A stretch of DNA of 64,000 bases from an uncultured SAR116 cluster alpha proteobacterium (GTDB lineage Bacteria > Pseudomonadota > Alphaproteobacteria > Puniceispirillales > Marisalimonadaceae): assembly GCA_902622745.1 (NCBI GenBank), contig CACNQW010000001.1, forward strand, positions 34,886 to 98,885, read 5' to 3'. Shown here one piece after another: positions 1 through 64,000 of the stretch (the first letter of the stretch is position 1; the number at the start of each line of letters is the position of its first letter). The notes under the pieces were generated by a model. The model worked only from the letters and a program-made list of their open reading frames with translations, was not told the origin of the DNA and made no database searches. Both the position numbers and the translations under genes were made by a program.

Positions 1-2
1 CT

Positions 3-257
3 CCTGGAAACCCATTTGAGGGGTTGAAATTAAATAGTAATCAATGGTCTTTTGATGTAGTTTACACGCCTGCTATGACAACTTTTCTAAAAAATTCAGA
101 GAATAGTGGAGCAAAAATAATTACTGGCATTGATCTTTTTTTATTCCAAGGAATAGAGTCATTTCTCATTTTTACAGAACAAGAAAAATTAAGAAAAAAA
201 ATCATGAGTAATTATGATAATATAAGAGAATACTATTTTAAAAAATTAATCACTTGA
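3..257 (+). CDS. Shikimate/quinate 5-dehydrogenase-like protein, C-terminal fragment (truncated by window edge)
   Basis: Frame open from window start; C-terminal 'FDVVYTPAMTTFLKNSENSGAKIITGIDLFLFQGIESFLIFT' resembles the AroE C-terminus (VYxPxxTxLLxxAxxxGxxxxxGxxMLxxQGxxxFxxWT). Confidence 0.6.
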   Translation, partial: PGNPFEGLKLNSNQWSFDVVYTPAMTTFLKNSENSGAKIITGIDLFLFQGIESFLIFTEQEKLRKKIMSNYDNIREYYFKKLIT

Positions 258-1442
258 TAATGTCAATTTTACTACATTAGAACTAATTAAATTTTCTATT
301 TCACCTTTTGTATAATTTAACTCCAATAAAATTTCATTTGTATGCTCACCAATTTGAGGTGGTATATTTTTAACGCCAACTGATTTTGATCTGCTAAACT
401 TTATTGGAGAAGCTATACCTTGATATTCATCTTTATGAAGAACCATTTGTCTTTCTTTTGTCTGAGTATGATTGATAGCTTCTTCCATGTTTCTGACTGG
501 ACCAGCTGGAACACCTGCGTTTAAAAGTTTTTCTGAAAAAGAGTTTCCATCAACATCCTTAAGTGCATTTTGTAAATAATCTGTTAATTCTAATCTATTT
601 TTAACTCTATCTGCATTAGTTTTAAATCTATTATCGTCTATTAAGTTATCCAAATTGAGTGCTTTGCAGAGTCTTGAAAATCCAGCATCGTTTCCTATTC
701 CCATAAAAATTTCATTTGTTGCTGTATCGAACTTGTCATATGGAGATATGTTAGGATGAGAGTTCCCTGTTGCTTTTCCAGGTTTTTTACTCAGAAAAAA
801 ATTTGCATTGTGAGGATGCATTAAAGCTAGAGAAGAGTCATATAATGTCATGTCAAGATACTGGCCTTTATTAGAGATGTTTCTTTCTTGTAAAGCCATT
901 AATATTCCAATTGCAGAATATAAACCAGTGCCCATATCTACGAAGGGTGCTCCCATTCTTACACTACCACTTTCTGGTGTTCCATTTATTGACATCATTC
1001 CAGTCATCGCTTGAACAATTGCATCATAACCAGGTGCTCCACCTAGTGGACCCTCTTGACCAAAACCAGAAATTCTACAATGAATAAGTTTTGGAAATTT
1101 TTCTTTTAAAACTTCTTCATATCCTAAACCCCATTTTTCCATTGTCCCTGTTTTAAAATTTTCAATAAGAACATCTGCATCTTCCAGAAGTTTAATTAAT
1201 ATTTCTTTTCCTTTATCTGACAATAAATCAATTGCAATTGATCTTTTATTCCTATTTACATTTATAAAATATGACGCCATTCCATTTGAGAATGGTGGCC
1301 CCCATCCTCTTACTTCGTCACCTATGTGAGCTTCTACTTTTATAACATCGGCTCCATGATCAGCAAGAATTTGAGTTGCATAAGGTCCTCCAAGAACTCT
1401 AGTTAGATCTATTATTTTTAAATTTTCCAAAGCATGTTTCAT
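246..1442 (-). CDS. CaiB/BaiF family (class III) CoA-transferase
   Basis: 398 aa ORF; LKIIDLTRVLGGPYATQILADHGADVIKVE and ENFKTGTMEKWGLGYE motifs. Confidence 0.88.
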   Translation of the reverse strand: MKHALENLKIIDLTRVLGGPYATQILADHGADVIKVEAHIGDEVRGWGPPFSNGMASYFINVNRNKRSIAIDLLSDKGKEILIKLLEDADVLIENFKTGTMEKWGLGYEEVLKEKFPKLIHCRISGFGQEGPLGGAPGYDAIVQAMTGMMSINGTPESGSVRMGAPFVDMGTGLYSAIGILMALQERNISNKGQYLDMTLYDSSLALMHPHNANFFLSKKPGKATGNSHPNISPYDKFDTATNEIFMGIGNDAGFSRLCKALNLDNLIDDNRFKTNADRVKNRLELTDYLQNALKDVDGNSFSEKLLNAGVPAGPVRNMEEAINHTQTKERQMVLHKDEYQGIASPIKFSRSKSVGVKNIPPQIGEHTNEILLELNYTKGEIENLISSNVVKLTLSSD

Positions 1443-1462
1443 TTTATTTCCTATGGTTTTGA

Positions 1463-2629
1463 TTAGTATGATCTTGGTAAATGAAGTATTTTTTCTGATA
1501 TGTAATTTAATATCATTTGTGAACTAACAGGTGCTAACTTTGGTATTAAGGATTCTCTTAATAATCTTTCAACATGATACTCTTTTGCATATCCCATCCC
1601 TCCCAAAGTTACTACAGCTTGTGTTGCTGTTTTAAATGCTACTTCTGCAGCGTAATATTTTGCAGCATTTGCAAGTCCTCCAGAATTTTGACCTTTATCA
1701 TATTGATAGGCGGCTTTAGATATTAATAATTCGGCAGCCTCAAGTTCTATCCACAATTCAGCTAGAGGATGTTGAATACTTTGATTTTTACCAATCGGTC
1801 TATCAAATACAATTCTTTCATTAGCATATTTTACAGCTTTGCCTAAAGCATCTTTGCCAATGCCTAGAGCTTCTGCTGCAATTAATATTCTTTCAGGATT
1901 TAAGCTATCTAAAATATATCTAAAGCCTTTGCCTTCTTCTCCAATTCGGTCTTCTTCAGATATTTCTAAATTGTCAAAAAAGATTTGATTACTATCAACA
2001 GAACCTCTCCCCATTTTTTTTATCTCTCTTACTTCAATTTTTGTTCTGTCAAAATTTGTGTAAAATAAAGTCAATCCATCAATATTACTTTTTGTTTCTC
2101 CTAATTCAGAAGTTCTTGCTAAAAGTAGAATTTTATTTGCAATTTTTGCTGTTGAGGTCCAAATTTTTTGTCCGTTTATTAAATATCCACCTTGGATCTT
2201 ACTTGCTGTAGTTTTTATTTTTCCAGTATCTAACCCAGCATCAGGTTCTGTAACTCCAAAACATGTTTTATCATTTCCAGAAATTAAGTTAGGTAACCAA
2301 TTCTTTTTTTGTGTTTTAGTCCCATGAACAACAATAGGGTGTGGTCCAAAGATATTAATATGAATTGATGATGCAGCAGACATTCCACCACCATTTCTAG
2401 TAATATTTTGCATAAAAAGAGCAGCTTCTTGAATGCCTAAATTAGCTCCTCCATATTCTTCAGGCATACACATGCCCAACCAACCGCTTTTAGCAACTTC
2501 ATTATAGAATTCTGAAGGAAACTCTGATTTTAAATCTAAATCTAACCAATAATTATCGTCAAATTTTGATGAAATTTTTTTAGCTGCTTCAACAATATTT
2601 TTTTGTGTTTCTGTTAGTTCAAATGGCAT
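1463..2629 (-). CDS. Acyl-CoA dehydrogenase family protein
   Basis: 388 aa; CFGVTEPDAGLDT, GQKIWTS, LGGMGYAKEYHVERLLRES motifs. Confidence 0.9.
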   Translation of the reverse strand: MPFELTETQKNIVEAAKKISSKFDDNYWLDLDLKSEFPSEFYNEVAKSGWLGMCMPEEYGGANLGIQEAALFMQNITRNGGGMSAASSIHINIFGPHPIVVHGTKTQKKNWLPNLISGNDKTCFGVTEPDAGLDTGKIKTTASKIQGGYLINGQKIWTSTAKIANKILLLARTSELGETKSNIDGLTLFYTNFDRTKIEVREIKKMGRGSVDSNQIFFDNLEISEEDRIGEEGKGFRYILDSLNPERILIAAEALGIGKDALGKAVKYANERIVFDRPIGKNQSIQHPLAELWIELEAAELLISKAAYQYDKGQNSGGLANAAKYYAAEVAFKTATQAVVTLGGMGYAKEYHVERLLRESLIPKLAPVSSQMILNYISEKILHLPRSY

Positions 2630-2634
2630 GAAAA

Positions 2635-3237
2635 TTATCTATGAGATGAGTGATAAATGTCATTTGGCTCCATTTCAGTAGCGATAGCTAGTCTGTTTGT
2701 CATGTTAAAAAAACCAGTAATTAAACTTATGTCCCAAATGTCTCTGTCAGAAAAACCATTTTTACTCAATTCATCCCTTGATTTTTTATCTACATCAGAA
2801 GGATTTTTTGTAAGCTCTTTAACATATCTAAGCATTACTTGGTGTTTTTTTGCTAAATTTGTTGCTTCTAAGTTTGAAATTAATCTCTCTCCTAACTGAG
2901 GATCTCCAGATAATTCTCTTACAGCTGATCCATGTGCAACTATACAGTAATAGCAGTGATTTAAAGATGAAACAGTAACTGCTATCATTTCTCTTTCTAA
3001 CTTTGTTAAACCAGAATCTCCTAACATAATAGAATTGTATAATTTGGTAAAACCTTCAAACTGTTTTGGAAAATTAGAGAATGCAGCTAAAACATTTGGG
3101 ATAAATCCAATTTTTTCCTTAACAATTTTAAGATAATTTTCAGCATTTAAATCATCTTTAGTTTTTTTCTTATTTTTAAGATTTAAACTTGTGATTTTAT
3201 TTTTTGCCAATTGTCTTGGTATTTTAGTCATTATCAC
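2635..3237 (-). CDS. Peroxidase-related (AhpD/carboxymuconolactone decarboxylase-like) protein
   Basis: LEREMIAVTVSSLNHCYYCIVAHG CxxC-H AhpD-type motif. Confidence 0.78.
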   Translation of the reverse strand: MIMTKIPRQLAKNKITSLNLKNKKKTKDDLNAENYLKIVKEKIGFIPNVLAAFSNFPKQFEGFTKLYNSIMLGDSGLTKLEREMIAVTVSSLNHCYYCIVAHGSAVRELSGDPQLGERLISNLEATNLAKKHQVMLRYVKELTKNPSDVDKKSRDELSKNGFSDRDIWDISLITGFFNMTNRLAIATEMEPNDIYHSSHR

Positions 3238-4019
3238 TCCTTAATCCAATTAGGTTTTTTCTTATTAAAAAAAGCGCTTATACCCTCTTTAGCTTCTTTA
3301 GTGTCCCATATATCTGCTAGTTTGTTAATTGTAAGATCTACAGTATTTTGATCAATAGGATAAGATAAATCTCTCACTAGTTTTTTTGATTCTAAAATTG
3401 AATTCGGAGCTGAATTCTTAAAGCTGTCTAAAAACTCTGATATTTTAGAGTTAATTTCATTTTTTTCATATATAAAATCAATCAATCCAAATTTAACTCC
3501 ATCTTCAGGTGCAAAAATTTTTGCAGATGTAAATAAGTGGATTGAGTTTTTTTCACCAATTTTTCTTACTACATAGGGACTTATTGTTGCTGGTATAAGA
3601 CCAAGTTTCGCTTCTGTTAATGACATCTTAATATTTTTAACTGAAAAAACAAAATCGCATATTGACATGATCCCAATGCCACCACCAAAGGCATTACCTT
3701 CTACTTTGGCGATAATAGTTTTAGGACAATTGTAAAGTTTTAGTAGTAAGTCAGCAAGTTTTGATGCTTCTTTAATTCTATTCTTTCTTGGTGCATATAG
3801 TTGTTTTTTCATCCATGACAAATCACCTCCAGCACAAAAACTTTTTCCGTTTGCTGAAATTAAAATAAGAGAAGATGTGTCTCGTGATAACTCATCAATG
3901 CAAAGGCTTAACTCGTTTATGATATCAAGCGTAAGTGCGTTATGAACATATGGATCGTTTAACCTAATTTCAGTAGCAATATTATTAATTTTTGTAATTA
4001 TAATCTTCTTGAAATTCAT
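3234..4019 (-). CDS. Enoyl-CoA hydratase/isomerase family (likely methylglutaconyl-CoA hydratase by context)
   Basis: ISANGKSFCAGGDLSWM and KVEGNAFGGGIGIMSICDFVFS crotonase motifs; start placed at MNFKK rather than the upstream Met. Confidence 0.8.
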   Translation of the reverse strand: MNFKKIIITKINNIATEIRLNDPYVHNALTLDIINELSLCIDELSRDTSSLILISANGKSFCAGGDLSWMKKQLYAPRKNRIKEASKLADLLLKLYNCPKTIIAKVEGNAFGGGIGIMSICDFVFSVKNIKMSLTEAKLGLIPATISPYVVRKIGEKNSIHLFTSAKIFAPEDGVKFGLIDFIYEKNEINSKISEFLDSFKNSAPNSILESKKLVRDLSYPIDQNTVDLTINKLADIWDTKEAKEGISAFFNKKKPNWIKE

Positions 4020-4026
4020 AAAAATT

Positions 4027-5658
4027 CTACATTCTAAAAAGACCAAATTTTGTTTCATTAATTTTTGAGTTCAAACTTATTTGTAGACATTGTGAAAGAA
4101 TATTTCTTGTATCTCTTGGATCTATTACTCCATCATCCCACAATCGTGAAGAGGAATATAGTGGATTTGATTGATAATCGAATTGTTTGACTAATTTAGA
4201 AAAAAATTCTTTTTCTATCTTTTCATTCCATTCTTCATTTTTCTTTTTAACATTTATTTTTTTTAGCTGAACTAAAACATTTGCTGCTTGTTCTCCACCC
4301 ATGACTGATATTTTTGAACTTGGCCAAATCCATAAGAAATTAGGTTGAAAAGCTCTTCCACACATACCATAATTACCAGCTCCAAAACTACCACCTACGA
4401 TGACAGTTATTTTAGGAGATTTTGAATTTGAAACAGCATTAATTAATTTAGCGCCGTTCTTAGCAATTCCAGTATGTTCGGCTTGTTTGCCAACCATAAA
4501 ACCGGTAATATTTTGAAAAAATATAATGGGTATTTTTCTCTTACTACAAAGTTGAATAAAATGAGTTCCTTTTTGTGCACTTTCAGAAAATAAAACACCA
4601 TTGTTGGCTATTATTCCGCAAAGGATATTGTTTATTTTTGCAAAGCCTGTAACAAGAGTTTTTCCATAATTTGGTTTAAATTCATCTAAATCAGAATTAT
4701 CAATTATCCTCATTATAATTTCACTTATATCAAATGGTTTTTTTAGATCACTTGGGACAATTCCTATTAGCTCTTCAATGTCGTACAGTGGTACCTTTGT
4801 TTCTTGGTTAAATTGTTTTTGATTAATATTTGCATTTTTAATGCATTGGCGAGTTAATTCTAAGGCATGATAATCATCATCTGCAAGATAGTCAGCAACA
4901 CCTGAAATTTCTGTATGAACTTTACCACCTCCTAAATCTTCTGCAGAGATGTTTTCACCAATTGCTGCTTTCACTAGAGGCGGCCCTGCTAAAAAAATAG
5001 TACCCTGGTTTTTTACAATAATAGTTTCATCAGACATTGCTGGGACATACGCTCCACCAGCTGTACAACTTCCCATAACTACTGCGACTTGCATTATATT
5101 CTTAGAAGACATTTTTGATTGATTATAAAAAATTCTTCCAAAATGATCTCTATCTGGAAAAACTTCGTCTTGATTTGGAAGATTTGCTCCTCCTGAATCA
5201 ACCAGATATATACAAGGTAAGTTATTTTGCATTGCAATTTCTTGAGCTCTTAAATGTTTCTTCACAGTAATGGGGTAATATGTACCACCTTTTACCGTGT
5301 AATCATTACATATTATCATTACATTCAAGTCATGCACTTTTCCAATGCCTGTTATTATGCCACCTCCAGGACACTCGTTGTTGTAAAGGTCATGTCCAGC
5401 TAACGCTCCTACTTCTAAAAAAGTAGAGTTTTTGTCAAGCAACTGAGTAATTCGCATTCTAGGGAGCAATTTTTTTTCTTTAGAAGTTTTTTTGTTAAAC
5501 TTTTTAACACCACCTTTAAAGGCAAAATCTTTCACCTTTTTGATTTCATTAATCTTTGAGAGCATATCATTTTTATTGTTTACAAAAATATCACTAGTTA
5601 CTGATAAATTAGATTTTAAAATACTCACATTAATTTCCTTCTGATATTTCTCTTCCAA
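4027..5658 (-). CDS. Methylcrotonoyl-CoA carboxylase carboxyltransferase (beta) subunit
   Basis: 543 aa carboxyltransferase; [66 protein letters not shown]; next to isovaleryl-CoA dehydrogenase. Start may lie downstream because the 5' end overlaps the neighbour. Confidence 0.88.
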
Positions 5659-6793
5659 TTAGCATTCTTCTTATCTCAGAAGTTCCTGCACCAATCTCAT
5701 ATAATTTTGCATCTCTTAATAATCTTTCAACGGGATAATCTTTAGTATAGCCATTACCTCCTAAAATTTGAATAGCATCTAAAGTGATACTTGTTGCTTT
5801 TTCTGCAGCATACAAAATACAACCTGCAGCATCTTTCCTTGTTGTTTCACCTCTATCACAAGCAGATGCAACTGCGTAAACATATGATCTACAAGCATTT
5901 AGTGTAGTATACATATCTGCAATCTTACCTTGGATTAATTGAAATTGGCCAATTGATTTTCCAAATTGTTTTCTTTCTTGTGTATAAGGGATAACAGCAT
6001 CCAGAGCTGATGCCATGATTCCCAAAGGGCCTGCAGCCAATACAACTCTTTCAAAGTCTAAACCACTCATTAGTATTGATGCACCGTCTCCAGGATTTCC
6101 TAAAATATTGTCTTCAGGTACTTCGCAATTTTCAAATATTAATTCAGATGTGTTTGAACCACGCATTCCAAGTTTATCAATTTTTTTTCCAACAGAAAAT
6201 CCTACCATGTCCTTTTCAACTATAAATGCGGATATTCCTTTTGAACCGGCAGCAGGATCTGTTTTAGCATATATTATTAGAACATCAGCATCTGGACCAT
6301 TTGTTATCCACATTTTTGTACCATTCAATAGATATGTTTTATTACCTTGTTTTTCAGCATGTAATGACATAGAAACTACGTCAGATCCAGAGTTTGGCTC
6401 ACTCATTGCTAAAGCACCTATTTTTTTTCCAGAACATAACTCTGGTAAATATTTGTTTTTTTGCTCATGGGTTCCGTTTCTATTAATTTGATTCACACAT
6501 AAATTTGAAAATGCCCCATAAGACAATCCTATTGAAGCACTAGCTCGACTAATTTCCTCCATAACAATGCAATGTGACAAATAGTTTAACCCAGTACCTC
6601 CATAATCTTCATCAGCTGTGATGCCTAGTAATCCTAATTCCCCGAATTTTTCCCACAAAAAATTTGGAAATTCATTTTTTTCATCAACATTTTTTGCTAA
6701 TGGAGCAATTTCATTTTGAGCAAATTTATATACAGTATCTTTTAATTGATTTAGATCTTGGTTAAATCCAAAGTTAAGAGTTTTATCATACAT
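5630..6793 (-). CDS. Isovaleryl-CoA dehydrogenase-like acyl-CoA dehydrogenase
   Basis: [78 protein letters not shown]. Confidence 0.9.
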
Positions 6794-6797
6794 AATT

Positions 6798-7244
6798 TTA
6801 ATTCATAGCGCGTTTTTTAGCTTCAGCTGCTTCAAAACTTGATACATGAAGTAAGCTTGATATTTTTCTCATGAGGTTTGATTCATAATCATCTACATTA
6901 CCATCAGCTAATACTACGCCCCATAGCATTTCAACGACTTTTATTCTCTCCTCATGATCCATTGTATCAAGAATGACTTTTATATCTGAAAAGATTTCAA
7001 CTTTTTCATTTGCTTTTTCTAAAACAAAAATAACAGCATTTTTTGCTTTGCTAGGTTCTAGATGAAATTTATTAATTAGTAAGCCTGTAATTTTTTCTAT
7101 TTCATCATCTGAAACTATTCCATCAACCTTGCATGCTTCAATTAAAAGAGATAAAACAGCATAGATTTCTTCTTCAATAATCTCTACTTCTGAATTATTT
7201 TCCTGTTTAACTTTATCAAAGATATTTTTTAAATTTTGAAACAT
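6798..7244 (-). CDS. TerB-like (tellurite resistance TerB fold) protein
   Basis: 148 aa; [19 protein letters not shown] and [26 protein letters not shown] pattern typical of TerB domains. Confidence 0.6.
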
Positions 7245-7348
7245 ATATTTTCCTTTTTAAATATTAAAGACTTAATTTTATTAAAAATCAATTTACAGAT
7301 TTAAATAAATGCAATTATATTAATAAATCATTTTTGGGGAGGTGTTAA

Positions 7349-8770
7349 ATGGCAGGTCATGAGTTTTTAGAATCAATTGAGGTAAATTATAAAAAAGCAG
7401 TTGAATGTTTACAAAAAACTGAAGGAAAAGAAGTCTATAGTGATGAATTAGCAAGTCAAATAATGACGGCAAATTCTACTTACGTGGTAAGATTTGGTGT
7501 CAGATTACGTGGAACTATATATACTTTCACTGGCTATAGATCAGTTCATTCTGATCATTTTGAACCTGTAAAGGGTGGTATAAGATATGATGTAGAAGTA
7601 AATCAAGATGAAGTAGAAGCATTAGCAGCACTCATGACATACAAATGTTCATTAGTTGAAGTTCCATTTGGAGGATCGAAAGGCGGTCTTGAAATAAATA
7701 TTAGAGATTGGACAGAAGAAGAGCTAGAAAGAATTACAAGACGATTCACTCAAGAATTAGCTAAAAGAGATTTAATACACCCATCTCAAAATGTTCCAGC
7801 ACCTGATGTAGGTACAGGTGAAAGAGAAATGGCTTGGATGGCAGATGAGTATAGAAAATTAAATCCTACAGATTTGAATGCTTGGGCATGTGTAACTGGA
7901 AAACCAGTAAATAAGGGTGGAATTGGTGGAAGAACTGAAGCGACTGGAAGAGGAGTTCAATACGCTTTAAGAGCATTTTTTGACCATCCAAATGATGTAA
8001 AAAAAACAGGTCTAACACCAGGTTTAAAGGGTAAAAGAGTAATAGTTCAAGGCTTAGGAAATGTTGGTTATCACGCAGCTTTATTTTTATCAAATGAAGA
8101 TGGATGCCTAATTACTCATGTTATCGAAAGAGATGGTTCAGTCGTAAATCCACAGGGAGTAAATATAAAAGAGTTAAGAGAGTATATTTTTAAAAATGGT
8201 GGAGTTAAAGGTTTCAAAGGATTTGTTCAAAAAGGGGCAGAAATTTTAGAAGAGGATGCTGATATTTTAATTCCTGCTGCAATGGAATTAGTTATCAATA
8301 AAGGAAACGCTGAAAAGATAAAGACTCCACTAATTATTGAGGCTGCAAACGGCCCTGTGTCAAGTGAAGCTGATGAGATTTTGACTAAAAAGGGTGTTGT
8401 TATAATTCCAGATCTTTATGCCAATGCAGGTGGGGTAACAGTTAGTTATTTTGAATGGATAAAAAACTTAAGTAGAATACGATTAGGAAGACTTCAGAGG
8501 CGTGCTCAAGAAAATCAAACTACATTAATGATAGAAGCATTGGAAAAAATGACTGGCTCTAAATTTCCAGATGAATATAAAGATTTAGTGATGCAGGGTT
8601 CAGCAGAAATTGATTTAGTTAGATCTGGGTTAGAAGATACTATGAGGAATTCTTATAATATAATAAGTAATGTTTGGAATAATAATCCTAATGCTAATGA
8701 TTTAAGAACATCTGCTATGATGGTTTCTGTCAAAAGAGTAATGGATAGCTATCATTCATTAGGGTTGTAA
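7349..8770 (+). CDS. Glu/Leu/Phe/Val-family glutamate dehydrogenase
   Basis: 473 aa; PVKGGIRY, MTYKCSLVEVPFGGSKGG, GKRVIVQGLGNVGYHAA, ANAGGVTVSYFEW. Confidence 0.92.
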   Translation: MAGHEFLESIEVNYKKAVECLQKTEGKEVYSDELASQIMTANSTYVVRFGVRLRGTIYTFTGYRSVHSDHFEPVKGGIRYDVEVNQDEVEALAALMTYKCSLVEVPFGGSKGGLEINIRDWTEEELERITRRFTQELAKRDLIHPSQNVPAPDVGTGEREMAWMADEYRKLNPTDLNAWACVTGKPVNKGGIGGRTEATGRGVQYALRAFFDHPNDVKKTGLTPGLKGKRVIVQGLGNVGYHAALFLSNEDGCLITHVIERDGSVVNPQGVNIKELREYIFKNGGVKGFKGFVQKGAEILEEDADILIPAAMELVINKGNAEKIKTPLIIEAANGPVSSEADEILTKKGVVIIPDLYANAGGVTVSYFEWIKNLSRIRLGRLQRRAQENQTTLMIEALEKMTGSKFPDEYKDLVMQGSAEIDLVRSGLEDTMRNSYNIISNVWNNNPNANDLRTSAMMVSVKRVMDSYHSLGL

Positions 8771-8783
8771 AGTAAAGAAAATA

Positions 8784-8815
8784 AAAAAGGCAGTCTAGAT
8801 AGACTGCCTTTTTTT
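8784..8815 (+). terminator. Rho-independent terminator (probably bidirectional) between GDH and amt
   Basis: Perfect hairpin GGCAGTCT-AGAT-AGACTGCC preceded by A-run and followed by T-run. Confidence 0.92.
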
Positions 8816-8830
8816 GGGGAGGTAATTAGA

Positions 8831-10111
8831 TTATTTTCTAAAGTCAGGATAAGCTTCCATGCCTACCTCACTTACATCAACACCTTCAAGTTCTTGCTCT
8901 TCAGATACTCTGATACCAATAATTAATTTTATTGCGTACCATACGATTGAAGATGCAATGACTGTAAAAGCACCAATTGCTAATATTCCGTATAACTGAG
9001 ACCCAATATTTGCATCAGAGTTTGAAAAAACAACTGCTATTGTTCCCCAAATACCAGCAAATAAGTGAACTGGTACAGCTCCGACTACGTCATCAATTTT
9101 AAATTTATCTAACATTGGGATAGCTAGTACTACAATCAATCCACCAACAGCACCGATAAATATTGCTAACATTGGAGTTGGAGCAAGCGGCTCAGCAGTG
9201 ATCGCAACCAATCCACCTAATGCACCATTTAGGGCCATTGTAAGATCAGTTTTTTTATAAAAAGCCATTGTAAACACAATTGCTACAACTACTCCAGCTG
9301 CTGCTGCAAGATTAGTGTTAATGTATATATTCGATATAGCGGCAACATCAGCAGCAGATCCCATAGCTAATTGTGATCCACCATTAAAACCAAACCATCC
9401 AAACCATAAGATAAAAGTACCTAAGGTTGCTAATGGTAAATTAGACCCTGGCATTGGATTAACGCTTCCGTCTGATGCATATTTACCTTGTCTAGCACCT
9501 AAAATTATTGCACCGGTTAAAGCAGCCCAGCCACCAACACCATGCACAATTGAGGATCCAGCAAAATCAAGAAAACCTGCTTCACTTAGGTATCCACCAC
9601 CCCAAGACCATGAGCCTTGAATTGGATATATAAAAGCTGTTAAAAATATTACAAAAATGAGAAAACTGGATAATTTTACTCTTTCAGCTACTGCACCACT
9701 TACAATTGAAGCAGTCGTAGCACAAAAAACCATTTGAAACCACCAATCAGAACCTGATGAATAATCACCTTCAAGAGGTTCAAGCTTATCAGATGGTCCC
9801 CATATCGCAAATGACCCAATCCAACCTGAAACATCCATATACATCAGATTATATCCGACAATTGCAAACATTATTCCAGCTATTGAATATAACCCAATAT
9901 TCTTAGCACACTGGACAACTGCATTTTTAGCTCTAACCAAACCAGTTTCTAACATACAGAAACCAGCAGCCATAAGCATTACTAAAAACCCATGAACCAA
10001 AAAGGAAAATGAGTTAAAAATATATGCGACTTCAGCATCAACTGCCGCGTTTGCAAACGAAGTAACAAACAAGCAAGATGATAAAAATCCTAAAATAAAA
10101 ATTCTTTTCAT
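8831..10111 (-). CDS. amt: Ammonium transporter, Amt family
   Basis: 426 aa; signal peptide, LMAAGFCMLETGLVRAKN, GSSIVHGVGGWAALTGAIILG, WFGWFGFNGGS. Confidence 0.95.
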   Translation of the reverse strand: MKRIFILGFLSSCLFVTSFANAAVDAEVAYIFNSFSFLVHGFLVMLMAAGFCMLETGLVRAKNAVVQCAKNIGLYSIAGIMFAIVGYNLMYMDVSGWIGSFAIWGPSDKLEPLEGDYSSGSDWWFQMVFCATTASIVSGAVAERVKLSSFLIFVIFLTAFIYPIQGSWSWGGGYLSEAGFLDFAGSSIVHGVGGWAALTGAIILGARQGKYASDGSVNPMPGSNLPLATLGTFILWFGWFGFNGGSQLAMGSAADVAAISNIYINTNLAAAAGVVVAIVFTMAFYKKTDLTMALNGALGGLVAITAEPLAPTPMLAIFIGAVGGLIVVLAIPMLDKFKIDDVVGAVPVHLFAGIWGTIAVVFSNSDANIGSQLYGILAIGAFTVIASSIVWYAIKLIIGIRVSEEQELEGVDVSEVGMEAYPDFRK

Positions 10112-10259
10112 AAAAACTCCTTACGTTTTTATACATTAGATATCTGCTGTACGGTTTAATTGGAATATGTGATTTTGGAATAAGGCTCTAAATTAATTTC
10201 TGACTAAGTTTTATGCATAAAATAATAAAAAAATTAATATACGATTAAAAATTAGTCGT

Positions 10260-11825
10260 TTATTTGTCATTCTTAAGGACGTATAACAAAAATTTATTAA
10301 TTTCATTTTTAGTATTTTTAAGATTCATTTTGAGCGAACCTAAATCTCTAATATTTAGATTTCTTTGAAGCTTTTCTAAAATTTGATTTGTTAATCTGCT
10401 AGGTTTTTGATTTGAATATGTAAGATTTACATATTGATCAATGATAAAATAAAACATTTTTGCTTTTCTAATAAAGTGTTTTTTTTCTTCTATATTTTCT
10501 ATTGTTTCATAGTATTTTGGATCGTTATAAAAAAACTCTAAGAATTCAATGTCTCTTTGTCCACCTAAAGAATATTTAGTTTCATACCAGTGAATTTTAT
10601 TTTCTACATTTTCAGATATATTTAAATTAATATGTTCTTCATTATTTTTTATTTTTTTAGGTTTTATATCTATTCTTCTCATTTGATTTATTTCTTGAAT
10701 TAAATTTTTACTATTAATAGTTTGTGATTTTAATTTTTTTATAACTTTGTCTAATTCAATTTGAAAATTATTATCTTTAAAAACTAATTCACTTTTCATT
10801 AAAGCCATTTTTTCCCAAGAAAAAGTGTCGTTCTCATGAAATGATTTAAATTCAGATAATGTGCAAGCGTTTGAACTAATACGAACTTTAGGTCCAAGTT
10901 TGGTATCTACTTCATAAATTAAATTTTCAGATGTTTTTGAACTTAATATAGTAATAATTTTTCGAGAAATAAGTGACAAAATTAAGTGATAAGTTTTTTG
11001 ATTTTTAAAATTTTGGTTTTTATCTGGAAATATAAACACTAAATCTAAATCAGAGTTTGATGTCATTAAATTTTGAGCAAATCTTCCATATGCCAAAATC
11101 CCAAAATCATCTATAAAACTAGTGTTAAAATTTTTTTCTTTCGATATTAAGTCAACAGCAACTTTTTGAACTTTTTGTAAAGTACTGTAAGCTAATAAAT
11201 ATAATTCGTAAGCAGCATCTTCTACTTTTAACTCATCAGTTATAATTGATACAATAATTTGAAATTTAAGTTTTCTATGCGTTTTTCTTAATTTATCTAA
11301 TATTATTTCTTCGTTGTCATTAACACTTATTTTATTAAACTCTTTTTGATAGATATTTATGTTTTTGTTCAGTTTTATTTCGTAATAAGGATCTAAAATT
11401 TCTAATAATTTAATATCTTTAGATAAAAGGTTTGTTGCATGTCCTGAAAAAGTAAGGATGTCTGATATTTTTTTGTGGGAAAAAGAATTTTTGACAAGCA
11501 TTTCAATAAACTCAAAATTAGGTTGTATAAAATCTATAAATCTAAGAAGCTGATAGGTGCCTTGTCTAGGATATTTAGACTTTAAAATTATAGGTAGTAT
11601 TGAATTAGAAAACTCTTCAATTAAGTTTAGGAAATCATCTTGTATTTTTTTATTAATAATATTTTTAAAGTAAGCTCTATAGTACTTTAAAATATCATGT
11701 TTATTGAATTTTGTTTTTTTAAAAAGATAGGTTATTAATTCATTAATGTTTTGATCATAATATTCATTTACATCTTTAATTGATGAAATATTTTCTGGTA
11801 ATTGAATTTTATTTATATAGTTCAA
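10260..11825 (-). CDS. GlnE-like (glutamine synthetase adenylyltransferase family) protein, single nucleotidyltransferase domain
   Basis: 521 aa; GILAYGRFAQNLMTSNSDLDLVFIF, YEVDTKLGPKVRISSNACTLSEFKSFHENDTFSWEKMALMKSELV and KYSLGGQRDIEFLEFF match the GlnE domain order, but at about half the usual length. Confidence 0.72.
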   Translation of the reverse strand: MNYINKIQLPENISSIKDVNEYYDQNINELITYLFKKTKFNKHDILKYYRAYFKNIINKKIQDDFLNLIEEFSNSILPIILKSKYPRQGTYQLLRFIDFIQPNFEFIEMLVKNSFSHKKISDILTFSGHATNLLSKDIKLLEILDPYYEIKLNKNINIYQKEFNKISVNDNEEIILDKLRKTHRKLKFQIIVSIITDELKVEDAAYELYLLAYSTLQKVQKVAVDLISKEKNFNTSFIDDFGILAYGRFAQNLMTSNSDLDLVFIFPDKNQNFKNQKTYHLILSLISRKIITILSSKTSENLIYEVDTKLGPKVRISSNACTLSEFKSFHENDTFSWEKMALMKSELVFKDNNFQIELDKVIKKLKSQTINSKNLIQEINQMRRIDIKPKKIKNNEEHINLNISENVENKIHWYETKYSLGGQRDIEFLEFFYNDPKYYETIENIEEKKHFIRKAKMFYFIIDQYVNLTYSNQKPSRLTNQILEKLQRNLNIRDLGSLKMNLKNTKNEINKFLLYVLKNDK

Positions 11826-11911
11826 CGAAAATGCTTTAAATTAAATCTTTTATTATACAAAAAAAATGTTATTAAAATTATAAAACAAAACATACGAAAG
11901 TTGCAATTAAA

Positions 11912-12859
11912 ATGGATTTAAAAACCTTTCTTGAAAAGAACTATTCAATAGATTCTTTAAACAAGGTTATATTAGATATATCAAATGCAGCAATTAAAAT
12001 ATCAAACTCAATAAGAAATAATAATAAATTAGAAAGTAAGAAAGATACTTCTCAAAATGCTGATGGTGACAAACAAAAACCATTAGATATTTTTGCTGAT
12101 GAATGTGTAATTGAGTCTATAAATAATAGCTCGGTTTTTGCCTATTGTTCTGAAGAACAAGATGGAATGACAACTATAGATAAAGATGGAAAATATTTGA
12201 TGTTTTGTGATCCATTAGACGGATCATCAAATATTGGGAATAATATATCAATAGGAACAATTTTTTCAATTCTTCCTTTTTATAAAGGTAAAATTGAGAA
12301 TTCTTTAAAACAAAATGGCAAATTTCAACTATGTGCTGGTTTTTTTGTTTATGGTCCTCAAACAACTCTTATATTGTCACTTGGTAAAGGCGTACATTCT
12401 TTCTATTATGATCATACAAAGAATCAATTTAATATATTAAATTCAAAAATATTGATCCCTGAATCAACATCTGAATTTTCTATTAATTCTTCTTACAGAA
12501 GATATTGGAATAACAAGGTAAAAAAATACATAAAAAATTGTGAAGATGGGACTGATGGAGTAAGAGAAAAAGATTTTAATATGAGGTGGGTAGGATCATT
12601 AGTTGCAGACGCAAGTAGAATCTTTGAAAGAGGTGGAATTTTTCTTTATCCAGAAGATAAAAGAGAAAAAAATAAAAGTGGAAGACTAAGGCTAACTTAT
12701 GAAGCTAATCCCATATCTTTTTTAATAAGTCAGGCCGGAGGAAAAGCTACAAATGGTTCAGTCGATATTTTAAACGTAGAAGTGAATGAAATACATCAAC
12801 GTGTACCTTTTATTTTTGGTTCTAAAGAAGAGGTTGAAATTTTTTTAAATACTAATTAA
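11912..12859 (+). CDS. fbp: Fructose-1,6-bisphosphatase class I
   Basis: 315 aa; EEQDG, FCDPLDGSSNIGNNISIGTIFSI, RLTYEANPISFLISQAGGKAT. Confidence 0.93.
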   Translation: MDLKTFLEKNYSIDSLNKVILDISNAAIKISNSIRNNNKLESKKDTSQNADGDKQKPLDIFADECVIESINNSSVFAYCSEEQDGMTTIDKDGKYLMFCDPLDGSSNIGNNISIGTIFSILPFYKGKIENSLKQNGKFQLCAGFFVYGPQTTLILSLGKGVHSFYYDHTKNQFNILNSKILIPESTSEFSINSSYRRYWNNKVKKYIKNCEDGTDGVREKDFNMRWVGSLVADASRIFERGGIFLYPEDKREKNKSGRLRLTYEANPISFLISQAGGKATNGSVDILNVEVNEIHQRVPFIFGSKEEVEIFLNTN

Positions 12860-12886
12860 GTCTAATTCAAATTATCGAGAGAAATT

Positions 12887-14878
12887 ATGTCTAATACATC
12901 AGAATTAAATATGGAAACATTAAAAAGAATGTCTAATGCAATAAGAGTACTAGCAGCTGAAGGGGTCCAAAAAGCAAACTCAGGTCATCCTGGGATGCCC
13001 ATGGGTATTGCTGACGTTGCAACAATTTTATTCTCCAAATATTTGAATATTGATGTAAACAAACCTGACTGGCCAGACAGAGATAGATTTGTTTTGTCAG
13101 CTGGTCATGGTTCAATGCTTATATATGCTCTAAATTACCTTTTAGGTTATTCTGATATGAATATTGAAAGTTTAAAAAACTTTAGACAATTACATTCTAA
13201 TACACCTGGTCACCCTGAATATGGTGATACTTTAGGAGTTGAAACTACAACAGGGCCTCTTGGTCAAGGTTTAGGTACTGCTGTTGGTATGGCTTTAGCC
13301 GAAAGAATGTCTAATGCAAAGTTTGGAAAAAATCTTGTTGATCATTTTACTTATGTCATGGTTGGTGATGGGTGTCTCCAAGAGGGTATAAGTCATGAAT
13401 CAATAGAATTTGCTGGACATTTAAAATTAGCAAAATTAATTGTTCTTTGGGATAACAATTCAATTTCGATTGATGGTAATATCAATTTGGCCAATTCAAG
13501 TAATCAAATTGCTAGATTTAAAGCATCAGGGTGGCATACTCAATCAATTGATGGACACGATTTTGATCAAATATCAAAAGCGATTGAAAACGCACAAAAA
13601 ACCAATAAACCTTCATTTATTGCTTGTAAAACTATAATTGGATTTGGTTCACCAAATCTTGCGGGCACTGAAAAAACACATGGTGCACCACTTGGGGATG
13701 ATGAAGTTAAAAAAGTTAAAGAAGAATTAAATTGGAAAAGCAATCCATTTGAAGTTCCTAAAGACATACTTAGTAATTGGAGAGCTTCAGTTGAAAGAGG
13801 GTTAGAAATTAGAAAGGAATGGGAAGATAGATTTAATAAAAGTCCTAAAAAAAATAAATTTATTAAAAATAATTCAAACTATTTATCCCAAGTCTTTGAT
13901 AAAAATTTAAAATCTCATATTCAAAAATTGAAATTAGAAAAACCTAAATTAGCTACAAGACAGGCAAGTTTAGAATTTTTAAAAGTTTTGTCATCTAATG
14001 TAGATAACATTGCTGGAGGCTCAGCTGATTTAACTGGATCAAACTTGACAAAAACCCCAGATATGAATTCTGTAAAACCAAAAAAATTTAAAGCTAATTA
14101 TATTCATTATGGAATTAGAGAACACATGATGGGAGCTGTTATGAATGGAATAGCTCTTCATAAAGGTTTTATAACATATGGTGGAACTTTTTTAGTTTTT
14201 AGTGATTATATGAGAAGTTCAATTAGGTTGTCAGCTCTCATGAAAACTAAAGTAATTTATGTTTTAACACATGACTCAATTGGTCTGGGTGAAGATGGCC
14301 CAACACATCAACCAGTAGAGCATTTAGCAATGCTGAGAGCAACACCTAATCTCAATGTATTTCGTCCTGCTGATGCAGTTGAAACAGCAGAAGCATGGGA
14401 ACTTGCACTTAAATATGATGGACCATCTATATTGGCTTTATCTAGACAGGGTTTAAAAACATTTAGAGACGAAAAAGGGAATGATAATCTTACAAGTAAA
14501 GGGGGATATCTTGTTAAAGATTTTGGAAATAAAAGAGATTTAACAATAATTGCCACAGGTTCTGAAGTTGAGATTGCATTAGAAACTTCGGATCTATTAT
14601 TAAAAGATAATATTAAAGCATCAGTGGTATCTTTACCATGTTGGGAGATATTCGAAAAACAATCAGAAGAATATAAATTAAATGTCCTTGGAGAAAAATT
14701 AAAAGTTGGTGTAGAAGCGGGTTCAGAATTAGGCTGGCATAAATATATAGGATCAAATGGTATTTTTATTGGAATGAAAACATTTGGAGCATCAGCACCT
14801 GCAAATCATTTATTTGAACATTTTGGATTAAGTTCAGATAAGATTAGAGAAAAAATTTTAGGTAAAATTAATACATAA
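12887..14878 (+). CDS. tkt: Transketolase
   Basis: 663 aa; SGHPGMPMGIADVATILF, GPLGQGLGTAVGMALAE, VGDGCLQEGISHE, GLGEDGPTHQPVEHLAMLRATPN. Confidence 0.96.
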   Translation: MSNTSELNMETLKRMSNAIRVLAAEGVQKANSGHPGMPMGIADVATILFSKYLNIDVNKPDWPDRDRFVLSAGHGSMLIYALNYLLGYSDMNIESLKNFRQLHSNTPGHPEYGDTLGVETTTGPLGQGLGTAVGMALAERMSNAKFGKNLVDHFTYVMVGDGCLQEGISHESIEFAGHLKLAKLIVLWDNNSISIDGNINLANSSNQIARFKASGWHTQSIDGHDFDQISKAIENAQKTNKPSFIACKTIIGFGSPNLAGTEKTHGAPLGDDEVKKVKEELNWKSNPFEVPKDILSNWRASVERGLEIRKEWEDRFNKSPKKNKFIKNNSNYLSQVFDKNLKSHIQKLKLEKPKLATRQASLEFLKVLSSNVDNIAGGSADLTGSNLTKTPDMNSVKPKKFKANYIHYGIREHMMGAVMNGIALHKGFITYGGTFLVFSDYMRSSIRLSALMKTKVIYVLTHDSIGLGEDGPTHQPVEHLAMLRATPNLNVFRPADAVETAEAWELALKYDGPSILALSRQGLKTFRDEKGNDNLTSKGGYLVKDFGNKRDLTIIATGSEVEIALETSDLLLKDNIKASVVSLPCWEIFEKQSEEYKLNVLGEKLKVGVEAGSELGWHKYIGSNGIFIGMKTFGASAPANHLFEHFGLSSDKIREKILGKINT

Positions 14879-14882
14879 CTTT

Positions 14883-16073
14883 ATGCCTTCTTCAAAAGAA
14901 TTTTTTAAATTAGATTTAAAGAATAAATTCATTCTTGTCAGGGTGGATTTGAATTTGCCTGTAGTAAATGGGGTTGTTCAAGATGAAACAAGGCTTCAAT
15001 CTGTTTTACCGACTATTCAAGAAATTATTAAAAAAGGTGGCAAGGTAGTACTTTGTAGTCACTTTGGAAGACCTAATGGTGAATATAATAAAAAGTACAG
15101 TTTAAAACCATTAATAGAACCTTTGTCAAAAGCATTAAATTGTCCTGTTGTTTTTTCACCAACTTGCATTGGACCAGAAGCAGAAGAACTAAAAAATAAT
15201 CTTAAAGAGGGTCAAACTTTACTTTTAGAAAATTTACGATTTCATAATGGAGAAGAAACGAATAATAGAGATTTTTCAGAAGATTTAACTCTGGGGATTG
15301 ATTATTTTGTTAATGATGCTTTTTCATGTTCCCACAGAAGGCATTCTAGTACGGTAGGTGTAACAAATTTTTTACCCTCTTTTATGGGAACTCACTTAGA
15401 AAAAGAGATTAAAGCTTTAGAGGGTGTTTTAAATAATCCTAATAAACCTGTAGCTGCAATAATTGGAGGGTCAAAAGTTTCAACTAAAATAGATGTAATA
15501 AATTTTTTACTCAAAAAAATGGATATTATTATTATTGGTGGAGCTATGGCTAATACCTTTGTTGCTGCAAAAGGTCTTGATGTGGGTAAAAGTTTATTTG
15601 AGAAAGAATGCATTGATTTAGCTAAAGAGCTTATAGAAAAGTCACAAAATAATAATTGTAATTTAATTTTGCCAACTGATTTTATTGTATCTAAAAATTT
15701 AAAAAAAAATGCTGAATATACAACTACTAATTTTGACTCATTGCCACATAATATGATGGCACTAGACATTGGCCCAAAATCGATAGAGCTTATTAATAAA
15801 AATATTAATAACTGTAAAACTATTTTATGGAACGGACCATTGGGTGCTTTTGAAACCTACCCATTCGATAAAGGTACTAATAAAGTCGCTTCGCATGTTT
15901 CAAGCCTTACAAAACAAAAAAAGATTTTGAGTGTTGCAGGTGGAGGTGATACAGTTTCTGCATTGAACAATGCAAAAGTGTTGAATGATTTTAGTTATGT
16001 ATCCACTGCAGGTGGAGCATTTTTAGAATGGTTAGAAGGTAAAGTATTACCAGGTATCGAACCTATAAGTTAA
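14883..16073 (+). CDS. pgk: Phosphoglycerate kinase
   Basis: 396 aa; LVRVDLNLPV, LCSHFGRPNGE, LLENLRFHNGEE, NDAFSCSHRRHSST, AGGGDTVSAL. Confidence 0.96.
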   Translation: MPSSKEFFKLDLKNKFILVRVDLNLPVVNGVVQDETRLQSVLPTIQEIIKKGGKVVLCSHFGRPNGEYNKKYSLKPLIEPLSKALNCPVVFSPTCIGPEAEELKNNLKEGQTLLLENLRFHNGEETNNRDFSEDLTLGIDYFVNDAFSCSHRRHSSTVGVTNFLPSFMGTHLEKEIKALEGVLNNPNKPVAAIIGGSKVSTKIDVINFLLKKMDIIIIGGAMANTFVAAKGLDVGKSLFEKECIDLAKELIEKSQNNNCNLILPTDFIVSKNLKKNAEYTTTNFDSLPHNMMALDIGPKSIELINKNINNCKTILWNGPLGAFETYPFDKGTNKVASHVSSLTKQKKILSVAGGGDTVSALNNAKVLNDFSYVSTAGGAFLEWLEGKVLPGIEPIS

Positions 16074-16090
16074 CTTACGAAAGGAAAATA

Positions 16091-17098
16091 ATGTCAGTCA
16101 AAGTAGCAATTAATGGATTTGGAAGAATTGGTAGAAATATACTTAGGTCTATTATAGAAAACAAAAATCACAATATCAAAGTAGTTGGCATTAACGATTT
16201 AGGTCCTATAGAAACAAATGCACATTTATTAAAATATGATTCTGTTCATGGAACTCTTAATAGGGATGTTATTATTAACGGTAGTGATCTAGATGTTGGA
16301 ACAGGACCAATTAAAGTCACTGCAGAAAGAAATCCAGAAAATTTACCTTGGAAAGAATTAGATGTAGATGTTGTTTTAGAATGCACGGGAATTTTTACTA
16401 GTAAAGAAAAGGCTCAACAACACATAACTGCTGGTGCAAAAAAAGTTCTTATATCTGCTCCTGCAAGTGGAGTCGATCTTACTGTCGTGTATGGTGTAAA
16501 TCATAAAAAAATTTCAAGTGAACATCAAATTTTATCAAATGCTTCGTGTACGACTAATTGTCTTGCTCCTTTAGCATATGTATTAAATAAATCTATAGGT
16601 ATAGAAAATGGTTTTATGACCACAATACATTCTTATACTGGAGATCAACCAACATTAGATACAATGCATAGTGATCTTTATAGAGCAAGGGCTGCAGCTG
16701 CTAATATGATACCTACATCAACAGGCGCAGCTAAAGCTGTTGGGTTAGTTTTACCTGATCTAGATGGTAAACTTGATGGTGTTGCAATTAGAGTTCCTAC
16801 ACAAAATGTTTCAGTTGTTGATTTTAAGTTTAATTCAAAGAAAGAAACATCGATTGAAGAAATTAATGAGGCAATAAAAATTGCATCTGAAAATGAATTA
16901 AAAAATATTTTAAGTTTTAATGATAAAAAACTTGTTTCAAGTGATTTTAATCATAATCCATCCTCTTCAATATTTCATTCTGATCAAACAAAAGTTATGA
17001 ATAAGAAATTTGTAAGAATTTTGAGTTGGTATGATAATGAATGGGGTTTTTCAAATAGAATGTGTGATACTGCATTAGAAATAGGAAAATATATATAG
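16091..17098 (+). CDS. gap: Glyceraldehyde-3-phosphate dehydrogenase
   Basis: 335 aa; VAINGFGRIGRNILR, SNASCTTNCLAPLA, WYDNEWGFSNRM. Confidence 0.96.
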   Translation: MSVKVAINGFGRIGRNILRSIIENKNHNIKVVGINDLGPIETNAHLLKYDSVHGTLNRDVIINGSDLDVGTGPIKVTAERNPENLPWKELDVDVVLECTGIFTSKEKAQQHITAGAKKVLISAPASGVDLTVVYGVNHKKISSEHQILSNASCTTNCLAPLAYVLNKSIGIENGFMTTIHSYTGDQPTLDTMHSDLYRARAAAANMIPTSTGAAKAVGLVLPDLDGKLDGVAIRVPTQNVSVVDFKFNSKKETSIEEINEAIKIASENELKNILSFNDKKLVSSDFNHNPSSSIFHSDQTKVMNKKFVRILSWYDNEWGFSNRMCDTALEIGKYI

Positions 17099-17101
17099 TT
17101 T

Positions 17102-17758
17102 ATGTCTTCAAAAAACATAATTATTGCACCATCAATTTTATCTGCTGATTTTAGTAATCTTGGTCAAGAAGTTAATGATATTGATAAAGCTGGAGCTGAT
17201 TGGATCCATTTAGATGTAATGGATGGACATTTTGTTCCAAATTTAACTTTTGGTCCTTCTGTTATTTCTAGTATTAGAAAAAAAACCAAAAAATGTTTTG
17301 ATACTCATTTAATGATATCAAACCCTGATGAGTATATAGAACAGTATAAAAATGCTGGTTCAGATATAATTACTGTTCATAAAGAAGTTTGTGGACATTT
17401 AGATAAAACTTTATCATCTATAAAAAAGACAGGATGTAAAGCTGGTGTTTCAATCAATCCTGGCACTGATATTTCTGGGTTAGAGTATGTCTTAGGTAAG
17501 ATTGATTTAATTTTAGTTATGTCAGTAAATCCAGGTTTTGGAGGACAAAAGTTTATAAACTCATCAATTCAAAAAATTAAAAAAATAAAAGAATTAGTGC
17601 AAAACTTCAATATTGATATTGAGGTTGATGGTGGCATAGATGATAAAACGGCAACACTTGTTAAAAATGCTGGTGCAAATATTCTTGTTTCTGGATCTTT
17701 TATATTTTCTGGAGAAAATAAAAGTATTTATAAGGAAAGAATAGCTTCTTTGAGATAA
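17102..17758 (+). CDS. rpe: Ribulose-phosphate 3-epimerase
   Basis: 218 aa; IAPSILSADFSNLGQEV, HLDVMDGHFVPNLTFGP, VMSVNPGFGGQKFI, EVDGGI. Confidence 0.95.
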   Translation: MSSKNIIIAPSILSADFSNLGQEVNDIDKAGADWIHLDVMDGHFVPNLTFGPSVISSIRKKTKKCFDTHLMISNPDEYIEQYKNAGSDIITVHKEVCGHLDKTLSSIKKTGCKAGVSINPGTDISGLEYVLGKIDLILVMSVNPGFGGQKFINSSIQKIKKIKELVQNFNIDIEVDGGIDDKTATLVKNAGANILVSGSFIFSGENKSIYKERIASLR

Positions 17759-17761
17759 TTT

Positions 17762-18427
17762 ATGTCAAAGAATACTGCAAACAAAATAATCATTTTTGAT
17801 TTAGATGGAACTTTAATTCATTCAATACCAGATATGTGTATTGCTATGAATAAAACATTAGAGCAATTTAAATTAAAATCTATAACAGAGGAAAAACTTC
17901 AAGAGTTTGTTGGCGAAGGTATGTTGAAATTATCTGAGAATGTACTTAAATTTTCAGGAGCCAATTTAAATTTAATAGACGACTTTTTCTTTATGTATAG
18001 AAAAGAATATTCTGAAAATCCATATTACCTTACTAGTTTAATGCCAGGTGTTAAAGATATTCTTAATTATTTATTAGATAAAAATATCCGTATAAACATA
18101 TGTACAAATAAAAGACAATATGTTGCAGAGAAAATTTTGAAACTAATGAATTTATTTGATAATTTTGATTTTATTGTTGGTGCAAAAGAGAATGTTCCAC
18201 TTAAACCTCAAAGACAAATGATAGACTTTATATGCAATCAATATGATAGTGATGAAAATGAATTTATAATGGTTGGAGATACAAAGGTAGATATTTTAGC
18301 AGCAAAAAATGCAGGAATTAGTTCTGTAATAGTTGATGGTGGTTATACAAACGAGGATTGTAAATCTTTAGGCGCAGATTTTTACTTAAATAATATATCT
18401 GAGTTAAAATCAGTTTTAAATTTATAA
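17762..18427 (+). CDS. gph: Phosphoglycolate phosphatase (HAD family)
   Basis: 221 aa; IIFDLDGTLIHSIPD, CTNKRQYVAEKIL, MVGDTKVDILAAKNAGI; context after rpe. Confidence 0.88.
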   Translation: MSKNTANKIIIFDLDGTLIHSIPDMCIAMNKTLEQFKLKSITEEKLQEFVGEGMLKLSENVLKFSGANLNLIDDFFFMYRKEYSENPYYLTSLMPGVKDILNYLLDKNIRINICTNKRQYVAEKILKLMNLFDNFDFIVGAKENVPLKPQRQMIDFICNQYDSDENEFIMVGDTKVDILAAKNAGISSVIVDGGYTNEDCKSLGADFYLNNISELKSVLNL

Positions 18428-19339
18428 GGGATCCCAACTAAACACATCACCACTTCTTTCTGATGGAGTCAAGTAAGGCTTAAATGCAGGCATCGCTATT
18501 TCCATTATTGTTTTTGGATTCCATCCTTCACTATTATGGACACTTTTTACAGGTCTATTTTGGTTGTAAATAAATAATTCATTTAATCTTGAACTAAAAA
18601 TCTGTCCTGTAATATCTTTTGCATCCTCAGAAGAAAGGTATACTGCAAGTGGAGCATTTGTTTCGGGGGTCATTTTTTTTAAACGTTCGACTCTAGCTTT
18701 TTCATTTTCGGTTGTAGACGGTATAGAATTCGTCATTCTACTCCAGGCAAATGGTGCAATACAGTTTGATCGTACATTAAAACGTTTCATATCTAAAGAA
18801 ATTGATTTTGATAATCCAGCAATCCCTAATTTTGCTGCAGAATAATTAGCCTGCCCAAAGTTACCTATTAAACCAGAAGTACTTGTCATATGAACAAAGG
18901 AACCTGAGTTTTTTTCTCTAAAAAATGGTGCTGCTGCTCTGCTAATATAAAAACTACCATTTAAATGAACATCAATAACATCTGTCCAATCTTTTGGGTC
19001 CATTTTATGAAAAATTACATCTCTTAAAATACCAGCATTATTTACAACAATATCAATTTGTTTAAAAGTATCTAAGGCATTTTGAATAATTTTTGATGCT
19101 GATGACCATGATGTTACACTATTAGTATCTGGTATAGCTTCTCCCCCTTTTTGTGATATCAATCCACAAGTTTCCTCTGCAGGTTGGATGGATCCACCTT
19201 TTCCAGTAAGAGACACACCTATATCATTTGCTATAATTTTTACACCTTCATTAGCAAGGGCTAGGGCTATTTCTCTTCCAATTCCTCCGCCTGCGCCTGT
19301 AACAATTGCAACCTTACCTTTTAATCCTAAATCATTCAT
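18422..19339 (-). CDS. Short-chain dehydrogenase/reductase (multifunctional 17-beta-HSD type 4-like N-domain)
   Basis: VAIVTGAGGGIGREIALALA, NNAGILRD, YSAAKLG; start set at MNDLGLKGK rather than the upstream Met of the ORF. Confidence 0.88.
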   Translation of the reverse strand: MNDLGLKGKVAIVTGAGGGIGREIALALANEGVKIIANDIGVSLTGKGGSIQPAEETCGLISQKGGEAIPDTNSVTSWSSASKIIQNALDTFKQIDIVVNNAGILRDVIFHKMDPKDWTDVIDVHLNGSFYISRAAAPFFREKNSGSFVHMTSTSGLIGNFGQANYSAAKLGIAGLSKSISLDMKRFNVRSNCIAPFAWSRMTNSIPSTTENEKARVERLKKMTPETNAPLAVYLSSEDAKDITGQIFSSRLNELFIYNQNRPVKSVHNSEGWNPKTIMEIAMPAFKPYLTPSERSGDVFSWDPL

Positions 19340-19495
19340 AAAATAACCTTTAAAAAACTCTATTAAACAACTTTTCATTTATTTAGTCTATATTAGGTTT
19401 ATAAATTATTTGAAATATGGAGGCTTAGCTCATCAGGATATAGCGTGAAATAACTAATTTTAAGAAAACAGGTTCGAGTCCTATCGTCCTCACCA
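19301..19495 (+). repeat. Left copy of ~195 bp imperfect direct repeat (SDR 5' end, intergenic, tRNA-Arg)
   Basis: Aligns by eye with 23886-24078, e.g. shared 'attaaacaacttttcattta' and 'aacaggttcgagtcct'. Confidence 0.85.
19419..19495 (+). pseudogene. Decayed tRNA-Arg copy
   Basis: Keeps GCTCATCAGGATATAGC D-arm-like part, ACAGGTTCGAGTCCTAT T-arm and CCA, but the anticodon stem is gone (aaataactaattttaagaaaa) and the acceptor stem is mismatched. Confidence 0.8.
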
Positions 19496-19548
19496 TTTTT
19501 TTATATTATTCAAGTTTTTAATATGAAATAATTTACAAAATTATTTTA

Positions 19549-19690
19549 TCAATAAAAGAATTTTTTGAGGTTAATAATACCCAATGATGCGCTATTTTGT
19601 AAAAATAAATATAATTTATGATTATTGTAAGCAATGTCTCTAATTCTTTCATGAACCTCGATCTTTTTCAAAATTACTAATTGATTTTTT
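19549..19690 (-). pseudogene. 3' relic of a PQQ-dependent sugar dehydrogenase-like gene
   Basis: Minus-strand translation QLVILKKIEVHERIRDIAYNNHKLYLFLQNSASLGIINLKKFFY*; 'ERIRDI...LYLFL...I' matches the C-terminal blade of GSDH/YliI-type proteins. Confidence 0.5.
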
Positions 19691-19768
19691 TCATTTAAAG
19701 AAAAAAAAATACAAAGATTTAGCCCTTATACTTGATACTACGAAATTTATTCAAATTACTTTGGGTTA

Positions 19769-21310
19769 TTATGTATTTTGTGATTTAATCAACACTTTGT
19801 AATTACCATCATTTGAAAATAGTTCAAAATTATTTTTTAAATATGAATCATATAATAAATTAAATTCAATGACGTCACCATTTATTGCATGATTTTTTGA
19901 ATAATTAAGAATTATTATATCTACATTTTTGAACACATTTTCTGGCTTAAATTTTTTTGAAATCTTAGAAGATAATGTATTAAATGTTTGGTTTTTATGC
20001 CAATATAGATTTGGTTGTCTAGGAGACTGTAATCCTAATGAAAATGAAATATCGTCATTATCACCAACTACTAAAATTTTTTTATCAATTTTAATTATTT
20101 TTTTTACCTTATCAGGTAGTTTTAAATATAAATCACTTTCGTACTTTTTTAAGAAATCAAAATTACTTATTTTTTTCATAACAACTAATGATTGTTGAAA
20201 AAAATTATAAGAATATAGATGAGCGTGTAACGAAAGATGGTAAAGTACAATACAAAATAAAAATAATCTTGGTAGTGAACTTTTTGAAACTTTATCGTTA
20301 TTTAATGGAGAAAAATTTTTATAATTCAAGTTAAAATATTCAAATCCTATCAAATATAACGATAGTATAATTATCATTATATTTTCATAAGCTTGGTTAG
20401 TTGTGATGTTAATAAATACATCTAAACCTAAACAATACAAACCTATCATTATTGTTTTGATTTTATTTTTCAAATCTTTTTCATCTTTTAAAATACAAAA
20501 CATTATAATTAACCATGATGTTATGTGAAACGGATTAATATACATCCAAGGTAAAGAAAATCTATAATAGAGAGTGTTGTTAACTGACATTTGGTGTAGA
20601 TACTTTAAATCTCTATAAAATGATGGGAAGTCCCAATTAATTACACCACCTAAAATAACTATAAATAAGACAATGTTTAGCAAAAATATTAACAAATATA
20701 GTTTTCTTACATTAAAGATGATAAATAATGGTAAAAATAAAATTACGGCAACAAAATATGTAATTTTAATATATAAAAGTGAAGCAGTTAATATAGAACA
20801 TAAGATTATTGGTTCAGTTTTTAAATGTTTTTTGAAAATGTAAGGAATTAAAGTGATAATTACTGCTATCAATATTCCGTAACCTAGCCTGTTATAAAGT
20901 CCAACATGGGACCAAGTAAAGCCGTATGAAAGAGACTTTGGGAAAATAAGCGTTATAAATACTATCCCAAATATTATGAAATAGTTTTTATAAGAAAGAC
21001 TTATTGCTCTGAAGATTATTAGTGATAATATTGTAACAAGGAAAATTAATCCTATGTTAAATCCCATAAGAGTTTGTGGGAATAATTTTAATCCAATTGA
21101 TGTAAAAAAAAAAATCAGTTGTCCAAAAGGGGTAAAAAAATCACTGTGTGGATTTTCTCCCATAGAAACTCTGTAAGCACCATCAATAAGAAATTTAGTG
21201 TCCCAATTAGTAGCAATAAGACTGTAAAAAAAAGGGAGAACTCCTAGAGTAAAAAAAAGCAAAAAGAAGATAAATTTTAATTGTGAATTATTGAAATTTA
21301 TTTTATTCAT
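19769..21310 (-). CDS. Polytopic membrane protein, possibly glycosyltransferase-like (GT-C fold)
   Basis: 513 aa with many hydrophobic segments; 'NWDTKFLIDGAYRVSMGENPHSDFFTPFGQ' acceptor-loop-like N-terminus. Confidence 0.6.
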   Translation of the reverse strand: MNKINFNNSQLKFIFFLLFFTLGVLPFFYSLIATNWDTKFLIDGAYRVSMGENPHSDFFTPFGQLIFFFTSIGLKLFPQTLMGFNIGLIFLVTILSLIIFRAISLSYKNYFIIFGIVFITLIFPKSLSYGFTWSHVGLYNRLGYGILIAVIITLIPYIFKKHLKTEPIILCSILTASLLYIKITYFVAVILFLPLFIIFNVRKLYLLIFLLNIVLFIVILGGVINWDFPSFYRDLKYLHQMSVNNTLYYRFSLPWMYINPFHITSWLIIMFCILKDEKDLKNKIKTIMIGLYCLGLDVFINITTNQAYENIMIIILSLYLIGFEYFNLNYKNFSPLNNDKVSKSSLPRLFLFCIVLYHLSLHAHLYSYNFFQQSLVVMKKISNFDFLKKYESDLYLKLPDKVKKIIKIDKKILVVGDNDDISFSLGLQSPRQPNLYWHKNQTFNTLSSKISKKFKPENVFKNVDIIILNYSKNHAINGDVIEFNLLYDSYLKNNFELFSNDGNYKVLIKSQNT

Positions 21311-21469
21311 AATCTGTTCAAATAGCTATAAGTTGAACTGTAATTTAATATTTAAATTAGTTTATTTTCAATAAAAAATAAAATATTACTCAAACGTCAA
21401 TATACATATTAATAAAAAGACTTTAATTTTTTAATATATTTTTTTGAATAATTTTTATTTTCATTTTTA

Positions 21470-21860
21470 GTGAGGGCGTTAATCGATAATTTTCAATTAA
21501 AAAAGGTATCTGAATTAAAAAAAGTTTTCTTGTTCTTTTTGTTAAACTAAACTTTAAATTTATCTTATCTAAAATCCTTTGTGTTAATTTTTTAGTATGA
21601 ATTGTCTTTTCCGGAACTTATATTTAAGCAACTAAATATGACTTTCTTTGTCCGTAGGTCATGACTTGTTCTATTTCATCAAAGGATAAAAAAATGTAAT
21701 AAGAATTCTTATTTATTGTTTCCACTTTTTGAGTTAACAATCATGTCATTTTTTGCTTAAAATTATTTAAATAATAATCTTTATCAACAAACCTAGATCA
21801 TCCGTTTATAACCATCTATCAATTATGGCTTTAGATGATGTATATTTATCTTAGGCATGG
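21470..21860 (-). pseudogene. Degraded 3' fragment of an AMP-dependent acyl-CoA synthetase gene (paralog of 24230-25930)
   Basis: Nucleotide similarity by eye to ~24240-24670: 'gcaactaaatatgactttctttgtccgtaggtcatgacttgttctatttcatcaaaggataaaaaaa' vs 'gcaaccaaatagggtttttcatgtccataaatcataatttgatctatttcatcataggataaaaaaa', and 'gagttaacaatcatgtcatttttt' vs 'gaattaacaatcatttcatttttt'; no intact frame. Confidence 0.82.
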
Positions 21861-22034
21861 GTTTTATGTTAAAAAAATAAAAAGTTCAACAAATCTTATT
21901 AATATTATTCCTTAATATAATTCGAAGTATTCTATTCTTCTATTAATGAACAAACGTTCATGTTAAACTTTGAAAATAAATAAGAGATTGTAAGTTAAAA
22001 TGGTCTAATTGATAAGTTTTAATTAAGTTAATAA

Positions 22035-23855
22035 ATGAAATCACATGATAAAAATAAATTAATAATAACCACATCAATATTTTTAATTTTACTAATATTA
22101 ATTCTTTTAGGGTTAAAAATAAGAACTGATTTAATAGTAACTCACTTTACACACATCGATGATATCGGTGTTGCTCATACTATTTTAGAAAAAAAAAAGT
22201 ATTTATTAAAATTTGATTATAAATATGATTTATTTTTAAAAAAATTATCTACGCAAGAACCAAACTTATTTAATAAAATATTTTTCTACTTAAATAAGAA
22301 TGATTTTTTAAAACCATTAATTTATGCAATATTTTGGATTAAGAATTATTTGTTCGCAGTGCCACTGGCTTGGACATATTCTCCTGGCCAATTTATTTTT
22401 ACTAGTTTTTTGTTAGATATTGATCAAAGTTATGAAAACAAAAAATTAATGGGTAGGTTACCATCATTTTTGTTTAATTTTTTTACTATAATTCTTATTA
22501 TTCTACTTTGTTTCAAATTATATACTAAAAATAATAGGTATTTATCTTCTATCATTGGCATTACTCTTTTTTCATTTTCTTGGCAAAATATTATTTATTC
22601 ATCTCACATGTCCAATTATGGTCTAACAAGTTTTGGAGTTTTGTTAATGAATTTGTTTCTCATCAAATTAATTACTACTAAAAATCTATCCAATTCAAAC
22701 AGTTTTAAAATGGGACTTTTTTTTGGAATATTAAATTTATTTCATTACCAATTTTTAATATTCATTTTACCATTTATTTTTACGATTTTTTATTATTATT
22801 TTTTTAAAAAAAAATATCCCCTTAAAAAAATATTAGTTTTATTCTTATTTGGTAGTATTGGTTTTCTTATAATATTTTTAACTTTAATTTTCCCTTTTTT
22901 AAAAAGTTCTCTTGGAAATTCTATAAGTTGGAATGCCGGTGTAAATAATGAATATCTTTTAAATATTAATACAAATAAAAATATCATATTTTTGATTATT
23001 GAATATTTAACCTTCTTTATTTTAAATGTACCCGAAGTAATTATTTCAAATTTATCAAACACTTCAAATGAAAGTAATTGGTTAAATTTTACTGGAATGT
23101 TATTGACTGTAATGTTTATTTTTGGTTTTATACGCTCTTTTTATTGCGAAAATGAAATAAGAAAAACAATTTTTATATTTTTATATAGTCTATTTATTGT
23201 TTATTTTTTATTAATAAATCTTAAACTTATGACATTAAGCCCTACAAGGCACAGTATGATATTAACTTTACCAATTATAATATTTGTACTTGAGGGATTT
23301 ATTTATGTAGATAAACATCTTTTAATAACAATATTCAAAAAGTTTTATAATTTCTTAATACTACCAAGCATTTTCTTAATCTTATGGGTTTTTATTTTTT
23401 ATAATTCAAAAGATAATATTATTAAAAAAAGAACAGACCTATATTCAGAAAGTAAAATTTTTAGTAAAATTAAAAAAGATAATATTGACGTGATAATTAA
23501 TTTTGATTTGTCAAAACAACTTAATTTAATGCCGTCCATAAATACAGTATATCCAATTTTATTTTTTAATATTGTTGATAATAAATTTATAAAAGAAGGC
23601 GCAAATGATAAAAATCTTTTTAAAAGATCAAAATATAATATTTTATTTCAAAGTAATCATAATTGTATAAATATGAAGTTAAATAATATTATCATTACGA
23701 ATTTCTTAAAAGAATATAATAAAAATTCTCATTACAATGCCAAAATTATTAAAAACGAATGTAAAATTTTAGAAACAGAAATTGATTGGTCAAATAAAAC
23801 TAGAAATGGCTCTAATGGGTATAGTTATACAATATATAAAGTGACCAAGAATTAA
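22035..23855 (+). CDS. Large polytopic membrane protein, possibly glycosyltransferase-like
   Basis: 606 aa, many hydrophobic segments, soluble C-terminal tail. Confidence 0.6.
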   Translation: MKSHDKNKLIITTSIFLILLILILLGLKIRTDLIVTHFTHIDDIGVAHTILEKKKYLLKFDYKYDLFLKKLSTQEPNLFNKIFFYLNKNDFLKPLIYAIFWIKNYLFAVPLAWTYSPGQFIFTSFLLDIDQSYENKKLMGRLPSFLFNFFTIILIILLCFKLYTKNNRYLSSIIGITLFSFSWQNIIYSSHMSNYGLTSFGVLLMNLFLIKLITTKNLSNSNSFKMGLFFGILNLFHYQFLIFILPFIFTIFYYYFFKKKYPLKKILVLFLFGSIGFLIIFLTLIFPFLKSSLGNSISWNAGVNNEYLLNINTNKNIIFLIIEYLTFFILNVPEVIISNLSNTSNESNWLNFTGMLLTVMFIFGFIRSFYCENEIRKTIFIFLYSLFIVYFLLINLKLMTLSPTRHSMILTLPIIIFVLEGFIYVDKHLLITIFKKFYNFLILPSIFLILWVFIFYNSKDNIIKKRTDLYSESKIFSKIKKDNIDVIINFDLSKQLNLMPSINTVYPILFFNIVDNKFIKEGANDKNLFKRSKYNILFQSNHNCINMKLNNIIITNFLKEYNKNSHYNAKIIKNECKILETEIDWSNKTRNGSNGYSYTIYKVTKN

Positions 23856-23885
23856 ATTTAATCTAAATTATATTAAAATATTTAT

Positions 23886-24078
23886 AACAATTGCAACTTT
23901 ACCGTTTAATCTAAAATCATTCATATATAAGTATCTTCAAATCTTATTAAACAACTTTTCATTTACTTGATATATAATTGGTTTATAAAATATTTATAAG
24001 TGGTGGCGTAGCTCATCTGGATAGAGCATCAGATTCCTAATCTGGGGGTAACAGGTTCGAGTCCTGTCGTCATCACCA
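23886..24078 (+). repeat. Right copy of ~195 bp direct repeat, including a truncated SDR 5' end and intact tRNA-Arg
   Basis: Minus-strand reading of the proximal part gives MNDFRLNGKVAIV, versus MNDLGLKGKVAIV of the intact SDR at 18422-19339. Confidence 0.85.
24002..24078 (+). tRNA. tRNA-Arg (anticodon CCT)
   Basis: GGTGGCG acceptor, GCTCATCTGGATAGAGC D-arm, TCAGA-TTCCTAA-TCTGG anticodon arm, ACAGGTTCGAGTCCTGT T-arm, encoded CCA. Confidence 0.93.
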
Positions 24079-24229
24079 CACTTTAAATCTTTATTTATTA
24101 TGTTTATTTAACGAATTCTAAAGAGTGTCTTTAAATTTTCTCTTATGATTGGATATCCTCCTAGTTTTATATACCATTTAAGTAAGTAAAAAGGTATTAG
24201 TTTTGGGTACTGTCGTCCTTTCAACTTTA

Positions 24230-25930
24230 TTAATAAAGTGATTGAAGTTCTTTATGATAATTTTCTTCTATAATTCTTCTTTTGATTTTTAAAGTTGGAG
24301 TTAATTCTGATGTTTCAATGGAAAATGGATTTTTGATCAAATAAAACTTTCTAATTTTTTTTGATAAACTTAAATTTTGATTAACCTCATCAAAAATTTT
24401 CATTATTAATTTCTTATTTTCTTTAATCTCCTCAGAGGGATAAACTAAAGCAACCAAATAGGGTTTTTCATGTCCATAAATCATAATTTGATCTATTTCA
24501 TCATAGGATAAAAAAAGTTCTTCAAGGGGTGCAGGTGCAATATTTTCACCTCCAGAATTAACAATCATTTCATTTTTTCTACCTAATATTTTTAAATAGT
24601 TTTCATCGTCAAATAATCCTAAATCACCTGTATGTAGCCATCCATTTATAATTGTTTTATCTGTAGACTTTTTATCTTTCCAATAACCTTGCATTAGAGA
24701 TTTTCCTCTAACTAAAATTTCTTTATCTTTAGATAGTTTGATTTCTGTCAAATGTATAGCTTTACCAACTTTATCGAACTTAATATTGTTAAATGGGGTT
24801 ATAGAAATAATTGGTGAATATTCAGTTTGTCCATAACCCTGTAAAATTTTAATACCCATTGAAAAGAAGAAATTTGCTGCATTTTGTTTCAAAGCTGCTC
24901 CGCCAGACACAAAAGCCATTAGGTTTTTTCCGAAAATTTTTTTGATTTTCTTTCTAATTGTTAATTCAATAACAAAATCTAAAAATTTGTCTTTTACATT
25001 TAGATTTTCATTTTTGTATTTTTTATTTCCTAATATTAAGTTTTTTTCAAACAGGTATTTGATTATTTTATTTTTTGATTTAATTGAGTTTGTGATTTTT
25101 TTTAATAACACATCATATAGTCTTGGAACTGCTACCATAAGAGTGGGATTAACAAATTGTAGATCATTTAATAATTGGTCTCTATTATTTGAAAAGTAAA
25201 TTTCACCACCAATATAAACGGGAAGCAAAAAACCACCTGTTCTTTCATAAGCATGAGAAAGAGGTAAAATAGATAAAAATTTATGATTATCTATTTTAAT
25301 ATCATCTAAATATAATTTAGCACCTTCAATATTTGATTTTATAGAATTGTGGCTGAGCATAACACCTTTTGGATTAGCGCTTGTGCCTGATGTATAAATT
25401 ATACAAGCCGTGTCATTTTTACTTATTTTATAATCGATATTTGATTCTTGTGAATGTGCAACAATTTTTTTATTTAATATATCTTTGTTATATATAAAAA
25501 AATTTTTATTTTTAGTACTTTTAAAACTTTCTAACAAAATAAATTTTTTTGTAAAAATAAGTTTCTCTTTTATCTTTTTTATTTTTAGATAAGCTTCTTC
25601 ATCTAATAAAGCTAGTTTGCTTTCTGAGTGATTAAGTAAATAAAGTAATTCATTTTCATTGCTGGTTGTATATGCAGGAACAGTTATCGCTCCTATTTTC
25701 ATAATTGCTAAATCAGAAATACACCAAAAGGGCGAGTTCTTTGATATTATACTAACTCTATCACCTTTACTAATTTCAATTTTTTTTAAGAATTCTGATA
25801 AAATATTTATTTGTCGGCCAGCCTCATTCCAACTGATAGAAACCCAATTGCCATTTTCTTTATGCCAAAATAAAGATTTGTCTCTCAGTTTATTTTTTTG
25901 ACTTTCAAAAATTTCATTTAAATTATTCAT
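24230..25930 (-). CDS. AMP-dependent long-chain acyl-CoA synthetase family
   Basis: 566 aa; IIYTSGTSANPKGVMLSH, YGQTEYSPI, WLHTGDLG, GRKNEMIVNSGGENIAP. Confidence 0.92.
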   Translation of the reverse strand: MNNLNEIFESQKNKLRDKSLFWHKENGNWVSISWNEAGRQINILSEFLKKIEISKGDRVSIISKNSPFWCISDLAIMKIGAITVPAYTTSNENELLYLLNHSESKLALLDEEAYLKIKKIKEKLIFTKKFILLESFKSTKNKNFFIYNKDILNKKIVAHSQESNIDYKISKNDTACIIYTSGTSANPKGVMLSHNSIKSNIEGAKLYLDDIKIDNHKFLSILPLSHAYERTGGFLLPVYIGGEIYFSNNRDQLLNDLQFVNPTLMVAVPRLYDVLLKKITNSIKSKNKIIKYLFEKNLILGNKKYKNENLNVKDKFLDFVIELTIRKKIKKIFGKNLMAFVSGGAALKQNAANFFFSMGIKILQGYGQTEYSPIISITPFNNIKFDKVGKAIHLTEIKLSKDKEILVRGKSLMQGYWKDKKSTDKTIINGWLHTGDLGLFDDENYLKILGRKNEMIVNSGGENIAPAPLEELFLSYDEIDQIMIYGHEKPYLVALVYPSEEIKENKKLIMKIFDEVNQNLSLSKKIRKFYLIKNPFSIETSELTPTLKIKRRIIEENYHKELQSLY

Positions 25931-26013
25931 AAATTTTTAATTTCTAATGTAATTTAAAAAATAGATACTATTTAAATAGTATACTAATTTAATAAAGAGA
26001 ATAAATTATAATC

Positions 26014-27777
26014 ATGAAAAAAAATAAACTGCCTAAATGGAATTTGGATGAAATTTATGTAGGTCATAATGATCCTAAAATTGATAAAGATTTAAAGAAA
26101 CTTTCAAAGTTGACAAATCAATTTATTAATAAATGGAAAGGGAAAATTAAAAACTTATCAGGAAAAGAAATATCAAATTGTTTAAAAGAGTATGAAAAAA
26201 TTTATGAAATAATGGGATTGTTAAGTACGCATAGCAGTCTTTCATTTGCAAGTAATATGGAAGATGTTGAAGTATCTAGATATAACGCAAAGATCTCTGA
26301 CAATTTATCGTTGTTGTTTTCAAAACTAATTTTTTTATCTTTAGAAATTTCTTCGGTGAATAATAAGGTATTTAAGACTTGGGAAAATGATAAAGTTTCA
26401 AAGAGATGGATTCCCTTAATAAAGAACCTAAGAAAAAGAAAAAAATATCAATTATCTCCTCTTGTCGAAGAAATTTTAGTTGAAAAATCTCCAACTGGTA
26501 GATCATCATGGGTCAGACTATTTGATGAAACTTCAGCAGCTTTAAGATTTCCATATGGAAAACAAACCCTAACTGAAGCTGAGATTTTAAATAAATTATC
26601 TGATAGCAACCCAGAAAGCAGAAAAATTGCAGGTAAATCTTTATCAAAAATCTTAAAAGAGAATTCAAGGTTATTTGGAATGATTTTAAATGTAATTTCA
26701 AGAGATAAATATGTCGAAGATAGTAAAAGAGGTTTTGAGTCTATTTTAGAATCAAGAAATTTAGATAATGATATAGAAAATAAAGTTGTTGATTCACTTG
26801 TGTCAACCGTATCTAAAAAGATGCCAGATCTCACACATAAATATTATAAATGGAAAGCTAAAGTATTTAAGAAAAAAAAATTAGATTGGTGGGATAGAAA
26901 TGCACCACTAAATCACAATGAAAATACGCTTATTAAATGGGATGATGCAAAAGATATAGTTTTAGAGGCATTTAATGATTTTAATCCGAAGATCTCGAAA
27001 ATAGCCAAACAATTTTTTGATAATAATTGGATTGATGCTGAACCAAGAAAAGGTAAAGCTTCTGGCGCTTTTGCTCATCCATCAGTTCCAAGTCATCATC
27101 CTTATATTTTAATGAATTATCAAGGCAAGGTAAGAGATGTCATGACACTAGCTCATGAACTAGGTCATGGTGTTCATCAAGTTTTGGCAGGGAAACAAGG
27201 ATATCTTCTTTCAGATACACCGTTAACACTTGCTGAGACTGCATCTGTATTTGGAGAAATGTTAGTATTTAGAAAACTTCTTAATAAGGCTGAAAAAAGT
27301 CAAAAGAAAATAATGTTAGCAAATAAAATTGAAGACATGTTAAATACAGTTGCAAGGCAGATAGGATTTCATCAATTTGAAAATGAATTTCATAAAGCGC
27401 GTGTAGCTTCAGAATTAACAGTTGACGAAATCTGTGATATATGGATGAAAACTCAGCAACATGCAGTTGGACCTTATATAAAATTAGATAATGATTATAG
27501 ATCTTTATGGGCTTATATTCCTCATTTTGTTCATACGCCATTTTACGTTTATGCGTATGCTTTTGGTGATTGTTTAGTAAATGCTCTTTGGAATGAATAT
27601 CAAAATAGTGATAAAAGTAAATTTGCAAATCAATATATTGATTTATTAGAAGCAGGTGGGACTAAAAGACATGATGAATTATTAAAGCCATTTTCATTAA
27701 GTGCTTATGACAATAATTTTTGGGCTAAAGGTGTCAATTCAATTACAAATATGATTGATGAATTAGAAACTTTATAA
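26014..27777 (+). CDS. pepF: M3 family oligoendopeptidase F-like metallopeptidase
   Basis: 587 aa; TLAHELGHGVHQVL (HExxH) plus TLAETASVFGE. Confidence 0.92.
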   Translation: MKKNKLPKWNLDEIYVGHNDPKIDKDLKKLSKLTNQFINKWKGKIKNLSGKEISNCLKEYEKIYEIMGLLSTHSSLSFASNMEDVEVSRYNAKISDNLSLLFSKLIFLSLEISSVNNKVFKTWENDKVSKRWIPLIKNLRKRKKYQLSPLVEEILVEKSPTGRSSWVRLFDETSAALRFPYGKQTLTEAEILNKLSDSNPESRKIAGKSLSKILKENSRLFGMILNVISRDKYVEDSKRGFESILESRNLDNDIENKVVDSLVSTVSKKMPDLTHKYYKWKAKVFKKKKLDWWDRNAPLNHNENTLIKWDDAKDIVLEAFNDFNPKISKIAKQFFDNNWIDAEPRKGKASGAFAHPSVPSHHPYILMNYQGKVRDVMTLAHELGHGVHQVLAGKQGYLLSDTPLTLAETASVFGEMLVFRKLLNKAEKSQKKIMLANKIEDMLNTVARQIGFHQFENEFHKARVASELTVDEICDIWMKTQQHAVGPYIKLDNDYRSLWAYIPHFVHTPFYVYAYAFGDCLVNALWNEYQNSDKSKFANQYIDLLEAGGTKRHDELLKPFSLSAYDNNFWAKGVNSITNMIDELETL

Positions 27778-27780
27778 TTC

Positions 27781-29142
27781 ATGACTAATAATTTAAATGA
27801 TAAATTAGACGGCTCATCTACAACCGGAAGAATAAAAAGATACGCTAAGGTAACTTCAGCAGTTGGTGGACTTGCCGCTAAACTGGCTGGCGAAAAATAT
27901 TTGGGGCTTAAAATTGATAAAGAAAATCATGCAAAACAGTTAAGGGAAGCTCTTGGTGGGATTAAAGGGCCAATTATGAAAATAGCACAAATATTATCTA
28001 CAATTCCAGATGCTGTCCCTAAAGAATATGCAAATGAGTTAGCTCATCTTCAAGCTGATGCACCTTCAATGGGATGGTTATTTGTAAAAAGACGAATGAG
28101 AGCAGAGTTAGGTGAAAATTGGGTTTCACAATTTAAAAATTTTGATAAGCAAGCTTCCGCTGCTGCATCATTAGGACAAGTTCATTTTGCTGAAGATTTA
28201 AAAAATAATAAATTAGCATGTAAGCTTCAATACCCGGACATGAGTTCCGCAGTCCAAGCAGATCTCAACCAGCTCAAACTTATATTTTCTATTTATGAAA
28301 GGTATGATTCTGCAATTTCAACTAATGCAATACATCAAGAGTTATCAGAAAGATTAATGGAAGAATTAGATTATTCACATGAATTGAAAAACTTAAATTT
28401 GTATAGAGAAATGTTATCAAAGTTTGACGAAATAACTTTACCAAAGCCAATAAAAAATCTCTCCACTAATAAATTATTAACCATGACTAGGATTGAAGGT
28501 CAAAAAGTCATGGATTTTATATCAGAAACTAAAGATCAAGAACTTAAAAATAAACTTGCGCTAAATATGTTTAAGGCTTGGTATGTTCCTTTTTATGAAT
28601 ATGGAATTATTCATGGAGATCCTCACTTAGGAAATTATTCTATAAGAAATGATGCAGGTGTAAATTTATTAGATTTTGGATGTATTAGAATATTCAAGCC
28701 TGAATTTGTTACCGGAGTTATTGATCTGTATGAAGCTTTAAGAGATGATAACATAGAATTAGCAATATCAGCATATGAGAGATGGGGATTTGAAAACTTA
28801 AATAAAAATTTAATCGAAATATTAAATATTTGGGCTAAATTTATTTATCAACCTCTATTGGAAGATAGAATTAGACCTATATCAGAAATGCCAACTGGTC
28901 AATATGGAAGAAAAACAGCTGAAAAAGTTCATGAAGAGTTGAAAAAAATTGGAGGTGTAAAACCTCCTAGAGAATTTGTTTTAATGGATAGAGCAGCTAT
29001 TGGACTTGGTTCAGTTTTTATGCATTTAAAAGCTGAAATCAACTGGTATAGAGTTTTTCATGAATTAGTTGGTGATTTTAGTGAGAAAAATCTTAAAGAT
29101 AAACAAAATAAAGTATTGAAAAAAGTAGGATTATCTAATTAA
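27781..29142 (+). CDS. ABC1/AarF (UbiB) family atypical kinase
   Basis: KLGQ-like '[31 protein letters not shown]', '[14 protein letters not shown]', '[12 protein letters not shown]', 'LLDFGCIR'. Confidence 0.92.
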
Positions 29143-30508
29143 TTTTTTGTAAAATCTCATCTAAAGATTTTTTTGCATCTCCATATACCATTCTTGAGTT
29201 TTCTTTAAAGAACAATGGATTTTCAATACCTGAGTAACCTCTTCCTTGACCACGTTTAAATATAAAGACTTGACTTGATTTCCAAACTTCAAGGACAGGC
29301 ATTCCAGCAATTGGACTATTAGGATCATCTTGTGCAGATGGATTAACAATATCATTAGCACCTAATATTAAAACAGCATCAGTTGATGGAAAATCTTCAT
29401 TTATTTCGTCCATTTCAAGAACAATATCGTAAGGTACTTTAGCTTCTGCAAGTAATACATTCATATGTCCAGGAAGTCTCCCAGCTACAGGATGAATAGC
29501 AAACCTAACGTTTTTCTTTTTATTCCTTAATCTAGACGTTAACTCAGAGACTGCGCTTTGAGCTTGAGCCACAGCCATGCCGTAACCAGGTACTATAACG
29601 ATATTTTGAGCATCATTAAGTGTACCCGAAACTGTCTCAATATCTGCAGGGATCATTTCACCTTCAATTTCTTGAGATGAAGATACATTATCTCCCCAGC
29701 CACCTAAAATGACAGAAATAAAATTTCTGTTCATAGCTTTACACATTATGTATGAGAGTATGGCTCCTGAAGAACCAACTAGTGCACCAGTAACAATTAA
29801 CAAATCATTACCTAGTAAAAATCCAGTAGCAGCAGCGGCCCAACCAGAATATGAATTTAACATTGAAACTACTACAGGCATGTCAGCCCCACCAATAGCA
29901 AGAACAAGATGAGCTCCTATAATAAAAGCTATTATAGTCATTGCAATTAAAGTCCATAGACCATATTGATGTAAAAACATGTAACCTAAAACAAGACAAG
30001 CTAATGTCATTAATATATTTAGAACGTGTCTACCCGGTAGCACAAGTGCTTTACCGGTTATTAATTCTGAAAGTTTTCCATATGCAATGACTGAACCTGT
30101 GAAAGTTATTGCTCCTATAAATACGCCAAGAAATATTTCTATCTCGTGAATTATAATTTCAACATTGGATAAATTTTGAGGTGGTTCAATTGATGAGTTA
30201 ATCCCGATAAACACAGCTGCCAAACCTACAAATGAATGAAGCGCTGCAACAAGTTGTGGCATTCCTGTCATTTGAACTTTTAATGCTACAACTAATCCAA
30301 TTATTGATCCAACAACCAAAGCTGGTATTAATAATTTATCAAGTTTCATATCTGGGCCTAAAATGGTTCCAAAAATAGCTATGGTCATTCCAATGATGCC
30401 GTACCAAACAGCTTTTTTAGCCTTTTCTTGATCACTTAAGCCACCGAGTGATAATATAAATAAAACACTAGCTGCAATATACAATGCTGTTAATAATTCT
30501 TGTGTCAT
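29135..30508 (-). CDS. pntB: NAD(P) transhydrogenase beta subunit
   Basis: 457 aa; [61 protein letters not shown]. Confidence 0.96.
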
Positions 30509-30510
30509 AA

Positions 30511-32067
30511 CTAACTTTTCTTAAACATTGATAACATTCTCTTTGTGACAAGGAATCCACCAACTATATTTATAGTTGCTATCATGACTGATATAATTGC
30601 TAAAATGTTAACGATATAATTGGAAGAACCAATTTGTAGAAGGGCACCGACAATTATAATGCCTGAAATTGCATTTGTTACTGCCATTAATGGTGTATGA
30701 AGAGAATGAGAAACATTCCATATTACTTGAAAACCAACAAAGCAAGATAAAACAAAAACTATGAAATGTTGCATAAAAGACGGGGGCGCATAAAAGCCAA
30801 TTAATAGCATTAATAATGAACCAACTATTAACAATACAAGCTGTTGAAAACCCGCTTTTTTTTGTTTCAGTAATTCTTCTTTTTCAATTTCTTCTGGTGT
30901 TTTTGATGTATTTTTGCTTTCATGTTTAGCAATTGCTTGAACTTTTGGAGGAGGTGGAGGGAATGTTATTTTTCCATTTAAAACAACTGTAGAACCTCTA
31001 ATCACATCATCATCCATATTAATATTAATTTTACCATTTTTCTCAGGAGCTAAATCACTTAACATGTGTCTAATATTCGTAGAATATAGATTGGAAGATT
31101 GTGTTGCCATTCGACTTGGTAAATCAGTGTATCCAATAATAGTAACATTATTACTTGTTTTATAAAGTTTATTAGGTTTAGTTAAATCACAATTTCCACC
31201 TTGTTCTGCAGCTAAATCAACTACAACAGAACCAGGTTTCATTAGCTTAACCATCTCTTTTGGCCATAATAGAGGTGCAGGTTTTCCAGGAATAAGTGCA
31301 GTAGTAATAACAATATCAATTTCAGGAGCTTGTTCTCTAAAAAGTTGCATTTCTTTTTTTATGAATTCTTTTGAAGCAGGCTTTGCATATCCACCTTCGC
31401 CTGACCCATCTTCATCAAAATCTAAAAGTAAAAAATCAGCACCCATTGACTCTATTTGTTCAGCAACTTCTGGTCTTACATCAAATGCTCTTACAATTGC
31501 TCCTAATGACTGAGCAGTTCCTATTGCAGCTAACCCAGCAACTCCGGCACCAATAACTAAAACTTTAGCAGGAGCAACTTTCCCTGCAGCAGTAATTTGG
31601 CCTGTAAAAAATCTGCCAAAGTTGTTGCTTGCCTCAATTATCGCTCTGTAACCAGCTATGTTAGCCATAGATGAAAGAGCGTCCATTTTTTGAGCTCTAC
31701 TAATTCTAGGTATCATATCCATAGATATTACAGACACATTTTTTTTCTTAAGATCTTCAAGAAGTTTTTTGTTTTGCCCAGGCCAAATAAAAGAGATGAG
31801 AGTTGTTTTTGGTTTTAATAATTTAAGTTCAGGGTTAGAAGGAGCCCTAACTTTAACAATGATATCTGATTTAGACCAAATATCTTTTGAAGATATAACT
31901 TTGACACCGGCATCCTTATAATCTTGGTCAGAGTAGTTTGATTCTAATCCTGCTTTAGTCTGGATTTGGCACTTAAACCCAAGTTTTATTAACTCTTTTG
32001 CACTTAATGGTGTTAGAGCTACTCTTTTTTCATCTTTGCTTATTTCTTTAGGACAACCTATTATCAT
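30511..32067 (-). CDS. pntA: NAD(P) transhydrogenase alpha subunit (fused domains)
   Basis: 518 aa; [46 protein letters not shown]-terminal TM region. Confidence 0.95.
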
Positions 32068-32077
32068 TCAATTTCTC

Positions 32078-32106
32078 AAAAAAAAACCGTACGAAAGTAC
32101 GGTATA
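32078..32106 (-). terminator. Rho-independent terminator of rpsU
   Basis: ACCGTAC-GAAA-GTACGGT hairpin; on the minus strand it is followed by a T-run (plus-strand A-run at 32078-32086). Confidence 0.88.
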
Positions 32107-32127
32107 AAAATTATTAACATAAGGATA

Positions 32128-32331
32128 TTAATAACCTTCTCTTTCCAATCTTTTTCTCATCAGTTTTCTAACTCTTCTTGTGCTCTCAGCTAATTCTCTA
32201 GCTTTTTTCTCAGATGGTTTTTCATAAACTCTTCGGTTTTTCATTTCTCTAAAAACACCTTCTCTTTGCATTTTTTTCTTGAGAATGCGTAAAGCTTGAT
32301 CAATGTTATTGTCTCTTACAGATACATACAT
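32128..32331 (-). CDS. rpsU: 30S ribosomal protein S21
   Basis: 67 aa; [44 protein letters not shown]. Confidence 0.96.
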
Positions 32332-32471
32332 ATAATTTATTCCTTAAAGAGCGTTTTAATAACATGTTTTTTCAACTATTTGCAAGTGTTTTATATAAAT
32401 TACAAAATTAAATTATTTATTTTCTTGAAACACTATTAAATTCTCATACTTAATAGTATAATCAAACTATT

Positions 32472-33164
32472 ATGAAAGATATTAATAAAAAGACAAAAAC
32501 AAAATTATTACTATCATTCTTAGATAATGTACCTTTTGATGGTTGGTCATGGGAAACCCTATATTTTTCTGCTGTTGATATCGATCTAATTAAATCAAAA
32601 AAATTATCAGAAGTTGAAAAGGGTAATATAAGAAATCTTTTTAATAATAGTCTTGTTAATATTATTCAGGAATTTAATATCTATTTAGATAATGAAATGA
32701 AAGAAAATTTCAAAAAATCTAAATCTAAAAATTTGAGAATACCAGATAAAATCAAGTCTCAGATAATATTAAGACTTAAAGCTGCAAATAAATTTAAAGA
32801 AGCTGTCAGAATATCATTAGGTATGATGGCTTTACCAAAAAATTCTAAAATAGCTTTACACATGTTATATAATACATGTGATATTATTTGGAGAGGTTGT
32901 GGAGATAAATCCACTGATTTTTCTTTTTACACAAAAAGATTAATTCTATCGGGTGTTTATAGTTCTACCTTGTCATACTGGTTAAATGAAGGTGACTTTG
33001 TTAAAGTTGAAGATTTTCTTCAAAGAAGATTGAACAATGTTTCTAATTTTGGAAAAATAAAAAAATTTAAAAATGTCATTAATCAGTCTAATCCCTTGAA
33101 TACATTCTTTAAAATCTTGCAAAGATTTAATTCAAACAAATATTCATACAAATCAAATGATTAA
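32472..33164 (+). CDS. COQ9 family protein (ubiquinone biosynthesis)
   Basis: 230 aa; VPFDGWSWETLYFSAVD...W..GDKSTDFSFYTKRLILSGVYSSTLSYWL. Confidence 0.85.
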   Translation: MKDINKKTKTKLLLSFLDNVPFDGWSWETLYFSAVDIDLIKSKKLSEVEKGNIRNLFNNSLVNIIQEFNIYLDNEMKENFKKSKSKNLRIPDKIKSQIILRLKAANKFKEAVRISLGMMALPKNSKIALHMLYNTCDIIWRGCGDKSTDFSFYTKRLILSGVYSSTLSYWLNEGDFVKVEDFLQRRLNNVSNFGKIKKFKNVINQSNPLNTFFKILQRFNSNKYSYKSND

Positions 33165-33167
33165 TTA

Positions 33168-34079
33168 ATGCCAATAAAAATTCCTGATAATTTGCCTGCA
33201 AGAGAATCTCTCTTAAGCGAAGCAGTTGATGTAATTAATAGTAGTTATGCTGAAAGGCAGGATATACGACCACTGAAGTTTTTATTGTTGAATCTAATGC
33301 CAAAAAAAGTTCCTACTGAAATTCAATTTGCTAGATTAATAGGAGCTTCTCCATTGCAAATTGAACTTACCTTAATGACTACAAAGTCATATCAACCTAA
33401 AAACACGAATCAAGATTATCTAATTCAATTTTACAAAACTTTAGATGATATTAGGTATGATTTTTTTGATGTTTTAATTGTAACAGGTGCGCCAATTGAG
33501 ACATTACCTTTTAAAGATGTCAATTATTGGGATGAATTGCGTGAGATTATAATTTGGTCTAAAGCAAATGTTTTTAGAAGACTTGGTATTTGCTGGGGAA
33601 GTCAAGTTTTTTTAAAAATTTTCTATGATGTGGAAAAGTATATTCTGAAAAAGAAATTATTTGGCGTGTATGATCATCAATTATTAGAAAATAATGATAG
33701 ATTACTCCAAGGTTTTACTAATCGATTTCCAATGCCAGTTTCACGTTTCACTGAAACAAGAAGGCAAGATTTAATTGACGAAGATCTTGAAGTTCTTGCG
33801 GAATCAACTTTATCAGGGGTTGGTATGGTGAGATCACGAAGTACAAAAGATCTTTATATTTTAAATCATTTAGAATATGACGCGGAAACTTTAAAAGATG
33901 AATATTTACGAGATAAAAATGAAAATTTAAATACATCACTTCCTGAAAATTACTTCCCGGACAATGATGATCAAAAATTACCAGTTAATCGCTGGAGGCC
34001 CTATGCTTTTCTATTATTTTCAAATTTTATCAATGAAGTCTATCAGGATGTACCATTTGATTTTGGAAAAAACAACTAA
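33168..34079 (+). CDS. metA: Homoserine O-acyltransferase (MetA family)
   Basis: 303 aa; LLNLMPKKVPTEIQFARLI, TGAPIETLPFKDVNYWDEL, GICWGSQ, GVYDH, RFTETR. Confidence 0.95.
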   Translation: MPIKIPDNLPARESLLSEAVDVINSSYAERQDIRPLKFLLLNLMPKKVPTEIQFARLIGASPLQIELTLMTTKSYQPKNTNQDYLIQFYKTLDDIRYDFFDVLIVTGAPIETLPFKDVNYWDELREIIIWSKANVFRRLGICWGSQVFLKIFYDVEKYILKKKLFGVYDHQLLENNDRLLQGFTNRFPMPVSRFTETRRQDLIDEDLEVLAESTLSGVGMVRSRSTKDLYILNHLEYDAETLKDEYLRDKNENLNTSLPENYFPDNDDQKLPVNRWRPYAFLLFSNFINEVYQDVPFDFGKNN

Positions 34080-35131
34080 ATTGGATATGTAATATGCCCC
34101 ATCTTTCTTCCATTTTTTACCTCTTTCTTTCCATAAATATGAGTTTTTTGATCTTTATGAAAATTAAAAAATTTTAAATTTTCAACCTCATCTCCAAGTA
34201 AATTTATCATTTTCCAGTTTTCGCCTACAACCTGATCATTTATATCTTGACCCATTATTGATTTAACTAAAACGTCAAATTGACTATTTTTACACCCTTC
34301 AATAGTCCAATGAAATGAATTATGGGGTCTTGGAGCGATTTCATTAAAGATAAAATCATTATTACGTTGAAAAAGTTCTATAGTTAACAGGCCTTTTAAA
34401 TTTAATAATTTTGCAAATTTTTTTACAGTTAACTTTAATTTAATTTCTAACTCTTGTTCAAGAATGGCTGGTGCTATTGTATATTTTAAAATACCATTTT
34501 CATGATAGTTTTCTGATATTGGGAAGAAACATTCAGATCCATTTAAGCTTTTGGCATAAAGAATAGAAACTTCTCTGTCAAAATTAACTTTTTCTTCTAA
34601 AATGCAATCATCAAAGTTTATTTCATTCCAAATTTTTTTAAAATTTATTTCTGATGAAATATTAATTTGGCCTTTGCCATCATATCCAAGAGAATTAGTT
34701 TTCAGAATACAATCATAATTTAAAATTTTTGAGTATTTTTTTAAATCTTCTAAAGATTTAATTCTGTACCATTTTGGAACTAAAAAACCTGATCTGGCTG
34801 CCATTTCTTTTTCTTTGTTTCTATATTGAGCAATACTAAAACAAAAACTTGATGGATAAACTTTTGTTATATTTGATAAACTAACTAAGGTTTTTGCAGG
34901 TATATTTTCAAACTCGGATGTAATAACATCAACTTTTGATCCAAATAATTCTAGTTTTTTATTATCATCCCAATTACCAAAAATATATTTATTTACACTA
35001 TACTCAGCTGGGTTGTCTCCTTTTGGGCAATAAAGGAAAGTGTGATAACCTAACTTTTTTGCAGCTACAGCTGTCATCTTACCGAGTTGACCACCTCCAA
35101 GTATACCAATAGTTTTATTTTTAAGAGTCAT
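34076..35131 (-). CDS. purK: 5-(carboxyamino)imidazole ribonucleotide synthase
   Basis: 351 aa; IGILGGGQLGKMTAVAAKKLG, NEIAPRPHNSFHWTIEGC. Confidence 0.94.
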   Translation of the reverse strand: MTLKNKTIGILGGGQLGKMTAVAAKKLGYHTFLYCPKGDNPAEYSVNKYIFGNWDDNKKLELFGSKVDVITSEFENIPAKTLVSLSNITKVYPSSFCFSIAQYRNKEKEMAARSGFLVPKWYRIKSLEDLKKYSKILNYDCILKTNSLGYDGKGQINISSEINFKKIWNEINFDDCILEEKVNFDREVSILYAKSLNGSECFFPISENYHENGILKYTIAPAILEQELEIKLKLTVKKFAKLLNLKGLLTIELFQRNNDFIFNEIAPRPHNSFHWTIEGCKNSQFDVLVKSIMGQDINDQVVGENWKMINLLGDEVENLKFFNFHKDQKTHIYGKKEVKNGRKMGHITYPI

Positions 35132-35155
35132 TAATTTATAAAAAAAATTAAAATT

Positions 35156-35650
35156 TTATTCTGGTTTGTATGGTACATTATTTGTCATTGAAATTTTCCA
35201 AGATGATAGTTTATTACGAATTTGTTCATTTTGAAGACTTAAAATTTCTGCAGCTAATATTGCAGCATTTATTGCACCAGTTTTACCAATTGAAACTGTT
35301 GCAACAGGAATTCCTTTTGGCATTTGTACTATTGATAGTAGACTATCAATTCCTTTTAAGCTTGTACTTTCAATTGGAACACCAATTACTGGTAACTGTG
35401 TATGAGATGCCATCATGCCAGGCAAATGAGCTGCACCACCTGCACCTGCAATAATGACTTTAACACCATTTTCTAAACATTTTTTTGCATAATCTAAAAT
35501 TCTATGAGGTGTTCTATGAGCTGAAATAATAAGTTGTTCATTCGAAATAGAAAGTTCATCTAATTGATCTTTTGCCTTTTTCATGACCTCCCAGTCTGAT
35601 TGACTTCCCATAATAATTCCAACTAGAAAATTTTTATTTTTATTAACCAT
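35156..35650 (-). CDS. purE: 5-(carboxyamino)imidazole ribonucleotide mutase
   Basis: 164 aa; IIMGSQSDWEVM, ISAHRTPHR, AGAGGAAHLPGMMASHTQLPVIGVPI. Confidence 0.96.
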   Translation of the reverse strand: MVNKNKNFLVGIIMGSQSDWEVMKKAKDQLDELSISNEQLIISAHRTPHRILDYAKKCLENGVKVIIAGAGGAAHLPGMMASHTQLPVIGVPIESTSLKGIDSLLSIVQMPKGIPVATVSIGKTGAINAAILAAEILSLQNEQIRNKLSSWKISMTNNVPYKPE

Positions 35651-36185
35651 TTTCTATTGGATTATCTATTGATCCCCCAGATTTTAAAACTTCTTTTTCT
35701 AAATCTTCTTGGGAACATAATTTTAATAATATAGGATGTTTTGCAGAAATATTGGATATATTCCAATGAGATCTATTTCTAATTTTTTCTATTGTCGATT
35801 TAGTTGTTCCTACAAGTCGGCTGATTTGACTATCTTTTAGCTCAGGATGATTTTTCACAAGCCATGCTACTGCATTTGGTTTATCACCTCTTCTAGATAA
35901 AGGTATATATTTTGGACCTTTTGTTCTGTCAGATGCAAAGTTATTATTACTGTCGAGTTGTATTAATTTTAAGCTTGGGTCTGAAGAGCATCTTTCGATT
36001 TCTTCTTTAGATAGTTGTCCATTTTGAATAGGATCAAAACCAATTATTCCTTGACCTACATCACCATCTGCAATAGCTTGAACTTCTAAAACATGTAAAT
36101 CACAAAACTCTGATATCTGTTCAAATGTTAAAGTTGTATTATCAATTAACCATACTGCTGTAGCCTTAGGCATTAAAAGTGACAT
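35643..36185 (-). CDS. DUF1013 family protein (alphaproteobacterial transcriptional regulator-like)
   Basis: 180 aa; LMPKATAVWLIDNTTLTFEQIAxFCxLHxLEVQAIADGDV, 'GDKPNAVAWLVKNHPELKDSQISRLVGTTKSTIEKIRNRSHWN'. Confidence 0.82.
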   Translation of the reverse strand: MSLLMPKATAVWLIDNTTLTFEQISEFCDLHVLEVQAIADGDVGQGIIGFDPIQNGQLSKEEIERCSSDPSLKLIQLDSNNNFASDRTKGPKYIPLSRRGDKPNAVAWLVKNHPELKDSQISRLVGTTKSTIEKIRNRSHWNISNISAKHPILLKLCSQEDLEKEVLKSGGSIDNPIENG

Positions 36186-36263
36186 AATAACTCCTATTGT
36201 TATTATAATTAAGTAATTTTTAAATCTTCAAATGTCAATTTAAGAATATAAAACTATTTTTAC

Positions 36264-37070
36264 TTAATTTAATATACTTAGTCTAAAGTCTTCACAAAAT
36301 AACTCTAATTGTTTTTTGATATATTCTATTCTTACAAGGCCAAAACCAAAAATATCGTCATTTATTTTTGAATTATGAATTAAAGATCCTACTATTTTTT
36401 TTTGAACATCATGAATATTTACGTTATCAATCGTACTAGAAGAATTGATTTTAAAACTTATATATTTTTTTTTCACAGAACCTTTGTACTTTACCCTTGC
36501 AATAACTTCTTGCCCAACAAAGCAACCCTTACCAAAGTCGACTCCATTGTCATAAATTATATCTATTTCAAAGGGGTAAAGTTTATTTGAAGGTATTTCT
36601 AATTCACCTTCTGGACATAGGTTTACAAATCTCAAACTATCGTACCAATCTTTTAAACTTAGATATTTAAAATTCTTTTTAAGTTTAGTAAAATGCCTAT
36701 AAATATTGTTATTTTTAAATCTAATATCTTTTATTGTTATTTCATCTTCGTAAAAAAAATTTGATATGATTACATCTAAATCTTCTTTTTCAAAAGTCAC
36801 ATCTAATCTCAAGCTATATAATTTTAATTTATTTATTAAATCATTTATTTGGATTTTGCTACACTCAATGAAATACTTATCCTTATTTTTTACAATAAAA
36901 AAATCAAACAAAATTTTTCCTTGAGGTGACAATAAAGTTGTTATAAATAATTCTTTGTGATTTATTTTTTCAAGGTCACTAGAAATAATATTATTTAAAA
37001 ATAACAAACTATCTTTTCCAGAAATTTTAAGAACAGATCTATTATTTAAAATTGATACTTTTTTTTCCAT
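36264..37070 (-). CDS. ygfZ: YgfZ/GcvT-like folate-binding protein
   Basis: 268 aa; KGCFVGQEVIARVKYKG (K-G-C-[FY]-x-G-Q-E motif). Confidence 0.85.
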   Translation of the reverse strand: MEKKVSILNNRSVLKISGKDSLLFLNNIISSDLEKINHKELFITTLLSPQGKILFDFFIVKNKDKYFIECSKIQINDLINKLKLYSLRLDVTFEKEDLDVIISNFFYEDEITIKDIRFKNNNIYRHFTKLKKNFKYLSLKDWYDSLRFVNLCPEGELEIPSNKLYPFEIDIIYDNGVDFGKGCFVGQEVIARVKYKGSVKKKYISFKINSSSTIDNVNIHDVQKKIVGSLIHNSKINDDIFGFGLVRIEYIKKQLELFCEDFRLSILN

Positions 37071-37111
37071 AATTTACAGTTGATATTATTATAAAGCAAA
37101 AAGGTTTTTTT

Positions 37112-37738
37112 ATGGCAATAAAAATTTATGGAAGATTATCTTCAGCAAATGTTCAGAAAATTAACTGGTTTTGTGATTATGCAAATATCAGTGTTATTAA
37201 TTTCAATTATGGCGGTGTGCACGGTAAAACACAAACCATTGAGTTTAAAGAAATGAACCCTAATAGTCGTGTGCCAGTATTGGATGATAATAATTTAATA
37301 TTGTATGAATCAAATGCTATTTTGAGATATTTATCTAAAAAATTTAATATTTTAGTTGAAGAAAATACTGAAGTTAATGCAAAAATTGACCAATGGATTG
37401 ATTGGGGTAGTTTTACATTTGCATCTCCATGTTCTTTACTTACAGCGCATAAATTAAGTTTACCTGAAGATCAAAGAGATGGATTAATTGTTGAAAAGGC
37501 AAAAAAAGATATTTTAAGCTTATTAGAAATAATAGATAATCAGTTGGGTAAAGAATATTTCATTGTTGGTGAAAAATTTAGTTTAGCAGACATACCTCTT
37601 GGAATTTGGTGTCATAGATGCGTTAATCTCAAGATATCTTTTGACAATTTTCAGAATGTTAATAATTGGTATATTAAATTAAATAAAATGAATTCTTTTC
37701 AAAAAACTGTGTTAAGTGCACCATTACCACCTAATTAA
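37112..37738 (+). CDS. Glutathione S-transferase family protein
   Basis: 208 aa; MNPNSRVPVLDDNNLILYESNAILRYLS; FSLADIPLGIW. Confidence 0.9.
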   Translation: MAIKIYGRLSSANVQKINWFCDYANISVINFNYGGVHGKTQTIEFKEMNPNSRVPVLDDNNLILYESNAILRYLSKKFNILVEENTEVNAKIDQWIDWGSFTFASPCSLLTAHKLSLPEDQRDGLIVEKAKKDILSLLEIIDNQLGKEYFIVGEKFSLADIPLGIWCHRCVNLKISFDNFQNVNNWYIKLNKMNSFQKTVLSAPLPPN

Positions 37739-39389
37739 TTTTATTTATTGCACTAATCACAGCTAGAATTGGAGCCAAAGTTATACTGGTATGAATTCCA
37801 CATCCAAAAACAGATTGATCATTCTTATCTTGTAATTCTACATATGCTGCAGATTCTGCCTTTGAGGTGGCGCTTCTAGTATTTTGTCCAAAATCCTTAA
37901 GTGTAAATTCTAAATTATACTTTTCTCTAATTCCATTAACAAAAGCAGATATTGGTCCATTTCCTTCACTAGTAAAATTATCTATTTTTCCATTATATTC
38001 AATTTCTGCATTAATTATTTCAAGACCAGAAGTTTTATTTGATGCCTTTGAAACAAAATTTATTAATTTAAAAGGATCATTTTTAATAAATTGGTTTTGA
38101 AAAATTATCCATATATCATTACTAGAAATTTCAAGTCCAGAGGTGTCCGCTTGTTTTTGAACATTTTTTGATAGCTCGATCTCTGCTTGTTTTGGAATTC
38201 TTACATGATGTTCAGTTTCTAGTATCCAAGCAGATCCACCTTTGCCTGATTGACTATTAACCCTTATAATTGCTTCATAAGTCCTTCCAATATCTGCAGG
38301 ATCTATAGGTAGGTATGGAACCTCCCATTTTTGAGAATTAGATTTTTCAATAGCGTCCATTCCTTTTCTAATAGCATCTTGATGACTTCCTGAAAAAGCT
38401 GTATGCACTAGTTTTCCAGCATATGGATGTCTTTCATGAATTGGTAATCTATTGCAATATTCTGCTGTTTCAATTAAAGAATTGATGTCAGAAAAATCTA
38501 TCTGAGGATTTATTCCTTGTGTAAATAAATTAAGACCTAAAGTTATTAAGTCTACGTTACCAGTTCGTTCTCCATTTCCAAAAAGAGTCCCTTCAACTCG
38601 ATCTGCTCCTGCCATTAATCCTAATTCAGTAGCGGCAACAGCAGTACCTCTGTCATTATGAGGGTGTAAAGAAAGCACAATTCTTTTTCTATTAGAAAAG
38701 TTTTTGCTCATCCACTCAATTTGATCAGCGTAGATATTAGGAGATGACATTTCAACAGTTGCAGGTAGATTTATTATAACAGGATTGATTTCGCTTGCTT
38801 TCCATATATCTAAAACTTCTTCACATACTTCAAGTGCATACGGCAACTCTGTTCCAGTGAAACTCTCAGGCGAATACTCTAATCTAACATTAGTATCATT
38901 TAAAATTCCAATATTATCACTAATTATTTTTGCACCATCAGTTGCAATCTTTTTCACACCACTCATATCTTCTTTAAATACAACTCTTCTTTGTAAAGTA
39001 CTTGTAGAATTATAAAGATGAATAATTGCGTTTTTTGCTCCTTTTAAACTCTCAATTGTTCTAATTATTAATTCTTCTCTTGATTGTGTCAAAACTTGAA
39101 TAGTTACATCATCTGGTACAAGTTCATCATCTATAAGCTCTCTAATAAAATTAAAATCTGTATCTGAAGCTGATGGAAATCCAACTTCTATTTCTTTATA
39201 ACCTATGCCTATAAGTTTTTTAAAAAATTTCATTTTACGGAAACTATCCATTGGCTCAGCTAAAGCTTGATTTCCATCTCTAAGGTCTACAGAACACCAA
39301 ATTGGGCATTTGTTTAGAGTGTTATTTGGCCAATCTCTTTTTTTTATTTCAATTGTTTTGTATTGAGTATATTTATTATATTTCGCCAT
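37731..39389 (-). CDS. leuA: 2-isopropylmalate synthase (long form)
   Basis: 552 aa; WCSVDLRDGNQALAEPM, SLHPHNDRGTAVAATELGLMAGADRVEGTLFGNGERTGNVD. Confidence 0.95.
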   Translation of the reverse strand: MAKYNKYTQYKTIEIKKRDWPNNTLNKCPIWCSVDLRDGNQALAEPMDSFRKMKFFKKLIGIGYKEIEVGFPSASDTDFNFIRELIDDELVPDDVTIQVLTQSREELIIRTIESLKGAKNAIIHLYNSTSTLQRRVVFKEDMSGVKKIATDGAKIISDNIGILNDTNVRLEYSPESFTGTELPYALEVCEEVLDIWKASEINPVIINLPATVEMSSPNIYADQIEWMSKNFSNRKRIVLSLHPHNDRGTAVAATELGLMAGADRVEGTLFGNGERTGNVDLITLGLNLFTQGINPQIDFSDINSLIETAEYCNRLPIHERHPYAGKLVHTAFSGSHQDAIRKGMDAIEKSNSQKWEVPYLPIDPADIGRTYEAIIRVNSQSGKGGSAWILETEHHVRIPKQAEIELSKNVQKQADTSGLEISSNDIWIIFQNQFIKNDPFKLINFVSKASNKTSGLEIINAEIEYNGKIDNFTSEGNGPISAFVNGIREKYNLEFTLKDFGQNTRSATSKAESAAYVELQDKNDQSVFGCGIHTSITLAPILAVISAINKIN

Positions 39390-39408
39390 TTTACGTAAAT
39401 CCTATAAG

Positions 39409-39453
39409 TTAAAAACTATTCATATCCCTGGCTCCAAAGAGACAGGGCATCAT
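39409..39453 (-). promoter_or_regulatory. Candidate leuA 5' leader: 14-codon ORF overlapping a stable hairpin
   Basis: Minus-strand ATGATGCCCTGTCTCTTTGGAGCCAGGGATATGAATAGTTTTTAA (MMPCLFGARDMNSF*); hairpin CCCUG-U-CUC-UUUG-GAG-C-CAGGG inside it. Confidence 0.4.
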
Positions 39454-39599
39454 AGAATTAGTAAGTTACGTATTGACAATTTATTTAAATTCATAACTTA
39501 ACCTATCAATATAACAACTTTAGTCAAGCGGATTTAAATTAAAAATAAAATTGCTAATATGAAATTGTAAATTTTTTTTTAGTAGTTAAATTATTTAAA

Positions 39600-41393
39600 A
39601 TGGAAAATATAAAAAAAATAAGAAATTTTTCAATTATAGCTCACATAGATCATGGAAAGTCAACATTAGCAGATAGGTTGATACAAGAATGTGGTGCTCT
39701 ACAAGATAGAGAAATGAAAGAGCAAATTCTTGATAATATGGATATTGAGAGAGAAAGAGGTATTACCATTAAAGCTCAAACGGTTCGTTTAAAATACCAA
39801 CATACTGATGGTGAAACTTATATACTTAATCTTATAGATACACCAGGTCACGTTGATTTCTCTTATGAAGTGTCAAGGTCATTGTCCGCCTGTGAAGGAT
39901 CTTTATTAATAGTAGATTCCTCTCAAGGAGTTGAAGCACAAACTCTTGCAAATGTTTATCAAGCAATTGATGCTGACCATGAGATAGTAACTGTTTTAAA
40001 TAAAATTGATCTTCCAGCATCTGAGCCTGAGAGAATAAAAAAACAAATTGATGAAGTTATAGGCTTGCCGAGTGATGAGACAATCGAAGTATCTGCAAAA
40101 ACTGGAATTGGAGTAAGATCAGTTTTAAGTTCACTAGTTGAAAAACTCCCTCCTCCAAATGGCAAAATTGATAATAAGTTAAAAGCGATGCTAATTGATA
40201 GTTGGTTTGATCCTTATTTAGGAATTTTAATTCTAGTTAGAATTGTTGATGGTAAATTATTCAAAGGTCAGAAGATAAGATTTATGTCAACTGGATCAAG
40301 CTACACTGTAGACAGCTTGGGTATTTTTACTCCCAAAATATTAAATGTTGAATCTATGGGACCTGGTGAAATTGGTTTTTTAACTGCTTCAGTTAAAACT
40401 GTAGCTGACTGTAATGTTGGAGACACAATTACTGATGATAAAAAACCTACGAATTCAATGTTAGAGGGTTTCAAACCTTCAATACCTGTAGTTTTTTGTG
40501 GTCTTTTCCCGACTGACAGTGCAGATTTTAGTGATCTTAAAGACGCATTAGAAAAACTATCATTAAATGATTCATCTTTTAGTTTTGAAGCTGAAACTTC
40601 AGCAGCATTAGGTTTTGGTTTTAGATGTGGTTTTCTAGGTTTATTACATATGGAAATCATTAGAGAGAGATTAAGTAGAGAATTCAATTTAGAATTAATT
40701 TCTACTGCACCATCTGTCGTTTATGAAATCAAAAAAGTTAATGGAGAAATAGTAAAACTACACAATCCAGCCGATTTACCAGATGCTAATAAATTAGAGC
40801 ATATTCAAGAACCTTGGATAACAGCTACAATATTTGTCCCTGATCAGTACTTAGGGGCAGTTTTAACGTTATGTACTGAAAGAAGAGGAGAACAAGTTGA
40901 TCTAAGTTACGTTGGATCAAGAGCTATGTTAGTTTACAAGCTTCCATTGAACGAAGTAGTTTTTGATTTCTATGATAGACTGAAAAGTGTTTCTTCAGGA
41001 TATGCTAGTTTTGATTACCAATTTGATCAATATAGATTAGGAGACCTTGTAAAAGTTTCAATACTAGTGAATGGAGATCAAGTTGATGCATTAGCAATGA
41101 TTACAAATAAAGATCATGCCGAAAAAAGAGGTAGAGCTATTTGTTTAAAATTGAAAGAATTGATTCCTAGACAATTATTTAAGGTTGCCTTACAGGCTGC
41201 AATTGGTTCGAAAGTTATAGCTCGAGAAACCATAAGTGCTGTAAGAAAAGATGTTACAGCTAAATGTTATGGAGGAGATATTTCTAGAAAAAGAAAGCTT
41301 CTTGAAAAACAAAAAGCTGGAAAAAAGAAAATGAGACAGTTTGGACAAGTAGAAATACCTCAAAACGCTTTTTTTGAAGCTCTAAAAATCTAA
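39600..41393 (+). CDS. lepA: Elongation factor 4 (LepA)
   Basis: 597 aa; [39 protein letters not shown]-terminal [29 protein letters not shown]. Confidence 0.97.
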
Positions 41394-41731
41394 CTAATTT
41401 TATTTATTCTTCTTTTTTTCGTTCCAAAATAAATAAAAAAGATAGTCAAAATTCCAAATGTTAATCCTGCGGGAAAGATTAAAAAAGTAGATATTATTGG
41501 ATGCCAAACAAACCCTGAACAATTTAAAATTTTTAGAGATGAACATGGATCTATATATCTGCTAACAATTGCCTCTGCAATCTGTAAACTATTAGGTGCA
41601 TATTTATACCACATTTGTCCTATTTGAGTATATCCTGTACTGCCGTTAATATGTAACAAAATATCTAAATAGATACCAAGTAGGGATATTACAAAAAAAA
41701 ATAAACCAAATGTTATAAATATTCTACCCAT
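41390..41731 (-). CDS. Small membrane protein of unknown function
   Basis: 113 aa with two hydrophobic segments; overlaps the lepA stop. Confidence 0.55.
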
Positions 41732-41787
41732 ATTCTTATATTTTTTTTAATATGATTTAGATATATTTTCAATTATAAAATATTTAT

Positions 41788-41877
41788 GGAGAGGTGGCCG
41801 AGTGGTTTAAGGCGCACGCCTGGAAAGTGTGTAGAGGTGAAAGCCTCTCGAGGGTTCGAATCCCTCTCTCTCCGCCA
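41788..41877 (+). tRNA. tRNA-Ser (anticodon GGA)
   Basis: Class II tRNA: GGAGAGG acceptor, CTGGAAA anticodon loop, long variable arm, GGGTTCGAATCCC T-arm, encoded CCA. Confidence 0.95.
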
Positions 41878-41990
41878 TGTACCTAACTATGTTATGTCAT
41901 ACTGTGTCATAACTCTAAGCTGTGCTTGGTTTTAATTGACGAAACCTGTTTAAGTTATTTCATTATAAATCATCTTTAATCAACCCAACT

Positions 41991-42013
41991 TGTAGACCGA
42001 GTTGTAGACTGGA
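41991..42013 (+). promoter_or_regulatory. Putative integrase arm-type binding sites (left end)
   Basis: TGTAGACcgagtTGTAGACTgga; same 12-bp-spaced pair as in the right-end repeats (TGTAGACtaaatTGTAGACTgca). Confidence 0.6.
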
Positions 42014-42019
42014 GATGAC

Positions 42020-43201
42020 ATGAAAAAATTAAATGCGAGAAAATTATTATTTTTACCTAAGGACAAATACCATGATGGAGATGGACTATATATAACTATT
42101 TCCAGCCCTGGAAAAGGTAAATGGAGTTTTCGTTATACTATTAACAAAAGAGCAAGAGAAATGGGTTTAGGTAAATTCCCTGATGTATCTCTTTTAGAGG
42201 CAAGACAACATGCATTAAGTAACAAACAATTACTTAAAGAAAAAATTGACCCTATCGATGAGAAAAATAGAATTGAGGTTTTAAGACAACAACAAAATAA
42301 AAAGTTTTCAGACATTGCAGAGTTATATATTTTTAAAAAGAAAGAAGCTGAATGGACTAATCCCAAAAGTGCTCAGCAATGGCGAAACTCTATTAATACT
42401 CATGCTTCACCATTGTTAGATACTAAGCCTTTTATTGATATTAATCGTGACGATATTATTAGTGTTCTACAGCCTATTTGGAATACAAAAACAGAAACAG
42501 CAAGACGTATTCAACAAAGATTATTTCTTATATTTTCATTTGCAAAAATTAGGGGTTGGTACGACAAAGATAATCCAGCTTCTTGGAAGGAACACCTTAT
42601 TCATATTCTTCCAGACCCTTATAAAATTCAGAAGGTAAAACACCATCCTTCTCTTCATTATTCAAAAATAACTAATTTTTATGAAGATTTGAGTCAATTT
42701 GAACATCTATCAGCTTATGCATTAAAATTTTTAATTTTAACAGCAACAAGAACAAAAGAAGTAATTGAGGCTGAGTTTAATGAATTTGATTTGAAAAGAG
42801 GAATGTGGACCATACCAGCTGAAAAAATGAAAGTAAGAAAAGAGCATAAAGTTCCTTTATCAGATGAAGCTATAACAATAGTAGAGTTAATGAGAAGAAA
42901 GCATAATCATCACTTTGTTTTTACAAACCCAGCAACAGGAAATCATATTTCTAATGGAGCTATGCTTGTATTTTTAAAAAAAGAATTTTCTCATCTTAAA
43001 ATTACAGTTCATGGTTTTAGGTCAACTTTTAGAGATTGGGCAGAAGAAACAGGAAATTACTCTCATCATGCAATAGAGTTTTGTTTAGCTCATCAATTAC
43101 CAAGTAAAGTAGAAAAAGCATATTTAAGGACAGATTTAATAGGGCAAAGAAAAAAAATTATGAAAGATTGGGAAAAATATTTATTGTTTTACTCTTCATA
43201 G
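42020..43201 (+). CDS. P4-type tyrosine integrase (DUF4102 N-terminal domain)
   Basis: 393 aa; N-terminal DGDGLYITISSPGKGKWSFRYTINKRAREMGLGKFPDVSLLEAR; catalytic TATRTKEV, HGFRSTFRDWAEE, KAYLRTD. Confidence 0.94.
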   Translation: MKKLNARKLLFLPKDKYHDGDGLYITISSPGKGKWSFRYTINKRAREMGLGKFPDVSLLEARQHALSNKQLLKEKIDPIDEKNRIEVLRQQQNKKFSDIAELYIFKKKEAEWTNPKSAQQWRNSINTHASPLLDTKPFIDINRDDIISVLQPIWNTKTETARRIQQRLFLIFSFAKIRGWYDKDNPASWKEHLIHILPDPYKIQKVKHHPSLHYSKITNFYEDLSQFEHLSAYALKFLILTATRTKEVIEAEFNEFDLKRGMWTIPAEKMKVRKEHKVPLSDEAITIVELMRRKHNHHFVFTNPATGNHISNGAMLVFLKKEFSHLKITVHGFRSTFRDWAEETGNYSHHAIEFCLAHQLPSKVEKAYLRTDLIGQRKKIMKDWEKYLLFYSS

Positions 43202-43244
43202 TATTGCGAGAAACATGTTTAAATGTTATAATAGATTAACTATA

Positions 43245-43345
43245 TACCCACATTTTATGTGAGCCAGAATACGGCGAGGCGAAACCCTGGGAAGTTATTC
43301 CGTGCATGTAAACATGCTATTCTTCGAAATAGATTACTAAATCTA
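43245..43345 (+). ncRNA. Candidate structured RNA between integrase and HTH operon
   Basis: Dense complementary segments: CACAT-TTT-ATGTG, ACGG...CCGT, CCAG...CTGG, GGAA-GTTA-TTCC, GCATGT-AA-ACATGC, CTATT-CTTCGA-AATAG, in an otherwise AT-rich intergenic region. Confidence 0.4.
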
Positions 43346-43396
43346 GCGACGTAGTATCCAAAAATCTTAAATTAAAATTTAATCGGAGTTACGCAA

Positions 43397-43630
43397 ATGA
43401 AATCTATTTATTTAAGTAAAAAAGAAGTTTCTAGAAAGCTGAATATTAGCCCTTCAACTGTTGTGAGATGGTCAAAAGAACAAATTATTCCATTACCATT
43501 TATGTTAGGAAATAAAGTCGTATGGGATGAAAATGAACTTAATTTGGCTATAGAAGAAATGAAAAAACAAAGAGGTTTTTTTGGTCACAAACCTGAAAGG
43601 GGAGAAAAAAATGTCAATAAAACTCAATGA
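43397..43630 (+). CDS. Small AlpA/excisionase-like helix-turn-helix protein
   Basis: 77 aa; YLSKKEVSRKLNISPSTVVRWSKEQIIPLPFMLGNKVVWDENELNLAIEEM. Confidence 0.78.
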   Translation: MKSIYLSKKEVSRKLNISPSTVVRWSKEQIIPLPFMLGNKVVWDENELNLAIEEMKKQRGFFGHKPERGEKNVNKTQ

Positions 43631-43991
43631 AAGTCAAGTTATGGCTTGCAATCTTTTAGCAACAGGCATGAAAACGACAGAAATTTTGAACCAATTAAAG
43701 ATAAGACCTGAAACACTTTCTCGTTGGAAACAAAATGAAGAATTTATTCGACAACTTAAAAAGACACAGGAAAAAATTCTTGAAACTATTATCAATACAC
43801 AAAAACATATTTTAATTCTCTCGCAAGATATTTTAATAAATGCTTTAAACAATGATAAGCTTGATGAGTTTAAAAAAGCAACGATAGCTCTTAGATATAT
43901 AGGCTTAATAAGAGGTAAAAATAATGTTGAAGATAAATACACAAAGCAATTATCTGATTTAAATTTTGAAAATAGTTTTGGTTTTAAATGA
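43611..43991 (+). CDS. Helix-turn-helix (terminase-small-subunit/phBC6A51-like) protein
   Basis: Start placed at MSIKLNESQ after GGGGAGAAAAAA; LLATGMKTTEILNQLKIRPETLSRWKQNEEFI; overlaps the upstream stop. Confidence 0.65.
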   Translation: MSIKLNESQVMACNLLATGMKTTEILNQLKIRPETLSRWKQNEEFIRQLKKTQEKILETIINTQKHILILSQDILINALNNDKLDEFKKATIALRYIGLIRGKNNVEDKYTKQLSDLNFENSFGFK

Positions 43992-44662
43992 ATAACGAAA
44001 TTAAATTAATATTGGAAGGTGTAAAAAAAGGAGATCAAATTGGAGGCCCTTATGAATTATCAAAAATACTTGCAAAGAGTTTACATGCGAATGATGGATT
44101 TAATAAAGATGATTTAACAAAAAGGTATTTAGAATGGTGGAAGGCAGATGCTTTTGATACAGGGCCAACATATGCAAGTGTATTTACCAACATATTAAAA
44201 GGTTATGACCACGAAAAAGCTGTTTTGAAAACACATCAAGATTTTGATGAAAATACAGCAGGATGTGGTCCAGCTCATAGGTGTATGCCCTTGGCAGGAT
44301 TTACAAAAATTCCAGCAGAAGAACTCATAGGCTTAGCTCGGCAAGAAGCTAAAATTACACACTATCATCAGGATGCGGGGAATGGTTCAGCAATTGTCGT
44401 TTTGTTATGTAGATGTTTATTAGAAGGAAAGAATATTGATAATGCTTGTCTTGAGGTATCTAAAAATAAAGAGTTAATTGAAAGTTGGAAACAGGTTGAA
44501 AATGCCAAACTAAGTCCTGATGGATATGTTTATAATGTTATTCACTCAGCTCTACATTTTATAAAAAATAAAAAAACATTAGAGGACTCAATTAAGTTTT
44601 CAGGCAAAGCTAATTATAGTTCTATTATTTTTTCTGTTCTAAACGAACTTATCCCAACATAG
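43988..44662 (+). CDS. ADP-ribosylglycohydrolase family protein
   Basis: 224 aa; KGDQIGGPYE, DTGPTYASVF, AGCGPAHRCMPLA, ITHYHQDAGNGSAIVVLLCR; ATGA overlap with upstream gene. Confidence 0.82.
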   Translation: MNNEIKLILEGVKKGDQIGGPYELSKILAKSLHANDGFNKDDLTKRYLEWWKADAFDTGPTYASVFTNILKGYDHEKAVLKTHQDFDENTAGCGPAHRCMPLAGFTKIPAEELIGLARQEAKITHYHQDAGNGSAIVVLLCRCLLEGKNIDNACLEVSKNKELIESWKQVENAKLSPDGYVYNVIHSALHFIKNKKTLEDSIKFSGKANYSSIIFSVLNELIPT

Positions 44663-45062
44663 CTTTTCTTTTGGATTTAGAAGTTGATTTGAATAAATTA
44701 TTTAAATCTTCTATCGATACTTTGTCATTATCTAATTTTATAGTGTTACTACTATCTCCAGTATAGAGCATTAAATGAGGCATCAAACTTTTCATAAGGC
44801 CAGAAAATTCATTTAGGACATTTTCTTTGCTTGTAATGTCTAGATTTTTAATTTTGGGTAATTTTTGAATTACTTCAAGAGCTTCTAGGAGTTTTGTCTT
44901 TGGTTCTGTCTGTTTTGAAAAACTTTTATGTTTATCAGTTTTATAATAAAATATATGTTTAGTAATACTTTCATTTTCTTTTAAATCAATTCTCAAGCTA
45001 GGATGTTCCCAATCTTTAAAAGGATGATTTTGTAATTCCTTTTGTATTATTATTTTTTTCAA
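44649..45062 (-). CDS. Hypothetical protein, convergent with the ADP-ribosylglycohydrolase gene
   Basis: 137 aa ORF, 14-bp tail overlap; no family recognised. Confidence 0.55.
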   Translation of the reverse strand: MKKIIIQKELQNHPFKDWEHPSLRIDLKENESITKHIFYYKTDKHKSFSKQTEPKTKLLEALEVIQKLPKIKNLDITSKENVLNEFSGLMKSLMPHLMLYTGDSSNTIKLDNDKVSIEDLNNLFKSTSKSKRKAMLG

Positions 45063-45122
45063 TTTATTTTCCTTATAATTTATATCTATGAGATAAATAT
45101 CATATATTATATAATTTAAATT

Positions 45123-47405
45123 ATGAAAAAATTTGTAATCTTTTTGATTAAATTAAGTGGTTTATTTAGTGTATCATATTTTTTTATTATATCTTTAAGT
45201 CACGCTTATAGTGATAATGTAGCTACGTGTTTATCGGGGAAATATCCTACTTTATGCAATAAAAAATATTTGAACTCAAATCAGTTAATACAAACTGAAA
45301 AAGCTGAAAAAAGGGAAAATCTGAAGACTTGTCTATCTGGGAAGTATCCTACTTTATGTAATCATAATTTATTAACTCAACAAGAGTTAAAAAGAGTAAA
45401 AAGAGCCGAAGGAAATGATAACCTAAAAACTTGTCTATCCGGAAAATACCCTTCATTATGCAAAAAAAATTTATTAACTTCAGAACAATTAAAAGCAACA
45501 GAAAAAGCTGAGAAAGCAGAAAACCTTAAAACTTGTTTATCTGGTAATTATCGTTCATTATGCAAAAAAAATTTATTAACGCAAAAGGAATTGGATAGAG
45601 TCAACAAAGTCGAAAAAGAGGTAAATCTTAGAACTTGCGTATCAGGTAAATATCCAAGCCTTTGTAATATTAAGTTGTTAAATGAAAAACAGATTTGTCA
45701 ATTTTATGATATTAGAGAAGAATTTAAAGTTGAAGCTTATATAAGAGGCCTTTCCTGTAATAGCAAAAAAATTGTGAAAAAAGAAGAAGATATATCTACA
45801 AAATCAAGTAGCATGAAAAAAGTAAAAGATACTCCTAAAACTGATGCTTACGAGACTACATATTTTGAATTCCCAAACCCTTTCAAAACTAACTTATTAG
45901 ATGAACATGCTTATGTGCAAATTAGACTTGGTCTTATGACACAGTATGAAGCAAGAGTAATGGATGCTGTTGTCCAACATCAACCAAGCCTAACTTCTAC
46001 AATACTCTCAACTATAAAAAAATTTAAGTGTGAGGACATCATGAACAATGATGGTCAAAATAGGATGAAAGAATTTTCAAACAATCTTTTAAAGTCAATC
46101 AATTTAAAATTAGAAGAATTAGGTGAGTTTCCTGGGATTGAAGGTGTTTATTTTACAAGTTTTATAACTCAAGGGTGTGATGAATCACTAAAATTGCTAG
46201 AACAAAAAATTGCTTCTGCAAAAAAAGAAAAGAAAAAAAGAATAGCTCTGAAAAGAAAAGTAGAGGAAGAAGAAAGTAAACGTAAAGCACTTGAACAACG
46301 CATAGCTGAGTTAGAAAAGAAGAATATAGAACTTCAAAAATCTAAGCAAATAAAACAGAAGTCATCCAATGAAATAGGTTCTGGTTTTTATGTAAGTAAG
46401 TTAAGACATGTTGTAACTAATCAACATGTCGTAGACAAATGTAAAAAAATTACTGTTGGTTATGATAATGCATCTCAGATAAAAGCAGATTTGGTTGCTT
46501 CCGATAAAAGAAATGATTTAGCTATTTTACAAACTTCTTCTATGGAAATGGCATCTGCCGAGGAAAAATCATTTTTGCAAAAATTAAAGATGATTATGCC
46601 AAATATTGTCTCAAAAGGATTAATGCGTTTAGAGGATGTTTCAGGAGGAGAAGAAATTTTTGTCGCTGGATTTCCCCTTGGCACTTCTATTAGTGATGAA
46701 ATGAAATTAGATGATGGAATAGTCAGGGCTACAAAAGGCATGGACAATGATGTAACACAATTTATAATTTCATCTGACATTCAAAAAGGGAATAGTGGTG
46801 GGCCTATTTATGATAAAAGAGAATGTAGTTTATTTGAATCAACAATCGCTTATATGGGAGAGGGATTTGTTAAGGATTTTACTTCTACAGAAAATAGAGG
46901 TAATGACGGAAAAAATGATTTTTGTGAAGTAAAATTGACAGCAAATGTATCTAGGCCAAATGGCAAACCTGACCCTAACTTTAATTTAAACGCTAAAATT
47001 GAACCAGATAATGTATTTGAAGATGGAAGCAAAGACTTTTTGCTGAAGGGGATTGTTTCACAAAAATCTTATATTCATATGTTCAATTGGTATCCTAGTG
47101 AAGATAATAAAAATTATCTATGCATATCTGAATATTTCAAAAATGAGTATAGCATGCCTATTACCAATATAAAATTTCCACCAAGTGGTCAAATTACTCT
47201 GAGTTTTCCAAAATCTTTAGAGCGTGATTATGTTTCGGAATATGTTGTTATCATTGCTACAAAAGAAAAACTAAATATACCATGTATCACTGACACAAAA
47301 ACAAATTCTATTACAATTGAAAGAAAAAAATTATTGGAAATAATAAACAATCTAGATAGACGAACATGGACTAAGCACATGCTTGCTTATAAGATAATAA
47401 GATAA
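45123..47405 (+). CDS. Secreted trypsin-like (S1C/DegP-like) serine protease with five N-terminal Cys-containing repeats and a coiled coil
   Basis: 760 aa; signal peptide; five copies of (N)xxTC[LV]SG[KN]Y[PR][TS]LC; triad in VTNQHVVD, DKRNDLAIL, IQKGNSGGPIYD. Confidence 0.85.
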   Translation: MKKFVIFLIKLSGLFSVSYFFIISLSHAYSDNVATCLSGKYPTLCNKKYLNSNQLIQTEKAEKRENLKTCLSGKYPTLCNHNLLTQQELKRVKRAEGNDNLKTCLSGKYPSLCKKNLLTSEQLKATEKAEKAENLKTCLSGNYRSLCKKNLLTQKELDRVNKVEKEVNLRTCVSGKYPSLCNIKLLNEKQICQFYDIREEFKVEAYIRGLSCNSKKIVKKEEDISTKSSSMKKVKDTPKTDAYETTYFEFPNPFKTNLLDEHAYVQIRLGLMTQYEARVMDAVVQHQPSLTSTILSTIKKFKCEDIMNNDGQNRMKEFSNNLLKSINLKLEELGEFPGIEGVYFTSFITQGCDESLKLLEQKIASAKKEKKKRIALKRKVEEEESKRKALEQRIAELEKKNIELQKSKQIKQKSSNEIGSGFYVSKLRHVVTNQHVVDKCKKITVGYDNASQIKADLVASDKRNDLAILQTSSMEMASAEEKSFLQKLKMIMPNIVSKGLMRLEDVSGGEEIFVAGFPLGTSISDEMKLDDGIVRATKGMDNDVTQFIISSDIQKGNSGGPIYDKRECSLFESTIAYMGEGFVKDFTSTENRGNDGKNDFCEVKLTANVSRPNGKPDPNFNLNAKIEPDNVFEDGSKDFLLKGIVSQKSYIHMFNWYPSEDNKNYLCISEYFKNEYSMPITNIKFPPSGQITLSFPKSLERDYVSEYVVIIATKEKLNIPCITDTKTNSITIERKKLLEIINNLDRRTWTKHMLAYKIIR

Positions 47406-47410
47406 TAAGG

Positions 47411-47941
47411 ATGTTAAAAAATTTTTTCATAGTAATAATTTTTAATTTTTTAATTTCGATTTCTTTTTTATCAAAAGCTCAAGCTGGAAGAATTCTTAAC
47501 TGCAGTAACTGCGATAATGATAAAAAAGCTGATATAAAACCAAAAATTTTTAATAAAAAAGAAAAAACTAATGATGGCAATAATGACGATAGCAATAGAA
47601 AAAGTAGTAAAATTGAACTTTTAAATGAGATGCCAGAATGGTGTCTCAACCCTAAAATATCAATAGTTGCTATTCAAGTTTGTGGAATTGCTAGTTATGG
47701 TGACATAGAAGCATCTAGAAGTGCATCAGAACTTGAAGGAAGAACTCAGTTAGCTCGAAGATTTGACAGTTTAATCAAAGAAGCATGTACAGAAGAAACG
47801 TTAGAAGAAAATCAAAAATTAGTATGTAAAAAACAGAGCGATACAAAATTTAGAGTTGAAAGAGCAACAGTACTTAAGCGTAAAACTGTGGTGATTGACA
47901 ATAAATATACAACATTTACCTTAATAGTTTATCCATTATAA
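47411..47941 (+). CDS. Secreted LPP20-like protein
   Basis: 176 aa; signal peptide; MPEWCLNPKISIVAIQVCGIASYGDIEASRSASELEGRTQLAR resembles LPP20 domains; 5 bp after the protease gene. Confidence 0.6.
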   Translation: MLKNFFIVIIFNFLISISFLSKAQAGRILNCSNCDNDKKADIKPKIFNKKEKTNDGNNDDSNRKSSKIELLNEMPEWCLNPKISIVAIQVCGIASYGDIEASRSASELEGRTQLARRFDSLIKEACTEETLEENQKLVCKKQSDTKFRVERATVLKRKTVVIDNKYTTFTLIVYPL

Positions 47942-47942
47942 C

Positions 47943-50588
47943 TTATTTACCGTATATGATTTGAACTTTTTGGTCTCTACCATAATATCTTCTTGCAAAA
48001 TACGTCATTGTTTCATCAAGGTAATCCCTGAGCTCATTGTCATTTATTTTACCATCTTTATTCTTATCAGCTTCGCCACTCATCGCTTTCAAAAAGTATT
48101 TTGTAAAAAGACTATGTGAATTATCTTCCTCCCAAGAGGCCATTTGAGACGGAGACCCAGCTGCTATTACCTTTACATTTTTGGGAACTAGGCTTTGTTT
48201 TGGTGTAATAATCATTCTTGATGATTTTTTAAAAAGGGTTCCAGATTGACTAATGCCCGAAAAACAAGCTTCCAAAATAACTGTAACAGATTTGGCAGGT
48301 AATTTTCCTAAGTTAGAATATAAAGTTGATAATGGATATCCTGAAAATTGGATTGTTTGTGCATCAGCATCTGATGGAACAAGATAAGTTTTTCCATCCC
48401 CATCACCTGGCACACCGTGTCCAGCATAATAAATATAAACATTCGAAACATTTGGTTTGATCCAATTAAATAATTTCCCTTTGTGAGAAGAGGAGTCTCC
48501 AAAAGTACTTAATAGTTGTGCTGCAGTAGCATCTTCAAGATAAATTATATTTCCTTCTTTAATTCCAAGAGATTGTACAAAATATTGTTTTATTCCTTGA
48601 GCATCTGCATACGCTGGATTTACGTTTGGAATATCTTTTCCCTGTTTTTCATAATTAGCGTTTCCAATGATTACAGCAATATCAAAAGGTTTCTCTTTTG
48701 ACTTCCTAAAAGAGATATTTATTGATTTTTTTGAAAAATTGTCTGAAGAGTTTTTTACAACACCTAACTTGGAATTTGATTTTTCAGTATTGGTAATTTT
48801 AATATTTGAATTATCATATAAATCATAAGGAGATAAATTTGCTAACAAGTCAATTTTTTTACTAAAAAGACTTATTTTTTTCATTCTATCTTCATTGAAC
48901 CGTTTAGTTTTTTTTAATAATTTGCCATTATCCCAAATACCAAATGTCCAAGTTTTTTTATTTTTGTGCTCATATAAATAACCGTATCCATTTGGCTTAT
49001 TTTTTTTAAATTCACCAGTGTATATTTCGACACCATTTAAATCTTTGTTATATGACAGACCTATGCCTTCTTTCATACCCTTAACAACTTGACCTACATA
49101 TTTTTCATTTTTGCTAATAAAGTATCCCATTGTGTTTGGAAAATCTTCTTTCCAATTTCCAAAGTAGGTATTTCCGTTTTGGTCAATTCTAAGACCAAAT
49201 CCATTTGCTTTATTTGATTTCCAATATCCATAATATGACATGAAATTTGTTAGCTTATTTGTACCATCCAAATCTCTAAAAATAGTTCCTTTCCCCGACA
49301 AACCATCTAAATACCATTCTCCAAAAATTGTATTTGATAATTGTCCTAAAGTAGTATCATCGGCTTTATTGTATTGTACACCCCATCCCGCTGGAAAAAG
49401 ACTTTTTGTTTTACCATAAAAAATAACATTATTATCTTCATTATAATTCATTGCATTACCAGAAAATTCATTATCTTTGAAAATACCAATCATATGGCGA
49501 TTTTTTTGTTTCATATAACCTAATCCATGAACTTTTCTATTTCGAAAAAACCCAATTAAGTGTTCGTTATCATTTCCTAATTTAGCAAAACAATTATCAA
49601 TACTTTTTTTTGAATCAACACACCTTCTTTCATAATTTTTATCTAAATAATTAATTACTAGTTTCCCATTTTCCCATTTTCCAAAATCTATTTTATTATT
49701 TGTTGTATTAATAAAAATACCTTCTCCATTAAATTTCAAATTTTCCCATTCACCGTAATAAATTCCATAATCACTTTTAGACAATCCTTTTACTAATTTG
49801 CTATCTTTCCAATCTCCTATAAGGATAGAGTTCTGAACGCTATTTATCCTGGCGCCTATTCCTTTGAATTCACCATTTTTAAATTCTCCTCTATGCCAAT
49901 AAGAAGGACTAATTCGAATTTCTCCAACCCCATCTGGATTTCCATTTAAAAAACTACCTCTATAAAAATTTCCATTTATAAATGTTTCTCCAATGCAATT
50001 TGAAAACTCTTTTGCTTTTTTATTTGATGGACATGGTGTAAGTGAGTTTCCATCTTCTAAATTTGACCTTATATTGTCATCTTTGATTTTAGAGTCAATT
50101 TTGCCATTTTTAAAATTTCCAACATATTTTTTTCCGTCTTTTGATGTTAAAGAACCATGACCATGCATCTTTCCGTTTTTTACTTCACCTTCGTATGTTA
50201 AACCGTTTTTCCATATATATATACCTATACCATTTGGAATGTCGTTTCTAAAATCGCCTTTGTAAACTGTACCATCAGGAATACTCATTTCTCCATACCC
50301 GTGAACTTTATTATTTAACCATTCACCAACATATTTTTTCCCATTTGCCCAAATATTTGTCCCTTGACCATTTCTTTTATCATTCTTCCACTCACCAATA
50401 TAATTTTCTCCAGAAGAAAATTCGTATTTCCCAAAACAATTATCCTTAAATGCTTCTTGGTTTTTAGGGCATGGTTTTAGTGCAAAACTAGAAGATGAAA
50501 TAAAAACAATTTTAAAAAAAATTATAATTATAATTTTAAAGAACTTCATATTTGAAAAATAACAAAAATATTTTCTCAGGTAAATCAT
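47943..50588 (-). CDS. Secreted MORN-repeat / caspase-like (peptidase C14) fusion protein with EF-hand-like loop
   Basis: 881 aa; many MORN motifs (YxGExxxxxxxGxGxxxxxxGxxYxGxW); C-terminal DIAVIIGNANYEKQ, YIYYAGHGVPGDGDG (His), VILEACFSG (Cys), DKNKDGKINDNEL. Signal peptide suggests the start may be the internal MKFFKIIII. Confidence 0.9.
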   Translation of the reverse strand: MIYLRKYFCYFSNMKFFKIIIIIFFKIVFISSSSFALKPCPKNQEAFKDNCFGKYEFSSGENYIGEWKNDKRNGQGTNIWANGKKYVGEWLNNKVHGYGEMSIPDGTVYKGDFRNDIPNGIGIYIWKNGLTYEGEVKNGKMHGHGSLTSKDGKKYVGNFKNGKIDSKIKDDNIRSNLEDGNSLTPCPSNKKAKEFSNCIGETFINGNFYRGSFLNGNPDGVGEIRISPSYWHRGEFKNGEFKGIGARINSVQNSILIGDWKDSKLVKGLSKSDYGIYYGEWENLKFNGEGIFINTTNNKIDFGKWENGKLVINYLDKNYERRCVDSKKSIDNCFAKLGNDNEHLIGFFRNRKVHGLGYMKQKNRHMIGIFKDNEFSGNAMNYNEDNNVIFYGKTKSLFPAGWGVQYNKADDTTLGQLSNTIFGEWYLDGLSGKGTIFRDLDGTNKLTNFMSYYGYWKSNKANGFGLRIDQNGNTYFGNWKEDFPNTMGYFISKNEKYVGQVVKGMKEGIGLSYNKDLNGVEIYTGEFKKNKPNGYGYLYEHKNKKTWTFGIWDNGKLLKKTKRFNEDRMKKISLFSKKIDLLANLSPYDLYDNSNIKITNTEKSNSKLGVVKNSSDNFSKKSINISFRKSKEKPFDIAVIIGNANYEKQGKDIPNVNPAYADAQGIKQYFVQSLGIKEGNIIYLEDATAAQLLSTFGDSSSHKGKLFNWIKPNVSNVYIYYAGHGVPGDGDGKTYLVPSDADAQTIQFSGYPLSTLYSNLGKLPAKSVTVILEACFSGISQSGTLFKKSSRMIITPKQSLVPKNVKVIAAGSPSQMASWEEDNSHSLFTKYFLKAMSGEADKNKDGKINDNELRDYLDETMTYFARRYYGRDQKVQIIYGK

Positions 50589-50595
50589 CTTTCTA

Positions 50596-50686
50596 TGCAG
50601 ACTAAATTGTAGACTGCAAAACTATAAGTCTATAAAATATAAGTAAATCAGATGATTAAAATGGAATAACGAGGAGGTTGTCTCCG
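50596..50686 (+). repeat. att-like island repeat, copy A
   Basis: tgcagactaaattgtagactgcaaaactataagtctataaaatataagtaaatcagatgattaaaatggaataacgaggaggttgtctccg. Confidence 0.9.
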
Positions 50687-50701
50687 AATAGATAGGATAG
50701 T

Positions 50702-51007
50702 TTATGAAATTATTTCATCAGTATTATTGTCAACTATAACTGGATTTTTATAAAATTTTATATCAGGTGCTGAGAACCTTTCTGTAATCCATTTAATTCT
50801 ATCTTCATCAAACCAACTTTTTGCATTCTCTATATTATTAAAACAATACACTCCACCCGCTAAATTCTTTGAAGTATCACAGATATAGTTTTTTCTAATT
50901 AAACCTGGAGTATCCTTATATATGGGTGATGTTTCTAAAAACTTCTCTTTTAAAACTGGGTCAGTTAATTCATCACCTATCTTAAAAGTAACAATTGCAA
51001 TTATCAT
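50702..51007 (-). CDS. YdhR-like putative monooxygenase
   Basis: 101 aa; ETSPIYKDTPGLIRKNYICDTSKNLAGGVYCFNNIENAKSWFDEDRIKWITERF. Confidence 0.72.
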   Translation of the reverse strand: MIIAIVTFKIGDELTDPVLKEKFLETSPIYKDTPGLIRKNYICDTSKNLAGGVYCFNNIENAKSWFDEDRIKWITERFSAPDIKFYKNPVIVDNNTDEIIS

Positions 51008-51909
51008 TATAAATCTCCTTTAAAATAATTTTTCCAATCATGCGTAGGATTAAAGCCCAAAATATCTCTAATTTTCTTTGAAGATAATATTGCTTCGTAT
51101 TTGTCCATTTTCCTTCTCATTTTTACATTAGGAAAAAATTGTTTAACTATTTCCTCAGTTGATAAATTAACTGAGTTAGTATTATGAGTGACATTAAAAA
51201 CCTCATAACCTAGTCCGTCTTTATTTATGCATAGCTCTATAGCTTGAGCTAAATCTCTGGCATCAATATAATTAAAGAGATTTCGTAATCTTACACGTGG
51301 ATTTTTACAAAATTCTTCAAACCTATGATATTCATTAGGTTCAATAATATTACCAATTCTTAATGCATAAATATCGATACCTGTTCTTTTTTGAAAAGCT
51401 TTGCCTATTTGTTCATTTAAAACTTTTGAAAGACCATAGCTATCTGTAGGGCTTGTTTCATAATCCTCTTCGATTGGAAGCCATTTAGGTATTGGATTTC
51501 CTTGAGCAAAACAAAAACCATATGTTGTTTCTGAAGATGCAAAGATAATTTTTTTAATTCCTAATTTTGTAGCTGCTTCTATAACATTATAAGTGCCTAA
51601 TGTATTGATACGAAATGTTTCATTATCTGGCTTAACTAAAATTCGTGGTATAGCTGCTAAATGAACAACCGCTTTAAAACTTTTTAGACCCTCACCTGAT
51701 TTTAATTCTGGTATATTTGCATAACCAGATAAAGCATTAAATAATTGACCAGAGTCAGTAATATCTAAGTTTATATTATCTACTCCATCCATTACAAGTG
51801 GAACAAGGTCTGCATTTACAACTGAATAACCTTTTTCTAATAAATACGGAATTAAATATTTACCAGCTTTACCGCTTCCTCCTGTTACAAATATTTTAGA
51901 ACTTGTCAT
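51007..51909 (-). CDS. NAD-dependent epimerase/dehydratase (extended SDR)
   Basis: 300 aa; IFVTGGSGKAGKYLIPYLLEKGY, SSETTYGF, DSYGLSKVLNE (YxxxK). Confidence 0.9.
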   Translation of the reverse strand: MTSSKIFVTGGSGKAGKYLIPYLLEKGYSVVNADLVPLVMDGVDNINLDITDSGQLFNALSGYANIPELKSGEGLKSFKAVVHLAAIPRILVKPDNETFRINTLGTYNVIEAATKLGIKKIIFASSETTYGFCFAQGNPIPKWLPIEEDYETSPTDSYGLSKVLNEQIGKAFQKRTGIDIYALRIGNIIEPNEYHRFEEFCKNPRVRLRNLFNYIDARDLAQAIELCINKDGLGYEVFNVTHNTNSVNLSTEEIVKQFFPNVKMRRKMDKYEAILSSKKIRDILGFNPTHDWKNYFKGDL

Positions 51910-51945
51910 ATATCCCTCAAAAATATAATTTTCTATTAATATATT

Positions 51946-52036
51946 TGTAGACTAAATTATGGACTGAATAAATATTAGATTATAAAATATAAGTAAATAA
52001 GATGATTAAGATTGAATAGTGAGGAGGTTGTCTTCG
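51946..52036 (+). repeat. att-like island repeat, copy B
   Basis: tgtagactaaattatggactgaataaatattagattataaaatataagtaaataagatgattaagattgaatagtgaggaggttgtcttcg. Confidence 0.88.
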
Positions 52037-52101
52037 CTATCCAAAACTAGTATTTGTAGATTACTATCAATCTAATATTAACTTTGAATTGGAGATAGAT
52101 T

Positions 52102-52815
52102 TTGTTTAAATTATGTATTTTACAGGCTGGACCAATAAACAAAGACCTCATCCAAGATTACCCATCATATGATAAAATGTTTTCATCGTTTTTTAATGAA
52201 AAAATAAAATTTTGGAATATAGATGTTTATAATATTTACGAAAATAATTTTCCTGAAAAGTTAACTTCTTATAACGCATTTCTTATAACTGGAAGCTCCT
52301 ACGGCGTTTACGAAAATCATTCATGGATTAAAAAACTTTTTGAAGTAATAAAAAAAATTGTTCATTTTAAAATACCCTTGCTTGGAATTTGCTTTGGACA
52401 CCAAGCTATTGCTCAAGCTTTAGGTGGACATGTAGTAAAATCTTCGAAAGGATGGGGAATTGGTATAAAAGAAATAACAACAAAAAATTACAAGAGCTTA
52501 TTAGGTAATTTTAAAAAATTAAATCTTATTTTCTTTCATCAAGACCAAGTTGTAAAATTACCCCTGAATGCTAAATTAATAGGGAGTAATTCATTCTGTA
52601 ATATATCATCTTTTTCAATGGGTGATACTGTTTTAGCTCTTCAAGCCCATCCTGAATTTAATAAAGATTTTAGTTTAAAATTATTACATGCAAGAAAGTG
52701 TAGTATTGAACCTTTAACGTATTTAGAATCTATAAATGAACTTGAAACATTAGAGCATGATGGTGAACTTATAACACCTAATATTATCAACTTTCTGGAG
52801 CAAAAATTTAATTAG
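52102..52815 (+). CDS. Class I glutamine amidotransferase-like protein (GMP synthase GATase-like)
   Basis: 237 aa (TTG start in track); LITGSSYGVYE, LLGICFGHQAIAQALGG, LQAHPEF. Confidence 0.88.
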   Translation: MFKLCILQAGPINKDLIQDYPSYDKMFSSFFNEKIKFWNIDVYNIYENNFPEKLTSYNAFLITGSSYGVYENHSWIKKLFEVIKKIVHFKIPLLGICFGHQAIAQALGGHVVKSSKGWGIGIKEITTKNYKSLLGNFKKLNLIFFHQDQVVKLPLNAKLIGSNSFCNISSFSMGDTVLALQAHPEFNKDFSLKLLHARKCSIEPLTYLESINELETLEHDGELITPNIINFLEQKFN

Positions 52816-52821
52816 GCCAAT

Positions 52822-53865
52822 TTAATTTTCTGCTTTTAATTCATCAGCTAAATTTTTCATTAGTTCCTTAGCTGATAAATCTCTAACTTGATTAAAATTT
52901 ATTCCAGCCCAAAGATTTATAAATTCACCATTATTATGATTTTGGGATACTCTTCTTAATGGTGTTGTAATAGTATTTTGAATTGGGAATGGAAAAATTT
53001 TTTTTCCATCCATTTCCTCAATAAATTTGTTATTAATACCTCTAGCCATTCTGCCTGAAAATGCTTTTGTAATTTTAGTTTTTCTTTGTTGTTCATTTAA
53101 AAGATAATGTTTGTGAATATAAGAAGTTCCTGCTTCAGGACATGTCAAAAAAGCTGTTCCTAATTGTGCAGCTTTAGCACCAATATTAATAACTCGTTTT
53201 ATATGTTTTCCTTCCATGATACCACCTGCAGCAACAACTGGTAGAGAGACGTTTTCTAAAATTTTGATTAATAAATTGTCTAATGTAATTTTTTCATCAA
53301 TATTTTCTTGATCAAAAATACCTCTATGTCCCCCTGCTTCTATGCCCTGAGCGACAATAAAATCTGCTCCAACATTCTCTATACTTTTTGCTTCAATGAT
53401 ATTGGTTGCAGTAATTCCTACTTTTATTCCAAATGATTGTATTTTTTTTATTATATCTATTGATGGGATACCTAAATGAAATGTAATTATTGAAGGCAGA
53501 TTTTTTAAAGTTGCTTCTATTTGCGATTCTAAATCTATGTAAAAAGGTTCTTTAGGAATATTTATATCGTATTTCTCAATTAATGATAAACTTTCAACAG
53601 CTTTAAGTGCTTCTTCTTGTACTTCTTTATCTGGTAGTTTTACAGGTTTAAAAACAAAAAAATTTGCATTTATAAATCCTGCAGTTAATTTCTTTGTGGC
53701 ATTAAGTATCTCATCTATTTTTTTAGGGCTGGTAAAACTAAAACCAAAACTTCCAACTCCTCCTGAGTTAGCGACTACACTAGCAAGTTCTGGTGTGTTA
53801 AAACCACCCGCCATGGGAGCCTGAATTATTGGTAATTTTAATTTAGAAAAGTTGAAGACATTCAT
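52822..53865 (-). CDS. Nitronate monooxygenase (2-nitropropane dioxygenase family)
   Basis: 347 aa; PIIQAPMAGGFNTPELASVVANSGGVGSFG, FIVAQGIEAGGHRG, PVVAAGGIMEG. Confidence 0.92.
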   Translation of the reverse strand: MNVFNFSKLKLPIIQAPMAGGFNTPELASVVANSGGVGSFGFSFTSPKKIDEILNATKKLTAGFINANFFVFKPVKLPDKEVQEEALKAVESLSLIEKYDINIPKEPFYIDLESQIEATLKNLPSIITFHLGIPSIDIIKKIQSFGIKVGITATNIIEAKSIENVGADFIVAQGIEAGGHRGIFDQENIDEKITLDNLLIKILENVSLPVVAAGGIMEGKHIKRVINIGAKAAQLGTAFLTCPEAGTSYIHKHYLLNEQQRKTKITKAFSGRMARGINNKFIEEMDGKKIFPFPIQNTITTPLRRVSQNHNNGEFINLWAGINFNQVRDLSAKELMKNLADELKAEN

Positions 53866-53915
53866 AATTCTAATAATACATATTTAGTAATCTTTTCATA
53901 TGAATAATTATTAAT

Positions 53916-54006
53916 TGTAGACTAAATTGCAGACTGAATTATGATTAGTCTATAAAATCTAACTAAATCAGATGATTAAAATGGAATAATGAGGAGGTTG
54001 TCTCCC
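53916..54006 (+). repeat. att-like island repeat, copy C
   Basis: tgtagactaaattgcagactgaattatgattagtctataaaatctaactaaatcagatgattaaaatggaataatgaggaggttgtctccc. Confidence 0.88.
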
Positions 54007-54077
54007 CATATATTGATTTTTCTATGAATTAGTAATATGAGAAAGAAACTTGTTAATGTTAAAAAGTCCTGCCAATT

Positions 54078-54731
54078 ATGATTAATGAAGTTAGAAATAA
54101 ATGGAACGAATTTCCAGAGTTAAAAAGTTGTCACCATTTTTTGTACGATGATTTGTACAGAGATGGAAAAAAATTTGTTCTATTCATGGGCATCAATCCC
54201 GGAGAACCAAAAAAAGATTGGATTGAATTTCCTGAAGGGTTATGTGAAGAAAGCAGACACATAAATTTTAGAAAAGATAACAACAATTTACCTAAAAGCT
54301 CAACTACATGGTTCAAAATTATCGAAAAAATGGTACCAAATTATTTCGGTGTTATACAGAGTGAATTATTTTTTTGGAGTTCACCAGACATTAAAACTTT
54401 AAATAATAGAATTCCTGACTGGCAAAACTCAAAAATACTCAACTTTTGTACAAAAGCTAATTTATGGTTATTAAAAAATTATAAAATTGATTTGGTAATT
54501 GTAACTTCAGTTAGTAACATAGGATTGTTTGGTAAAAAATATCAATTAAAATTAATTGAAAAATTCTTTTCAAAATATAACAAAAGAAGGTTAGTAGAAA
54601 AGCATATTTCAGATATTGGAACACCTTGGCTTTTTTGTTTACATCCTACAGGAACACGTGGTTTAACAAAAAAAGCTAGAGATGAAATCATAGAAATTAT
54701 AAATCAACAATGTAATTCAATGATTGTATAG
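54078..54731 (+). CDS. Putative DUF1643/uracil-DNA-glycosylase-fold-like protein
   Basis: 217 aa; FVLFMGINPGEP near N-terminus and LHPTGTRGLTKKARDEI near C-terminus resemble the two UDG-fold motifs. Confidence 0.5.
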   Translation: MINEVRNKWNEFPELKSCHHFLYDDLYRDGKKFVLFMGINPGEPKKDWIEFPEGLCEESRHINFRKDNNNLPKSSTTWFKIIEKMVPNYFGVIQSELFFWSSPDIKTLNNRIPDWQNSKILNFCTKANLWLLKNYKIDLVIVTSVSNIGLFGKKYQLKLIEKFFSKYNKRRLVEKHISDIGTPWLFCLHPTGTRGLTKKARDEIIEIINQQCNSMIV

Positions 54732-54879
54732 TTTAATTTTTATTTTTTTAAATTAATTAACTTGGAAAAATGTCAATAAGTATGAATTTATGTAAGTTAA
54801 AATAATTAAGTCTTTTTGCCAAAATTATTTTTAAAAATCTACATCAAATACGTAAATCATTTCTAAGTTTTTTTTACTT

Positions 54880-55197
54880 TTATTTTAATAAAACAACACG
54901 AATCTCATCTCTGTCATCGTGTGAATATCCCAAATTTTTTAATTCTTCATCAAGACCTTTATCAGAAAAGTACATATCTATTGCATCACAAATTTTTTCA
55001 TCTTCATCATCTGAAATTTCGTCTGAATCTCTATCTTCAATTCCAACATCAATGTACATTGACCAGTCGTTCTTTTCTCCAGTTACTCTTAAAGAAACCG
55101 TAGCCAATGAGCCATCATCAATTAAATTTGTAAGCAAACCAATTTCCATGATTTTATCACTAATAGTTTCACACAAATCTTCAAGTTCTTCGGTCAT
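54880..55197 (-). CDS. Small acidic hypothetical protein
   Basis: 105 aa ORF, AGGAG-like RBS upstream (minus strand aaaaggagtttgaaatg). Confidence 0.6.
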   Translation of the reverse strand: MTEELEDLCETISDKIMEIGLLTNLIDDGSLATVSLRVTGEKNDWSMYIDVGIEDRDSDEISDDEDEKICDAIDMYFSDKGLDEELKNLGYSHDDRDEIRVVLLK

Positions 55198-55531
55198 TTC
55201 AAACTCCTTTTAAATTGTTAAACTTCGTAATTTCATTAATTAAAGTAAAAATATTTTATATGAAAATCAAAATATACATAAGTTTAAAAATATATTTTTA
55301 GAAAAATCAAAGAAAAAATTAAAAAATAGTTTAGATTATAAGAGGTGATTTTAATCAGTAAACGAGATAGTAAAAAGTAGAATATTTTTTTAGATATAAA
55401 GACTTTAAATTAAAAGAAGCAATTAAAGAGGGACATTTCAATATTAATATTATTACACTATCTAAATATCTTCTTGAATTATTCAAATGATAATATTAGT
55501 TTTTTTTAATTAATTAAAAAAACTTGATATT

Positions 55532-56128
55532 ATGACCAACAATAAAATAGAAAAAAAATTCAAATACAATTTAAGGTTAGAGGGTCATGGTGGGCAAATT
55601 TCTGTTTCCAAAATAAATAGGAATCAATATCAATATTGGAGTAAGAAACAGCATGATTTAATAAATCATCTTATGACTGAAGATGGATTTAATAGTATTA
55701 ATAAAAATTTGAGATTAATTAAAGAAGCAACTTATTGGGAAAAGGGTAATATCTTATATGAATATGGAGTTGAGTATTGTGAAAACTCTTTCCTCATAGT
55801 AAAAAATGATAATGAAGAAGAGATTTTTACTACATCATTGGATATTGACGAACTTGAAGAAAAAAATATTGAAATAGATGAAAAATATGATCCTAAATTA
55901 TTTGACGATGTATTATATTATTATGACATAAGACATGCTGAAAAGGGTGAATTTTTAAATCAAGATTTAGAGTTAGATGAAAAATTTGATCCTTCTAAAA
56001 TTAAAATTGTATACAGTGAAACCAACGATTGGTATTTAGTAACAAATTTATATTATGATAATAATGAGTTAGTAGAGGGCTCTAGCACAGACAGTAAAGG
56101 TGTATCGGCATTTGTTAATGAACTTTAA
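55532..56128 (+). CDS. Acidic hypothetical protein
   Basis: 198 aa ORF; internal near-repeat IEIDEKYDP / LELDEKFDP. Confidence 0.55.
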   Translation: MTNNKIEKKFKYNLRLEGHGGQISVSKINRNQYQYWSKKQHDLINHLMTEDGFNSINKNLRLIKEATYWEKGNILYEYGVEYCENSFLIVKNDNEEEIFTTSLDIDELEEKNIEIDEKYDPKLFDDVLYYYDIRHAEKGEFLNQDLELDEKFDPSKIKIVYSETNDWYLVTNLYYDNNELVEGSSTDSKGVSAFVNEL

Positions 56129-56205
56129 ATAAAATTGAATTTTAAAAATTCTAGATAATTTAAGGCTCTAAAACAAAGTAATCTAAACTTATCTACATTA
56201 CCCCT

Positions 56206-56790
56206 TCAATTTGTTAAGTTTCTCTTTCTAACCGCATTTCCATTTATTAGTTTAGAAGTAACCCAACCAAGTACACCTAAAAGAAAGACAGTTTGATAAA
56301 GAGGCCTTTTTCTTTTATTTTCTTTATTATCTCCAAATATTAATCCTACAATTAAAATCAATAATATTGAACATAGTAAAACTTTCAAAACGCTTATAAG
56401 TAACCCAAATATTATTCCATTATGATATATGGAGGTAAAAATTGTTGAAATTATAAGGCATAAACTTACGATTAATGATAAAAAATAAATATTTGAATTT
56501 TCTTGATAATGTAAGTTTTTCAGATAGTTATCTGCACCTTCAGGCATTGTAATTTCAACGTAAAAATATGCTAAAATTGGTATTATTATGATACCTAAAG
56601 TTTGAGATAAATCTAATCCATCATTAAAAATGATAACTCTATTAGAAAAACCAAGTGCTAATAATATTAAGAATGTAATCAGTATTAAGAAAAGTAATAC
56701 ATCATTATTTAAAACATGCTCGTTTAAAAGTTCAACATAATTAAACTTTTTGAAATCTAAATCATTAAAGATATCACTGATGTAATCCAT
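56206..56790 (-). CDS. Polytopic membrane hypothetical protein
   Basis: 194 aa, about five hydrophobic segments. Confidence 0.55.
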   Translation of the reverse strand: MDYISDIFNDLDFKKFNYVELLNEHVLNNDVLLFLILITFLILLALGFSNRVIIFNDGLDLSQTLGIIIIPILAYFYVEITMPEGADNYLKNLHYQENSNIYFLSLIVSLCLIISTIFTSIYHNGIIFGLLISVLKVLLCSILLILIVGLIFGDNKENKRKRPLYQTVFLLGVLGWVTSKLINGNAVRKRNLTN

Positions 56791-56819
56791 TTTAAATATT
56801 TACATTTAAATTTTGTTTG

Positions 56820-57284
56820 TCATGAAGTGTATTCCTCGTCATTCCAGTAAACTTTCGTTTCTACATACTCATATTTGGTATCTTTGGTATTAAGAAAAGC
56901 AGCTGCAATTTCCTTTGGAAGTTTTAAACCTTTAAAACCATGTTTTGCGACATTAGAAAAATCATCATATGTAGCATCTTGCACTCTTTCAAAAAACAAA
57001 TTTACTTTATTTTCTTCTGGAACATTTTCAGGATTAAGAATTTCTATATCTTCATAGCTTATTGGCTCATCTGTATCGTAATCTTCCAAAAACATATTAA
57101 CAGAAATACCAAAAGAATTTGTGTCTATTGGATAAAGACCAAAACCAAGACTTATTTTAGGTGCTTCTGGTGTAAATTTTGATAAAACAGCATCTCTAAA
57201 AGGTTGTTCTAAAGCAAATAAGTCTTCTTGGCATTCATCCATAAAATTTTCAATTAATTTTTCTAATTCATTATTTTCTGACAT
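56820..57284 (-). CDS. Acidic hypothetical protein
   Basis: 154 aa ORF between membrane protein and island end. Confidence 0.58.
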   Translation of the reverse strand: MSENNELEKLIENFMDECQEDLFALEQPFRDAVLSKFTPEAPKISLGFGLYPIDTNSFGISVNMFLEDYDTDEPISYEDIEILNPENVPEENKVNLFFERVQDATYDDFSNVAKHGFKGLKLPKEIAAAFLNTKDTKYEYVETKVYWNDEEYTS

Positions 57285-57367
57285 AAATGATATTCCTCAA
57301 TTAGTTAAAAATTTACAACATTAGAAATAATGTTCAATCAAAAGGTTTTATAAATCAATATATAAAT

Positions 57368-57461
57368 TGTAGACTAAATTGTAGACTGCAAAATTATAAG
57401 TCTATAAAATATAAGTTAATCAGATGATTAAAATGGAATAACGAGGAGGTTCTCTCCGCCA
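57368..57461 (+). repeat. att-like island repeat, copy D (right boundary with intact tRNA-Ser core)
   Basis: tgtagactaaattgtagactgcaaaattataagtctataaaatataagttaatcagatgattaaaatggaataacgaggaggttctctccgcca. Confidence 0.92.
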
Positions 57462-57567
57462 AAAGAAATTTTGTTTATGAAAAAAAAATTTTTATCTACA
57501 ATTCTTATAATTTTACTTTTACAAGAAAGTATATTCGAAATAATTGTGAATATTACAATATCAACTC

Positions 57568-57909
57568 ATGATGGCTAATTCAGGTATATATTGGATTGAT
57601 ATTACTTTTAATTTTTGTGTAAAGTTTTTGCACAAAGTTGCTGATCATCTTGGTATTTCTTATGAAGAAATCAATGTTTGGATATTTGTAATAATAGGTC
57701 CTTCATTTTTTCTAATATCTGTTTATTTAAATTATTATTTTTACAAAAAAACAAAAATATTAAAGAAAATAATTGAATTTCAAAATAAAGAATTGACAGA
57801 AATTAATGAAGTAGAGGTGGAAGAAAAAAAAATAGATTACCTTAAAATTTTAATTATTATTATACTCATTATTTTTATAATTTATTTTTTAGAAGCAAAT
57901 AATTTATAG
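57568..57909 (+). CDS. Small membrane hypothetical protein
   Basis: 113 aa with N- and C-terminal hydrophobic segments. Confidence 0.5.
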   Translation: MMANSGIYWIDITFNFCVKFLHKVADHLGISYEEINVWIFVIIGPSFFLISVYLNYYFYKKTKILKKIIEFQNKELTEINEVEVEEKKIDYLKILIIIILIIFIIYFLEANNL

Positions 57910-57960
57910 TTATAATTGTTAAAATTTTCTGTATTAAATTGTATCTTCACATTTAACTTA

Positions 57961-58323
57961 TTAATAAACAAATGTTCTATCTGATTGTAAAGATAGATTA
58001 AGAAGGGTTTTAGGAAAAACTTTAATTGAATTGGCATCTTTTAAATCTTTTTCTGTGACACCTCTGATTTCACAAGATATTGCAGAAACATATATTGGTA
58101 CTTTCGCATTCACTAAAATAGAAAAATGTTCGCTAAGTTTTCCAGTGCCTAAACCAACCAAGCTATCTAACACAGGTTTCCTTATTAAACTCACTGCATC
58201 AGCGTTTAAGAAAACTGTAACTTCGTGCCCCTCTTCCACAGCTGTTCTTGCCAGCATAAATCCTAGAGAAGCTTTTGTGGGATTATTTGTACCATTTGTT
58301 ATATTAAATAACAGTTTTGCCAT
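57961..58323 (-). CDS. DsrE/DsrF-like family protein
   Basis: 120 aa; LFNITNGTNNPTKASLGFMLARTAVEEGHEVTVFLNADAV; VPIYVSAISCEIRGV. Confidence 0.8.
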   Translation of the reverse strand: MAKLLFNITNGTNNPTKASLGFMLARTAVEEGHEVTVFLNADAVSLIRKPVLDSLVGLGTGKLSEHFSILVNAKVPIYVSAISCEIRGVTEKDLKDANSIKVFPKTLLNLSLQSDRTFVY

Positions 58324-58722
58324 TTAATAATAATAACAGTTTTGACATTAAATAATATTAAATACTTTTATATTTATTAATTTTTATACAATTTTTTTCA
58401 ATTATTACTGGACCTTTATATAAATCAATAAAGTCTTTTCTCATGTTTTCAGCACGAATTTTGCATTGTTAGTGTGTATTTATTAAACCTATTTTATCTT
58501 TTAAAATTACGCATTCCATATTAATTAGATTGCACACAGAGATGATAGCTTGGAACATAATAACCTCTTTTTTTCAGTTATTAATATCAAGCTGAATGAT
58601 AAGATGGGAATAATATTTTTACTGAATTATAAAAAAAATTAAAAATGGTTAAATAAAAACCATAATTTAATTTAGTTGCTTATTAAATACTCATCGAAGA
58701 GATACTTAAATGAAATAAAATT

Positions 58723-59244
58723 TTAATACATTAAAGGATCATTACTTCTTTTCCACAAAATTTTTGTTTTACTAATATGTTTCAATAAAAGTTTTTCTTT
58801 ATCACTGTAAAGATATCCAGTTGTACCATTAATAAAATATCCACCATCCTCTGGAATATCTGTGAATAAATAATATTCATCTTTCAATTCATCTTTTGTC
58901 ACTAGATGTGTTTTTTCTTCAGTTAAAATTTTATCCCACCATTCTTCTTTAGTTCTTTTGGTAATAAAAATATCTTTAATTGTATCATCAACATTTGTAA
59001 GTTGATGTCGGATTATATTTTTTACAGTTCGACGTTTTGTTTTAAGTTTTCTAGATTTTTCAAATTTATTTTTTTTAAAACTCTCAAGACATGATTTTGA
59101 AATACCAGTAACTTTCCATGACCATGATTCACCAACTAATAGTGATTTAAATACCAGTTTTTTTTTTTCAAAACTTAGTTCGCTATCATATAATTTTAAA
59201 TATATATCAAATATTGCCGATGATTTATGATTGTAGAAACGCAT
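58723..59244 (-). CDS. Hypothetical protein
   Basis: 173 aa ORF; no family recognised. Confidence 0.5.
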   Translation of the reverse strand: MRFYNHKSSAIFDIYLKLYDSELSFEKKKLVFKSLLVGESWSWKVTGISKSCLESFKKNKFEKSRKLKTKRRTVKNIIRHQLTNVDDTIKDIFITKRTKEEWWDKILTEEKTHLVTKDELKDEYYLFTDIPEDGGYFINGTTGYLYSDKEKLLLKHISKTKILWKRSNDPLMY

Positions 59245-59421
59245 TTTACTATACAGATGTTAAACATACAACAGATTGAGCAAAGTTAAAATTAAAAGAT
59301 CAATTAAATTTATAAATAATTAATGCTTAAAATTTAATCATTAATGAAACTATATAATTAATTTTGACAAATATAATGGCATTCATAGCAACTTAATATA
59401 TGTTATATTTGGGGAGTTTTT

Positions 59422-60693
59422 ATGAAATTTTTATTATCATTCTGTTTTTTATTTCTTATTTCAAATAACGCATTTGCTGAAGTTAATTCTGGTGATACAG
59501 CATGGACACTTACATCTACAGCACTAGTTTTATTAATGACATTGCCAGGTTTAGCTTTATTTTACGCTGGTCTCGTTCAATCAAAGAATGCAGTTTCTGT
59601 TTTGATGCACCATTTCGCTATAGCATGTTTAGCTTCTGTGTTATGGGTAGTGATATGCTATTCTTTAGCATTTTCTGAAGGAAATGATTGGATAGGTGGT
59701 GTATCAAATATATTTTTAAATAATCTCCAATATGAGGATGTCAATGGAACAATACCAGAAAGTACTTTTATTGGTTTTCAGATGACATTTGCAATAATTA
59801 CCCCTGCTCTTATGATTGGAGCTTTTGTTGAAAGAATGAAATTTTTGGCCGTGATAATTTTTCTATCCTTGTGGATAATAATTGTATACGCACCTGTAAC
59901 ACACTGGGTGTGGGGAGGTGGAATTTTATCAAAATGGAGTGTTTTAGATTTTGCTGGCGGTCTTGTTGTACATGCGACAGCAGGTGTTGGAGCCTTGGTT
60001 ACAGCAGTAGTAATAGGTTCTAGAAGAAAATTTCCAACTTCTATAAATCCACCTCATAGCCCTGTATTAACAATGGTAGGTGCGTCGATGCTTTGGGTTG
60101 GCTGGTTTGGCTTTAATGGAGGATCTGCTTTATCAGCTGGGACAAACGCTGGCATGGCAATTTTAGTAACACACATTTCTGCTGCTATGGGAGCTATTGT
60201 TTGGATGGTGATTGAATGGATCAGATTCGGCAAACCTTCTCTTGTTGGAATTGTAACCGGAATGGTTGCTGGTTTAGCAACCATAACTCCAGCTTCAGGT
60301 TTCATAGGGGTCCCTGGAGGTTTAATTTTAGGGCTATCTGGAGGAATAATATGTTATTTTTCTGTTGATTTAATTAGGTCTACACTCAAGATTGACGATA
60401 GTTTAGATGTTTTTGCTGTACATGGTGTTGGAGGAATTTTAGGTACACTAATGGTATCTTTTCTTGCATTAGAGACTTTTTCCGGTGTTGGTTTAGCAGA
60501 CAATATGTCAGTAAAAACTCAATTTCTATCTCAATTATTTGGCGTAGTTTTAACTGTTGTTTGGACATTAATTTTTACTTATGTTGCTCTTAAAATAACC
60601 TCTCTTTTTACTTCTTTAAGGGTTGAAGAACAAGAAGAGATCGAAGGTTTAGATTTAAGATCGCATGGTGAAAGAGCATACTATAACGATTGA
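59422..60693 (+). CDS. amt: Ammonium transporter, Amt family (second copy)
   Basis: 423 aa; signal peptide, GLALFYAGLVQSKNAVSVLMHHF, GGLVVHATAGVGALVTAVVIGSR, WVGWFGFNGGSAL. Confidence 0.95.
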   Translation: MKFLLSFCFLFLISNNAFAEVNSGDTAWTLTSTALVLLMTLPGLALFYAGLVQSKNAVSVLMHHFAIACLASVLWVVICYSLAFSEGNDWIGGVSNIFLNNLQYEDVNGTIPESTFIGFQMTFAIITPALMIGAFVERMKFLAVIIFLSLWIIIVYAPVTHWVWGGGILSKWSVLDFAGGLVVHATAGVGALVTAVVIGSRRKFPTSINPPHSPVLTMVGASMLWVGWFGFNGGSALSAGTNAGMAILVTHISAAMGAIVWMVIEWIRFGKPSLVGIVTGMVAGLATITPASGFIGVPGGLILGLSGGIICYFSVDLIRSTLKIDDSLDVFAVHGVGGILGTLMVSFLALETFSGVGLADNMSVKTQFLSQLFGVVLTVVWTLIFTYVALKITSLFTSLRVEEQEEIEGLDLRSHGERAYYND

Positions 60694-60749
60694 AATATTT
60701 TTATTGAAAATTATTTTTAAAATAGTTTAAAATCATAAATTGATTAATT

Positions 60750-60968
60750 ATGTATGCTATAAAAATTATACCTAATAAACGTAAAATGGATGATTGGTTT
60801 CTTTATAGAGATCCAGATGAACTTGTGGTGCAATGCTGGAATGAAAAAGAAGATGCAGAAAATTTCATGAAAAGATTGAATTATGACCTTTGTGAAATTA
60901 CAGAAGACATACCAGAGAGTGCTATAAGAAGGTATAATGAAAAAAGGAATACTGTAAAAAAAGATTAA
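60750..60968 (+). CDS. Small hypothetical protein
   Basis: 72 aa ORF, 6 bp upstream of the following gene. Confidence 0.55.
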   Translation: MYAIKIIPNKRKMDDWFLYRDPDELVVQCWNEKEDAENFMKRLNYDLCEITEDIPESAIRRYNEKRNTVKKD

Positions 60969-60974
60969 TTATCT

Positions 60975-61829
60975 ATGGTCAGTGTTTTAAATTCAGTGCA
61001 AAAAAAAGAATTTGATCAAAAAGGTTTTATCTTAATTAGAAATTTTTTTGATAAAGAAGAAACAAGTTTACTTCAACAAGCATCTTATAAAGATAAAAAT
61101 ATTAAAAAACATCTTTACGATAGAAAAGACTCAGAAGGATTGATAACAAAGATGGTAGCCTGGAATCATCCAGATGACAGTATTTATGGAACCGTTGCTA
61201 GATCCCACAAAATGGTAGATACTATGGAACATTTGTTAGAGGGTGAAGTCTATCATTATCATTCAAAAATTACCGCAAAAGAACCATTTGAAGGTGGTGC
61301 TTGGGAGTGGCATCAAGATTATGGATATTGGTATAATAATGGTTGTCTTTTCCCACATATGGCTAGTGCAATGATTGCTCTTGATAAATGTACAAAGAAA
61401 AATGGCTGTTTGCAGGTATTATCTGGTTCAAATAAAATTGGTAGAATTGATCATGCGTTGTTGGAAAGTGGACAAGTTGGTGTAGACTTAAAAAGAGTTG
61501 AAGAAGCTAAAAAACATTTAGATCTTATTTACTGTGAAATGGAACCTGGAGATGTTTTGTTTTTTCATTGTAATACTTTACATAGATCAGATAAAAATAA
61601 CTCAGATAAAAGAAGATGGACTTTATTATGTTGTTATAATTTAGCTAATAATAATCCATTTATTGAGCATCATCATCCTAATTATACTCCAATAAAAAAA
61701 CTTGAAGACAAAGAAATTAAAAAAGCTGGTTTAAAATTTTTAAATCCAAATGAGGCTGCAGCTTTTTTGAATAGACCAACAGCTCCACCTCAGTTGAAAA
61801 CAAGTAGTGGTGAATTATTTAGAAAATAA
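60975..61829 (+). CDS. Phytanoyl-CoA dioxygenase family protein
   Basis: 284 aa; FDQKGFILIRNFFDKEE, WEWHQDYGYWYNNG (HxD), PGDVLFFHCNTLHRSDKN. Confidence 0.9.
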   Translation: MVSVLNSVQKKEFDQKGFILIRNFFDKEETSLLQQASYKDKNIKKHLYDRKDSEGLITKMVAWNHPDDSIYGTVARSHKMVDTMEHLLEGEVYHYHSKITAKEPFEGGAWEWHQDYGYWYNNGCLFPHMASAMIALDKCTKKNGCLQVLSGSNKIGRIDHALLESGQVGVDLKRVEEAKKHLDLIYCEMEPGDVLFFHCNTLHRSDKNNSDKRRWTLLCCYNLANNNPFIEHHHPNYTPIKKLEDKEIKKAGLKFLNPNEAAAFLNRPTAPPQLKTSSGELFRK

Positions 61830-62628
61830 ATTTTTCAATTTTACTTTGAAGAAATAACGCTAATTCTTTATCATTTAAATTTGGTAAATTTTCGTTTTGC
61901 ATAAATTCACAAATCTCTAGATCAATGTATTTGTCCAATTTTTTTTTAATTTCGTAAAGGTATAAACTTTGTTTCATTGTTTGATTAATTCTAGACGCTG
62001 TCTGGAAAATTTTTGAGTTGCTTCCTTTAAACTTTATTAACAAAAGATCTGCTGCAGACGAGTTTAACAGTTTACCAATCATAGGTTTCCAATACTCTTC
62101 TTTAATAGGCTCACCTTTTTTTCTAGACCAAGCTACTGCACCTGCTGGGAAAATGGCAATAACCCCATTATTATTTAAAATATTTATTGCTTCTTTTCTA
62201 ATATTAACATTATTTCTCATTGCATTTTTATTATTGCTAAAATCGATTGGTAATATATTTGGTGCTAACGACGGTTCTTTTTGCAATATACCATGAGCTA
62301 TTACTCTAAAATCAGAGTCATATCGTGAAGCTAACCAAGAAAGTATCACTCCATCAGTCACGCCATAAGGATGATTGGCTGCAATAATTAATCCTTTATT
62401 TTTATTTTTTTTTGGTAAGTTTAAATTTGGAAATTGAACCCCTAAACTATTTAGGGCTAAATCCCAACAATCATTACCAATTTTATTTTGAACTTTTTTT
62501 GTATAATTATCGTACCTTTTTTTTAATGCGAACCTTGCAGAGCAAGTTTCAACAACTTCAATGAATAATCTATGATGTAAGGGTAGCCAGGGTTCAGCAT
62601 ATGTAATTTTAACTGTTTTTTTTAACAT
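61819..62628 (-). CDS. 1-acyl-glycerol-3-phosphate acyltransferase-like (PlsC-like) protein
   Basis: 269 aa; LIIAANHPYGVTDG (NHPxGxxD) and VIAIFPAGAVAW. Confidence 0.8.
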   Translation of the reverse strand: MLKKTVKITYAEPWLPLHHRLFIEVVETCSARFALKKRYDNYTKKVQNKIGNDCWDLALNSLGVQFPNLNLPKKNKNKGLIIAANHPYGVTDGVILSWLASRYDSDFRVIAHGILQKEPSLAPNILPIDFSNNKNAMRNNVNIRKEAINILNNNGVIAIFPAGAVAWSRKKGEPIKEEYWKPMIGKLLNSSAADLLLIKFKGSNSKIFQTASRINQTMKQSLYLYEIKKKLDKYIDLEICEFMQNENLPNLNDKELALFLQSKIEKFIF

Positions 62629-62642
62629 TTTTTATCCTCCAC

Positions 62643-63956
62643 CTAATAATCAGGAGTGATGGTATTTATTTCTGGAAAAAGTTTTTCTAAATCATATGCT
62701 ACTTTAAATAACTGATCTTCTCTAAACTTTCTACTAATAAATTGCACACCAATAGGTATCTTATTTTCATTAATATGATTTGAAAAGCATAACCCAGGCA
62801 AACCTAGATAAGGAGGAGCAATTTGTGGCAGCATCGACATAAAAACCTCGTCAAAATCTTTCTCGGACTTTGTGTCTTTTAGATCTTCAAAAGGAAGATC
62901 TCCAGAGATTGGGCATAATATTAAGGGGTATTTGTCGAAAAAATGTGCCCATTTTCGTCCTAAGGTTGCTCTTTGTTGAAGTGAATCCATAAAGTTTTCA
63001 ATAGAAGTATCAGGACATTTCTTTGACATTTGATTAAAAACAAAAATAGCTTCTTCATCTTTTTCATCAAAAATAGCTTTGCCAGAAGATCTTCTAAATT
63101 CAGCAAGCCAAAGTACAGCTTGATAATGGGCAATCTCTTCAAAGTTTGGTCCTTCTACTTCATCTACAATCCAACCCTCTTTTTCTAATTTTTTTGCTAC
63201 ATCTAAAAGATTTAATTTAACTTCTTTAGAGATTTTCATGCCTTTAATTTCACTTAGCAATGCAATTTTCTTATTCAATGGTGGCAAATCATTTGATAAT
63301 GGAGTCCACCATGGGTCGTCATAATTTGACTGTCTCATAGCATCATACCCCAACTCTAAATCTTTAATTGACCTTGCAAGAGGACCGGAAACAGCCATTA
63401 TTTGACCACCAATATATCTATCAGGAGTAGAATAGTTTATCATTGGAACTCGACCAAGACTTGGTCTAATTCCATGAATTCCACATGCATAAGCAGGATA
63501 TCTTATGGAGCCTGCTATATCAGTCCCATGACCTATACAACCTATACCACTAGCAGTTGCTGAGGCAGCACCCCCAGAGGATCCTCCTGGTGTTATATTT
63601 TTATTATGTGGGTTAAAAGTATGGCCATGAAGTGAGTTATTAGTAAACCATCTAATACTGAATGCTGGGGTATTTGTTCTACCAATAATTAAAGCACCAG
63701 CCTTTTCTAAATTATCTACTACGGTACTATTTTTATGTGCGATTAAAGACTTGTTTAATCTCAAGCCATTTGTTGATGCAAAGCCGGTTTGATCAGTATT
63801 GATTTTAACAGTCACTGGAACACCAGCCAAACAACCTAATGGTTTATTATTTTTCTTATTATCGTCTAAAAGTTTAGCCTGTTTTCTTGCATATTCAAAT
63901 GTTGATTCTGGAATTGCATTAATCTTTGGGTTAACTTGGTTAAACCTTTCTTCCAC
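62643..63956 (-). CDS. Amidase signature family protein (5' end possibly beyond window)
   Basis: 437 aa; CLAGVPVTVKIN, TPGGSSGGAASATASGIGCIGHGTDIAGSIRYPAYACGIHGIRPS; the frame appears open to the window edge, so the N-terminus may be truncated. Confidence 0.9.
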   Translation of the reverse strand: MEERFNQVNPKINAIPESTFEYARKQAKLLDDNKKNNKPLGCLAGVPVTVKINTDQTGFASTNGLRLNKSLIAHKNSTVVDNLEKAGALIIGRTNTPAFSIRWFTNNSLHGHTFNPHNKNITPGGSSGGAASATASGIGCIGHGTDIAGSIRYPAYACGIHGIRPSLGRVPMINYSTPDRYIGGQIMAVSGPLARSIKDLELGYDAMRQSNYDDPWWTPLSNDLPPLNKKIALLSEIKGMKISKEVKLNLLDVAKKLEKEGWIVDEVEGPNFEEIAHYQAVLWLAEFRRSSGKAIFDEKDEEAIFVFNQMSKKCPDTSIENFMDSLQQRATLGRKWAHFFDKYPLILCPISGDLPFEDLKDTKSEKDFDEVFMSMLPQIAPPYLGLPGLCFSNHINENKIPIGVQFISRKFREDQLFKVAYDLEKLFPEINTITPDY

Positions 63957-64000
63957 AGAATTAATAATTTCATCTAAAGATATTTCATTTGAGAGATAAA

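What the first reader, a model, noticed from the sequence alone, without database searches (positions are those of the whole stretch)
45123..50588. Secreted trypsin-like protease, LPP20-like protein and MORN-caspase gene set in a mobile island
Two proteases with intact catalytic motifs sit tail-to-tail: an S1-type protease (H in NQHVVD, D in KRNDLAIL, S in GNSGGP) and a C14 caspase-like protein (YYAGHG / EACFSG), with an LPP20-like protein between. All three appear to have signal peptides, and the stops of the convergent genes are about 1 bp apart. Trypsin-like and caspase-like proteases co-occur in known bacterial conflict/cell-death systems, but those are usually cytoplasmic. An exported set with MORN repeats and a Cys-repeat module could be a periplasmic/envelope protease cascade used in defense, competition or envelope surveillance. 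This is the best candidate in the window for an undescribed system.
Basis: partly seen in the sequence, partly recalled or inferred. Interest (0 to 1): 0.8.

Follow-up and report, generated by a model that had tools for sequence, protein, structure and literature searches.

The report
Exported caspase–trypsin system with shuffled sensors
In SAR116 ocean bacteria, a mobile element that elsewhere carries anti-phage genes carries here a member of an apparently undescribed set of exported proteases (a caspase, a trypsin-like protease and two small envelope proteins) whose sensor parts are swapped freely between genomes, which hints at a defence or alarm system working in the cell envelope; in this copy the trypsin part has lost its end and is probably inactive.

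Summary
The three genes are real, at the stated coordinates, and their association is conserved: of 30 loci with the DUF4384-type partner, 28 have the LPP20-like gene adjacent, 23 a trypsin gene and 21 a caspase within 10 kb. One distant alphaproteobacterium has a five-gene directon: caspase, TPR-trypsin, DUF4384, GNA1162-like/TPR lipoprotein, LPP20. The window copy lies in an ~8.7-kb integrative element at tRNA-Ser(GGA), 41.88-50.63 kb; related SAR116 elements carry McrBC or type III restriction in that slot. Corrections: (1) the 'protease' is an in-frame fusion of a trypsin gene to its DUF4384-like partner that lost ~80 residues after GNSGGP, so the triad is there but the fold is incomplete; (2) its N-terminus is Cys repeats plus a FliL domain, while a sister element in another genus has PnrA/Bmp there. 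N-termini are shuffled (29% vs 67% identity for heads) and shared between trypsins and caspases. Best reading: an envelope-localised, sensor-polymorphic protease system, probably defensive, with the caspase as likely effector here. The gene set is firm; function is inferred. No description was found in the papers searched.

The parts
41788..41877 (+). tRNA-Ser(GGA), left end and integration site of the element, next to lepA
   Evidence: ARAGORN; the same tRNA flanks the integrase in G055, G050, G003, G021, G031, G004, G041, G034
41878..50633 (.). integrative element of about 8.7 kb; right edge taken where homology to unoccupied sites resumes
   Evidence: Window 50634 onward aligns at 85% DNA identity to sequence ~300 bp behind tRNA-Ser in G029 and G040; no att repeat of 13 bp or more
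42020..43201 (+). tyrosine integrase
   Evidence: PF22022/PF13356/PF00589; relatives in 34 of 58 family genomes
43397..43630 (+). AlpA/HTH_17 regulator, element core gene
   Evidence: PF12728; conserved behind the integrase
43611..43991 (+). small HTH protein, element core gene
   Evidence: PF13022-like; conserved in related elements
43988..44662 (+). ADP-ribosylglycohydrolase-like cargo gene; role here unknown
   Evidence: PF03747 E 3e-22; also in the elements of G050 and G022
44649..45062 (-). 137-aa cargo gene of unknown function
   Evidence: 83% identical gene beside the same hydrolase in G050
45123..47405 (+). 760-aa exported fusion: signal peptide, Cys repeats, FliL domain, coiled-coil linker, truncated trypsin, DUF4384-type partner
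45222..45740 (+). five 34-aa Cys repeats (C-L-S-G-K-Y-P-S-L-C ... L-L-T)
   Evidence: repeat starts at residues 36, 70, 104, 138, 172; no relative of this stretch among family genomes
45861..46172 (+). FliL domain (PF03748), diverged from the flagellar FliL of relatives
   Evidence: 47-55% identity and a long branch
46344..46817 (+). trypsin/HtrA-like protease domain, cut off after GNSGGPIYDK
   Evidence: PF13365; alignment A3
46812..46820 (+). fusion point: about 80 aa of trypsin C-terminus and about 57 aa of the partner's N-terminus are missing relative to G034
46821..47402 (+). DUF4384-type partner domain (component C)
   Evidence: alignment A1; 14 of 17 members match PF14326
47411..47941 (+). 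LPP20-like exported protein (component D)
   Evidence: alignment A2; PF02169 in 8 of 16 members
47943..50588 (-). exported MORN-repeat caspase (component E)
   Evidence: PF02493 and PF00656; 63% identical protein at the same site in G034
48000..48680 (-). caspase C14 domain with His/Cys pair; dN/dS 0.07 against G034

Best explanation
This is the mobile-element version of an exported multi-component protease system. Core parts: C (DUF4384-type protein), D (LPP20-like protein, usually with a lipobox), an exported caspase, and often B (TPR-trypsin) with A (TPR and GNA1162-like lipoprotein). Proposed mechanism: A, C and D form an envelope scaffold that holds caspase and trypsin quiet. The variable N-termini (MORN, FliL, PnrA/Bmp, Sel1 with PDZ, Cys modules) watch for or mimic envelope targets. 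When these are disturbed, for example by phage adsorption, a competitor or envelope damage, the protease heads are released and act on envelope proteins, killing or arresting the cell or destroying the intruder's tool. In the window copy the trypsin domain is probably dead and may serve as sensor/adaptor fused to C, so the MORN-caspase is the likely effector. Shown: gene set, order, mobility, domain shuffling, truncation, purifying selection on the caspase. Inferred: localisation (from sequence), scaffold, trigger, outcome and defensive role.
For: Conserved linkage: 30 C loci, of which 28 have D adjacent, 23 trypsin adjacent, 21 caspase within 10 kb, 15 component A. Seven of these loci were found outside the family by C alone; 7 of 7 have D and a caspase, 4 of 7 also A and B. 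Five-gene directon caspase-B-C-A-D in a different order of the class (L268). Trypsin-C-D order as in the window in L204, L213 and L233. N-terminal shuffling: SAR116 trypsins 29% N-terminus vs 67% head; SAR11 trypsins leader 48%, middle 20%, head 71%. The same N-terminal repeats and linker occur on caspase and trypsin heads. Same site in two genera, FliL vs PnrA/Bmp sensor. Related elements carry McrBC, type III R-M, a helicase, or a Sel1-caspase. Caspase head dN/dS 0.07.
Against: No experiment and no expression data. The core module also sits outside integrase elements in many genomes, compatible with housekeeping. The element cargo argument is guilt by association on few complete elements, since many contigs end inside them. 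Only weak defence-database similarity (PADLOC caspase E 9e-4; RT-Protease_XI E 5e-14, through the trypsin domain only). AlphaFold models were too poor to test any complex or the truncation.
Confidence: 0.5

Rival explanations
1. Envelope quality control or stress response: an HtrA/Deg-like trypsin and a caspase degrade damaged envelope proteins, with LPP20/GNA1162-like lipoproteins as assembly factors; mobility is incidental.
For: The trypsin is closest to MucD/DegP-type proteases in PDB; the core operon is often chromosomal and without an integrase; lipobox in 19 of 24 D and 12 of 16 A proteins.
Against: Patchy: 23 of 136 genomes of the order, 2 of 387 class genomes beyond the window's own, 0 of the phylum sample. 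Strong N-terminal shuffling and tandem arrays and cargo slots shared with restriction systems are unusual for housekeeping.
Confidence: 0.22
2. Secreted effectors against competing cells or grazers: the variable N-termini are delivery or receptor-binding modules and the protease heads are the weapons.
For: Polymorphic N-termini with constant leader and head, tandem arrays and near-identical heads among paralogues resemble polymorphic effector families.
Against: No secretion-system markers or immunity genes were seen in the loci read; A and D proteins and part of the caspases look like envelope lipoproteins, which points to proteins kept by the cell that makes them.
Confidence: 0.12
3. The window copy is a decaying remnant: after the deletion that fused trypsin to C, the cassette has no function and is carried passively.
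For: The trypsin lacks its last strands; trypsin-head dN/dS against G034 is higher (0.36) than that of C (0.13) or the caspase (0.07).
Against: All three reading frames are open, the fusion is in frame, and caspase and C are under purifying selection in the comparison with G034 (the comparison averages over time before and after the fusion).
Confidence: 0.14

Closest known systems
NTP-dependent conflict systems with trypsin/caspase effectors (Kaur et al. 2020, PMC7159879)
   Same: Caspase and trypsin-like effectors, variable partner domains, proposed proteolytic cascade
   Different: Those centre on NTPases (MoxR/vWA/VMAP, STAND, GAP1) and EAD/Trypco adaptors; no NTPase or EAD was found in this element, and all parts here look exported
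DGR-diversified sensor systems of multicellular bacteria (PMC10907252)
   Same: Diversified sensor domains coupled to trypsin or caspase effectors; some targets predicted periplasmic
   Different: There diversity comes from diversity-generating retroelements acting on C-type lectin folds; here whole N-terminal domains are exchanged; no such retroelement was seen in the loci read, though none was searched for specifically
HtrA/Deg periplasmic proteases (MucD, DegP)
   Same: Closest solved relatives of the trypsin domain; periplasmic serine proteases
   Different: Variable N-termini in place of the usual Deg layout; genetic link to caspase, DUF4384-type and LPP20-like proteins
Prokaryotic caspase homologues (orthocaspases; survey PMC3501461)
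   Same: Peptidase C14 with conserved His/Cys, often with an N-terminal hydrophobic segment; DUF4384 is mentioned in papers on cyanobacterial and bacterial orthocaspases (search hits only)
   Different: The survey text contains no mention of MORN or trypsin, and this operon was not found described

Membership tests
NTP-dependent caspase/trypsin conflict systems (Kaur 2020) | core NTPase (STAND, MoxR or GAP1 type) in the cassette | tested here: not met
   Pfam scan of the element's genes found none
NTP-dependent caspase/trypsin conflict systems (Kaur 2020) | EAD or Trypco adaptor domains | tested here: inconclusive
   none hit in Pfam, NCBIfam or PADLOC; the caspase is nearest to NCBIfam 'caspase, EACC1-associated' but far under its cut-off (66 vs 140 bits)
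Active trypsin/HtrA peptidase | His-Asp-Ser triad | tested here: met
Active trypsin/HtrA peptidase | complete second barrel after the catalytic Ser | tested here: not met
   domain ends after GNSGGPIYDK; all full-length relatives continue about 75-80 aa
Peptidase C14 (caspase) | caspase fold profile with His/Cys pair | tested here: met
   PF00656 E 4e-13; His/Cys
LPP20 lipoprotein family | significant match to PF02169 | tested here: inconclusive
   window protein: none; family: 8 of 16 members, best E 6e-6
LPP20 lipoprotein family | lipobox | tested here: not met
   window protein has a Sec-type leader without lipobox (sequence); 19 of 24 relatives have one
DUF4384 family | match to PF14326 | tested here: inconclusive
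   14 of 17 alignment members match at E up to 0.01, the best 8e-7; the window segment itself aligns with them
tRNA-targeting integrative element | integrase next to tRNA, unoccupied sites in relatives | tested here: met
tRNA-targeting integrative element | direct repeat of the tRNA end at the far side | tested here: not met
   no repeat of 13 bp or more
Anti-phage defence system | protects against phage | not testable with these tools
   needs an experiment

The most novel reading that the evidence does not exclude
A new kind of bacterial envelope immunity or alarm system: caspase and trypsin heads are interchangeable effectors on a large repertoire of exchangeable exported sensor or decoy domains (some derived from envelope proteins such as FliL and PnrA), assembled on a DUF4384/LPP20/GNA1162-like lipoprotein scaffold, and spread by defence-carrying elements in SAR116, with related polymorphic exported trypsins in SAR11.
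Probability: 0.35. Interest if true: 0.9.

Novelty: new variant of a known kind. Interest (0 to 1): 0.7.

Why it matters
Known bacterial caspase/trypsin conflict systems are mostly cytoplasmic and built around NTPases. An NTPase-free, exported version with shuffled sensors in SAR116, with related proteins in SAR11, would move such systems to the envelope, where phages and competitors first touch the cell. It would also give a role to exported prokaryotic caspases, whose function has long been open, and a concrete five-gene set to test.

Tried and rejected
AlphaFold of the truncated trypsin plus C part (A3) and of an intact relative (A4) gave mean pLDDT 41 and 47; both are too poor to use, so no fold search was made. 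Viral-contig scans failed four times, the machine gave no answer. The first genome-contig scan with the window protease found nothing. PDB searches with the C and D profiles gave nothing significant; two cystatin-B entries at E 0.35-0.5 are below any threshold. TAL-effector hits of the Cys-repeat region were rejected as repeat/composition artefacts. A recent capture of FliL from the host was rejected: long branch, 47-55% identity. A flagellar role was considered because FliL occurs here and LPP20 relatives include flagellar proteins (my own knowledge), and rejected: FliL was not seen in the other exported trypsins, and no flagellar gene was recognised next to the module loci (most neighbours were not scanned).

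Full report
What is in the window. The 760-aa protein at 45123-47405 has a signal-peptide-like start, five 34-aa Cys repeats, a FliL domain (PF03748, residues 247-350, E 4e-12), a coiled-coil linker, a trypsin domain (PF13365, residues 419-565) and a 194-aa C-terminal part that hits no Pfam model by itself. The 176-aa protein at 47411-47941 hits no Pfam model; its homologues match LPP20 (PF02169). The 881-aa protein at 47943-50588 on the minus strand carries MORN repeats and a C14 caspase domain. The convergent stops are 1 bp apart.

The host. The window is G000 contig C1, a fragmentary genome (1.39 Mb in 74 contigs, 68% complete).

The C-terminal part is a second gene. In relatives the region after the trypsin domain is a separate ~290-aa exported protein next to a ~530-aa TPR-trypsin; 14 of 17 alignment members match DUF4384. 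The best comparison is G034, a different genus, which has a related element at the same site (L054). There a full trypsin (...GNSGGPIYDKYGNIVGVV...VMVVCYN, stop) is followed by a separate partner gene. The window reads ...GNSGGPIYDKR directly into ECSLFESTIAYMGEGF, which corresponds to the middle of the partner. About 80 residues of trypsin and about 57 of the partner are missing, in frame. In an alignment with nine relatives the window is the only protein ending at that point; the triad residues are kept in all full-length relatives. From established knowledge of the chymotrypsin fold, the strands after the catalytic Ser form the S1 site and close the second barrel, so the window trypsin is probably inactive. 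An assembly artefact at the junction cannot be excluded without reads.

The set is conserved. Homologues of C, D, trypsin and caspase cluster in many genomes. In the SAR116 family the usual order is D-C-B on one strand and A-E on the other, where A is a TPR lipoprotein with a GNA1162-like segment (7 of 9 members, best E 6e-7) and E is the caspase. A search of 136 genomes of the order with the C profile hit 23. The seven loci outside the family were picked by C alone: all seven have D adjacent and a caspase nearby, and four also have A and B. Over 30 C loci, 28 have D adjacent, 23 a trypsin, 21 a caspase within 10 kb and 15 component A. The 30 include loci chosen partly for trypsin or LPP20 matches, so the unbiased figure is the seven. 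A genome of another order (G191, L268) has caspase, B, C, A and D in one directon. Trypsin-C-D in the order of the window recurs in L204, L213 and L233, MAGs named Rhodospirillales or Rhodospirillaceae. Outside the order the C component is rare: 2 further hits in a class sample of 387, none beyond the window's own genome in a phylum sample of 397.

The set is exported. Hydrophobic N-terminal cores are present in most A, C, D, trypsin and caspase proteins; lipobox-like motifs are common in A (12 of 16) and D (19 of 24). This is a simple sequence rule, not a signal-peptide predictor.

The sensor ends are shuffled. Exported trypsins of SAR116 share heads at 67% mean identity while their N-termini average 29%. 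The N-termini include FliL, PnrA/Bmp and MORN, and, from the sequences, Sel1-like and PDZ-like segments and Cys modules. Several genomes have tandem arrays. In SAR11 genomes the same kind of protein has leader 48%, middle 20% and head 71%. Caspases and trypsins share the same N-terminal repeat modules and coiled-coil linker, so the two heads look like alternative effectors of one system. The FliL domain of the window is an old or fast-evolving, diverged relative of flagellar FliL.

The element. Integrase, HTH_17 and a second HTH gene form a core at tRNA-Ser(GGA) beside lepA, or at tRNA-Ser(GCT), in many family genomes. Several relatives have no integrase at the GGA site. Homology to such sites resumes at window ~50634, giving an element of about 8.7 kb; no att repeat was found. 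In related elements the cargo slot holds McrBC (L136, L142), type III restriction-modification with a UvrD-like helicase (L138), a large restriction-type helicase (L137), or a Sel1-caspase (L145). In G055 and G056 it starts with exported proteins with a similar leader, cut by contig ends. G011 carries related caspases at the same tRNA-Ser(GGA) site, without a recognised integrase.

Selection. Between the window and G034, dN/dS is 0.07 for the caspase head, 0.13 for C, 0.17 for the integrase, 0.31 for MORN plus linker and 0.36 for the trypsin head. dS is near or above 1, so the values are rough. The pattern fits a constrained caspase, faster-changing sensor parts and a less constrained trypsin.

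How it probably works. The A, C and D proteins would hold the proteases at the envelope; the variable ends would detect or mimic envelope targets; disturbance would release the caspase (and, in intact copies, the trypsin) to cut envelope proteins. The scaffold, trigger and outcome are inferred. The defensive reading rests on cargo context, patchy distribution and sensor shuffling. Envelope quality control is the main rival.

Comparison with the literature. Trypsin and caspase effectors with variable sensors are known from NTPase-centred conflict systems (PMC7159879) and from DGR-diversified systems (PMC10907252). No NTPase was found among the element's genes, and the parts look exported. The survey of prokaryotic caspases (PMC3501461) contains no mention of MORN or trypsin and notes that many caspase-associated domains seem extracellular. 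Searches combining caspase with LPP20, MORN or CsgG, and a search for DUF4384, found no description of this set. Only open-licence papers were searched.

Verdict. The gene set is firm, the mechanism open.

Noticed in passing
L216-L227 (SAR11 contigs): Exported trypsins with a constant leader and head but an unrelated middle; in several genomes the gene lies 1-3 kb upstream of a gene that looks like EF-Tu, as if the middle were replaced in place.
   Followed up: partly
window 43988-45062: An ADP-ribosylglycohydrolase-like gene and a convergent 137-aa gene travel together in the element (also in G050, L134); possible separate module.
   Followed up: no
L136, L137, L138, L142: Elements of the same integrase family carry McrBC, type III R-M with a UvrD-like helicase, and a large helicase; a vWA/kinase-like cluster lies further along in L137: a defence-cargo element family of SAR116.
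   Followed up: partly
window 50702-51007 and L184, L185: A ~101-aa gene sits directly behind tRNA-Ser in some relatives (G029, G040) and at the far edge of the element in the window; other relatives (G051) have the genes of window 57568-58323 there, so 41.9-57.5 kb is a layered variable region.
   Followed up: partly
window 45222-45740: Five near-identical 34-aa Cys repeats with no relative of this stretch among the family genomes searched.
   Followed up: partly
L133, L140, L054, L082, L078: Contigs of several genomes end inside these protease genes, as expected if the repeated modules break assemblies; such gene families are probably under-counted.
   Followed up: no
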